Assembly: GCA_900314295.1 (NCBI GenBank)
Contig: OMUU01000114.1
Coordinates: forward strand, 1 to 37,914
Length of the DNA: 37,914 nt
Origin: an uncultured Lachnospiraceae bacterium
GTDB taxonomy: Bacteria > Bacillota > Clostridia > Lachnospirales > Lachnospiraceae
Reading direction: 5' to 3'
The translations under genes and the position numbers were made by a program. The notes beneath the pieces are model-generated. The model was not told the origin of the DNA. It searched no databases and saw nothing but the letters and a program-made list of their open reading frames with translations. Shown one piece after another: positions 1 through 37,914 of this stretch (the first letter of the stretch is position 1; every line of letters begins with the position of its first letter).

Positions 1-1
1 A

Positions 2-157
2 TTAAGGAGCTGGGGGATCAGGCATTTTCCTGTCAAGAATTACCTTGTTTTCTATTTAGTTGTGGAAAATACGGTTTATGTTGTCCGCTTCCTGCATCAT
101 CGTCGTGACTGGATCAGCATCCTTCATCAGGAAGGCATTGATTATGAAGAAGAATAA
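2..157 (+). CDS. RelE/ParE-family toxin, C-terminal part (5' end outside window)
   Basis: The reading frame is open from the window edge to TAA at 155-157 and gives 51 residues. The segment FPVKNYLVFYLVVENTVYVV, then RFLHHRRDW, matches the end of RelE/ParE mRNA-interferase or gyrase-poison toxins, where a central beta-hairpin is followed by an R-x-x-H-x-R-R-D-W type motif. The start and any partner antitoxin would lie upstream of the window, so intactness cannot be judged. Downstream sequence is non-coding or degenerate, which fits an accessory island. The RelE/ParE superfamily is fairly secure; the exact subfamily is not. Confidence 0.7.
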   Translation, partial: LRSWGIRHFPVKNYLVFYLVVENTVYVVRFLHHRRDWISILHQEGIDYEEE

Positions 158-174
158 AATGGGAACAAAGGTAC

Positions 175-189
175 CGGTGTCAGACACCG
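175..189. repeat. 15-bp palindrome CGGTGTCAGACACCG
   Basis: There are two perfect 7-bp arms around a single central A, 18 bp after the toxin stop codon. Motifs of the GGTGTCAGACACC kind are common as dispersed palindromes near small transposable or REP-like sequences in many bacteria. Whether this one is a remnant of such an element is inference. It has no T-tract, so it is not a convincing terminator. Confidence 0.4.
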
Positions 190-800
190 TTAGATAATGG
201 TAATGCTGTTAACTTAAGACTTTTAGGCCTGGAAATTAAAGGGCTGAGACCACATTTTTCAAGAGATATTCCGGCTGAAGATTACGAAATCTATGGCAGC
301 ACCTGTCCGGGCTTCGAGCAGCATCGTTCTGGATGAGTATTTCCAGCTTGACGACACTACCTGTCCGGTAATGTGGAAACCGGTTTGAACCTCCTTGGTG
401 ACCTATTTCTGATATCTGTGTGAGTGGGATATAATCAGATATGGATAAGAAAAATAACGAATACAAGTCAATATTTTCATCAAATACAGATTGGAACAAG
501 CTTGTACCCGTACAAAGGCCAAGTAGGGGCTAAGACGGAGCTAAGTTGGGGACAAGACAAAGAATCATCAAATTGATATAGGGTGAGAATATCATCGAAT
601 GTAGTTCCTGACAGAAATGTTCTCGTCATTGGATCATAGAACAGAGTCTTGTATCCTCAAATTAAGCATAGTAACGGTTTATAATGGCAAGAAGGCAGAT
701 TGCCAAAAGAAAGAATCAGAAACCGTAGATGAGATACAAACTATAAAGGATGATACAGCAAATATAAAATTATCTTTTTCGAATCCCTGTGTAACATCCA
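190..800. other. Gene-poor, unrecognised stretch
   Basis: About 610 bp lie between the toxin fragment and the next plausible small ORF. A 87-codon frame at 236-499 on the - strand and a 99-codon frame starting at 617 on the + strand are open, but neither has a recognisable domain, a convincing ribosome binding site or a sensible hydrophobic pattern. The region reads like decayed accessory DNA. I see no RNA gene, transposase motif or clear promoter in it. Confidence 0.4.
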
Positions 801-980
801 ATGACAAGAAGGATGGTTGTTGCTATAATGCCGATCCAACTGAAGAAGTATATTGCAATCGCAAAGACACCTATTGTTATAAATATCCAAACGATTTCAA
901 TTATCGGGCTTCCTGATCAGGCTATAAGAGAAGCTGGCGAACGGATCCAAGCCGCTATTGAAGATTGGCTTGGGATGTAA
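801..980 (+). CDS. Possible small ORF or gene remnant (59 aa), function unknown
   Basis: The frame runs from ATG 801 to TAA at 978-980. Its end, GLPDQAIREAGERIQAAIEDW, is a plausible amphipathic helix and loosely recalls the C-terminus of HicB-like antitoxins (a helix ending in a Trp-Leu pair). The N-terminal half is unlike any family I know. There is no good ribosome binding site, and a stop lies just upstream at 792-794 in frame, so it may be the tail of a frameshifted gene. The opposite strand also encodes a roughly 46-residue hydrophobic stretch without an ATG. Treat as uncertain. Confidence 0.2.
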   Translation: MTRRMVVAIMPIQLKKYIAIAKTPIVINIQTISIIGLPDQAIREAGERIQAAIEDWLGM

Positions 981-1026
981 GGAAGGTAAGGAAGAAGCCG
1001 CAGTCGAATAAGTATTGAAGCTTGAG

Positions 1027-1053
1027 CAGCCGCAGGTTTTTACCTGCGGCTGT
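1027..1053. terminator. GC-rich hairpin between convergent units
   Basis: An 11-bp near-perfect stem (AGCCGCAGGT / ACCTGCGGCT plus one closing C-G pair) encloses a TTTT loop. It lies 16 bp beyond the stop of yafQ, which is read leftward, and downstream of the small + strand ORF. The T-tract is weak on both sides (GTTT on the + side), so it may be a bidirectional or inefficient terminator. Confidence 0.5.
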
Positions 1054-1068
1054 TTAGGGGTTCAGAAA

Positions 1069-1359
1069 TTATTTTCCAAATAGATCACTGTGGCTGCCGG
1101 TCCTGGCTAAAGTCAGAACCAATACATCATCTTCAATACGGTAGATCAATAGCCAGTCCGGGAGTATATGACATTCCCGATGTCCCACCCAGATTCCGGT
1201 CAGCGCATGATCCTTGTTTTTTTCAGGAAGTTTCTCTCCCATAGCCAGAGCGGCGATGATATCCTTTAGCAGATTGATTTTCAGTCCTCGCTTAACTGCC
1301 AGTTTGTAGTCCTTTTTAAACTGCGTAGTAGGCTTGACGATATACTTTGTTTCTGTCAT
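1069..1359 (-). CDS. yafQ: YafQ-family type II toxin (mRNA interferase)
   Basis: The 96-residue protein has the typical YafQ length. It contains K-x-H-x-L-x-G-x-W-x-G-H-R-E-C-H-I-x-P-D-W-L-L-I-Y and ends R-T-G-S-H-S-D-L-F. Residues H51, H64, D68, W69 and H90 line up with the E. coli YafQ catalytic or binding residues H50, H63, D67, W68 and H87. The family cleaves mRNA in ribosomes at in-frame codons and is neutralised by the DinJ antitoxin. Its ATG overlaps the antitoxin stop by 4 bp (ATGA), so the two are translationally coupled. All key residues are present, so the toxin looks intact. Confidence 0.93.
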   Translation of the reverse strand: MTETKYIVKPTTQFKKDYKLAVKRGLKINLLKDIIAALAMGEKLPEKNKDHALTGIWVGHRECHILPDWLLIYRIEDDVLVLTLARTGSHSDLFGK

Positions 1360-1634
1360 TTTTCAAGGTCAGCAAATAGCTCATCCAGATTGGTATAGCC
1401 TTTCACGGACGGGTCTTTTGCAATCCTTTCTGCTTCCAACATGGCGGCAATCGTTTCCTTGTTGGGCTGATTCAGAGAAATCTCAAAGGGTATCCTGCCT
1501 TCCCGAAGCGACTGACGGACAAAAATATTGAACGCAGTAGAGATATTCATACCCAGTTCGTTAAACAGCGCATCGGCCTGTGCTTTAAGGTCAGAGTCCA
1601 TACGGATACTGATATTCGTAGTAGAGCCAGCCAT
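1356..1634 (-). CDS. dinJ: RelB/DinJ-family antitoxin
   Basis: The start is the ATG at 1634-1632 (MAGSTTNISIRMDSDLKAQA), which has AAGGGAG a few bases upstream; a longer frame starting at 1703 would run through the promoter and is rejected. The 92-residue protein begins with the ribbon-helix-helix DNA-binding strand ISIRMDSDLKAQADALFNEL and continues with NISTAFNIFVRQSLREGRIP, a classic RelB/DinJ signature. The C-terminal acidic region probably wraps and inhibits YafQ. The protein likely represses its own operon through the promoter repeats described separately. Confidence 0.93.
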   Translation of the reverse strand: MAGSTTNISIRMDSDLKAQADALFNELGMNISTAFNIFVRQSLREGRIPFEISLNQPNKETIAAMLEAERIAKDPSVKGYTNLDELFADLEK

Positions 1635-1664
1635 ACTATCATCTCCCTTCATGATGGTAGTTTT

Positions 1665-1693
1665 ATTATATTCTACTTGCACGAAGAAAACAA
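1665..1693 (-). promoter_or_regulatory. Promoter of the dinJ-yafQ operon
   Basis: On the - strand there is a -35 TTGTTT (1693-1688), a 17-bp spacer and a perfect -10 TATAAT (1670-1665), placing the transcription start about 20-25 bp before the antitoxin ATG. The -10 and spacing are good sigma-A matches. Confidence 0.75.
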
Positions 1694-1706
1694 TATCTTG
1701 CACGAA
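1676..1706. promoter_or_regulatory. Candidate antitoxin operator: two CTTGCACGAA direct repeats
   Basis: The 10-mer CTTGCACGAA occurs at 1676-1685 and 1697-1706, exactly 21 bp apart, which is two helical turns. One copy lies in the promoter spacer and the other overlaps the upstream side of the -35. Ribbon-helix-helix antitoxins bind short repeats over their own promoters, so these are likely DinJ or DinJ-YafQ binding sites. The binding is inferred. Confidence 0.6.
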
Positions 1707-1728
1707 AATTCATTTTTTATTCCCCGCT

Positions 1729-1920
1729 CATTTTAAAGAAGACGAGAAAGGAATGGCAGTTATGTGCAAGGCTATGGAAGATAGGATGTTGCTGCTAAGG
1801 GGCAAAATGCTCTTACAAAAAGCCTTTTATCCAAAACTAATACAACTACATTCTCGAAAGCCTTATAATATCAATCTTTCGTTTAGTCGATCTGTGTGTT
1901 ATGATAAGAAATACAGATAA
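1729..1920 (+). pseudogene. Decayed fragment of an Rpn/PD-(D/E)XK nuclease-family protein
   Basis: One frame reads HFKEDEKGMAVMCKAMED, closely resembling the tail of Rpn-family (recombination-promoting nuclease or transposase-like) proteins common in Clostridia, where an acidic K-G-x-x-x-M-C-x-x-M-E-x-x segment precedes a charged coiled coil. After that the sequence diverges into unrelated residues, and no catalytic N-terminal domain exists upstream because that space is the dinJ promoter. It is therefore best read as a short remnant. Confidence 0.35.
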
Positions 1921-1995
1921 CCGATCACAGCAGATATAACTGCAATACGGAGTTATTCGCTGTGATGGCGTAAAAAAAATATGGAGGACAATAAG

Positions 1996-2220
1996 ATGGC
2001 AGAGAAGAGAACGCGTCGTTCAAAAAGAGAAGTTTTAAACGCCAAACTTGCTAAAGCAAAAGCGGATAAGCAGCGTTACGAAGAGAAGGTATCTGCTCTG
2101 GATGAGGAGATCAAAAAACTGGAAGATAAGCTGAATGCACAGAGAATTGATGAGGTCGTATCTGTGATCAACGAACAGGGTCTCAGCATTGAGGACGCCA
2201 TCGCTAAATTGAAAGCGTGA
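1996..2220 (+). CDS. Small basic coiled-coil protein, function unknown
   Basis: I chose the ATG at 1996 because GGAGG lies 8 bp upstream (1983-1987); an in-frame ATG at 1981 overlaps that site. The 74-residue product starts MAEKRTRRSKREVLNAKLAK, strongly basic, then forms heptad-like segments (KAKADKQRYEEKVSALDEEI and following) and ends with a short helix SIEDAIAKLKA. Similar small proteins are widespread in Lachnospiraceae without an assigned role. The good ribosome binding site and helical periodicity make it a likely real gene. A structured 3' region follows the stop directly. Confidence 0.75.
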   Translation: MAEKRTRRSKREVLNAKLAKAKADKQRYEEKVSALDEEIKKLEDKLNAQRIDEVVSVINEQGLSIEDAIAKLKA

Positions 2221-2221
2221 A

Positions 2222-2356
2222 TTTTTCCCCGGCGGGTCATATGTAACAGGCTGATGTATGGCCGTGCCTCTGCGTTAACTAGAGGAATGATGTCCTTGCA
2301 ATGTTATTCTGAGCTTCTTCTGAATGTGCCGCCGTATGGGGAAACCTGAACGGTGG
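2222..2356 (+). ncRNA. Possible structured RNA with alternative stems (leader, 3' UTR element or sRNA)
   Basis: The 190 bp between two genes holds several self-complementary blocks. TTTCCC-CGGCGG at 2224-2235 can pair with CCGCCG (2329-2334) and GGGAAA (2339-2344), closing a roughly 110-nt domain that includes the small hairpin CCTCT / AGAGG (2267-2271 with 2281-2285). The same CCGCCGT can instead form a terminator with ACGGTGG (2350-2356). Mutually exclusive stems are typical of riboswitches and attenuators, but a closed rod with a terminator could also be a free small RNA. I do not recognise the family. Confidence 0.35.
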
Positions 2357-2363
2357 TTTTTTT
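2329..2363 (+). terminator. Rho-independent terminator
   Basis: CCGCCGT (2329-2335) pairs with ACGGTGG (2350-2356) with one G-U pair. The loop contains a further GG/CC pair, and seven Ts follow (2357-2363). It ends the transcript of the small coiled-coil gene or of the structured RNA. Confidence 0.75.
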
Positions 2364-2410
2364 GTGCGTAAACATAGATTTCCTAATCAGCTTATACTAT
2401 TATCTAAATT

Positions 2411-3013
2411 ATGAAACGAAAAGTTATACCTGTTATCATATTCTTTACCCTTGCTTTTATCTGGGGACATTCCTTGGTGCCAAGGCAGGCTTCGGCCGAT
2501 GAAAGCGTTTTTTTCCTGAAGATCCTGTATCCGGTTTTGTCAATAATCGTGGGAAAGAACGGCGTAACAATCCATCTGGTAAGAAAAACAGCTCATTTTA
2601 CCGAGTATTTCATACTGGGCACAGAGTTTAGGCTGTATCAGAATCTGAGATATTCTGACACTGAGGCAGCACGTGCGATGACTTCTGATGCCGGGGCAGC
2701 TTGTGCGATGACTTCTGATGCCGGGACAGCATGGGCGATGAATTCTGATGCTGACGCAGCTTGCAGAATGACTTCCGAAAAAAGTCACCATATCATGAAG
2801 AAAATTTGTCATCTGGTACACGGCAGGATGCTGACCGCTGTAAGATTTGCTTTTTACATCGCGTTTATTGATGAGACGATCCAGATATTCAGCGGTAGAG
2901 GTCCGCAGATTGCAGACGTCTGGCTGGATGTACTGGGGGCATTCTGCGGGGCAGCGATAGCAAGCCTTCTAAGTGCGAGACCCGGGCGCCATGGATATAT
3001 TCAATGGGAATAA
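2411..3013 (+). CDS. VanZ-like membrane protein with internal repeat insert
   Basis: The 200-residue protein starts with a hydrophobic helix (MKRKVIPVIIFFTLAFIWGH). It then has the VanZ-like R-K-x-A-H-F-x-E-Y-F-I-L-G motif near residue 60, and ends with FIDETIQIFSGRGPQIADVWLDVLGA, matching the conserved D-E-x-x-Q-x-x-x-x-G-R-x-x-x-x-D-V-x-x-x-x-x-G of the family. VanZ proteins are small membrane proteins; VanZ itself gives teicoplanin resistance, but most homologues have unknown roles. Between the first and last halves, about residues 82-121, lie four copies of a 10-residue hydrophilic repeat not typical of the family. It starts about 50 bp after the terminator and has only a weak ribosome binding site. 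Confidence 0.8.
   Translation: MKRKVIPVIIFFTLAFIWGHSLVPRQASADESVFFLKILYPVLSIIVGKNGVTIHLVRKTAHFTEYFILGTEFRLYQNLRYSDTEAARAMTSDAGAACAMTSDAGTAWAMNSDADAACRMTSEKSHHIMKKICHLVHGRMLTAVRFAFYIAFIDETIQIFSGRGPQIADVWLDVLGAFCGAAIASLLSARPGRHGYIQWE
2654..2773 (+). repeat. Four in-frame 30-bp tandem repeats inside the VanZ-like gene
   Basis: Units at 2654-2683, 2684-2713, 2714-2743 and 2744-2773 each encode SD-x-x-A-A-x-x-M-T-like decapeptides (SDTEAARAMT, SDAGAACAMT, SDAGTAWAMN, SDADAACRMT). The unit length is a multiple of three, so copy-number change would keep the frame. Confidence 0.9.
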
Positions 3014-3022
3014 GAAATTTCA

Positions 3023-3052
3023 TGAGATAGGATTATCTGAGATAGGATTATC
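3023..3052. repeat. 15-bp tandem duplication
   Basis: TGAGATAGGATTATC occurs twice back to back between the VanZ-like gene and the permease. It may be a simple replication slippage product; no regulatory role is visible. Confidence 0.8.
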
Positions 3053-3112
3053 ATAGATCAGACGCTGAAAAAACTGCGTGTATAACACTTTGAAAGGTAA
3101 GAGACAACATAT

Positions 3113-4522
3113 ATGGCAAATAGCAAATCCACTCAAACGATGAGCAGGAACCTGGAATTTAAGGATGTACTTGTGCTCGCATTCAGTACGATGATTGGAT
3201 GGGGATGGGTGGCGCTTACCGGTAAATGGGTGAATCAGGGCGGAGCTGTCGGAGCGGTGCTTGCGTTTGTGATTGGCGCTGTTCTCTGTATCTTTGTCGG
3301 CCTGACTTATTGTGAGCTTACACCTGCCTTGCCATATTCGGGAGGGGAGCTTGTATTCTCCTATAAGGCGATGGGCTACCATGGGGCTTGGTTTTCTGGT
3401 TGGATGATTGCTTTTGCGTATATTGGTGTCGCTGCGTGGGAAGGGCCGGCATTGGTTACTGCCATTGACTATCTGATAAAGATCCCAAGGTATGGCTATT
3501 TATGGACAATTGCTGGCTTTGACGTGTATGTGACCTGGCTGCTGATTCCTGTCTTTGCGGGAACATTATTGTGCATCATTAACATAAAAGGCATTAAGAT
3601 CTCCTCGATGTTTCAGGCGGCGGTCACCATCATTCTTGCGGTTGGCGGAATTATATTTGCGGTAATCAGTGGTACGCATGGTTCTGTGGGGCATATGAAA
3701 CCGTTGTTTTCATCGACGAAGGGTATGTTTACGGTGGTGCTGTCCGTTCCGGCTATGTTTGTCGGCTTCGATGTTATTCCACAGGTTGCGGAGGAGATGA
3801 ATCTTCCCTTGAAAAAAATCCCGCGTGCGATTGTATCTTCGATTCTCTTAGCCGCCGCGTGGTATATTATGATTATTCTTGCCAGCTCCTTTGCCGCGCC
3901 TAAGGAAGTTCTCGGCAAAGAAGGATTGTCTGTTGTGCATGCAGTAAACTATGCGACGAATCATCCTGTTGCAGGGAAGCTGATCGTTGTTACCGCTATT
4001 ATGGGCATCCTGTCAAGCTGGAATGGCTTTATCATTGGTGCAACCAGAGTGCTCTATTCCATGGGCAGGGCAAAGATGCTTCCGGATTTTTTTGGTGAGC
4101 TTCACAGGAAATATCAGACTCCGAGAAATGCGATTCTTTTCATTGGCATAATCACTATTCTGACACCGCTTCTTGGAAAAAATTCCCTCGGGTGGTTTGT
4201 CGATGCGAGTGCATTTGGTACCGTAATCGCATATTTTATGGTTGCCCTTTCGTTCGTGATCCTGAGAAGAACGTGTAAAGATTTGCCAAGGCCCTTCAAA
4301 GTAAAACATGGAATGCTGGTAGGAGTAATTGCTATCCTGATCTCTCTGTTTTTTATTTCGCTGTATCTTCCCATAGGAAGCAGTTCGCTTTCGGGGATAG
4401 AATGGATGATCGTAGGTGTTTGGGTTTGTTTCGGCCTGATTTTATATTTCATAAGTCTGCCGCATATGAGGAAAAATACCCAGATTAGAGAAAAGGCTTT
4501 ATTCTGTAAATTTTCCGATTGA
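3113..4522 (+). CDS. APC-superfamily amino acid permease
   Basis: The 469-residue protein has about twelve strongly hydrophobic segments. Its beginning, FKDVLVLAFSTMIGWGWVAL followed by TGKWVNQGGAVGAVLAF, is the TM1-TM2 pattern of amino acid-polyamine-organocation transporters: an unwound glycine-containing first helix that binds the substrate amino group. Further typical elements are LTYCELTPALPYSGG (E-x-x-x-x-P-x-x-G-G) and the R-K-Y-Q-T-P-R-N-A loop around residues 340-350. It probably imports or exchanges an amino acid or polyamine across the cytoplasmic membrane. The substrate is not readable. GGTAAGAG about 10 bp upstream serves as ribosome binding site. No operon partner is evident. 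Confidence 0.9.
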   Translation: MANSKSTQTMSRNLEFKDVLVLAFSTMIGWGWVALTGKWVNQGGAVGAVLAFVIGAVLCIFVGLTYCELTPALPYSGGELVFSYKAMGYHGAWFSGWMIAFAYIGVAAWEGPALVTAIDYLIKIPRYGYLWTIAGFDVYVTWLLIPVFAGTLLCIINIKGIKISSMFQAAVTIILAVGGIIFAVISGTHGSVGHMKPLFSSTKGMFTVVLSVPAMFVGFDVIPQVAEEMNLPLKKIPRAIVSSILLAAAWYIMIILASSFAAPKEVLGKEGLSVVHAVNYATNHPVAGKLIVVTAIMGILSSWNGFIIGATRVLYSMGRAKMLPDFFGELHRKYQTPRNAILFIGIITILTPLLGKNSLGWFVDASAFGTVIAYFMVALSFVILRRTCKDLPRPFKVKHGMLVGVIAILISLFFISLYLPIGSSSLSGIEWMIVGVWVCFGLILYFISLPHMRKNTQIREKALFCKFSD

Positions 4523-4646
4523 TGAAGTTACCTCTGGATTTATGGATCCATTCGAAGGATTCAAGCTTTAGTAAAAAATGCGATAAGGCTGGTAGAAGGG
4601 TCTCTTCTACAGTAGGAAGAAAGAATAAGGAATGAGGATACTATAA

Positions 4647-6572
4647 ATGGCGGATTTTTTGATAATGCTTTTGATACCTTTTCTGTTCTGGACCGGTCTC
4701 AATCTGTTTGTGGTAAGGATCTGCAGACGTTCTTTCTGGGAATGTATGCCTCTGTCGATGATGGGAGCTGCTTTTATCTTGTATGTCAGTCAGCTTTTGA
4801 GTCACAGTTTCCATCCCGGATTCTGGCTTCTCGTTGCTTTAGCGGCCGTGGGTTTTCTTTATCTATTTTTTTTCGTGACGCATCGGAAGGAGCAGGGGAG
4901 GAGGATATGGACGGGAATCGCGGTTTTCTTCGTGGTCGTTTGTCTGTGTCTGCTGTGGGATTGGGATCACCATTTTGCGAGTTTTGATGAATTTTATTTC
5001 TGGGGAGGCATGGTCAAGGAGTCCCTGAGACTGGATCATTTCTACAGCGTTCCGCAGTCCACCTTGTGGATTCATAAGGATTATCCGCCTTTTATCACAA
5101 TGCTGGAGCTGCTCTGGTGTCTTCTGACCGGCGGGTATTCGGAGGCAAAGCTTCTCTTATCGGTTCATGTCTTCCTGATGAGCATGCTTGTTCTTCCGTT
5201 GTCTGCTTTGTTTCACGAAAATGGACGCCACAGAAAAATCCGGACGGTATTGACGGTCGTTGTTTTGTTCTTTTTTGTCGTATCGGTACTTCTCGCTTTC
5301 GATCCGTGGCCGAAGCCTGTCACAACATCCATTTTGATGGATATCGCAACTCCGGTTGTGTTTGTATGGGCGATGCTGACCGTCCGGAGAAGTTTTCCCA
5401 GGTTCGGCTGGTTTGAATGCCTGGCTATGGCCGGAGCAGCTTCGACCTTGCTGATGATGAAACAAATCGGAGCAGCTTTTGTTCTGGTTCTGTATTTCTA
5501 TGTGTTCTGTCTGTTTTTCTTCTGCAGAACGAAAAAAGTATCTTCCGCGCCATCGGTTGTGCCGGAAAGCTCTTCAAATGAATCGAAAACAGGAGGCAGC
5601 CGGAGGATAAGCCGATTCTGCCGCATCATGATTCCGGTCCTGGTTCCGGCAACCTTCTATTTGAGCTGGAAGCTCTATATTCATCATTTGCATATCGGCG
5701 GACAGTTTCAGCTGCCGAAAGGCTTTCTCGGATTATATTTTGAGTCCTTCCACGGCTCGGGACTGCGTCATGATACCCTGCGAAGTTACATTGATGCGCT
5801 GTTTCAGAAGAGTCTTTCCAGAATCAGTTGGCTTCCGGTTACATATGCCGCTGCCTTTGTGCTGGTCATGCTTGCGATTGCGCTTCTGGCCCGTTTCTTC
5901 CGGAATACGTATTCGCGAAGAGAGGCTGCGGTAACGGCTGCCGCCTTTATCTGCGGCACGTTTGGCTATGCCTTCCTGATGTCTGTGCTGTACCTGTTCT
6001 GTTTCAATGAAACGGAGATGAAGGCACTGGCGAGTTTTGAACGGTACATGGCAAGCTATGTGCTGGCAGAAGTCCTGTTTCTTCTGATCCGATGGATGAC
6101 GCTTCTGAAGGAGAGTAAGCCTTCTTACTTTACGATGGGTAAAATGGCCGCCTTGGCTACAATCTTTGCGGTCTGCCTGAATCCGTCGAATCTGTATTAC
6201 ATGATTCCCCAGGTAGTCAGGGGCAATGCTGCCGCATCCTATGAAAGAGAGGCGGATTTTGTCAGGGGAAAAACCAGACCAGGCGCAGTCATTCTTGCTG
6301 TTTATGACAGCAGCAAAATCAGCCCGTCCTGGTACGGGGCATATGACGCATATCTTCAGTATTATCTGAACGACAGGATTATCTCCCGGAGCCTGGTGAA
6401 CGCATACAATCTGGATCTGCATGATGCCGATGCGGTTGAAAAGCTTCGAAAAGCGGTGGCAGAGAGCGATTATATCTATCTGAAGGATTCTACCGATGAG
6501 CTGACGTCTTTGCTTGAGAGCTGGACCGGTGAAACCATGGAGACCGGAGAGGTTTATCAATTAATCGAATAA
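4647..6572 (+). CDS. Large polytopic membrane protein, possible GT-C-type glycosyltransferase
   Basis: The 641-residue protein has roughly twelve membrane segments. After the third or fourth comes the acidic loop FASFDEFYFWGGMVKESLRL followed by W-I-H-K-D-Y-P-P-F, then helices, a short Ser-rich cytoplasmic loop near residues 300-325, more helices, and a soluble C-terminal region of about 100 residues (from VRGKTRPGAVILAVYDSSKI). An early extracytoplasmic D-E loop followed by an H-K-D-Y-P-P-F type segment resembles lipid-linked-sugar-dependent GT-C enzymes, and the next gene is a glycosyltransferase remnant 10 bp downstream. A role in cell-surface glycan or glycoprotein synthesis is inferred; catalytic identity is not proven. 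Confidence 0.7.
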   Translation: MADFLIMLLIPFLFWTGLNLFVVRICRRSFWECMPLSMMGAAFILYVSQLLSHSFHPGFWLLVALAAVGFLYLFFFVTHRKEQGRRIWTGIAVFFVVVCLCLLWDWDHHFASFDEFYFWGGMVKESLRLDHFYSVPQSTLWIHKDYPPFITMLELLWCLLTGGYSEAKLLLSVHVFLMSMLVLPLSALFHENGRHRKIRTVLTVVVLFFFVVSVLLAFDPWPKPVTTSILMDIATPVVFVWAMLTVRRSFPRFGWFECLAMAGAASTLLMMKQIGAAFVLVLYFYVFCLFFFCRTKKVSSAPSVVPESSSNESKTGGSRRISRFCRIMIPVLVPATFYLSWKLYIHHLHIGGQFQLPKGFLGLYFESFHGSGLRHDTLRSYIDALFQKSLSRISWLPVTYAAAFVLVMLAIALLARFFRNTYSRREAAVTAAAFICGTFGYAFLMSVLYLFCFNETEMKALASFERYMASYVLAEVLFLLIRWMTLLKESKPSYFTMGKMAALATIFAVCLNPSNLYYMIPQVVRGNAAASYEREADFVRGKTRPGAVILAVYDSSKISPSWYGAYDAYLQYYLNDRIISRSLVNAYNLDLHDADAVEKLRKAVAESDYIYLKDSTDELTSLLESWTGETMETGEVYQLIE

Positions 6573-6582
6573 GAGGATTGCC

Positions 6583-6924
6583 ATGATTTATAATTTTAAC
6601 CTGGGTATCGGATGGGCATCGAGCGGTGTGGAGTATGCCCAGTTGTATCGGGCGCGCATGCTGCGCGCCCTTGCTTTACCCGCCCGTTTTATCTTCACCG
6701 ATATGTTTCCGCAGGAGATCGTCGAACATTATACGAAGAACATGGGCTTTAAGGACGAAAATAAAATGATGCTGAATACAGACTTCTACGTTGCTTGTGA
6801 GTTAAGGAACAGATTGAATCAGTCAATGTGTTTCTTTTTTATACGTCATTATGAATTCAGTCAGAACTTTACTATCCCTGTAATAGTAACCGACACGGAT
6901 AATCCAAAATTATCCTTTTGTTAA
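6583..6924 (+). pseudogene. Truncated GtfA-like glycosyltransferase (accessory Sec type)
   Basis: The first 58 or so residues, MIYNFNLGIGWASSGVEYAQ and so on through T-K-N-M-G-F-K-D-E-N, match the start of GtfA/Gtf1-type GlcNAc transferases that glycosylate serine-rich surface proteins. Those enzymes are about 500 residues long. Here similarity stops and about 55 unrelated residues follow before the stop, so most of the catalytic domain is missing. It begins 10 bp after the upstream membrane protein with GAGGATTGCC before the ATG, so the pair was once an operon. The 3' part may come from a deletion joining. Confidence 0.7.
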
Positions 6925-6939
6925 TTGTATCATTCATAG

Positions 6940-6967
6940 TTGACTTTTTGTTTATTGATAGTATAAT
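6940..6967 (+). promoter_or_regulatory. Promoter of the pot operon
   Basis: TTGACT (6940-6945), a 16-bp spacer and TATAAT (6962-6967) form a strong sigma-A promoter. Transcription would start near 6974, about 50 bp before the regulator gene. Confidence 0.8.
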
Positions 6968-7025
6968 CATTTTCTGGCAGAAGGTTTAGTGGCAGAACAC
7001 TTTGAGTTTAGTTTCGGAGCGTGAC

Positions 7026-7583
7026 ATGAATACAGATGAAATCAATGCCAATATCGGCAGACGGATCAGGGATCTGCGAAACCGCAATGATCTGACGCAG
7101 CAGGAACTGGCGGACCGGTCAGAGCTCACCAAGGGGTTCATTTCTCAGCTGGAGCACGGCCAGGTCTCGCCTTCTGTGGAGACGCTGATGAACCTGATTG
7201 AAATCCTCGGCACGACGCCGGCGGATTTTTTTAAGGAAGGAGAAAAGGAGCAAGTGGTTTTCTCCGGTGAAGATTATTTCATCAAAACGGATGACGCTGG
7301 AAACAGCAGAACCTGGCTGATTCCGGGGGCTCAGAAGTTCCAGATGGAGCCTCTGCTCGTTGTGATTCAACCGCATGAAAGCCTGGAGGAAGACAAGCCG
7401 CATACCGGAGAGGAGTTCGGCTACGTTCTCAGCGGGAGAGTCAGCCTGTATCTGGGAGACAATGTCTATCACGTAAAGGCGGGCGAGAGCTTTTACTACA
7501 GGACAGAGAAGGATCACCGGCTCGCGAACACGTCCGCAAGGCCGGCAAAGCTGATCTGGATCAGCACGCCGCCGATGTTCTGA
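7026..7583 (+). CDS. XRE-family regulator with C-terminal cupin, likely polyamine-responsive
   Basis: I placed the start at ATG 7026 with GGAG at 7016-7019; a TTG at 7002 is less likely. The 185-residue protein has a helix-turn-helix at about residues 8-62 (GRRIRDLRNRNDLTQQELAD followed by G-F-I-S-Q-L-E-x-G) and a cupin_2 barrel at about 110-183 (KPHTGEEFGYVLSGRVSLYL, then G-E-S-F-Y-Y and D-H-R-L-A-N). This architecture is that of PuuR/SinR-like metabolite sensors, which often head potABCD operons in Clostridia. It probably senses a polyamine and controls this operon; the ligand is inferred from context. Confidence 0.9.
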   Translation: MNTDEINANIGRRIRDLRNRNDLTQQELADRSELTKGFISQLEHGQVSPSVETLMNLIEILGTTPADFFKEGEKEQVVFSGEDYFIKTDDAGNSRTWLIPGAQKFQMEPLLVVIQPHESLEEDKPHTGEEFGYVLSGRVSLYLGDNVYHVKAGESFYYRTEKDHRLANTSARPAKLIWISTPPMF

Positions 7584-7591
7584 TGATGACA

Positions 7592-7703
7592 GATACGTGT
7601 TTTGTATATTACATATACGGATAGGTGTTTTGTGTATTACATATACGGATAGGCGTTTTGTGTATCACACGTACAGATAAGCGTTTTCTATATTATATTT
7701 TGA
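7592..7703. repeat. Four 28-bp tandem repeats between regulator and potA
   Basis: Units start at 7592, 7620, 7648 and 7676. Each reads GATA-N2-(T/C)G-TTTTGTRTATTACATATACG or a close variant; units 1 and 2 are nearly identical and the last is most divergent. They fill the whole gap between the regulator stop and the potA ribosome binding site. They could be a repeated operator for the XRE/cupin protein or an RNA element; they also create spurious upstream starts for potA. Confidence 0.85.
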
Positions 7704-7717
7704 GAGGTTTTTGCAGG

Positions 7718-9160
7718 ATGGAGAACACGAACATTATTGAATTAAAGCATGTCACCCGCTCCTTTGAAGACGGCTTCAACGCTGTGACGGATTTCAATCT
7801 TGAGGTGAAGCGCGGGGAATTTGTAACCTTCCTTGGTCCCTCGGGCTGTGGAAAGACGACGACGCTGCGCATGATTGCGGGGTTTGATCTTCCGACTTCC
7901 GGTGAGATTCTTCTGAACGGAAAATCGATCACGGATCTGCCGCCGTATCGCCGCCCGATCAACACGGTCTTTCAGCGCTACGCACTTTTCCCGCATATGA
8001 ACATATATGACAATATTGCGTACGGATTGAAGCAGAAGAAGACTCCGAAGGATCTCATCGAGAAAAAAGTGAAGAAGGTCCTCTCCCTTGTGGATCTGGA
8101 GGGCTTTGAACGCAGAAATGTTGCAACTCTCTCCGGAGGACAGCAGCAGCGGATTGCCATTGCACGTGCTCTGGTGAATGAGCCGGAGATTCTGCTTCTG
8201 GATGAGCCTCTTGGGGCTCTGGACCTGAAGATGCGCCAGGAGATGCAGTATGAGCTGAAGGATATGCACGACAAGCTCGGCATCACCTTCATCTATGTCA
8301 CCCACGATCAGGAGGAGGCATTGACGATGTCCGATAAGATCGTGGTCATGAATGAGGGAAGGGTGCAGCAGATCGGGACGCCGGAGGATATCTATAATGA
8401 GCCGATCAATGCTTTTGTCGCCGACTTCATCGGGGAGTCCAATATCTTCAACGGCATCATGACCGGAAAGTACAAGGTCCGTTTCGGCGGCGGCGAATTC
8501 GACTGCGTCGACGATGTGGCCGAGGGCACACACATCACAGCGGTTGTTCGCCCGGAGGATATCGAGATCACTGCGCCGGAGAAGGGCATTGTGCAGGGAA
8601 CGGTGACCAATGTGATTTTCAAGGGAATTCACTATGAGATTACAGTGACCGCAGGCAAATATGAGTATGAGATTCAATCCACAAAAAACGCCGTCGTCGG
8701 AAATCGTGTCGGTCTTTATGTCGAGCCGGACGGCATTCACGTCATGATCGCGGAGGATCATACCAATGTCTTCTATGCGGATATCAACAGAGATTTCCGT
8801 CTGGAATACAATGGCCACATGATTGAGACAAGCGTCACGAAGATCATCACCGGAAGCAGACGTCTGGAAGACGGTTCTCTGGTAGATGCGCAGGGTGATG
8901 TGATTGATCTGAATCGCACACAGATCCGGGTGGAGATCCAGCCGGAGGACATCGAGATGACAGATGAACAGGATGCCGGCCTGGTTCAGGGCAACATTTC
9001 AAACCTCATCTACCAGGGCGACCATTACAGCTATGTCGTTCAGACCGACCTGGAACAGGATTTTGTCGTGTATGATGAGGATCTCTGGAACATGGGTGAC
9101 CGCGTCAGTCTGATCATGCCACTGGATAAAATGAAGTTTATCTACAACCGGAAGAAATAA
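7718..9160 (+). CDS. potA: Spermidine/putrescine ABC transporter ATP-binding protein
   Basis: The ATG at 7718 begins MENTNIIELKHVTRSFEDGF; an upstream in-frame ATG at 7625 lies inside the tandem repeats and is rejected. The 480-residue protein has Walker A GPSGCGKTT (40-48), signature LSGGQQQR (138-145), Walker B ILLLDEPLGALD (158-169) and the V-T-H-D-Q-E-E switch. It powers polyamine import with PotB, PotC and PotD. PotA is usually about 350-380 residues; here the C-terminal regulatory part is longer and contains two tandem TOBE-like units, recognisable from R-P-E-D-I-E-I-T and Q-P-E-D-I-E-M-T about 127 residues apart. Confidence 0.95.
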   Translation: MENTNIIELKHVTRSFEDGFNAVTDFNLEVKRGEFVTFLGPSGCGKTTTLRMIAGFDLPTSGEILLNGKSITDLPPYRRPINTVFQRYALFPHMNIYDNIAYGLKQKKTPKDLIEKKVKKVLSLVDLEGFERRNVATLSGGQQQRIAIARALVNEPEILLLDEPLGALDLKMRQEMQYELKDMHDKLGITFIYVTHDQEEALTMSDKIVVMNEGRVQQIGTPEDIYNEPINAFVADFIGESNIFNGIMTGKYKVRFGGGEFDCVDDVAEGTHITAVVRPEDIEITAPEKGIVQGTVTNVIFKGIHYEITVTAGKYEYEIQSTKNAVVGNRVGLYVEPDGIHVMIAEDHTNVFYADINRDFRLEYNGHMIETSVTKIITGSRRLEDGSLVDAQGDVIDLNRTQIRVEIQPEDIEMTDEQDAGLVQGNISNLIYQGDHYSYVVQTDLEQDFVVYDEDLWNMGDRVSLIMPLDKMKFIYNRKK

Positions 9161-9179
9161 TTCGGACAGGAGATTATCT

Positions 9180-9965
9180 ATGAAATTTTCCAGAAAAACG
9201 CTTGGCATTCCCTATTCGGTATTTTTGATCCTGTTTGTGGTGCTGCCTCTTGTCGTCCTTTTTTTCTACGCCTTTACAAACGGACAGGGACACTTCACTT
9301 TTACTAATCTCACGGGATTTTTTACGGATCCGAATGCCCTCGGTACCTTGCTATACAGCTTTGCCATCGCGGCGGTGACGACGATTGTCTGTCTGCTTCT
9401 GGCGTATCCGACCGCATATATTCTGGCTATGAGTCCTCTGAAATCCAAATCCGTGATCGTCATGATCTTCGTGATGCCGATGTGGATCAATTTTTCCCTG
9501 CGTATCACGGCGATGAAGGAAATTCTGACGTTTCTGGAGGGAAATCTTTCGATGTATCCGTTCCTGAACTCCGTGATCGGCATGACCTATGATTTTCTTC
9601 CGTTTATGATTCTGCCGATCTACACGACGATTTCGAGACTCGACGGAGCATTGCGGGAGGCTGCCATGGACCTCGGCGCGGATGAGCGCAGCACGTTTCT
9701 TTCGGTGACGCTTCCGCTTTCTGTTCCGGGAATCATCAGCGGGGTATCAATGGTCTTTCTCCCGGCCATGACCAATTATGTCGTACTGGATATGCTGAAC
9801 AACAGCACCTATATCATGGGCAGTCTGATCGGCAGCTATTTTGCCGCCTACAACTGGCACGCGGGCTCGATGATCGCATTGATCCTGCTGGGTCTGATCT
9901 GCCTGTTCACGCTGCTTTCCGGATCCGGTGAAGAGGATAATCAGAGAGGAGGGGCACTTCTGTGA
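9180..9965 (+). CDS. potB: Spermidine/putrescine ABC transporter permease PotB
   Basis: The 261-residue integral membrane protein has about six helices and the binding-protein-dependent transport signature EAAMDLGADERSTFLSVTLP, the coupling helix that contacts PotA. AGGAG is 8 bp before the ATG. It lies 19 bp after potA and its TGA overlaps the GTG start of potC. Order and topology identify it as the first of the two polyamine permease subunits. Confidence 0.93.
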   Translation: MKFSRKTLGIPYSVFLILFVVLPLVVLFFYAFTNGQGHFTFTNLTGFFTDPNALGTLLYSFAIAAVTTIVCLLLAYPTAYILAMSPLKSKSVIVMIFVMPMWINFSLRITAMKEILTFLEGNLSMYPFLNSVIGMTYDFLPFMILPIYTTISRLDGALREAAMDLGADERSTFLSVTLPLSVPGIISGVSMVFLPAMTNYVVLDMLNNSTYIMGSLIGSYFAAYNWHAGSMIALILLGLICLFTLLSGSGEEDNQRGGALL

Positions 9966-10762
9966 AAAAAAAGATCGGAACGTCTGTTTTTCTATGTATC
10001 ATGCTTCTGGTTCTGTACCTCCCGATTCTGATCCTGGCGGTGTACAGCTTCACTGACGCTACAAATATCGGGGCAATCCGCGGTTTTTCCCTGCACAACT
10101 ATGTGACGCTGTTCACGACGCCCGAGCTTCTGGAGATGATCGGCGGCACGCTGATCCTTGCTCTCGGGTCCGCCGTGCTCGCCACCTTTCTCGGCACCAT
10201 CGGCGCGATCGGCTCCTTTTATTCAAAGAAAAAAGTGAATGCCGCAATTTCCACGATCAATCAGATCCCGGTCATCAACGCCGACGTTGTAACGGGCTTT
10301 TCCATCTGCATTCTGCTCGTGGTCGTGCTGGGCGTTTCCAAGGATACTTTCGTTCCTCTGGTAATCGGGCATGTCACTCTTTGTGCGCCCTTTGTCTATT
10401 TGTCTGTCATGCCGAAGATCCGGCAGATGGACTCCTCGCTCTATGAGGCAGCCCTCGATCTCGGAGCTACTCCGTTCGGCGCGCTGACACAGGTGGTAAT
10501 CCCGCAGATCGTTCCGGGCATTATTTCCGGTTTCGGACTCGCGGTAACCTTGTCGCTGGACGATTACTTTATCACAACCTACACCAAACCGGCGACCTTT
10601 AATACGATCAGCACCTATGTCGTCAACGCCACGAAAGGTTCGCAGACGACGATCAAGACCGCTCTGTGGGCGCTCTCAACGATTATTTTCGCCGTTGTGA
10701 TTCTCTTTGTCGCTGTTGTGAATTTCCGCACGATGAAGAAAGAGGAGGTACAGAGAGCATGA
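9962..10762 (+). CDS. potC: Spermidine/putrescine ABC transporter permease PotC
   Basis: The GTG start at 9962 overlaps the potB stop by 4 bp (GTGA), with GAGAGGAGGGG just upstream. The 266-residue product has six membrane helices and the EAA loop EAALDLGATPFGALTQVVIP. The segment LSLDDYFITTYT is typical of PotC. The TGA overlaps the ATG of potD (ATGA), so all three are translationally coupled. Confidence 0.93.
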   Translation: MKKKIGTSVFLCIMLLVLYLPILILAVYSFTDATNIGAIRGFSLHNYVTLFTTPELLEMIGGTLILALGSAVLATFLGTIGAIGSFYSKKKVNAAISTINQIPVINADVVTGFSICILLVVVLGVSKDTFVPLVIGHVTLCAPFVYLSVMPKIRQMDSSLYEAALDLGATPFGALTQVVIPQIVPGIISGFGLAVTLSLDDYFITTYTKPATFNTISTYVVNATKGSQTTIKTALWALSTIIFAVVILFVAVVNFRTMKKEEVQRA

Positions 10763-12315
10763 AAAAAATAACGGCATTCCTTCTCGCCGGCATTCTTGCA
10801 GGAACCATGTATATGCCGGTTCCGGTCTTCGCGTCCGGAGCGGCTTCTTCCACTGATTCCACTCTTTCGAAGAGCGGAACCGATTCTTCCGAAACGGCTG
10901 ACAAAGGTAAGGATGATGTCATCACGCTCCGCGTCTGTAACTGGGAAGAATATATCGACACCGGAGACTGGAGCGAAGACGAAACGATCGATCTGGACAG
11001 CGGGGACATCTTCGGGAAGAATTCCCTGATTGACGATTTCCAGACCTGGTATTATGAAACCTATGGAAAAAAAGTCAGGGTGGAGTATTCGACCTTCGGC
11101 ACAAATGAGGATCTGTACAACATGCTCACGCTCGGAGATGTATATGATCTGATCTGTCCCTCCGAATACATGATTATGAAGCTGATGTCAGAGGATCAGC
11201 TTGTTCCTCTTTCCGATCACTTCTATGACACCGATGATCCGAATAATTATTACATGCGGGGAGTGTCTCCCTACATCAACAATATTTTCCAGACAAAGGA
11301 AATTAACGGAGAGGTGTGGGGAAAGTATGCTGCCGGATACATGTGGGGAATTACCGGTATCGTCTATAATCCAAAATACATAACGGAAGATGAGGCCTCC
11401 ACCTGGACCATCTTCGACAATCCGAAATTCCGGCGCCAGCTCACCATCAAGGACAATGTGAGAGATTCCTACTTCATGGCCATCGGAGCCTTGAAATCCA
11501 AGGAGCTGACTTCCGCGCGTTTTTTGAATGATCCGAACTATCATCAGAATCTGGAGGATGTTATGAATGACACCTCTCCGGAAATGATTTCTCAGGTTCA
11601 GAATTATCTTCAGGACGTGAAGGATAATGTCTACTCCTTTGAGACCGATGCCGGAAAAGCGGATATGATCACCGGAAAAGTGCTTGCGAACTATCAGTGG
11701 TCCGGCGATGCCGTCTACACCATGGATCAGGCGGACGAAGACAATTACACCTTGAATTTTGCTGTTCCGAAAGAATCCACGAACATCTATTTTGACGGCT
11801 GGGTGATGCTGAAACGTGGAATCGGAAAGGACATGGAAAAGCAGAAAGCTGCCGAGGCATTTATCAATTTTCTCTCCAGGCCGGACAATGTAATCCGGAA
11901 CATGTATTATATCGGATATACTTCGGTAATCTCCGGCGGATCCGATCCCAGGATCTTTGAATACCTGAAATGGAATTACGGAGCAGAGCCGGATGAGAAG
12001 AACACCGTGGACTATGATGTCAACTATTTCTTTTCTCCGGACGGAACCGGAAATTATGTTCTGAAGGTTCCAGAGGAGCAGACGAAGCGTCAGCTCTCTG
12101 CACAGTACCCGAGCAGTGATGCGATCAGCCGCTCCTCGATCATGATTTACTTTAATCCCGAGAAAAATAGTGCGATCAATCAGATGTGGGTAAATGTGCG
12201 TTGCTTCAATATCCTGAAAATGCCGCCATGGGGATGGATTCTTACCATCGCGGCAGCAGCGGGAATCGTGTGGCTTGCGGTTTTGCGGGTACGGAAGAGC
12301 AGACAGGGCAAATAA
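10759..12315 (+). CDS. potD: Polyamine-binding protein PotD with C-terminal membrane anchor
   Basis: The start is ATG 10759, overlapping potC, with AGGAGG upstream. The 518-residue protein has a signal peptide (MKKITAFLLAGILAGTMYMP, cleavage after about residue 25, F-A/S) without a lipobox Cys. It then has the PotD/PotF periplasmic-binding fold: L-R-V-C-N-W-E-E-Y-I at the start, ANYQWSGDAVYTMDQADEDN and F-D-G-W-V-M-L-K-R. PotD is normally about 350 residues. This one has a long acidic N-terminal insert and, at residues 488-510, a transmembrane helix (PPWGWILTIAAAAGIVWLAV) followed by a basic tail. It is therefore probably membrane-tethered at its C-terminus, not a lipoprotein. Confidence 0.93.
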   Translation: MKKITAFLLAGILAGTMYMPVPVFASGAASSTDSTLSKSGTDSSETADKGKDDVITLRVCNWEEYIDTGDWSEDETIDLDSGDIFGKNSLIDDFQTWYYETYGKKVRVEYSTFGTNEDLYNMLTLGDVYDLICPSEYMIMKLMSEDQLVPLSDHFYDTDDPNNYYMRGVSPYINNIFQTKEINGEVWGKYAAGYMWGITGIVYNPKYITEDEASTWTIFDNPKFRRQLTIKDNVRDSYFMAIGALKSKELTSARFLNDPNYHQNLEDVMNDTSPEMISQVQNYLQDVKDNVYSFETDAGKADMITGKVLANYQWSGDAVYTMDQADEDNYTLNFAVPKESTNIYFDGWVMLKRGIGKDMEKQKAAEAFINFLSRPDNVIRNMYYIGYTSVISGGSDPRIFEYLKWNYGAEPDEKNTVDYDVNYFFSPDGTGNYVLKVPEEQTKRQLSAQYPSSDAISRSSIMIYFNPEKNSAINQMWVNVRCFNILKMPPWGWILTIAAAAGIVWLAVLRVRKSRQGK

Positions 12316-12465
12316 TCCGGTATGACGATTTCTGTCCTACACGAATAGTTAGAATTATGATATACTAACGTATATCGGTTCCAGGAAACCGCATTCAGAT
12401 TTGCTCGTTTTTTCTATAACGCTGTATTGCAGAATACATCACATAGGATGATAAGGAGAAAAGAT

Positions 12466-12735
12466 ATGAAACTTCCGAAACAGACACTTGAATTTCGCTA
12501 CGACACCCAGCTTCTGATCGAGGGTGAGGATTTGGACGAGGATGAGATCTCGGATTATATCACGAAGCATTTCAAGGGCGACAGCCTGATTGCCGCGGGA
12601 GATGAAGATCTTGTCAAGATCCATTTCCACACGAATGAGCCTTGGGAAATTCTGAAATACGGAAGATCTCTCGGCGAGATTTTTGATATCGTGGTGGAGG
12701 ATATGGATCGTCAGACACGTGGACTGAAGGGCTGA
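12466..12735 (+). CDS. Stand-alone FakA/DAK-kinase-like C-terminal domain
   Basis: The ATG at 12466 has AAGGAG 9 bp upstream. The 89-residue protein contains T-Q-L-L-I-E-G-E-D-L-D-E-D-E-I, then G-D-S-L-I-A-A-G-D-E-D-L-V-K-I-H-F-H-T-N-E-P and ends in GRSLGEIFDIVVEDMDRQ. This matches the C-terminal domain of FakA/YloV fatty-acid kinases (also annotated as DAK phosphatase or kinase-to-dihydroxyacetone-kinase), where it helps bind the DegV/FakB acyl carrier. No kinase domain is present nearby, so it likely acts in trans with a FakA or DegV protein. The role is inferred. Confidence 0.8.
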   Translation: MKLPKQTLEFRYDTQLLIEGEDLDEDEISDYITKHFKGDSLIAAGDEDLVKIHFHTNEPWEILKYGRSLGEIFDIVVEDMDRQTRGLKG

Positions 12736-12754
12736 ACAATCAAAGGAGTATTTT

Positions 12755-12813
12755 CTTCCCGTCAATTACCCACGACCTAAAGGTGTTGGGTTTCCGCCTA
12801 TGGCAACGACAGG
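12755..12813 (+). mobile_element. Remnant resembling an IS200/IS605-type right end
   Basis: CCCACGACCT (12769-12778) and AGGTGTTGGG (12781-12790) form a hairpin with a two-base loop and two central mismatches, preceded by GTCAATTA and followed by TTTCCGCCTATGGCAACGAC. I associate this hairpin type with the end of tnpB-bearing IS200/IS605 elements, near the omega RNA 3' end. No tnpA or tnpB is present, so it would be a solo end or MITE-like remnant. It separates an AAGGAG at 12742-12747 from the protease start codon. Confidence 0.4.
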
Positions 12814-12822
12814 GTTTTAATC

Positions 12823-14961
12823 ATGAAAAAGAAGAATGTAAAACAGAAAGGCAGAATTCTTCGCCGGAAATCCTGCCGCGGAGGTATTTTTCTGCGGGCT
12901 GTGATTCTCACCGGAGCAATCGGGCTCATAAGCCCGGTTGCTGTATACGCGGAGGATTCTGCCGTTTTATCTTATGCTTCGGACGGTTATCTGGACATCG
13001 GAGAAGAAGTTCCTGCGGCGATCGAGGATTATCCGAATCAAAGCAACCGGTCCATCTTGTTCGGCTCAGCGAATGAGAGTGCCTATCCGGATAATATTAC
13101 AGAGATGCTTCATTCTTATCCGGCGGTTGGCAATCAGAAGTCATATCAGACGTGCTGGGCTTTTTCAACGCTCGGTCTTGCCGAAATCAACATGTGCAGG
13201 AACAATCTGGCGACATCTTCTGCCGATTACAGCGAGCTTGCACTGGCATGGAACACCTATCACACGCAATCCGATCCTCTCGGGGGTACAAAGGGAGATT
13301 CTTCCGAAATTATCGGAAGCCGAAATTATCTGACGCTCGGCGGGAATCCGTGGCTTGCCCTGCTGACACTGTCGCAGTGGTATGGGGCTTCTGAGGAATC
13401 CCTTGCTCCATATGGCAATGCCGCCTCCTTTCATGGGATGAGTGCTTCATCCGCGAGGAATGATGTCTCGCATGCCAGAAATATCTATCGCATCAACATT
13501 TCCGAGAACAGACAGACCGTCAAATCGTATGTCAAATCGAAGGGCGGCGTGCTGATTTCCTATTATGATGACAGTGTCGCGATAAACAACCACTATTCCG
13601 ACAGCTGTGCCTATTATTATCCCGCTTCCGAAGGGTCTGTACCGGCTGCGAATCATTCTGTTCTGATCGTCGGGTGGGATGATAATTTTCCTTCCTCCGC
13701 GTTCCAGAGCGGAAGTCAGCCGTCTTCGAATGGAGCATGGCTGGTTCGCAACAGCTGGGGAGGAAGCTCTGACGTGAACAAGACCGCGTATTTCTGGCTT
13801 TCCTACTCTGACCCGACGATCAGCTCAGCCGCCTATTCCGCTGATTTTTCGTCTGCTGATGACTTTGACAACAATTATCAGTATGATGGATGTCTCGGAA
13901 GTGCTTCCCTGAATGGAAGGAGTTCTGACGGCAGTATCACTGCTGCGAATGTATTCACCGTGAAGGCGGGCAGCAGACAGGAGGTACTGAAGGCAGTCAC
14001 CATCGGGATCAGCACGACCAATACCAACTACAAGGTGGAGGTTTACCGCCAGCTCAGAGATCGTTCAGATCCTCTCAGCGGCATTCCGGTTAAGGAGGCA
14101 GCAGCGGAAGGATACACCGACTGTTCCGGCCTCATCCAGGTGCCACTTTCCAGCCCGGTTCTTCTTGGGAAAGGAGGAACCTTCTCTGTCGTTGTTACAC
14201 TGACAGAGAGCGGGAGCAGCTGCGGATTTCTGGCCGAGGAATCGAAATATATAACCGACGCAAGCGGAAACCGTGTCATTCAGCTGACCTCGTCGTCCGC
14301 TCCGGGAGAGAGCTTTATCCTGCGAAACGGTGTCTGGACGGACCAGTATTCTTCGTCGCTGAACAACATCCGGATCAAGGCTTTCACAGACAACAGCACA
14401 GCCTCTGTATTCTCGGACGTGACGGATCCTTCAAAGTATTATTATTATCCTGTGTACTGGGCAAAGGATGCCCGGATTACCACAGGAACCTCTGCGACAC
14501 AATTCTCACCGGACCGGAAATGCACACGAGCACAGGTGATCACCTTCCTCTATAATCAATATGGAAATGGTGAAATACCGGAATCGGCCGAGGTTGATAA
14601 AATGAAGGATGTGACACCGGGAACCTATTATTACAACGCCGTGAAATGGGCACTGGCACACGGGATAACAAATGGGACCTCTTCCTCTACCTTCAGTCCG
14701 AACAATCCGTGTACGAGAGGGCAGATTGTGACTTTTCTCTATAAAACACTGGGGAACAAATCACCGGGGAACGCAGAAATGTCCTCTTCCGGAAAGAATA
14801 TCTTCTCTGACGTACACAAGGGAAGCTATTACTATGAAGCCGTAAACTGGGCAGCAGCGAAGAACATTACAAGCGGTACATCTCCTTCGACCTTTAGCCC
14901 GGAAAATACCTGTACGAGAGGGCAGTGCATTACATTCCTGTATAATGCGGAGGAACGATAA
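12823..14961 (+). CDS. Secreted papain-family (C1) protease with three SLH domains
   Basis: The 712-residue precursor has a basic N-terminus and signal peptide ending V-Y-A/E at about residue 43. The peptidase domain shows the papain set: oxyanion Gln105 and nucleophile Cys111 in NQKSYQTCWAFST, His278 in NHSVLIVGWDD, and Asn310 in VRNSWGG. A beta-rich region at about 360-520 resembles the lectin-like domain often attached to such clostridial proteases. Three SLH repeats (about 530-580, 595-645 and 660-710; F-S-D-V ... W-A ... I-T-x-G-T ... F-S-P ... C-T-R-x-Q) would hold it on the cell wall through pyruvylated polymer. The ribosome binding site near the ATG is poor. Confidence 0.93.
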   Translation: MKKKNVKQKGRILRRKSCRGGIFLRAVILTGAIGLISPVAVYAEDSAVLSYASDGYLDIGEEVPAAIEDYPNQSNRSILFGSANESAYPDNITEMLHSYPAVGNQKSYQTCWAFSTLGLAEINMCRNNLATSSADYSELALAWNTYHTQSDPLGGTKGDSSEIIGSRNYLTLGGNPWLALLTLSQWYGASEESLAPYGNAASFHGMSASSARNDVSHARNIYRINISENRQTVKSYVKSKGGVLISYYDDSVAINNHYSDSCAYYYPASEGSVPAANHSVLIVGWDDNFPSSAFQSGSQPSSNGAWLVRNSWGGSSDVNKTAYFWLSYSDPTISSAAYSADFSSADDFDNNYQYDGCLGSASLNGRSSDGSITAANVFTVKAGSRQEVLKAVTIGISTTNTNYKVEVYRQLRDRSDPLSGIPVKEAAAEGYTDCSGLIQVPLSSPVLLGKGGTFSVVVTLTESGSSCGFLAEESKYITDASGNRVIQLTSSSAPGESFILRNGVWTDQYSSSLNNIRIKAFTDNSTASVFSDVTDPSKYYYYPVYWAKDARITTGTSATQFSPDRKCTRAQVITFLYNQYGNGEIPESAEVDKMKDVTPGTYYYNAVKWALAHGITNGTSSSTFSPNNPCTRGQIVTFLYKTLGNKSPGNAEMSSSGKNIFSDVHKGSYYYEAVNWAAAKNITSGTSPSTFSPENTCTRGQCITFLYNAEER

Positions 14962-15020
14962 AACAAACAAACGAATAAAAATGCCTTTTGTAAAAAATGT
15001 GCTATATCCGTTATATAAAG

Positions 15021-15066
15021 AGAGCAGATATCCATCGACTGATGAACCGATATCCGCTCTTTTTAT
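15021..15066 (+). terminator. Terminator after the SLH protease
   Basis: AGAGC-A-GATATC (15021-15032) pairs with GATATC-C-GCTCT (15049-15060) and is followed by TTTTATTT. It ends the protease transcript about 60 bp after the stop. Confidence 0.75.
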
Positions 15067-15126
15067 TTACACAAACAGCTTGCTTAAAGTATCCAATCCA
15101 TGTGTGAATGGCGCTAGGAATACGTA

Positions 15127-15208
15127 CAATTATCACATAGTATTTTTAAACACGCATCAAATATGGTCAATTATCATAATATATTTTTGAACACACCCTA
15201 TATTTGAT
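15127..15208. repeat. Imperfect 41-bp direct repeat in AT-rich DNA
   Basis: Two units starting CAATTATCA at 15127 and 15168 share the pattern CAATTATCA ... TATTTTT(A/G)AACAC ... ATATTTGAT-like. They sit in a very AT-rich 390-bp stretch between the protease terminator and the decarboxylase operon. The rest of that stretch holds only the promoter described next; no ORF in it is credible. Confidence 0.55.
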
Positions 15209-15379
15209 TAAAAATGTTCGTTTATTAATACTCCATATGATTATAAACGTTTAAAAGCCCTTTTCCTTTCTCATGTCCATAAAATGTCAATAATTTCTTT
15301 GTGAAATAATAGACAAAAAGTAAACCGTTTTAATCTGCATTTTCTATATCTCGTTGTATTTTTATAACGTCTGTTTTGG

Positions 15380-15408
15380 TTGAAATAAAAATTGAAACAA
15401 GTTATAGT
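15380..15408 (+). promoter_or_regulatory. Promoter of the decarboxylase operon
   Basis: TTGAAA (15380-15385), a 17-bp spacer and TATAGT (15403-15408) lie 50 bp before the first gene in AT-rich sequence, a good sigma-A site. The leader is about 43 nt and carries GGAGG before the ATG. Confidence 0.75.
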
Positions 15409-15457
15409 ATTATTTGTGAAAAATTTGGTTTTTTAAATCATTTATGGAGGTAGAGAT

Positions 15458-16891
15458 ATGAGCAACAGTACGCAAAGCGCGGCAAGAACGAGAATTAATT
15501 CCCTCCTTGACCCGAGCAGCTTTGTCGAGATCGGAGCAGGCGTCACCGCCAGAAGCACCGATTTCAGCATGTCTGAGAAGAAAGCTCCTTCCGATGGCGT
15601 GATCACGGGCTATGGTCTGATTGACGGCAACCCGGTATACGTCTACAGCCAGGATGCTTCCGTATTGAAAGGAACTGTCGGCGAGATGCATGCGAAGAAA
15701 ATCGTCAGGATTTATGAGCTTGCCATCAAGACAGGCGCTCCTGTAATCGGACTGATCGACTGCGCGGGACTTCGTCTGGAAGAGGCTACCGATGGGCTGA
15801 ATGCATTTGGCCAGATTTACATGGCACAGGCGGACGCATCCGGCGTGGTTCCGCAGATCACCGGTATCTTCGGCACCTGCGGCGGCGGAATGGCAATTGT
15901 TCCTTCCATGGGTGACTTCACATTCATGGAGTCGGAAAAGGCAAAGCTTTTCGTTAATTCCCCCAATGCGCTCTCCGGCAATAATGAATCTTCCTGTGAC
16001 ACCTCTGCGGCGGATTATCAGGCTTCTGAAACCGGTAATGTAGACGGCATCGGTACCGAGTCGGAGATTATCGTGCAGATGCGCAGCCTTGTGAACATGC
16101 TTCCTTCCAATAATGAAGATGACATGTCCTACGCGGAGACGACCGACGATCTGAACCGTGTGAGCGCCGATCTTGTGAACTGCATCGAGGATCCGTCACT
16201 TATGCTTCCGCGCATCAGTGATGACGGCGTTTACTTCGAATCCAAACCCGGCTACGGCCCGGAAATGGCAACAGCGTTTATCAAGCTGAACGGCTATACG
16301 GTAGGCGTTATTGCTAACCGTTCTGCAAAATACGCGGCAAATGGAACCAAGGAAGAGTACGGCAAGGTGATCAGCGCCCGCGGCGCAAAGAAAGCTGCAG
16401 AGTTCGTCAGCTTCTGCGATGCCTTCTCTATTCCGATTGTTACCTTTACCAATGTTACCGGCTTCAAGGCGGTGAAATGCTCCGAGAACAACATGGCCGA
16501 CGCAGTTGCCAAGCTCACCTATGCATTCGCAAACGCAACAACTCCGAAGGTAAATGTAATCACCGGAGAGGCATTCGGCAGCGCATATCTCACCATGAAC
16601 AGCAAGTCTATCGGTGCGGATCTGGTATACGCATGGACAGATGCGAAAATCGGCATGATGGATTCTCTCGCAGCAGCGAAGATCATGTATGACGGCAAGG
16701 ACGGGGAGACCATCAAGGCAGAGGCAGCGAAGTACGATGAGCTTCAGAACAGCGTAAAATCTGCGGCTGCACGCGGATATGTCGATACCGTGATCGATCC
16801 TTCCGAGACGAGAAAATATCTGATTGGTGCGTTTGATATGCTCTTTACCAAGAGAGAGTTCCGCCCCGACAAGAAACACGGAACAGTATAA
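15458..16891 (+). CDS. Biotin-dependent acyl-CoA carboxyltransferase subunit (MmdA/12S type)
   Basis: The 477-residue protein has two crotonase-fold halves of the carboxyl_trans family. The N-half contains KAPSDGVITGYGLIDGNPVY and the oxyanion-hole G-T-C-G-G-G-M-A; the C-half contains NRSAKYAANGTKEEYGKVIS and GEAFGSAYLTMNSKSIGADL. The family moves a carboxyl group between biotin and a CoA thioester (methylmalonyl-, malonyl- or glutaconyl-CoA). At 477 residues it is shorter than typical MmdA (about 515) mainly at the N-terminus. It heads a five-gene operon with GGAGG before the ATG. Which CoA ester it uses cannot be read from the sequence. Confidence 0.88.
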   Translation: MSNSTQSAARTRINSLLDPSSFVEIGAGVTARSTDFSMSEKKAPSDGVITGYGLIDGNPVYVYSQDASVLKGTVGEMHAKKIVRIYELAIKTGAPVIGLIDCAGLRLEEATDGLNAFGQIYMAQADASGVVPQITGIFGTCGGGMAIVPSMGDFTFMESEKAKLFVNSPNALSGNNESSCDTSAADYQASETGNVDGIGTESEIIVQMRSLVNMLPSNNEDDMSYAETTDDLNRVSADLVNCIEDPSLMLPRISDDGVYFESKPGYGPEMATAFIKLNGYTVGVIANRSAKYAANGTKEEYGKVISARGAKKAAEFVSFCDAFSIPIVTFTNVTGFKAVKCSENNMADAVAKLTYAFANATTPKVNVITGEAFGSAYLTMNSKSIGADLVYAWTDAKIGMMDSLAAAKIMYDGKDGETIKAEAAKYDELQNSVKSAAARGYVDTVIDPSETRKYLIGAFDMLFTKREFRPDKKHGTV

Positions 16892-16905
16892 GAGAGGTTG
16901 AAGAT

Positions 16906-17727
16906 ATGAAGAAAATGAAGAAAAAGATATCTGTATTCCTTCTCCTGACGTTATGCATGACCTTCCTGTTCAGTGCAATGCCTGTGTTCGCAAGTGTGGA
17001 CAAGGATACCGCTTCCCAGTATGTGGATTCTGTCACCTCCTTCCTGAATCAGGTATATACACTGAGCGACGATGATCTGAAGAGCCTGGATCAGAACGGA
17101 CAGGGATACTCCGTTATGTATGATGCCTGGATGAAAGACCGAAAAGAGCTCGGCGCATTCAAGAGCGTTGATTCTGTCAATGTAAATCAGAATGATTCGA
17201 GCGACGGCACGATTGTCGTTAATGCGGTCGTATCCTTCGAGCACTATAAATCGGATGTCACAATGTACTTCAACACCGCTGAGACGGTTGTAAACGGGAA
17301 CATCGTTCCGTCAGGGCTCGTCAATTATGAGATGACGACGCAATACAGTCTCGGAGAGAAGATGGCATCTGCAGCCGAGAATATGGCGGTTGGACTGATC
17401 ACCGTGTTCGCGATTCTTGTTATTCTGATTGTAGTCATCAGCCTGTTCCGTTTTATTCCGAATTCGAATGCCAAAAAAGCAACTCAGAATGCAGGAGCAG
17501 CTTCCTCAAAAAAAGCTGAACAGCCGGCGGCAACCAGATCTGCGGCCGTTCCGGCTGGCAAAAACAGCACAGCAGATTCTGCAGTCGGTATAAATGCAAA
17601 CGATCCGGAAATCGCAGCAGTCATTGCTGCAGCAATTGCGGCTGCGATGGAGGAGAATCCTTCCGGAAGCGGCTATGTTGTTCGTTCGGTACGCAAGGTC
17701 GGTACCAGAAGATGGAAGCGCGTATGA
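16906..17727 (+). CDS. OadG-like gamma/delta subunit of Na+-translocating decarboxylase
   Basis: The 273-residue protein has a signal peptide or first helix (MKKMKKKISVFLLLTLCMTF, cleavage near A30), an external alpha/beta domain of about 125 residues, one strong transmembrane helix at about 160-185 (VGLITVFAILVILIVVISLF), an Ala/Lys-rich linker and a cytoplasmic end D-P-E-I-A-A-V-I-A-A-A-I-A-A-A then YVVRSVRKVGTRRWKRV. That end is characteristic of OadG/MmdD proteins, which tie the soluble carboxyltransferase to the membrane pump. The large external domain is longer than in classical OadG (about 85 residues) but known in clostridial versions. It starts 15 bp after the first gene. Confidence 0.88.
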   Translation: MKKMKKKISVFLLLTLCMTFLFSAMPVFASVDKDTASQYVDSVTSFLNQVYTLSDDDLKSLDQNGQGYSVMYDAWMKDRKELGAFKSVDSVNVNQNDSSDGTIVVNAVVSFEHYKSDVTMYFNTAETVVNGNIVPSGLVNYEMTTQYSLGEKMASAAENMAVGLITVFAILVILIVVISLFRFIPNSNAKKATQNAGAASSKKAEQPAATRSAAVPAGKNSTADSAVGINANDPEIAAVIAAAIAAAMEENPSGSGYVVRSVRKVGTRRWKRV

Positions 17728-17939
17728 GTGTTTACTGTATAAGCTCTTCGAAAACGCAGAAGGACTCGTCGCACGCGAAGCGCGCGTAAGAGGCCGGATG
17801 CGATTTCGAAGGCAACAGGTATGAGGATGAAGCGCGAACGCGCGAAATCCGAATACCTGTAGGATTGCGGCAGTGCGAAGCACGGAGCAATCCGTAGCTT
17901 ATACAGTTTGTGACACAAAATATCGTATGAGTGTTTACT
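17721..17939. repeat. Structured repeat element, complete copy (family A)
   Basis: A 16-bp direct repeat CGTATGAGTGTTTACT flanks the element (17721-17736 and 17924-17939). Just inside are 12-bp perfect inverted ends ACTGTATAAGCT (17734-17745) and AGCTTATACAGT (17896-17907). Internal hairpins are CAGGTAT/ATACCTG (17816-17822, 17853-17859, with inner GGAT/ATCC) and GGATTGC/GCAATCC (17862-17868, 17887-17893). The left half recurs upstream of purF and the right half before the 5S gene and after icd. It lies inside the operon, so it is transcribed. The first direct repeat includes the OadG stop codon. Confidence 0.75.
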
Positions 17940-18008
17940 CTGCAAGAGGACCACTTTCCTGACGTTTCGCGTATATCTCACGTTTAATTTAAGGAGGAAA
18001 TTCTAATT

Positions 18009-18416
18009 ATGAAGAATTACACAATTACAGTGAATGGTACCGTATATCAGGTTACCGTTGAAGAAGGGATTACAAATGGTGCGGTTCAGCAGGCGGCTCC
18101 GGCTGCAGCACCAGCACCCGCTCCGGCTGCGGCTCCGGCCCCGGCTGCAGCACCTGCACCCGCTCCGGCAGCAGCTCCGGCTCCGGCAGCTGGAGCTGCG
18201 GGATCCACACCGGTAACGGCTTCCGTACCCGGAAAGATCGTAAGAGTTGATTCCGCGGTAGGCTCATCCGTATCCGCAGGAGATCCGATTGTTACACTGG
18301 AAGCTATGAAGATGGAGATTCCGGTTGTCGCTCCAAAGGACGGCACCGTCGCTTCCATTAACGTTGCCGTCGGTGATGCGGTAGAATCCGGTGACGTTCT
18401 TGCTACAATGAACTGA
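18009..18416 (+). CDS. Biotin carboxyl carrier protein of the decarboxylase complex
   Basis: The 135-residue protein has a short N-terminal domain (MKNYTITVNGTVYQVTVEEG), a flexible Ala/Pro linker at about 29-64, and a biotinyl domain with E-A-M-K-M-E, so Lys101 is the biotin attachment site. It corresponds to MmdC or the 1.3S transcarboxylase subunit and shuttles CO2 from the carboxyltransferases to the membrane pump. AAGGAGG precedes the ATG. It lies 281 bp after the oadG-like gene, a gap filled by the family A repeat. Confidence 0.95.
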   Translation: MKNYTITVNGTVYQVTVEEGITNGAVQQAAPAAAPAPAPAAAPAPAAAPAPAPAAAPAPAAGAAGSTPVTASVPGKIVRVDSAVGSSVSAGDPIVTLEAMKMEIPVVAPKDGTVASINVAVGDAVESGDVLATMN

Positions 18417-18456
18417 TTCCTGATAGATTCTGCACATTTCACCCGGAGGTAATAAA

Positions 18457-19611
18457 ATGATAGCAACAACCTTAAACAATCTGATTCATCAGACTGCGTT
18501 TTTCAATATTTCCTGGGGCAATGTCATCATGATCGTTGTTGCGTTTGTATTTCTTTATCTTGCAATCGCTCATGATTTTGAACCGCTTCTGCTGGTTCCC
18601 ATTGCATTCGGAATGCTCCTTGTAAATATTTATCCCGACATCATGGCGGCACCGACCGTAACGGCTTCCGGTTCCAGCCAGGCCGGCGGTCTGCTCTGGT
18701 ACTTCTTCCAGCTCGACGGATGGTCCATCCTGCCGTCCCTGATCTTCATGGGCGTCGGCGCGATGACAGACTTTGGTCCGCTCATTGCGAACCCGATCTC
18801 CTTCCTGATGGGCGCTGCAGCACAGCTCGGTATCTATTTTGCATATTTTCTGGCTATTTTCATGGGCTTCAATGGAAAGGCAGCGGCAGCGATCTCCATC
18901 ATCGGAGGCGCTGACGGTCCTACCTCCATCTTCCTCTGCGGAAAGCTGGGTCAGACGGCACTGATGGGCCCGATCGCCGTGGCGGCATATTCCTATATGT
19001 CCCTGGTTCCGATCATCCAGCCGCCGGTCATGAAGCTTCTGACCACGGAGAAGGAGCGTAAGATCAAAATGGCACAGCTTCGTCCGGTTTCCAAGCTGGA
19101 GAAGATCCTGTTCCCGATCGTCATCACCGTAGTCGTTTGTCTGATTCTTCCGACGACAGCTCCGCTTGTCGGTATGCTGATGCTCGGAAACCTCTTCCGT
19201 GAGAGCGGAGTCGTAAAACAGCTGACCGAGACCGCATCCAACGCCCTGATGTACATCGTCGTTATTCTTCTGGGAACCTCTGTCGGCGCAACGACAAGTG
19301 CCGAGGCATTTCTGAATGCAGATACTCTGAAGATTGTCGTCCTCGGACTGGTGGCATTCATCTTCGGTACAGCCGGAGGTGTTCTTCTCGGAAAGCTTCT
19401 GTGCTTTATCACGCATGGCAAGATCAATCCGCTGATCGGTTCCGCAGGCGTATCCGCCGTTCCGATGGCTGCCCGTGTATCGCAGAAGGTCGGTGCCGAG
19501 GCAGACCCGACAAACTTCCTGCTGATGCACGCAATGGGGCCGAACGTAGCCGGTGTTATCGGTACCGCGGTAGCCGCCGGTACCTTCATGGCTGTATACG
19601 GTGTGAAGTAA
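18457..19611 (+). CDS. oadB: Na+-translocating decarboxylase beta subunit
   Basis: The 384-residue integral membrane protein carries the conserved GGADGPTSIFL segment (the Asp is required for decarboxylation coupled to Na+ export in OadB) and the C-terminal signature NPLIGSAGVSAVPMAARVSQ and H-A-M-G-P-N-V-A-G-V-I-G. It decarboxylates carboxybiotin and pumps Na+ outward, also called MmdB or GcdB in related complexes. GGAGG is 8 bp before the ATG, and the gene starts 40 bp after the biotin carrier. Confidence 0.95.
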   Translation: MIATTLNNLIHQTAFFNISWGNVIMIVVAFVFLYLAIAHDFEPLLLVPIAFGMLLVNIYPDIMAAPTVTASGSSQAGGLLWYFFQLDGWSILPSLIFMGVGAMTDFGPLIANPISFLMGAAAQLGIYFAYFLAIFMGFNGKAAAAISIIGGADGPTSIFLCGKLGQTALMGPIAVAAYSYMSLVPIIQPPVMKLLTTEKERKIKMAQLRPVSKLEKILFPIVITVVVCLILPTTAPLVGMLMLGNLFRESGVVKQLTETASNALMYIVVILLGTSVGATTSAEAFLNADTLKIVVLGLVAFIFGTAGGVLLGKLLCFITHGKINPLIGSAGVSAVPMAARVSQKVGAEADPTNFLLMHAMGPNVAGVIGTAVAAGTFMAVYGVK

Positions 19612-19630
19612 TTCCAGAGCTGTCTGAGCC

Positions 19631-19850
19631 AGCATAGGACTATACCACGCGAGTGAGGCGGTACACCTATGCTTCAGAGTTGCTTGCACTTGGCATACAT
19701 AATATCTTGTACCAAAAATGATTACGTCTCCCCACGTAGTGACGCGTAAGCGGCACGGAAGTGCGAATATGCGCGAGCGGTGAGCCGCATCCGCACACAC
19801 TTTGTGTGATGCGGTGGGACGAACGCCGCGACAGACCGACGAAGTCGGTC
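19631..19850. repeat. Intra-operon spacer with three strong hairpins
   Basis: The spacer between oadB and the 5S gene is 357 bp. It contains AGCATAGG/CCTATGCT (19631-19638, 19666-19673), CCGCAT-ccg-CACACA/TGTGTGATGCGG (19785-19799, 19803-19814) and the perfect GACCGAC-gaa-GTCGGTC (19834-19850). None has a T-tract, so they look like RNA processing or stability elements or repeat DNA, not terminators. A family A right half follows directly. Confidence 0.7.
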
Positions 19851-19855
19851 CCTAT

Positions 19856-19934
19856 AGGATTGCGTGAGTGCGAATCGCAGAGCAATCCGCAGCTTATACT
19901 GTTTGTGACACCATGCATTGCATGCGTTTTTACT
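19856..19934. repeat. Family A repeat, right half
   Basis: The sequence aligns with 17861-17939 almost base for base: GGATTGC ... GCAATCC hairpin, then AGCTTATAC(A/T)GTTTGTGACAC and a tail ending GTTTTTACT. It lies 35 bp before the 5S gene start. Confidence 0.8.
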
Positions 19935-19968
19935 GTGGGGACGCCACACATATATAGGAGAGCTTAGA

Positions 19969-21384
19969 ATGGCTGAAATTGAGAAAAAACCGGTTAAAAT
20001 CATGGAGACAATTCTTCGTGATGCGCATCAGTCACTGATTGCGACTCGTATGCCCACGTCTGAGATGCTTCCGATCGTTGATAAAATGGATCAGGTCGGC
20101 TATCATGCCGTAGAGTGCTGGGGCGGTGCGACCTTTGACTCCTGTCTTCGTTTCCTTCATGAGGACCCGTGGGAGAGACTGCGCAAGCTTCGTGACGGCT
20201 TCAAGCACACCAAGCTGCAGATGCTGTTCCGTGGCCAGAACATCCTCGGATACAAGCCCTATGCAGATGATGTTGTAGAGTATTTTGTACAGAAATCTGT
20301 TGCAAACGGCATCGACATTATCCGTATCTTTGACTGCATGAATGATCTGCGCAACCTTGAGACCTGTGTAAAAGCAGCAAAGAAAGAGAAGGGTGCGGAA
20401 GCCCAGGTAGCCCTGTCCTACACGCTCGGCGATTCCTACACACTGGATTACTGGACCTCCAAGGCAAAAGCCATCGAGGAGATGGGCGCAGATTCCATCT
20501 GCATCAAGGACATGGCAGGTCTGCTTCTTCCTTATGAGGCGACCAAGCTCGTAACTGCTCTGAAGGAAGCGACCAGCCTTCCGATCGAGCTTCACACCCA
20601 CTACACCTCCGGCGTAGCTTCCATGACCTATCTGAAGGCGGTAGAGGCAGGTGTCGACATCATCGATACCGCAATGTCTCCGTTCGCAATGGGAACTTCC
20701 CAGCCGGCTACTGAGGTTATGGTCAAGACCTTCCAGGGCACACCATATGACACCGGTCTGGATATGAAGCTTCTTGAGGAGATTGCTGATTACTTCCGTC
20801 CGTACAGAGATGAATGCCTCGACAACGGACTGCTGAACCCGAAGAACATGGGCGTCAACATCAAGACGCTTGTATATCAGGTACCGGGCGGCATGCTTTC
20901 GAACCTGACCAGTCAGCTGAAGCAGCAGCACGCAGAGGACAAATACTACGATGTTCTGGAGGAGGTTCCGAAGGTTCGCAAGGATCTCGGAAATCCGCCT
21001 CTGGTAACACCTTCTTCTCAGATCGTCGGAACTCAGGCTGTATTCAACGTCATCATGGGTGAGCGTTACAAGATGATCACACAGGAGACGAAGGATATCC
21101 TCGCCGGCAAATATGGCAAGACCACTGATCCGGTAAATCCGGAGCTGCAGAAGAAGGCCCTCGGCGATACAAAGCCGATCACCCATCGTCCCGCAGACGA
21201 CATTGCTCCTGAGATGGACAAGCTCGAGAAAGAGGTTGCCGCTTATAAGGAGCAGCCGGAGGATACGCTGAGCTACGCACTGTTCCCACAGGTTGCAATG
21301 GACTTCTTCAAGTACAGAGACGCCCAGAAGACCGGCGTGGACGCATCCAAGGGAGACAAAGAAGACAAGGCTTACCCAGTTTGA
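19969..21384 (+). CDS. Pyruvate/oxaloacetate carboxyltransferase (5S/PycB/OadA type, no biotin domain)
   Basis: The start is ATG 19969 with AGGAGA 7 bp upstream; an earlier ATG at 19918 lies in repeat DNA. The 471-residue protein begins with the HMGL-like TIM barrel (ETILRDAHQSLIATRMPTSE, with the Asp metal ligand). It has C-I-K-D-M-A-G, where the Lys is usually carbamylated, and H-T-H-Y-T-S-G (metal-binding His pair), then a PYC_OADA C-domain. OadA proteins of about 590 residues carry their own biotin domain; this one ends before it, so it uses the carrier encoded two genes earlier. It exchanges carboxyl between biotin and pyruvate/oxaloacetate. Confidence 0.93.
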   Translation: MAEIEKKPVKIMETILRDAHQSLIATRMPTSEMLPIVDKMDQVGYHAVECWGGATFDSCLRFLHEDPWERLRKLRDGFKHTKLQMLFRGQNILGYKPYADDVVEYFVQKSVANGIDIIRIFDCMNDLRNLETCVKAAKKEKGAEAQVALSYTLGDSYTLDYWTSKAKAIEEMGADSICIKDMAGLLLPYEATKLVTALKEATSLPIELHTHYTSGVASMTYLKAVEAGVDIIDTAMSPFAMGTSQPATEVMVKTFQGTPYDTGLDMKLLEEIADYFRPYRDECLDNGLLNPKNMGVNIKTLVYQVPGGMLSNLTSQLKQQHAEDKYYDVLEEVPKVRKDLGNPPLVTPSSQIVGTQAVFNVIMGERYKMITQETKDILAGKYGKTTDPVNPELQKKALGDTKPITHRPADDIAPEMDKLEKEVAAYKEQPEDTLSYALFPQVAMDFFKYRDAQKTGVDASKGDKEDKAYPV

Positions 21385-21443
21385 ATTCTTTCCCGGCAGC
21401 GCTCATAATTGCCTGAAAAATATACGGTAGTACAAACTAGCAA

Positions 21444-21497
21444 ATCGCAGAGGAACCCATGTAATGATACATGGGATCCTCTGCGATCTCTTTTTAT
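21444..21497 (+). terminator. Strong terminator of the decarboxylase operon
   Basis: ATCGCAGAGGA pairs with TCCTCTGCGAT (11 bp) and inside it CCCATGTA pairs with TACATGGG (8 bp) around an ATGA loop. CTCTTTTTAT follows. It is by far the strongest hairpin in the window. Confidence 0.92.
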
Positions 21498-21526
21498 TTT
21501 CTTCCCCATGAACCTCTGTGAATCTG

Positions 21527-21555
21527 TTGGATTTCCCACGTTTGTTGTGTATAAT
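21527..21555 (+). promoter_or_regulatory. Promoter of rqcH
   Basis: TTGGAT (21527-21532), a 17-bp spacer and TATAAT (21550-21555) lie about 60 bp before the rqcH start. The -10 is perfect and the -35 moderate. Confidence 0.65.
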
Positions 21556-21617
21556 ATCTTTGTATATTGTGTGAGAAGTTCAGCACAAAAATATGTGCAG
21601 ATTTTTGAGGATTTTCT

Positions 21618-23357
21618 ATGGCATTAGATGGCATTACAATAGCAAATATCCGCTCCGAACTGGATCATACCCTTTCCGGTGGACATATATCCAAGATCAT
21701 CCAGCCGGAGCCGGACGAGCTGATTTTCACGGTTAAAAATAATGCGAAGACTTACCGTCTCCTTCTCTCGGCGAGTGCGTCTCTTCCGTTGGTGTACATC
21801 ACTTCTTCGGGCAAACAGGCACCGATGAACGCGCCGAATTACTGTATGCTGCTGCGGAAGCATCTGGCCGGTGGACTTCTGGAATCGGTCACACAGCCGG
21901 GACTGGAACGCGTCCTCTCGATCAATGTGAGGCACCGGGATGAGCTCGGAGATCTTCGAAGCTGGCGTCTGGTGATTGAGCTGATGGGAAAGCACAGCAA
22001 CATCATCCTGGTCAGCGATGAGAACAAGATCGTAGACTCCATAAAGCGGGTCTCCTTCAACGTCAGCTCTGTCCGCGAGGTTCTACCGGGAAGAGATTAT
22101 TTCATCCCGGAGACACAGAACAAAACCGACCCGCTCGATATCAGCGAGGAGGATTTCGACAGGATCGTTTTTTCCAGGGATGTGCCTGTCATGAAGTCTG
22201 TCTATGGAGGTCTTCGGGGCATTTCACCGGTTATGGCAGAGGAAATCTGTTACCGGTCCGGTATTGACAGCGACGCATCTTCCTGTGCTCTTCAGAAGGC
22301 GGAGCGTGTGCATCTGTTTCACACCTTTTCACGGATGATGGAGGATGTGAAGAACGAACATTTTGAACCGGCGATCTATTATAAAGGAAAGGATCCTTTC
22401 GAGTATGCCTCTGTTTCGCTCACGCAGTACGCGAAGCTGAGGAAGGAAGGCTTTCAGACAATCTCTTCTCTTCTCGAACAGTATTACGCAGAGAAGGAGC
22501 TTCGGACCAGGATCCGGCAGCGCTCCATCGACCTCCGAAAGGTTGTACAGACGAGTCTGGAGCGGAGCGGCCGTACGCTGCAGCTTCAGGAAAAGCAGAT
22601 GCATGACACGGAGAAGCGCGAGAAGTACCGGATATACGGAGAACTTCTGAACACCTACGGCTACAGTCTGGAGTCGGGGGCAAAGGAACTGAAGGCGATC
22701 AATTATTACAATAATGAACCGACCACGGTTCCGCTGGATCCTACGCTGACTCCCGCGCAGAACGCGAAGAAATATTTTGACCGGTACAATAAGCTCAAGC
22801 GCACGGCAGAGGCGCTGGAGGAACGGATCAAGGGTACGGAAGCAGATGTAGAGCATCTCGAGAGCATTGCGACATCACTTGAGATCGCCCGGGACGAGAA
22901 GGACCTGCAGGAGATCCGTCAGGAGCTGGAGGATTATGGATATCTCCGCCATCACGGGCCTTCCGGAAGAAAAAAAAAGCAGGAAGCAGCGCAGCCCTTG
23001 CACTACCTGTCCTCCGACGGTTTTGATATGTATGTCGGAAAGAATAATTTTCAGAATGAAATGGTTACCTTTAAAATTGCCTCCGGAAACGACTGGTGGT
23101 TCCACGCGAATGACATTCCGGGTTCCCATGTCATCGTAAAGGGAAACGGAAAGGAGCTGCCGGACCGTACCTTCGAAGAGGCGGGCAGACTAGCCGCCTA
23201 TTACTCAAAGGCAAAGAACGCGCCGAAGGTGGAGATCGACTATACGCTCCGGAAGAATCTCCACAAGCCGAACGGAGCAAGGCCGGGATTTGTCCTGTAT
23301 CACACGAACTATTCCCTCATGGCAGAGCCCGATATTTCCGATCTTCGAGAAGTTTGA
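21618..23357 (+). CDS. rqcH: Ribosome-associated quality control factor RqcH (NFACT family)
   Basis: The 579-residue protein starts MALDGITIANIRSELDHTLS, the typical NFACT-N beginning. It has M-N-A-P-N-Y-C-M-L-L-R-K-H-L in the N domain, a long charged coiled coil at about 280-440, and the NFACT-R segment GNDWWFHANDIPGSHVIVKG, then L-A-A-Y-Y-S-K-A. RqcH/Rqc2 binds stalled 50S subunits and recruits tRNA-Ala to add C-terminal Ala tails; older annotation is fibronectin-binding protein. Length and motifs are normal. Its promoter and the upstream terminator make it a separate unit. Confidence 0.95.
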   Translation: MALDGITIANIRSELDHTLSGGHISKIIQPEPDELIFTVKNNAKTYRLLLSASASLPLVYITSSGKQAPMNAPNYCMLLRKHLAGGLLESVTQPGLERVLSINVRHRDELGDLRSWRLVIELMGKHSNIILVSDENKIVDSIKRVSFNVSSVREVLPGRDYFIPETQNKTDPLDISEEDFDRIVFSRDVPVMKSVYGGLRGISPVMAEEICYRSGIDSDASSCALQKAERVHLFHTFSRMMEDVKNEHFEPAIYYKGKDPFEYASVSLTQYAKLRKEGFQTISSLLEQYYAEKELRTRIRQRSIDLRKVVQTSLERSGRTLQLQEKQMHDTEKREKYRIYGELLNTYGYSLESGAKELKAINYYNNEPTTVPLDPTLTPAQNAKKYFDRYNKLKRTAEALEERIKGTEADVEHLESIATSLEIARDEKDLQEIRQELEDYGYLRHHGPSGRKKKQEAAQPLHYLSSDGFDMYVGKNNFQNEMVTFKIASGNDWWFHANDIPGSHVIVKGNGKELPDRTFEEAGRLAAYYSKAKNAPKVEIDYTLRKNLHKPNGARPGFVLYHTNYSLMAEPDISDLREV

Positions 23358-23410
23358 TTTTTTCAGGGAAGTATCATCATTAATTTTAAGTTTCAAGTAA
23401 GGGGATTTCC

Positions 23411-25894
23411 ATGCCAGACACAAGAAAATCGTCCTCATCTTCCTCCAGGAGGAGAAGAAAAAAAAGCAATACAGCTGCAGCTATCAGCTTTGATCAGCCG
23501 GTCCGGACAAAGCTGAAGCATCGCTATATGGCGGACATTCAGACCGGCCTGACGAAGGAACAGGTCGCGGAATACACCAGCCACGGCTGGGACAACCGTT
23601 CGGTCGCTCCGCCTTCCAAGACGGTAAGTCAGATCATCAAGGGGAATACGCTGACCTACTTCAACGGAATTTTCCTGCTGCTTTCCATTCTATTGATCAT
23701 TGCCGGCTCTTATCGGGACCTGTCTTTCCTGCCCATCATCATTGCCAACGCGATGATCGGAATCGTACAGGAGATTGCCGCAAAGAATACGCTGGACAAG
23801 CTGAATGTTCTGAATGCTCCAAAAGCAAAGGTTGTCCGGTCCGGAAAAATTCAGACCATACCGGCGGAAAAACTGGTTCTCGACGATATCGTTATTTTTT
23901 CCGCGGGAAATCAGATTCCGGCCGATGCCGTCGTCGTAGACGGGCAGGTAAAGGTCAACGAATCCCTCCTGACCGGAGAATCCGACGAGATCTTAAAGAG
24001 GGCAGGAGATAAGCTGATGTCCGGATCCTTCATTGTGTCCGGAAGCTGCTACGCCAGACTTGAAAAAATCGGAGAAGACTCCTATATCAACAAGCTGACG
24101 ACGCAGGCGAAGGCTGCCCGCGAGGGAGAACAGTCGGAGATGATCCGTTCCCTGAACCGGATCGTCATGATCGCCGGCGTCAGCATCGTTCCGATCGGAG
24201 TTCTTCTGTTCTACCAGTCCTACTGGAGGCAGGGGCTTGAACTTCAGGAGAGCATTACGTCCATGGTTGCCGCTGTGATCGGAATGATCCCGGAGGGGCT
24301 TTACCTGCTGTCCAGCGTCACGCTTGCGGTAAGCACCGGAAGACTGGCGCTGAAAAAGGTTCTCGTGCACGATATGAAATGCATCGAGACACTTGCGAGA
24401 GTCGATGTACTCTGCGTCGATAAGACCGGAACCATCACAGAGAATAAGATGCTGATTCACGACGTGATCACCCTGCCGCCGTATGAGGAGGATGCTTCGA
24501 TTCCTGCGATAGAAGAGCTGCTGAGCGATTTTTCCGCAGCCCAGAAGGCAGATAACATCACGATGCAGGCGATGAAGGATCATTTCACCAGCACCTCCGG
24601 TGCACGTCCGCTCGCTGTGACCGGATTCTCCTCCGCGTGGAAATATTCCAGCGCCACATTCCAGAGCGGCGCCTATGTGCTCGGGGCACCGGAATTCGTT
24701 CTCGGGGAAGACTATCACCTGTACCAGGACACCATCGAGGACCAGAGCCGAAAGGGATACCGGGTACTCGTTTTCGGAAGATATCAGGGAAAGCCGGACG
24801 GAAATAAGCTGACCGGAAAGGTCACAGCCCTCTGTCTTGTAGTCGTGAAAAACAAGATCCGAAAAGATGCGGACAAGACCTTCCAGTTCTTTCACCGTCA
24901 GAATGTCGAAGTCAAGGTCATCTCCGGAGACAATCCGGTCACGGTATCTGAGGTGGCAAAGCAGGCAGGAATCGCAAACTCTGATCTGTACGTCGATGCG
25001 ACGACACTGAAGACAAAGGAGGATATCTATGACGCCGTGACAAAGTATACGGTCTTTGGACGCGTTACGCCAAACCAAAAACGGGAATTTGTGCATGCGC
25101 TCAAGGCACATGGGCGAACCGTGGCGATGACCGGTGACGGTGTCAACGACGTGCTTGCCCTGAAGGATGCGGACTGTTCCGTCGCAATGGCCGCAGGCTC
25201 TGACGCAGCGGCGCAGGCCTCCCAGCTTGTGCTTCTCGACAACGATTTCGCGCATATGCCGGAAATCGTTATGGAGGGGCGGCAGGTTGTCAACAACATG
25301 GAGAGATCCGGAAGCCTCTTCCTTGTGAAAAATATCTTCTCCCTGCTGCTGGCGGTCTTCTCTATTATCGCCGGATTTACCTATCCGCTGAGACCTTCTC
25401 AGATTTCTCTGATCAGTATGTTCACCATCGGTCTCCCCGGATTCCTGATGTCGCAGATACCGGATCATACGCTGATCCACGGAAAATATATGAACAATGT
25501 CCTGTTGAAGGCGATGCCGGCGGCGCTCACCGATTTTATTGTCGTGGCAAGTCTGGTTGTCTTTGGAGAAGTCTTTGACGTGAGTTCCGTGGATATTTCA
25601 ACGGCCTGTGCCATCCTGATGGCAATCGTCGGATTTATGATCCTGTTCCACATTATTAAGCCGATGGACCGCTTCAAAACAACGATCTGGCTGATATGCG
25701 TGGCCGGCATGACGCTCTTTCTGATTTTCTTCCATTCCTTCTTCGGAATCACAGGAATGTCGATGCGATGCATCATGCTGTTCGTGGTCTTCTCGATCAC
25801 GACAGAGCCGATCCTCCGATACCTGATCCGGCTCACGAGACTTGTGAATATCGGCTACAACCGGCTGAAAGACCGGCTGAAAGACCGGCTGTGA
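23411..25894 (+). CDS. Cation-translocating P-type ATPase
   Basis: The 827-residue protein has a Ser/Arg-rich N-terminus (SSSSSSRRRRKKS), actuator motif V-N-E-S-L-L-T-G-E-S-D, I-P-E-G-L-Y-L-L in M4, the phosphorylated Asp337 in DKTGTIT, and hinge TGDGVNDVLALKDAD near residue 574. The IPEGLYLL variant and overall length resemble CtpE-like ATPases, one of which is a Ca2+ transporter in mycobacteria. The ion here is inferred at best. The last codons repeat (R-L-K-D-R-L-K-D-R-L) because of a 12-bp tandem duplication. It lies 53 bp after rqcH. Confidence 0.93.
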   Translation: MPDTRKSSSSSSRRRRKKSNTAAAISFDQPVRTKLKHRYMADIQTGLTKEQVAEYTSHGWDNRSVAPPSKTVSQIIKGNTLTYFNGIFLLLSILLIIAGSYRDLSFLPIIIANAMIGIVQEIAAKNTLDKLNVLNAPKAKVVRSGKIQTIPAEKLVLDDIVIFSAGNQIPADAVVVDGQVKVNESLLTGESDEILKRAGDKLMSGSFIVSGSCYARLEKIGEDSYINKLTTQAKAAREGEQSEMIRSLNRIVMIAGVSIVPIGVLLFYQSYWRQGLELQESITSMVAAVIGMIPEGLYLLSSVTLAVSTGRLALKKVLVHDMKCIETLARVDVLCVDKTGTITENKMLIHDVITLPPYEEDASIPAIEELLSDFSAAQKADNITMQAMKDHFTSTSGARPLAVTGFSSAWKYSSATFQSGAYVLGAPEFVLGEDYHLYQDTIEDQSRKGYRVLVFGRYQGKPDGNKLTGKVTALCLVVVKNKIRKDADKTFQFFHRQNVEVKVISGDNPVTVSEVAKQAGIANSDLYVDATTLKTKEDIYDAVTKYTVFGRVTPNQKREFVHALKAHGRTVAMTGDGVNDVLALKDADCSVAMAAGSDAAAQASQLVLLDNDFAHMPEIVMEGRQVVNNMERSGSLFLVKNIFSLLLAVFSIIAGFTYPLRPSQISLISMFTIGLPGFLMSQIPDHTLIHGKYMNNVLLKAMPAALTDFIVVASLVVFGEVFDVSSVDISTACAILMAIVGFMILFHIIKPMDRFKTTIWLICVAGMTLFLIFFHSFFGITGMSMRCIMLFVVFSITTEPILRYLIRLTRLVNIGYNRLKDRLKDRL

Positions 25895-25985
25895 TTGTAA
25901 CTGTTTACACACCACTGAAATGCTACAGCCAGTTAGCGAATGGCCACAGGACTGCAAAAGCCTTGCCACTCAGCTAGACTGTGAT
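25895..25985. repeat. Family B repeat, divergent copy
   Basis: It starts with GTAACTGTTTACAC, matching the terminal repeat of the better copy at 26915-27028, and carries the core CCAGTTAGCGAATGG (25929-25943) followed by CACAGGACTGCAAAAGCCTTG. The right end is not preserved. It occupies the space between the ATPase and the radical SAM gene. Confidence 0.65.
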
Positions 25986-26005
25986 CCGGAGATTGCAACA
26001 CGGCG

Positions 26006-26905
26006 ATGAAGATACGGCGAATATCAGAAGAATTGAAACAGAAGTACGGCCAGAAAATCTACAAGCTCTCTCTTTCCGCGGGTTGTACCTGTCCAAACCG
26101 GGATGGAACTCTCGGATACGGAGGGTGCACCTTCTGTTCGGAAGGCGGCTCCGGCGATTTTGCCTCCCATCCCGCATCAATCAGGGAACAGATTGCGGAG
26201 GCCAGAAAAAGAATTGATCCAAAGCTTCCGGCGAGCCTGGCGATGGAAGACCGCAGATTTATTGCCTACTTCCAGTCCTTCACCAATACATATGGAAATA
26301 CCGCCAGACTTGAGCCGATCTTTTCGGAAGCCGCCAGTCAGCCCGAAATTGTCGGCCTTTCAATCGGCACAAGGCCGGATTGTCTCGAGGAAGACAAGAT
26401 CTCCATGCTGAAACGGCTGAATGAAAGAAAACCGGTCTGGATCGAGCTCGGCCTTCAGACGATTCATGAGGTGACCGCGCAGCGTATCCACAGGGGTTAC
26501 TCCCTTCCGGTCTTTGAAGACGCATATTACCGTTTGAAACAGGCCGGGATTCCCGTGATTGTTCATGTCATCCTGGGTCTTCCCGGCGAAACGGAGGAGA
26601 TGATGCTGCAGACCATCCGGTATCTGGCTTCTCTTGATCCGCACCCGGATGGAGTGAAGCTGCAGCTCCTGCACATCCTCAAGGGTACCCGTCTGGCGGA
26701 CGAGTATCTGGCGTGTCCTTTTCCTCTTCTCGAGATGGAAGAGTATTGCCGCCTTGTTGTAAAGTGCCTGAAAATTCTTCCGGAGGATATCGTGATTCAC
26801 CGACTGACCGGTGACGGTCCGAAAAAGCTGCTTCTTGCACCTCTGTGGAGCGCCGACAAAAAGAGAGTGCTGAATACCCTGAACCGCTTCATAGAAGAAG
26901 CATAG
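26006..26905 (+). CDS. Radical SAM protein of the YhcC/TIGR01212 family
   Basis: The 299-residue protein starts MKIRRISEELKQKYGQKIYK and has the cluster motif C-P-N-R-D-G-T-L-G-Y-G-G-C-T-F-C (Cys29, Cys41, Cys44, with Cys27 nearby), F-Q-S-F-T-N-T-Y, a glycine-rich S-I-G-T-R-P-D-C and L-G-L-Q-T. These define the TIGR01212 family, related to the Elp3-type radical SAM proteins but without the acetyltransferase domain. The reaction is not established in general knowledge I can rely on. It is flanked on both sides by family B repeats. Confidence 0.88.
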   Translation: MKIRRISEELKQKYGQKIYKLSLSAGCTCPNRDGTLGYGGCTFCSEGGSGDFASHPASIREQIAEARKRIDPKLPASLAMEDRRFIAYFQSFTNTYGNTARLEPIFSEAASQPEIVGLSIGTRPDCLEEDKISMLKRLNERKPVWIELGLQTIHEVTAQRIHRGYSLPVFEDAYYRLKQAGIPVIVHVILGLPGETEEMMLQTIRYLASLDPHPDGVKLQLLHILKGTRLADEYLACPFPLLEMEEYCRLVVKCLKILPEDIVIHRLTGDGPKKLLLAPLWSADKKRVLNTLNRFIEEA

Positions 26906-26907
26906 AT

Positions 26908-27035
26908 ACTCATGGTTTACCGTTCACGCACACTAAAACGGCTAAGATTTTACAGTACCTTTGCCAGTTTGCGAATGGTAACAGGGCTGTAAAATCCTTG
27001 CCGTACATAGTTGTGAGTGAACAGTAACACTCATG
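26908..27035. mobile_element. MITE-like palindromic element with flanking 7-bp repeats (family B)
   Basis: The element at 26915-27028 (114 bp) has near-perfect terminal inverted repeats, GTTTACCGTTCAC and GTGAACAGTAAC, directly flanked by ACTCATG on both sides (26908-26914, 27029-27035), as expected for a target duplication. Inside, GATTTTACAG/CTGTAAAATC (26946-26955, 26987-26996) is a perfect 10-bp stem, and within it CCTTTGCCA pairs with TGGTAACAGG. No coding capacity is present. Classification as a MITE is inference. Confidence 0.6.
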
Positions 27036-27056
27036 ATCGCGCCGCATGAATACAAT

Positions 27057-27086
27057 TTGACACAGCCGTTCGAATTGACTTATACT
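27057..27086 (+). promoter_or_regulatory. Promoter upstream of yicC
   Basis: TTGACA (27057-27062) is a consensus -35, followed 18 bp later by TATACT (27081-27086). It is placed about 100 bp before yicC, just beyond the palindromic element. Confidence 0.7.
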
Positions 27087-27184
27087 TAGTCTGTTATTGT
27101 GTGTCCAGATTCCAGCGCGGCTTTGTATGTTTTGAAGATACTCGCAGAGCCCGCGTGGAAAATTACCCGAAAGGTTTATTACAT

Positions 27185-28072
27185 ATGTCTGACAAAATTT
27201 ACAGTATGACCGGTTTTGGCCGCTCGGAAGTACAGGATGAGCGCCGGAAGATCAGCGTGGAGCTGAAATCGGTCAACCACCGCTTTCTGGAATTGAATGT
27301 CAAGGCCCCGAAGAAATTCAGCGTCTTTGAATCGAAAATCCGTACGCTGATCAAGGAGTATGCGCAGAGGGGCAAGATTGATGTTTTTATCACCTATGAA
27401 GATTTCACAGAGGGAAATGTGACTCTGAAATATCATCCGGAGCTTGCGAAGCAATATGTGCATGATGCGGAAGAGATGGAGAGATCCTTCTCCATTCCGA
27501 ATGATCTGACCGTCTCTAAGCTGATGAATCTCCCGGACGTTCTGACGATGGAAGAGCAGGAGATGGACGAGGACGAGCTCTGGAGGGATCTGGAGAAGGT
27601 CATCCGGGACGCGGCAGAAAGCTTCCGGACCTCTCGGAATCTGGAAGGCGAGAACCTTCGCAGGGATCTTCTCGCCAAGCTTGATGAGCTTGACATTCTT
27701 GTGGACAAGGTCATCGAGCGTGAACCTCATATTATCGCCGAATACCGACAGCGCCTAGAGGAGAAGGCAAAGGAATTGCTTGCGGATTCTCAGATCGAGG
27801 AAAGCCGCATCGCAGCGGAGGTCGTTCTGTTTGCGGACAAGATCTGCACCGATGAGGAGACGGTCCGTCTGAAGAGCCACATCGGCACGATGCGTGACAC
27901 ACTGGCCATTGGAAGCGGAATCGGCAGAAAGCTTGATTTTCTGGCCCAGGAAATGAACCGGGAGGCGAATACCATCCTGTCCAAGGCGAATGATCTGGAA
28001 ACGTCGAATACCGGCGTAGATCTGAAAACCGGGATAGAAAAGATTCGCGAACAGGTGCAGAACGTTGAGTGA
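27185..28072 (+). CDS. yicC: YicC-family endoribonuclease
   Basis: I chose ATG 27185 (MSDKIYSMTGFGRSEVQDER) with AAAGG upstream; the frame extends further 5' but conservation starts at I-x-S-M-T-G-F-G-R. The 295-residue protein has the YicC N-domain (S-V-N-H-R-F-L-E-L-N-V-K-x-P) and the DUF1732 end (K-L-D-F-L-A-Q-E-M-N-R-E-A-N-T-I). E. coli YicC is an RNase involved in small-RNA turnover. In Clostridia the gene commonly precedes remA-gmk-rpoZ, as here. Confidence 0.95.
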   Translation: MSDKIYSMTGFGRSEVQDERRKISVELKSVNHRFLELNVKAPKKFSVFESKIRTLIKEYAQRGKIDVFITYEDFTEGNVTLKYHPELAKQYVHDAEEMERSFSIPNDLTVSKLMNLPDVLTMEEQEMDEDELWRDLEKVIRDAAESFRTSRNLEGENLRRDLLAKLDELDILVDKVIEREPHIIAEYRQRLEEKAKELLADSQIEESRIAAEVVLFADKICTDEETVRLKSHIGTMRDTLAIGSGIGRKLDFLAQEMNREANTILSKANDLETSNTGVDLKTGIEKIREQVQNVE

Positions 28073-28087
28073 GAGCTTATCTTACTG

Positions 28088-28116
28088 TTGTTTTTTTTGC
28101 GCTTCGAAGCTATAAT
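28088..28116 (+). promoter_or_regulatory. Internal promoter before remA
   Basis: TTGTTT (28088-28093), a 17-bp spacer holding the palindrome GCTTCGAAGC, and TATAAT (28111-28116). It gives remA-gmk-rpoZ-rimO a start independent of yicC. Confidence 0.65.
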
Positions 28117-28154
28117 TCTATAAGTTCGAAAGCACATGGCACGGAGGTGTGTAA

Positions 28155-28442
28155 ATGGCCCGTCTGATCAATATCGGCTTTGGAAATGCAGTCAATACCG
28201 ACAAGGTTCTCGCTGTTGCGAGTCCCGTGGCAGCACCGATTAAGCGAATGGTCTCGCACGCGCGGGATAACGGGCTTCTGATCGACGCAAGTCAGGGACG
28301 CAAAACAAAGGCGGTTCTGGTTCTTGAGGACGGGAGAATTCTTCTGTCTGCCCTGCAGCCCGAGACGATTACACGCCGTTTCAATGTCGGCAATGATATT
28401 CTGAATGATTTATCTGAGGAAAGGACCGATGATCTGGCATGA
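28155..28442 (+). CDS. remA: Extracellular matrix regulator RemA (DUF370)
   Basis: The 95-residue protein starts M-A-R-L-I-N-I-G-F-G-N and has S-P-x-x-A-P-I-K-R, S-H-A-R-D-N-G-L-L-I-D-A and G-R-K-T-K-A-V-L, the conserved core of RemA/YlzA proteins. B. subtilis RemA is a DNA-binding oligomer that activates biofilm matrix and osmolyte genes. GGAGGTG is 8 bp upstream. Its TGA overlaps the gmk ATG by 4 bp. Confidence 0.95.
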   Translation: MARLINIGFGNAVNTDKVLAVASPVAAPIKRMVSHARDNGLLIDASQGRKTKAVLVLEDGRILLSALQPETITRRFNVGNDILNDLSEERTDDLA

Positions 28443-29071
28443 ATAAGGGAATACTGGTGATTCTTTCCGGCTTTTCCGGATCCGGAAAGGGGACTCTGAT
28501 GAAGAGGCTTCTGGAGAAATATGATAATTATGCGCTGTCCGTATCGGCGACAACGCGAAGTCCGCGTCCGGGAGAGAGGAACGGCGTCGATTATTTCTTC
28601 AAAACGGAGGAAGAATTCTCTCACATGATCGAAGAGGATGCCTTCCTCGAATATGCCTGCTATGTGAACCATTCCTATGGAACACCTGCGGCATATGTGG
28701 ATGAGCAGCTGAACAGCGGAAAGGACGTCATCCTTGAGATCGAAATTCAGGGAGCTCTGAAGGTTAAGGCTAAACGCCCGGATACGGTTCTCATCTTTGT
28801 GACGCCTCCCAGCGCGCAAGAGCTGGAAAAGCGGCTCATCGGAAGAGGAACGGAGACACCGGAAGTGATCCGGCACAGGATGGCCCGCGCGGTTGAGGAA
28901 GCAGACAGCATGGGGCATTATGATTATATTCTGGTCAATGACACTGTCGAGGAATGTGTCGATGAACTTCATCGGCTGATTCAGACGCAGCATCTGCAGA
29001 CAGGTCACCAGAAGGATTTTATCCGCGAGATCCGCGGAGAGTTGAAAGAAAGAGAGGAGCACAGAAAATGA
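28439..29071 (+). CDS. gmk: Guanylate kinase
   Basis: The 210-residue enzyme phosphorylates GMP to GDP with ATP. It has the P-loop G-F-S-G-S-G-K-G-T, S-V-S-A-T-T-R-S-P-R-P-G-E (GMP binding) and G-V-D-Y-F-F. Length is typical. It is coupled by 4-bp overlaps to remA before and rpoZ after, a conserved order in Bacillota. Confidence 0.96.
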   Translation: MNKGILVILSGFSGSGKGTLMKRLLEKYDNYALSVSATTRSPRPGERNGVDYFFKTEEEFSHMIEEDAFLEYACYVNHSYGTPAAYVDEQLNSGKDVILEIEIQGALKVKAKRPDTVLIFVTPPSAQELEKRLIGRGTETPEVIRHRMARAVEEADSMGHYDYILVNDTVEECVDELHRLIQTQHLQTGHQKDFIREIRGELKEREEHRK

Positions 29072-29337
29072 TACATCCTTCCTATGTAGAAATGATTGAG
29101 AAAATTAACAAGGGACAGGACCAGGAGGAGGCACCGCTTGTAACCAGCCGTTACTCCATCGTCCTTGCGACCTCCAAGCGTGCGCGCCAGCTGATAGACG
29201 GTGCCGAGCCAAAGGTGGCGGCTGTTGACCGGAACGGGAAGGAGAGAAAACCGCTCTCTATTGCCGTGGATGAGCTCTATGAGGGAAAAGTCAATATTCT
29301 CCCGCGCGAAGAGGAAGATGATGACGCGATCGAATAA
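29068..29337 (+). CDS. rpoZ: RNA polymerase omega subunit
   Basis: The 89-residue protein starts MIHPSYVEMI and has S-R-Y-S-I-V-L-A-T-S-K-R-A-R-Q-L, the conserved omega helix that clamps beta-prime. It ends with an acidic tail. Omega assists assembly of RNA polymerase and ppGpp response. Its ATG overlaps the gmk stop. Confidence 0.95.
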   Translation: MIHPSYVEMIEKINKGQDQEEAPLVTSRYSIVLATSKRARQLIDGAEPKVAAVDRNGKERKPLSIAVDELYEGKVNILPREEEDDDAIE

Positions 29338-29341
29338 CAAC

Positions 29342-30694
29342 ATGAAGATTTTATTTATCTCTCTTGGCTGTGACAAGAATCTGGTGGATTCCGAGCGCAT
29401 GCTCGGCAAGCTCGCCGGGCACGGATATGAGATGACCGACGATGAGACACAGGCAGATATCATCATTATCAACACCTGCTGTTTCATTGATTCTGCCAAG
29501 GAGGAGAGCATTCAGACGATCCTCGACATGGCGAAGTACAAGACGGAGGGACGCTGCACCGCACTGATTGTCACAGGATGTATGGCACAGCGCTATCGTC
29601 AGGAGGTTCTTGACGAGATTCCGGAGGTCGACGCCATTATCGGAACAAACAGCTACAATAAAATCGAGGATGCGATTCTTCAGGTGGGGAACGGAATCCG
29701 CCCGTCTATTCTGGAACCTCTGACAGGCATTCCGGACGACGCCGAGAAGCGGGTCATGACGACAGGAGGTTTTTTCGAATACCTGAAGATTGCAGAAGGA
29801 TGCGACAAACATTGCACGTACTGCGCCATTCCCGGTATGCGCGGTCCCTACCGCAGTGTCCCCATGGAGGATCTGCTGCGCGAGGCGCGTCAGCTCGCAG
29901 AAGACGGTGTGAAGGAACTGATCCTCGTGGCACAGGAGACGACACGGTACGGCATGGATCTGTACGGAAAGAAATCCCTTCATATACTGCTGGAGAAGCT
30001 TTCAGAGATTGACGGTATCCGATGGATTCGTATTCTGTACTGTTATCCCGAAGAGATCTACCCGGAAATGATTCAGGCGATGAAGGAACTGCCGAAGGTA
30101 TGTCATTACCTGGATCTTCCGATCCAGCATTCAAACGACGAGATTCTGAAGCGAATGGGACGAAGGACCAGCCACGATGACCTCGTGCAGATCATTGGAA
30201 ATCTCCGGAAGGAGATTCCTGACATCGCCCTTCGGACGACACTGATCACCGGTTTTCCCGGCGAGACGGAAGAGCAGCATCAGGATGTCTGTGATTTTAT
30301 CCGTGAGATGAAGTTTGATCGTCTCGGTGTCTTTACCTACTCGCAGGAAGAGGGAACCCCCGCCGCATCCTTTGACGGACAGATTGATGAAGAGACCAAA
30401 AAGGACAGACAGGATCGCCTTCTTACCCTTCAGCAGGAGGTCTCCAGGCAGCGAAACGAAGAACTGATCGGACGTACCCTGGATGTCTTTATCGAGGGCT
30501 TCATGAGTGATGAAAACGCCTATGTCGGCCGGACCTATGCAGATACGCCGAACATCGACGGAATGATCTTCATTCAGACGCCGGAGACACTCAATACGGG
30601 TGATTTTGTACAGGCCATCGTAACGGGCGCGCTGGAATATGATCTGATCGGTGAGCTTGTTGACGAGGAAACCATGGAACTTCTGAATAAATGA
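29342..30694 (+). CDS. rimO: Ribosomal protein uS12 methylthiotransferase
   Basis: The 450-residue product from ATG 29342 begins MKILFISLGCDKNLVDSERM, the usual RimO start, with cluster Cys in LGCDKN, N-T-C-C-F-I and T-G-C-M-A-Q. The radical SAM motif is G-C-D-K-H-C-T-Y-C-A-I-P, followed by TRAM. It adds a methylthio group to Asp of ribosomal protein S12. There is no ribosome binding site right before this ATG; ATGs at 29318/29321 inside rpoZ have AGAGG upstream, so translation may start up to eight residues earlier. Confidence 0.95.
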   Translation: MKILFISLGCDKNLVDSERMLGKLAGHGYEMTDDETQADIIIINTCCFIDSAKEESIQTILDMAKYKTEGRCTALIVTGCMAQRYRQEVLDEIPEVDAIIGTNSYNKIEDAILQVGNGIRPSILEPLTGIPDDAEKRVMTTGGFFEYLKIAEGCDKHCTYCAIPGMRGPYRSVPMEDLLREARQLAEDGVKELILVAQETTRYGMDLYGKKSLHILLEKLSEIDGIRWIRILYCYPEEIYPEMIQAMKELPKVCHYLDLPIQHSNDEILKRMGRRTSHDDLVQIIGNLRKEIPDIALRTTLITGFPGETEEQHQDVCDFIREMKFDRLGVFTYSQEEGTPAASFDGQIDEETKKDRQDRLLTLQQEVSRQRNEELIGRTLDVFIEGFMSDENAYVGRTYADTPNIDGMIFIQTPETLNTGDFVQAIVTGALEYDLIGELVDEETMELLNK

Positions 30695-30745
30695 GAGAAA
30701 ACGTTTCACGGTTTCCATAATGAGAGAAAACGTTTCACGGTTTCC
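30691..30745. repeat. 29-bp tandem duplication at the rimO-pgsA junction
   Basis: A 26-bp sequence starting ATGAGAGAAAACGTTTCACG occurs at 30691-30716 and exactly again at 30720-30745. The first copy contains the rimO TGA. It looks like a recent slippage duplication. Confidence 0.9.
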
Positions 30746-30776
30746 GTATGGAAAAGGGATGAAAGAGGAGAACGAT

Positions 30777-31307
30777 ATGAACTTACCTAATAAGCTGACC
30801 TGCCTTCGGATGGTCATGATTCCTTTCTTTGTGCTCTTTATGTATCTTCCCCAGAACTGGGCCAGATATGTTGCCCTGATTATTTTCATTGCGGCAAGTC
30901 TTACCGACACTGCAGACGGATACATTGCTCGAAAATATAACCTGATCACGGATTTTGGAAAATTCATGGATCCGCTTGCCGACAAGCTTTTAGTCTGCTC
31001 AGCGCTGATTCTGTTTGTCGGAACCGGCGAGATCCCTGCCTTTGTCGTGGTCATTATCATCGCAAGAGAATTTATCATCAGCGGCTTCCGTCTGATTGCC
31101 GCAGATAACGGCATTGTCATTGCCGCGAGCTACTGGGGAAAGGCGAAAACGATCTCACAGATGGTGATGATCATCGTGATCCTGCTGAATGTTCCTGGCT
31201 GGAGACCATTTGAGATCGTGCTGATCGCCATCGCCACCGTTCTCACGGTGATTTCTCTTCTGGATTATCTCATCAAGAACAGGGCGGTTCTCGGGAATCA
31301 GAAATAA
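30777..31307 (+). CDS. pgsA: CDP-diacylglycerol-glycerol-3-phosphate 3-phosphatidyltransferase
   Basis: ATG 30777 has AGAGGAG upstream. The 176-residue membrane protein starts MNLPNKLTCLRMVMIPFFVL and has the CDP-alcohol phosphotransferase motif D-G-x2-A-R-x8-G-x3-D-x3-D complete in TADGYIARKYNLITDFGKF and M-D-P-L-A-D-K. It makes phosphatidylglycerophosphate. It lies 82 bp after rimO across the tandem duplication. Confidence 0.95.
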   Translation: MNLPNKLTCLRMVMIPFFVLFMYLPQNWARYVALIIFIAASLTDTADGYIARKYNLITDFGKFMDPLADKLLVCSALILFVGTGEIPAFVVVIIIAREFIISGFRLIAADNGIVIAASYWGKAKTISQMVMIIVILLNVPGWRPFEIVLIAIATVLTVISLLDYLIKNRAVLGNQK

Positions 31308-31316
31308 TCCATATCT

Positions 31317-31850
31317 ATGTCGTACAGCGAAGGAGAACTCACAAATCCTATGAATTTTTCTGATAATACCGAACCATATACTTCCGCCGAGCGGCTGGTC
31401 GCCTCTCTTCGGGAACGCGGGCTTTTCATCACGACCGTGGAGTCCTGTACCGGTGGGGCAATTGCGTCGAGCATTGTCGATGTACCCGGTGCCTCCGATG
31501 TCCTGAAGGAGGCGTATGTCACCTATTGTGACGAAGCAAAGCATAAGCTTGTGGGCGTGAAGAAAAAGACACTGCGCAAATACACGGCGGTGTCCCCACA
31601 GGTATGCCGTCAGATGGCAAAGGGGGGAGCGAAGACTGCTCATGTCGATCTCTGTCTGTCCGCCACAGGAGTCGCGGGGCCGGACGGAACGGAAGAATTC
31701 CCTGCCGGACTGGTCTATCTCGGCTGCTTTTATCGTGGCAGATGCGAAGTGAAAAAATATAATTTCACAGGTTCCAGAAACGAGGTACGCAGACAGGCTG
31801 TGAGGGAAGCATTGCATCTTGCACTTTCCTGTCTGGGGGTCGCTCCATAA
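31317..31850 (+). CDS. pncC: CinA C-terminal-type nicotinamide-nucleotide amidase
   Basis: The 177-residue protein has T-V-E-S-C-T-G-G-A-I-A-S, V-T-Y-C-D-E-A-K and S-A-T-G-V-A-G-P-D-G-T, the hallmarks of the CinA C-domain (PncC), which deamidates NMN. The N-terminal molybdopterin-like domain of full CinA is absent, so it is the short form. The start is uncertain: ATG 31317 has no ribosome binding site, while ATG 31350 has AAGGAG 14-15 bp upstream. It follows pgsA by 10 bp, as in many Bacillota. Confidence 0.9.
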   Translation: MSYSEGELTNPMNFSDNTEPYTSAERLVASLRERGLFITTVESCTGGAIASSIVDVPGASDVLKEAYVTYCDEAKHKLVGVKKKTLRKYTAVSPQVCRQMAKGGAKTAHVDLCLSATGVAGPDGTEEFPAGLVYLGCFYRGRCEVKKYNFTGSRNEVRRQAVREALHLALSCLGVAP

Positions 31851-31856
31851 CTTCCG

Positions 31857-31906
31857 ACTCACTGTCTGCAGAGCAAACAGATGCTCTGCCGGAGGGTGAG
31901 TTTTTC
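31857..31906 (+). terminator. Terminator after pncC
   Basis: ACTCAC (31857-31862) pairs with GTGAGT (31896-31901) and GCAGAGC (31868-31874) with GCTCTGC (31883-31889), followed by TTTTC. It closes the yicC-to-pncC run. Confidence 0.8.
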
Positions 31907-31940
31907 GTTTGTAAAATTTGCTTTCCTTTCCGTTTATCTG

Positions 31941-31984
31941 TGTTCGCATTTTAGCGAACATGTGCGACTACAATGTAGTATAAT
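31941..31984 (+). promoter_or_regulatory. Candidate purF promoter with inverted-repeat operator
   Basis: TGTTCGC (31941-31947) and GCGAACA (31954-31960) are perfect 7-bp arms around six bases, and a perfect TATAAT lies at 31979-31984 without a good -35. CGAACA resembles half of the Firmicutes PurR box (CCGAACAWT), so PurR control is plausible though the arm spacing is unusual. Confidence 0.5.
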
Positions 31985-31985
31985 T

Positions 31986-32057
31986 GTATAAATTCTTCAA
32001 AAACGCAGACAGGCCGCCTTCCGCGAAGTGCGCGTAAGAGACTGTATGCGATTCTAT
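31986..32057. repeat. Family A repeat, left half, in the purF leader
   Basis: GTATAAATTCTTCAAAAACG and the downstream GCGAAGTGCGCGTAAGAG then ATGCGATT match 17737-17810. It lies right after the candidate -10 and ends about 30 bp before the purF ATG. Confidence 0.7.
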
Positions 32058-32089
32058 CTTTTTTCACGCAGCAGAACTGGAGGACGTTG

Positions 32090-33523
32090 ATGACAAATTA
32101 TGAATCAGGCTTAAAAGAGGAGTGCGGGGTTTTCGGGATTTATGATCCGGATGGCGGTGATGTCAGCAGGACCATCTATTTCGGTCTGGAAGCCCTGCAG
32201 CATCGCGGACAGGAATCCTGCGGCATTGCGGTTTCCAATACCAACGGTCCGAAGGGCCGCGTAAATTCCTACCGGGGGCTTGGACTTTTGAATGAGGTGT
32301 TTAAGGGAGATGAGCTTCAGAAACTGAAGGGTAATATCGGCGTGGGTCATGTCCGTTATTCCACCTCCGGTGCTCTGAATGTGAACAATGCCCAGCCGCT
32401 TGTCCTGAATTACATTAAAGGCTCTCTTGCCCTGGCACATAACGGAAACCTGGTAAATGCCTTTGAGCTTCGCGAACAGATGGAGAATACCGGTGCGATT
32501 TTTCATACGACGATTGATTCTGAGGTTATTGCCTACTGCATTGCCCGGGAACGCGTAAAAACGCCGAGTATCGAGGTCGCCGTGAAGAATGCCGTCACAA
32601 AGCTCCGGGGAGCCTATGCGCTCGTCATGATGAGCCCCAGAAAGCTGATCGGTGTGCGGGATCCCTGGGGGCTCCGTCCGCTATGCATTGGAAAGAGAGA
32701 CAATGCCTACATTCTGGCTTCTGAAAGCTGCGCTCTTCATTCCATCGATGCAGACTTCATCCGGGACGTGAAACCGGGAGAGATCGTCACCATTGACAAA
32801 AACGGCGAGCTGCACTCGGAGTTCATGGACTGCGTCATCCCGAGAGAGAAGCAGGCCCGCTGCATCTTCGAATATATCTATTTTGCCAGACTGGATTCCA
32901 AGATTGACGGCATTGCCGTCTATGATGCAAGAATCCGGGGAGGAGCATCCCTTGCAAAGACTTATCCCGTTGACGCGGATATCGTTGTCGGGGTCCCCGA
33001 TTCCGGCCTGGCAGCGGCACAGGGCTACGCACTCGAGTCCGGCATTCCGTTCGGTATCGCCTTTCATAAGAACAGCTATGTCGGCCGGACCTTTATCAAG
33101 CCGAGTCAGGATGAGCGGGAGTCCAGCGTTAAGATCAAGCTTAGTGTCATCAAATCTGTCGTCAAAGGCAAGCGAGTCGTTCTGGTGGACGATTCCATCG
33201 TGCGGGGCACCACAATTACGAATCTAATACACACGATGAAGAAATGCGGCGCAACCGAGGTTCATGTGCGGATCAGCTCCCCGCCATTTCTCCATCCCTG
33301 CTACTTTGGCGTTGATGTGCCGTCCAATAAGCAGCTGATCGCCTCTCAGAATTCCACTGAGGAGATCCGCCGCCGCATCGGCGCTGACTCTCTGGGATAT
33401 ATGCAGATCAGCGAGCTTCAGGATATGGTAGGCGATCTGCCCATCTGCAAGGCATGCTTTGACCAGAGTTATCCTATGGAGGTCCCGGATCATGAGATCC
33501 GAGATGCCTTTGAAGGCGACTGA
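32090..33523 (+). CDS. purF: Amidophosphoribosyltransferase
   Basis: ATG 32090 has GGAGG 6 bp upstream; a TTG just before is ignored. The 477-residue protein has an 11-residue propeptide before the catalytic Cys12 (K-E-E-C-G-V-F-G), the glutaminase G-H-V-R-Y-S-T-S-G and A-H-N-G-N-L motifs, and the PRPP site V-V-L-V-D-D-S-I-V-R-G-T-T. Cysteines in A-R-C-I-F-E, H-P-C-Y-F-G and I-C-K-A-C-F fit the Fe4S4-containing Bacillus-type enzyme. It makes phosphoribosylamine, the first step of purine synthesis. Confidence 0.96.
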   Translation: MTNYESGLKEECGVFGIYDPDGGDVSRTIYFGLEALQHRGQESCGIAVSNTNGPKGRVNSYRGLGLLNEVFKGDELQKLKGNIGVGHVRYSTSGALNVNNAQPLVLNYIKGSLALAHNGNLVNAFELREQMENTGAIFHTTIDSEVIAYCIARERVKTPSIEVAVKNAVTKLRGAYALVMMSPRKLIGVRDPWGLRPLCIGKRDNAYILASESCALHSIDADFIRDVKPGEIVTIDKNGELHSEFMDCVIPREKQARCIFEYIYFARLDSKIDGIAVYDARIRGGASLAKTYPVDADIVVGVPDSGLAAAQGYALESGIPFGIAFHKNSYVGRTFIKPSQDERESSVKIKLSVIKSVVKGKRVVLVDDSIVRGTTITNLIHTMKKCGATEVHVRISSPPFLHPCYFGVDVPSNKQLIASQNSTEEIRRRIGADSLGYMQISELQDMVGDLPICKACFDQSYPMEVPDHEIRDAFEGD

Positions 33524-33616
33524 ATCCCGATATGTATTGCAAACGCTAAGCCTCGCAGAAGAGGCGCAACAATTTATATATGCTGCGGCTCTGATGCCCG
33601 GCAGGAGGAGGAGTGA

Positions 33617-35233
33617 ATGTCTGTAAAATATGTATTTGTAACAGGCGGTGTTGTTTCCGGTCTTGGAAAAGGAATCACGGCTGCATCACTGGGAAGACTT
33701 CTGAAGGCCAGAGGCTACAGTGTCACAATGCAGAAATTTGATCCCTATATCAACGTGGATCCGGGAACCATGAACCCGATTCAGCACGGCGAGGTTTTTG
33801 TCACCGACGATGGCACGGAAACCGACCTGGATCTAGGCCATTACGAGCGTTTTATCGATGAAAATCTCGACCATAATTCCAATGTAACCACCGGAAAGGT
33901 ATATTCCACCGTCCTGCAGAAGGAGCGCCACGGCGACTACGGCGGAGGCACGGTTCAGGTAATCCCGCACATCACCAATGAGATCAAGAGCCGTTTCTAC
34001 CGCGCGAAAACAGAGGACGAAGAGAAGATCGCCATCATCGAGGTGGGAGGCACGGTCGGCGATATCGAGAGCCAGCCCTTCCTTGAAGCGATCCGTCAGT
34101 TCCAGCATGATATCGGTCATGAGAATGCCATTATGATCCATGTCACCCTGATTCCTTATCTGAAGGCATCCGGAGAGCTGAAGACAAAGCCGACGCAGAC
34201 CTCTGTAAAGGCTCTGCAGAGTATCGGAATCATGCCGGATATTCTGGTCTGCCGCTCCGAGTATCCGCTCAGTCAGGGGCTTAAGGACAAGATTGCCCTG
34301 TTCTGCAATGTGCCGAGCAGCCACGTCCTTCAGAATCTGGACGTTGAGTATCTCTATGAGGCGCCGCTCGCCATGGAGAAGGAAAACCTGGCTGACGTCG
34401 TTCTGGAATGTCTGCATCTTTCCGATCCCGAACCGGATCTCTCCGATTGGACCGATATGGTGGAGGCGCTTCGCAATCTGAAGCATCACGTCACGATTGC
34501 GCTTGTCGGAAAATATATTGCCCTTCACGACGCGTATCTGAGTGTCGTCGAGGCGTTAAAGCACGGCGGGATCAAAAACAGCGCAGAGGTGGATCTGACC
34601 TGGATCGACTCTGAGAAGCTGAATAAGGATAATGTTGAAGAAATTCTCGGCGATGTGGACGGCATCATCGTTCCGGGAGGCTTCGGCGGCCGTGGCGTTG
34701 ACGGTATGATCGCCGCTGCGGAGTTCGCGCGCACCCATAAGATTCCGTACCTTGGTCTCTGCCTCGGAATGCAGGTGGCCATCATCGAGTACGCGAGAAA
34801 TATGTGCGGCTATCACGATGCTCACAGCATTGAGCTCGACCCGGATACGATGCATCCGGTGATCGCTCTGATGCCCGATCAGAATGATGTCACCGATCTG
34901 GGCGGAACCTTGAGACTCGGCTCCTACCCCTGTGAGCTGAAGGATGGAACGCTTGCGAGAGAGCTCTATGGCTCCAGCCTGATCCATGAGCGTCACAGAC
35001 ACAGATACGAGGTCAATAACGACTACCGGAAGCCGCTCACAGATGCCGGCATGGTTCTGTCCGGAATCTCTCCGGACGGCCACATCGTGGAAATGATCGA
35101 GCTCAAGAAAGAGGATCACCCGTTCTATGTCGGAACACAGGCGCATCCGGAGTTTAAGAGCCGTCCGAACCGTCCGCATCCGCTGTTCCGTGGATTTGTA
35201 GCAGCTGCATTAAAGTACAGAGAGGAGAAATAA
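33617..35233 (+). CDS. pyrG: CTP synthase
   Basis: The 538-residue enzyme begins [19 protein letters not shown], the ATP-binding synthetase start. It has [13 protein letters not shown] and a class I glutaminase with Cys382 in G-L-C-L-G-M-Q. It makes CTP from UTP, ATP and glutamine. Length is typical. GGAGGAGGAG precedes the ATG. Confidence 0.97.
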
Positions 35234-35236
35234 CCG

Positions 35237-36451
35237 ATGTTTAAAGCAAATCAGAATTACCTCCGACTTCAGGGAAGCTATCTTTTTTCCACCATTGCAA
35301 AGAAAGTCGCAGCCTATACCGAAGCCAATCCAAATGCCAATATCATTCGTCTCGGTATCGGCGATGTTACACAGCCGCTTGCTCCGGCCATCATTGATGA
35401 GCTTCATAAGGCGGTAGACGAAATGGGCAAAAAGGAAACCTTCCACGGCTACGCTCCGGATCTCGGCTACGAATTCCTCCGAAACGCGATCGCAGACGAA
35501 TACAAGGGAAGAGGCTGTGAAATCAGCACCGATGAAATTTTCGTATCGGACGGTGCCAAGAGCGATTCCGGCAACATCCAGGAGATTTTCAGCGAGGACG
35601 CGAAGGTCGCTGTCTGCGACCCGGTTTACCCGGTCTACGTGGATTCGAACGTCATGGCCGGCCGCTCCGGTGAGTGGATTCCTTCCGAGCAGCGGTATTC
35701 TAATTTCATCTACATGCCCTGCACCGAATCAAACAATTTTACGCCGGAATTTCCGAAGGAGAATCCGGACATCATCTATCTCTGCTATCCGAACAACCCG
35801 ACCGGAATGACAATCAGCAAGGCGCAGCTTCAGGAGTGGGTCGATTACGCAAACCGGATCGGCGCCGTCATCCTCTATGACGCTGCTTACGAGGCATATA
35901 TCACAGAGAAGGATGTTCCCCATTCCATCTACGAGTGCGAGGGCGCGAGAACCTGTGCCATTGAAATCCGCAGTTTCTCCAAAAACGCCGGATTCACCGG
36001 CGTACGTCTCGGCTTCACCGTTGTACCGAAGGATCTGCGCGACGCGGATGGTGTTTCTCTCCACGACCTCTGGGCGAGACGCCACGGCACCAAGTATAAC
36101 GGTGCTCCCTACATCATTCAAAAGGCCGGCGCGGTCGTCTTCACCCCCGAAGGGCAGAAGGAGATTCGTGAGCAGGTAAGCTATTATCAGAAGAACGCGC
36201 GTGTCATCTATGACGGTCTGAAGGATGCCGGATACACCGTATACGGCGGAGTGAACGCACCGTATATCTGGCTGAAGACACCGGACAATATGACCTCCTG
36301 GGAGTTCTTCGACCACCTTCTCGAGGATGTTCATGTCGTTGGAACCCCCGGATCCGGTTTTGGTCCGAGCGGTGAGCATTTCTTCCGCCTGACCGCATTC
36401 GGCACCTACGAAAAAACCGTAGAGGCTATTGACCGCATAAAGGCTATGTAA
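35237..36451 (+). CDS. dapL: LL-diaminopimelate aminotransferase
   Basis: The 404-residue PLP enzyme has the DapL start [29 protein letters not shown] and the PLP Lys249 in [12 protein letters not shown]. It converts tetrahydrodipicolinate directly to LL-diaminopimelate, the short lysine/peptidoglycan route used by many Clostridia. It starts 3 bp after pyrG, with GAGGAG inside the pyrG end. Confidence 0.96.
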
Positions 36452-36561
36452 GAACGAAGCGGTATCGGTTGAAAATCCTCACAGACGACGACGCATGGAC
36501 ATGCATCAGAAACGGGATGCAGAAATCACATTAGAATCCGAAAAGAAGGCAGGTACATAAA

Positions 36562-37773
36562 ATGGGAAAAATTCAGATGAAGACGCCTCTCGTTGAAATG
36601 GACGGCGATGAGATGACCCGGATCCTCTGGCAGATGATCAAGGATGATCTCCTCACGCCTTACATCGACCTGAAAACGGAGTACTATGACCTCGGACTGA
36701 AGCATCGAGATGAAACCGACGACCAGGTCACCAGAGATTCCGCCGAGGCGACAAAAAAATACGGCGTCGCCGTAAAATGCGCGACAATCACGCCGAATGC
36801 CGCCCGCGTTAAGGAATACAATCTCAAGGAGATGTGGAAGAGCCCGAACGGAACCATTCGTGCCATGCTGGACGGAACGGTGTTCCGCACACCTATTATC
36901 GTAAAGGGCATCGAGCCGGTTGTCCGCTGCTGGAAGAAGCCGATTACCATTGCCCGTCACGCGTACGGAGATGTCTATCGAAATGTGGAAATCCGGGTTC
37001 CGAAGGCCGGGAAGGTCGAGCTGGTCTATACCTCCGACGACGGCCAGATCACAAAGACCGAGCTCGTGCACAAGTTCGACGGGCCGGGTGTCGTACAGGG
37101 GACGCACAATCTGGATGATTCGATCACCAGCTTCGCCAGAAGCTGCTTCGACTTTGCGCTCTCCAGAAAGGAAGACCTCTGGTTTGCCACAAAGGATACC
37201 ATCTCCAAGACCTACGATCACAGATTCAAGGATATCTTCCAGGAGATCTATGACGCCGACTATAAAGAAAAGTTCGAAGCCTGCGGTATCACCTATTTCT
37301 ATACGCTGATCGACGATGCCGTTGCCCGGATCATGAAATCCGAGGGAGGATTCATCTGGGCCTGCAAGAATTATGACGGAGATGTCATGAGCGATATGCT
37401 TTCATCAGCGTTCGGTTCCCTCGCAATGATGACCTCTGTCCTGGTATCTCCGCACGGATATTTCGAGTATGAGGCCGCGCATGGAACCGTTCAGAGACAT
37501 TATTACAAGCATCTGCGCGGCGAGGAGACTTCCACAAACTCCGTCGCGACCATCTTCGCATGGAGCGGTGCGCTCCGCAAGCGCGGCGAGCTGGATAACC
37601 TTCCGGAGCTTCAGGATTTTGCTGACAAGCTGGAAAAGGCTACCATCGCCACCATCGAGTCCGGAAAAATGACCGGAGATCTCGCGAGAATCACGACGCT
37701 TCCGAATGTGAAGACACTGAATTCCGAGGACTTCATCCTTGCTATCCGCGACACCCTGGAGACCATGCTGTAA
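36562..37773 (+). CDS. icd: NADP-dependent isocitrate dehydrogenase (eukaryote-like homodimeric type)
   Basis: The 403-residue protein begins [15 protein letters not shown] and has [21 protein letters not shown] and the coenzyme segment [10 protein letters not shown], typical of the type II isocitrate dehydrogenase subfamily. It oxidises isocitrate to 2-oxoglutarate, which supplies glutamate. AGGCAGG is about 8 bp before the ATG. It follows dapL by 110 bp of sequence with no clear terminator. Confidence 0.96.
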
Positions 37774-37779
37774 GATATG

Positions 37780-37844
37780 CAAGATGCGGAACAATCCGTA
37801 GATTCTGCGGTTTATGGCACAAGGTATTGTGTGCGTATTATTAA
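37780..37844. repeat. Family A repeat, right half, after icd
   Basis: GGAACAATCCGTAG then TTTATGGCACAAGGTATTGT and GTGCGTATTATTA align with the end of the copy at 17884-17939, with several substitutions. It begins a few bases after the icd stop codon. Confidence 0.6.
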
Positions 37845-37877
37845 CGAGATAAAACACGTTGCGCGAGTTTTATCTCG
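37845..37877. terminator. Palindrome after icd, possible terminator
   Basis: CGAGATAAAAC (37845-37855) and GTTTTATCTCG (37867-37877) form a perfect 11-bp stem with an 11-base loop. No T-tract follows, so it may be part of repeat DNA. The remaining sequence to the window end shows nothing else I recognise. Confidence 0.5.
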
Positions 37878-37914
37878 CTATCGCGACGCTCGCCGCACAC
37901 GAATACTTCGCATT

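Follow-up and report, generated by a model that had tools for sequence, protein, structure and literature searches.

An operon in which two carboxyltransferase homologues accompany a single biotin carrier and a single Na+ pump raises the question of what such a complex does. We address it for one stretch of 37,914 nucleotides from an uncultured Lachnospiraceae bacterium (contig OMUU01000114.1; hereafter, the window), for which a sequence-only reading had proposed a membrane transcarboxylase. Judging from sequence, we lean towards a different answer, namely that the five genes would encode a Na+-pumping oxaloacetate decarboxylase in which the first gene supplies a repurposed, probably non-classical subunit. 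The genes, labelled A, G, C, B, and S, and the elements around them are as follows.

15380..15408, + strand: promoter-like site TTGAAA-17-TATAGT, 10/12 (consensus scan only)
15458..16891, + strand: A, divergent 12S/MmdA/PccB-type carboxyltransferase (CT) homologue, 477 aa (Carboxyl_trans PF01039, 348.6 bits)
16906..17727, + strand: G, OadG-like anchor, 273 aa (OAD_gamma PF04277, weak PF13026, alignment of 17)
17739..17902, + strand: Clostridiales-1 RNA element between G and C (RF01699, 92.6 bits against a gathering score of 48)
18009..18416, + strand: C, biotin carrier, 135 aa, with an Ala/Pro linker and the biotin site in EAMKM (Biotin_lipoyl PF00364, motif)
18457..19611, + strand: B, OadB-type carboxybiotin decarboxylase/Na+ pump, 384 aa (TIGR01109, 480 bits, cut-off 190.6)
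19768..19898, + strand: weak match to the Clostridiales-1 RNA element between B and S, probably a degraded copy (32.9 bits, below the gathering score of 48)
19969..21384, + strand: S, 5S/OadA-type CT, 471 aa from ATG (NF008985 PRK12331, 751 bits, cut-off 718)
21473..21490, + strand: terminator-like hairpin with T run, 3' of S (consensus scan only)

Profile matches for each gene place the set where the earlier reading had put it, in the order A-G-C-B-S and all on the + strand, with intergenic gaps of 14, 281, 40, and 357 nt. Transcription as one unit appears likely, since promoter-like and terminator-like sites flank the set. In these consensus scans promoter-like sites are abundant (16 vs. 7.0 expected) and terminator-like sites close to chance (8 vs. 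6.3 expected), and a second terminator-like site lies inside the B-S gap (19912-19924).

The set is no oddity of one genome. When relatives were compared, A-C-B-S was found in order at 71 of 80 loci, the remaining nine being interrupted by contig ends, and conservation of order and content on this scale excludes a chance grouping. The claim that one conserved operon brings together two CT homologues with a single carrier and a single pump was borne out. Relatives carry A-C-B (Mmd-like), C-B-S (OAD-like), and A-C-S (transcarboxylase-like) sets as well as the composite A-C-B-S.

S belongs to the oxaloacetate decarboxylase alpha family (PRK12331) and, as previously noted, has no biotin domain of its own. 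It retains 100 of the 102 positions invariant in 41 distant relatives, and the expected metal-site D, K, H, and H, which we take to be metal-binding residues, are present in every row of the S alignment. B retains 104 of 113 invariants of nine distant relatives and carries GGADGPT, equated by motif only with the Asp203 tip; the role of Asp203 in the beta subunit is treated in the available part of PMC7274780. G comprises a signal-like N-terminus, a domain of approximately 110 aa (weak DUF3887) presumed to lie outside the cell, one TM helix, an Ala/Pro linker, and a VVRS tail; its structure model is weak (pLDDT 65), and a Foldseek search with that model returned no match at E 1e-3. Set beside the Na+-translocating oxaloacetate decarboxylase (OadABG), all functions are covered by S, C, B, and G: an OadA/5S-type alpha with metal site, a biotin carrier, an OadG anchor, and a beta subunit with (by motif) the Asp203-type tip, S and B both passing curated models. 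The differences are that alpha is divided between S and C, that an extra CT homologue, A, heads the operon, and that G has an extra N-terminal domain.

A split-type, membrane-bound Na+-pumping oxaloacetate decarboxylase would work as follows: S would move the carboxyl group of oxaloacetate to the biotin of C and release pyruvate, and carboxybiotin would swing to B, which would decarboxylate it and export Na+, with G tethering the soluble part to B. The most likely source of oxaloacetate would be PEP, by way of a PEP carboxykinase whose gene lies elsewhere in the genome (it matches the ATP-type family), and the route from PEP to pyruvate would give both ATP and a Na+ gradient. A second complete pump was considered and rejected, as the genome's other OadB (C62) has neither carrier nor CT within the 8.4 kb seen.

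The label "MmdA-like" for A stands at the superfamily level and falls at the level of mmdA, where A scores 396 bits against a TIGR01117 cut-off of 999. As reference we took 18 canonical enzymes and the 95 positions at which none of them varies; window A retains 60 of these positions and its 80 closest relatives 56-65; the corresponding fractions for S (100/102) and B (104/113) come from reference sets of unequal breadth. The 35 lost positions lie in the SGGAR, LGG..H, ANQP, PGF..G, IIRHGAK, and RK..GG stretches. By its sequence A does not look like a classical acyl-CoA carboxyltransferase. The sequence-only reading had named loss of catalytic residues in one CT as grounds against its model; the positions lost from A are defined by invariance, and some of them may be catalytic. 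At these 35 positions the distant GcdA type has the canonical residue at 13 and the window's at 4, so the change in A is at least partly loss. A is not a GcdA-type CT (as in glutaconyl-CoA decarboxylase); it scores 71-82 bits against solved GcdA chains and 332 against PCC beta, and in the tree the GcdA-type rows, L144 and L146, are placed at a great distance from it. Rooted on the GcdA type, the tree gives no resolved branching order for the altered-A groups and the intact group, which leaves a single origin of the altered A unsupported.

Selection on A is strongly purifying, with dN/dS of 0.020-0.062 in the 12 pairs listed of 13 (some with dS >1); in 2 of the 12 it is not above that of S. These values, together with open frames, rule out a decaying pseudogene. 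Across 2278 locus pairs, A shows lower identity than S in 2277 and lower identity than B in 2273; two composites with intact A (L176 and L191) show equal divergence of A, B, and S (84/85/85%). The predicted fold of A matches PCC beta (TMq 0.88) and transcarboxylase 12S (TMq 0.87). A most likely derives from an acyl-CoA carboxyltransferase that was functional in an ancestral composite complex. Within the window's order it would have changed so far as to become a non-classical subunit, whose part is most likely structural or regulatory; it might, for instance, bind acyl-CoA without carboxyl transfer. More tentatively, and on balance we would not bet on it, A could serve, in Lachnospiraceae and neighbouring families, as a pseudo-carboxyltransferase within a Na+ pump driven by oxaloacetate, perhaps sensing an acyl-CoA (acetyl-, malonyl-, or butyryl-CoA, for instance) and gating the pump according to the cell's carbon state.

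One might instead suppose that A is active on a new CoA substrate, which would give the Na+-pumping decarboxylase a second point of entry. Beyond the purifying selection, 11 canonical invariants are swapped for another residue, shared in each case by at least 77 of the 81 rows of A, and 195 columns are at least 95% conserved within those rows; the newly fixed residues may reflect a new substrate, and the retained GG at 143-144, R106, D101, and predicted fold leave room for catalysis by A on some acyl-CoA. We nevertheless consider this unlikely, given that A carries further deletions at L129-L132 and L143, where C and S stay (with B also kept in the f11 genomes, L129-L131), that A is gone from G068, where G-C-B-S remain, and that no candidate pathway was found.

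Similarly improbable in our view is reverse running, in which the Na+ gradient would drive pyruvate to oxaloacetate for biosynthesis, in place of pyruvate carboxylase. That enzyme was not found in the window genome and is commoner where S is missing (5/33 genomes without S vs. 3/112 with S; Fisher p 0.015, ignoring kinship and gaps), a hint of possible operation in the direction of oxaloacetate. PEP carboxylase was not found in 145 genomes of the order, and for butyrivibrios the available part of PMC4478896 suggests that oxaloacetate decarboxylase might supply oxaloacetate. Against this stand the PEP carboxykinase of the window genome and the description of the decarboxylation, in the part of PMC8100219 available, as strongly downhill and irreversible.

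Slightly less likely again is the membrane transcarboxylase of the sequence-only reading, with A and S both active through the shared C, exchanging carboxyl groups between oxaloacetate/pyruvate and an acyl-CoA while B sets the balance by Na+. The shared, conserved A-C-B-S unit stands, as do the predicted normal fold of A and the selection on it; the window itself fits poorly, with 35 of 95 invariants gone from A and no methylmalonyl-CoA mutase found in a genome that is 96.8% complete (absences being provisional). Among the 145 genomes, the mutase occurs in two, both with canonical A and no altered A, and all those with altered A are without it. As 12 of 14 canonical CTs taken from these genomes also have hosts without mutase, its absence alone proves little. 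Nor does a supply of malonyl-CoA to fatty-acid synthesis account for A, since A is kept in 13 genomes (G005, G006, G008, G011, G013, G015, G017, G022, G026, G056, G059, G064, and G081; seven at least 90% complete) in which no FabF was found at E 1e-50 and AccD matches were weak throughout (E 1e-7 to 1e-12). In G011 and G022 the weak match is A itself, as is presumably so in the other 11; in G000 the AccD match lies, below cut-off, in a 575-residue frame (C83) that is probably fused with AccA. A tie between loss of A and loss of fatty-acid synthesis (G045, G054, and G068) was dropped, in-place loss being apparent only in G068.

The transcarboxylase model fits relatives with intact A, S, and mutase much better than the window. 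A-C-B-S operons of other lineages have an intact A with 93-95 of the 95 invariants, and the mutase is present in 4 of 5 such genomes tested; A-C-B-S with intact A lies near it at L176 and L191, and A-C-S at L179 and L181. A composite membrane transcarboxylase is plausible in those lineages and poorly supported in the window's. For an intact-A composite of the Monoglobus type, a genuine Na+-linked transcarboxylase would be expected.

Homologues of 12S, 1.3S, and 5S of the Propionibacterium transcarboxylase are all present, S aligning with 5S, whereas the operon adds pump B and anchor G and the motifs of A are altered. The order A-G-C-B is that of the Na+-translocating methylmalonyl-CoA decarboxylase (MmdABCD) genes of Phascolarctobacterium, in the part of PMC7568257 available, from which the operon differs by an A far below the mmdA cut-off and by the added S. 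A further counterpart is found in Clostridia strain BL-4, for which the available passages of PMC7764203 propose a "possible methylmalonyl-CoA transcarboxylase", the mutase not having been found there; a CT (33% identical to 12S), a carrier, and an oxaloacetate decarboxylase likewise share one cluster, and those passages mention no pump, unlike the operon with its B. We recognised no account of a Na+ decarboxylase with an altered CT subunit in the literature searched, available in part and with few subscription journals, nor in the available parts of PMC6163223, PMC9403272, PMC4148979, and PMC6046458.

Within a dominant gut family the operon is common, and its annotation is ambiguous between oxaloacetate and methylmalonyl-CoA pumps; the Anaeropeptidivorans pump, for instance, is annotated "oxaloacetate or methylmalonyl-CoA decarboxylase" (PMC9682168, available in part). 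Whether A is intact or altered offers a sequence test that may tell propionate-pathway complexes from oxaloacetate pumps, and the altered A points to a subunit under selection in the way these bacteria conserve energy. Finally, both long gaps of the operon, G-C and B-S, contain copies of the Clostridiales-1 RNA element.

On a single strand, as the sequence-only reading had placed them, five genes form the set below, and both their coordinates and the domain or model matches agree with that arrangement.

15458-16891, forward strand: A, homologue of the 12S/MmdA-like carboxyltransferases (PF01039)
16906-17727, forward strand: G, OadG-like anchor
17739-17902: Clostridiales-1 RNA (RF01699), an Rfam match in a long gap of the operon
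18009-18416, forward strand: C, biotin carrier, with the EAMKM motif
18457-19611, forward strand: B, pump beta subunit, over the curated model cut-off
19768-19898: second Clostridiales-1 copy, in the other long gap, under the gathering score
19969-21384, forward strand: S, 5S/OadA-type carboxyltransferase, over the cut-off of the curated oxaloacetate decarboxylase alpha model

The simplest reading makes the operon that of a split Na+ oxaloacetate decarboxylase, in which A would be a carboxyltransferase relative retained under new constraints. Profile searches found no biotin domain in S, as had been proposed; the 12S/MmdA-like label for A holds for family membership but not for the mmdA model, where it scores 396 bits, far under the cut-off of 999. 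The source genome (2.69 Mb, 190 contigs) is 96.8% complete, and A is 95% identical in the nearest named loci (Eubacterium sp. and an uncultured eubacterium MAG) and 79% in that of [Eubacterium] cellulosolvens.

How far A departs from its family can be judged against 18 canonical carboxyltransferases, 14 from relatives' genomes and four from plasmid records (Acetoanaerobium, Methylobacterium, Streptomyces, and Rhizobium). These share 95 invariant columns, and each, when left out, keeps 95 of 95 to 107, whereas A of the window differs at 35 and keeps 60. The window and its 80 closest loci keep 56–65 (mean 61), and 23 of 24 further altered rows (four from the same family, 20 from other families of the order) keep 46–75. 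Since the canonical set was picked by likeness and setting, this comparison taken by itself has some circularity; in an out-of-sample test, A keeps 93–94 in five proteins from other families, found only via S, and all 95 in Monoglobus. Of the 91 columns invariant across all 24 intact rows, the 81 altered rows keep 50, have 11 swapped for another fixed residue, and have 30 relaxed; against seven intact relatives alone, A of the window keeps 111 of 236. The changes fall in the signature stretches SGGAR, LGG..H, ANQP, PGF, IIRHGAK, and RK.YGGAY, while G143, G374, R106, and D101 are retained. Of the 35 lost positions, 13 still show the canonical residue in the distant GcdA type and four show that of the window, so that part of the change is loss; for the remainder, change in either direction may be envisaged. 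A was modelled with confidence (pLDDT 82), and the model resembles propionyl-CoA carboxylase beta (TMq 0.88) as well as 12S of transcarboxylase (TMq 0.87), so that the fold is kept.

By its substitution rates, A is not decaying: dN/dS is 0.020–0.062 in 12 close, partly overlapping pairs, being no higher than that of S in two. Across 68 rows with complete genes, mean identity is 0.694 for A, 0.709 for C, 0.810 for S, and 0.858 for B, and A is less identical than S in 2277 of 2278 pairs and than B in 2273. In the three composites with intact A, the subunits keep pace (A 84, B 85, S 85% for L176-L191; 67, 65, 66% for L170-L176; 68, 61, 66% for L170-L191). S and B look intact. The former keeps 100 of 102 positions invariant among 41 S proteins, those of Monoglobus and of 40 loci from the phylum sample described below, and 94 of the 102 persist in 95% or more of 69 rows; of the 113 positions invariant in nine reference rows, B keeps 104, and 98 pass the same 95% threshold. 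At the metal site of S, the Asp, the Lys, and both His expected from the 5S structure occur in every S row of the three sets (68, 33, and 41 rows).

Comparison of the gene set across relatives, which the sequence-only reading had suggested, started from 158 stretches encoding relatives, which a scan of genome contigs with A had found. Among the best 80 of these (by title mostly Lachnospiraceae, Eubacterium, or Clostridia), 71 have the order A, C, B, S, and in the other nine the contig ends 78–2665 bases past A; all of the 71 except L082 show an OadG tail pattern between A and C, which makes 70. Loci chosen by likeness to A are uninformative on how often it is absent. A search of the order's 145 whole genomes matched A in 127 (E 1e-3), some via other carboxyltransferases only, and B in 111 and S in 117 (E 1e-20). 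Six loci (L151–L156) have C-B-S without A, the first of them (genome G068) with a 128-residue OadG; the same three genes come in a different order in L157 (S, C, and B), and L158 has S by itself. A tree of 64 rows, including 13 of the 80 loci, parts altered from intact A on one branch (98/100); rooted with GcdA rows, branching among the altered groups and the intact group does not resolve, and the tree is therefore compatible with more than one origin of altered A. Three A-C-S sets with no adjacent pump (L132, L142, L143) have a strongly diverged A (36, 32, and 28% identity) on long branches of unsure placement; A of L142, cut by a contig end, keeps 39 of 95.

S was matched in 214 genomes of a 249-genome phylum sample, from which 40 loci (39 genomes) were selected for high identity and short frames. 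Two carry intact A-C-B-S (L176, L191), three pump-less intact A-C-S (L174, L179, L181), and three C-B-S lacking A (L187, L203, and L207, the last with a weak 28% carboxyltransferase match 6 kb off); C, B, and S are otherwise arranged in L188 and L196, and 30 have S alone, some on short stretches. In L176, L179, L181, L191, and the Mmd-like locus L166, A has a methylmalonyl-CoA mutase gene no more than 2 kb away. Mutase occurs in four of five tested genomes with intact A adjoining S (not in G322; Monoglobus is outside the five), and also in four with S and no A beside it (G340, G369, G189, G146). In the order's 145 genomes only two have it (G100, G107), and their sole A match is canonical. Twelve of the 14 canonical carboxyltransferases from the order's genomes, none adjoining S, sit in mutase-less genomes, so that an intact enzyme need not serve methylmalonyl-CoA. 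The association is thus of mutase with intact A beside S.

A structural or regulatory role for A is preferred, though not certain, because change is concentrated in A, because genomes of another family of the order (f11) show further deletions in A with C-B-S still there, and because G068 lacks A. The fixed replacements might also mark a new substrate, and it is this that leaves the structural or regulatory role uncertain. Published work offers comparisons: strain BL-4, for which a transcarboxylase was proposed, has the same picture as this locus, with a carboxyltransferase 33% identical to 12S, a carrier, oxaloacetate decarboxylase, and no mutase (PMC7764203); a transcarboxylase was also proposed for Geobacter bemidjiensis (PMC2996986), and a propionyl-CoA:oxaloacetate transcarboxylase is named for Pelotomaculum (PMC6046458). 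In the portions of the literature searched, no description of altered A together with a pump was found.

The source genome encodes a PEP carboxykinase of the ATP-type family and FabF, and one of its frames, of 575 residues, matches AccD; neither PEP carboxylase nor a frame of pyruvate carboxylase length was found in this 96.8% complete genome. Such frames (977–1193 residues) occur in eight of 145 genomes, five of 33 without S versus three of 112 with it (Fisher p 0.015, ignoring kinship and genome gaps). Six genomes (G032, G046, G060, G069, G075, G079) have FabF and a canonical PccB-type carboxyltransferase with no proper AccD match, and there this carboxyltransferase is a possible acetyl-CoA carboxylase replacement.

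RF01699 has 56 matches genome-wide at E 1e-3, 37 above the gathering score and some in tandem, with none over that score at the same gaps in six relatives; it behaves like a dispersed repeat, not a single sRNA gene. The N-terminal domain of G (16906-17380, about 110 residues) is fast-evolving and presumably outside the cell; several of 17 rows begin with a lipobox-like stretch. It has a weak DUF3887 match, Foldseek gives NTF2/cystatin-like folds of insignificant likeness, and OadG of A-less L151 is without it. A second OadB-type subunit, 47% identical, lies on another contig of the same genome (L159, 6651-7871), with neither a carrier nor a carboxyltransferase in the 8.4 kb covered; similar matches (about 45–50%) occur in many relatives, and the one examined (L165) stands alone. 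Upstream of the operon, 12823-14961 encodes a papain-like protease with a lectin-like domain and three S-layer homology repeats.
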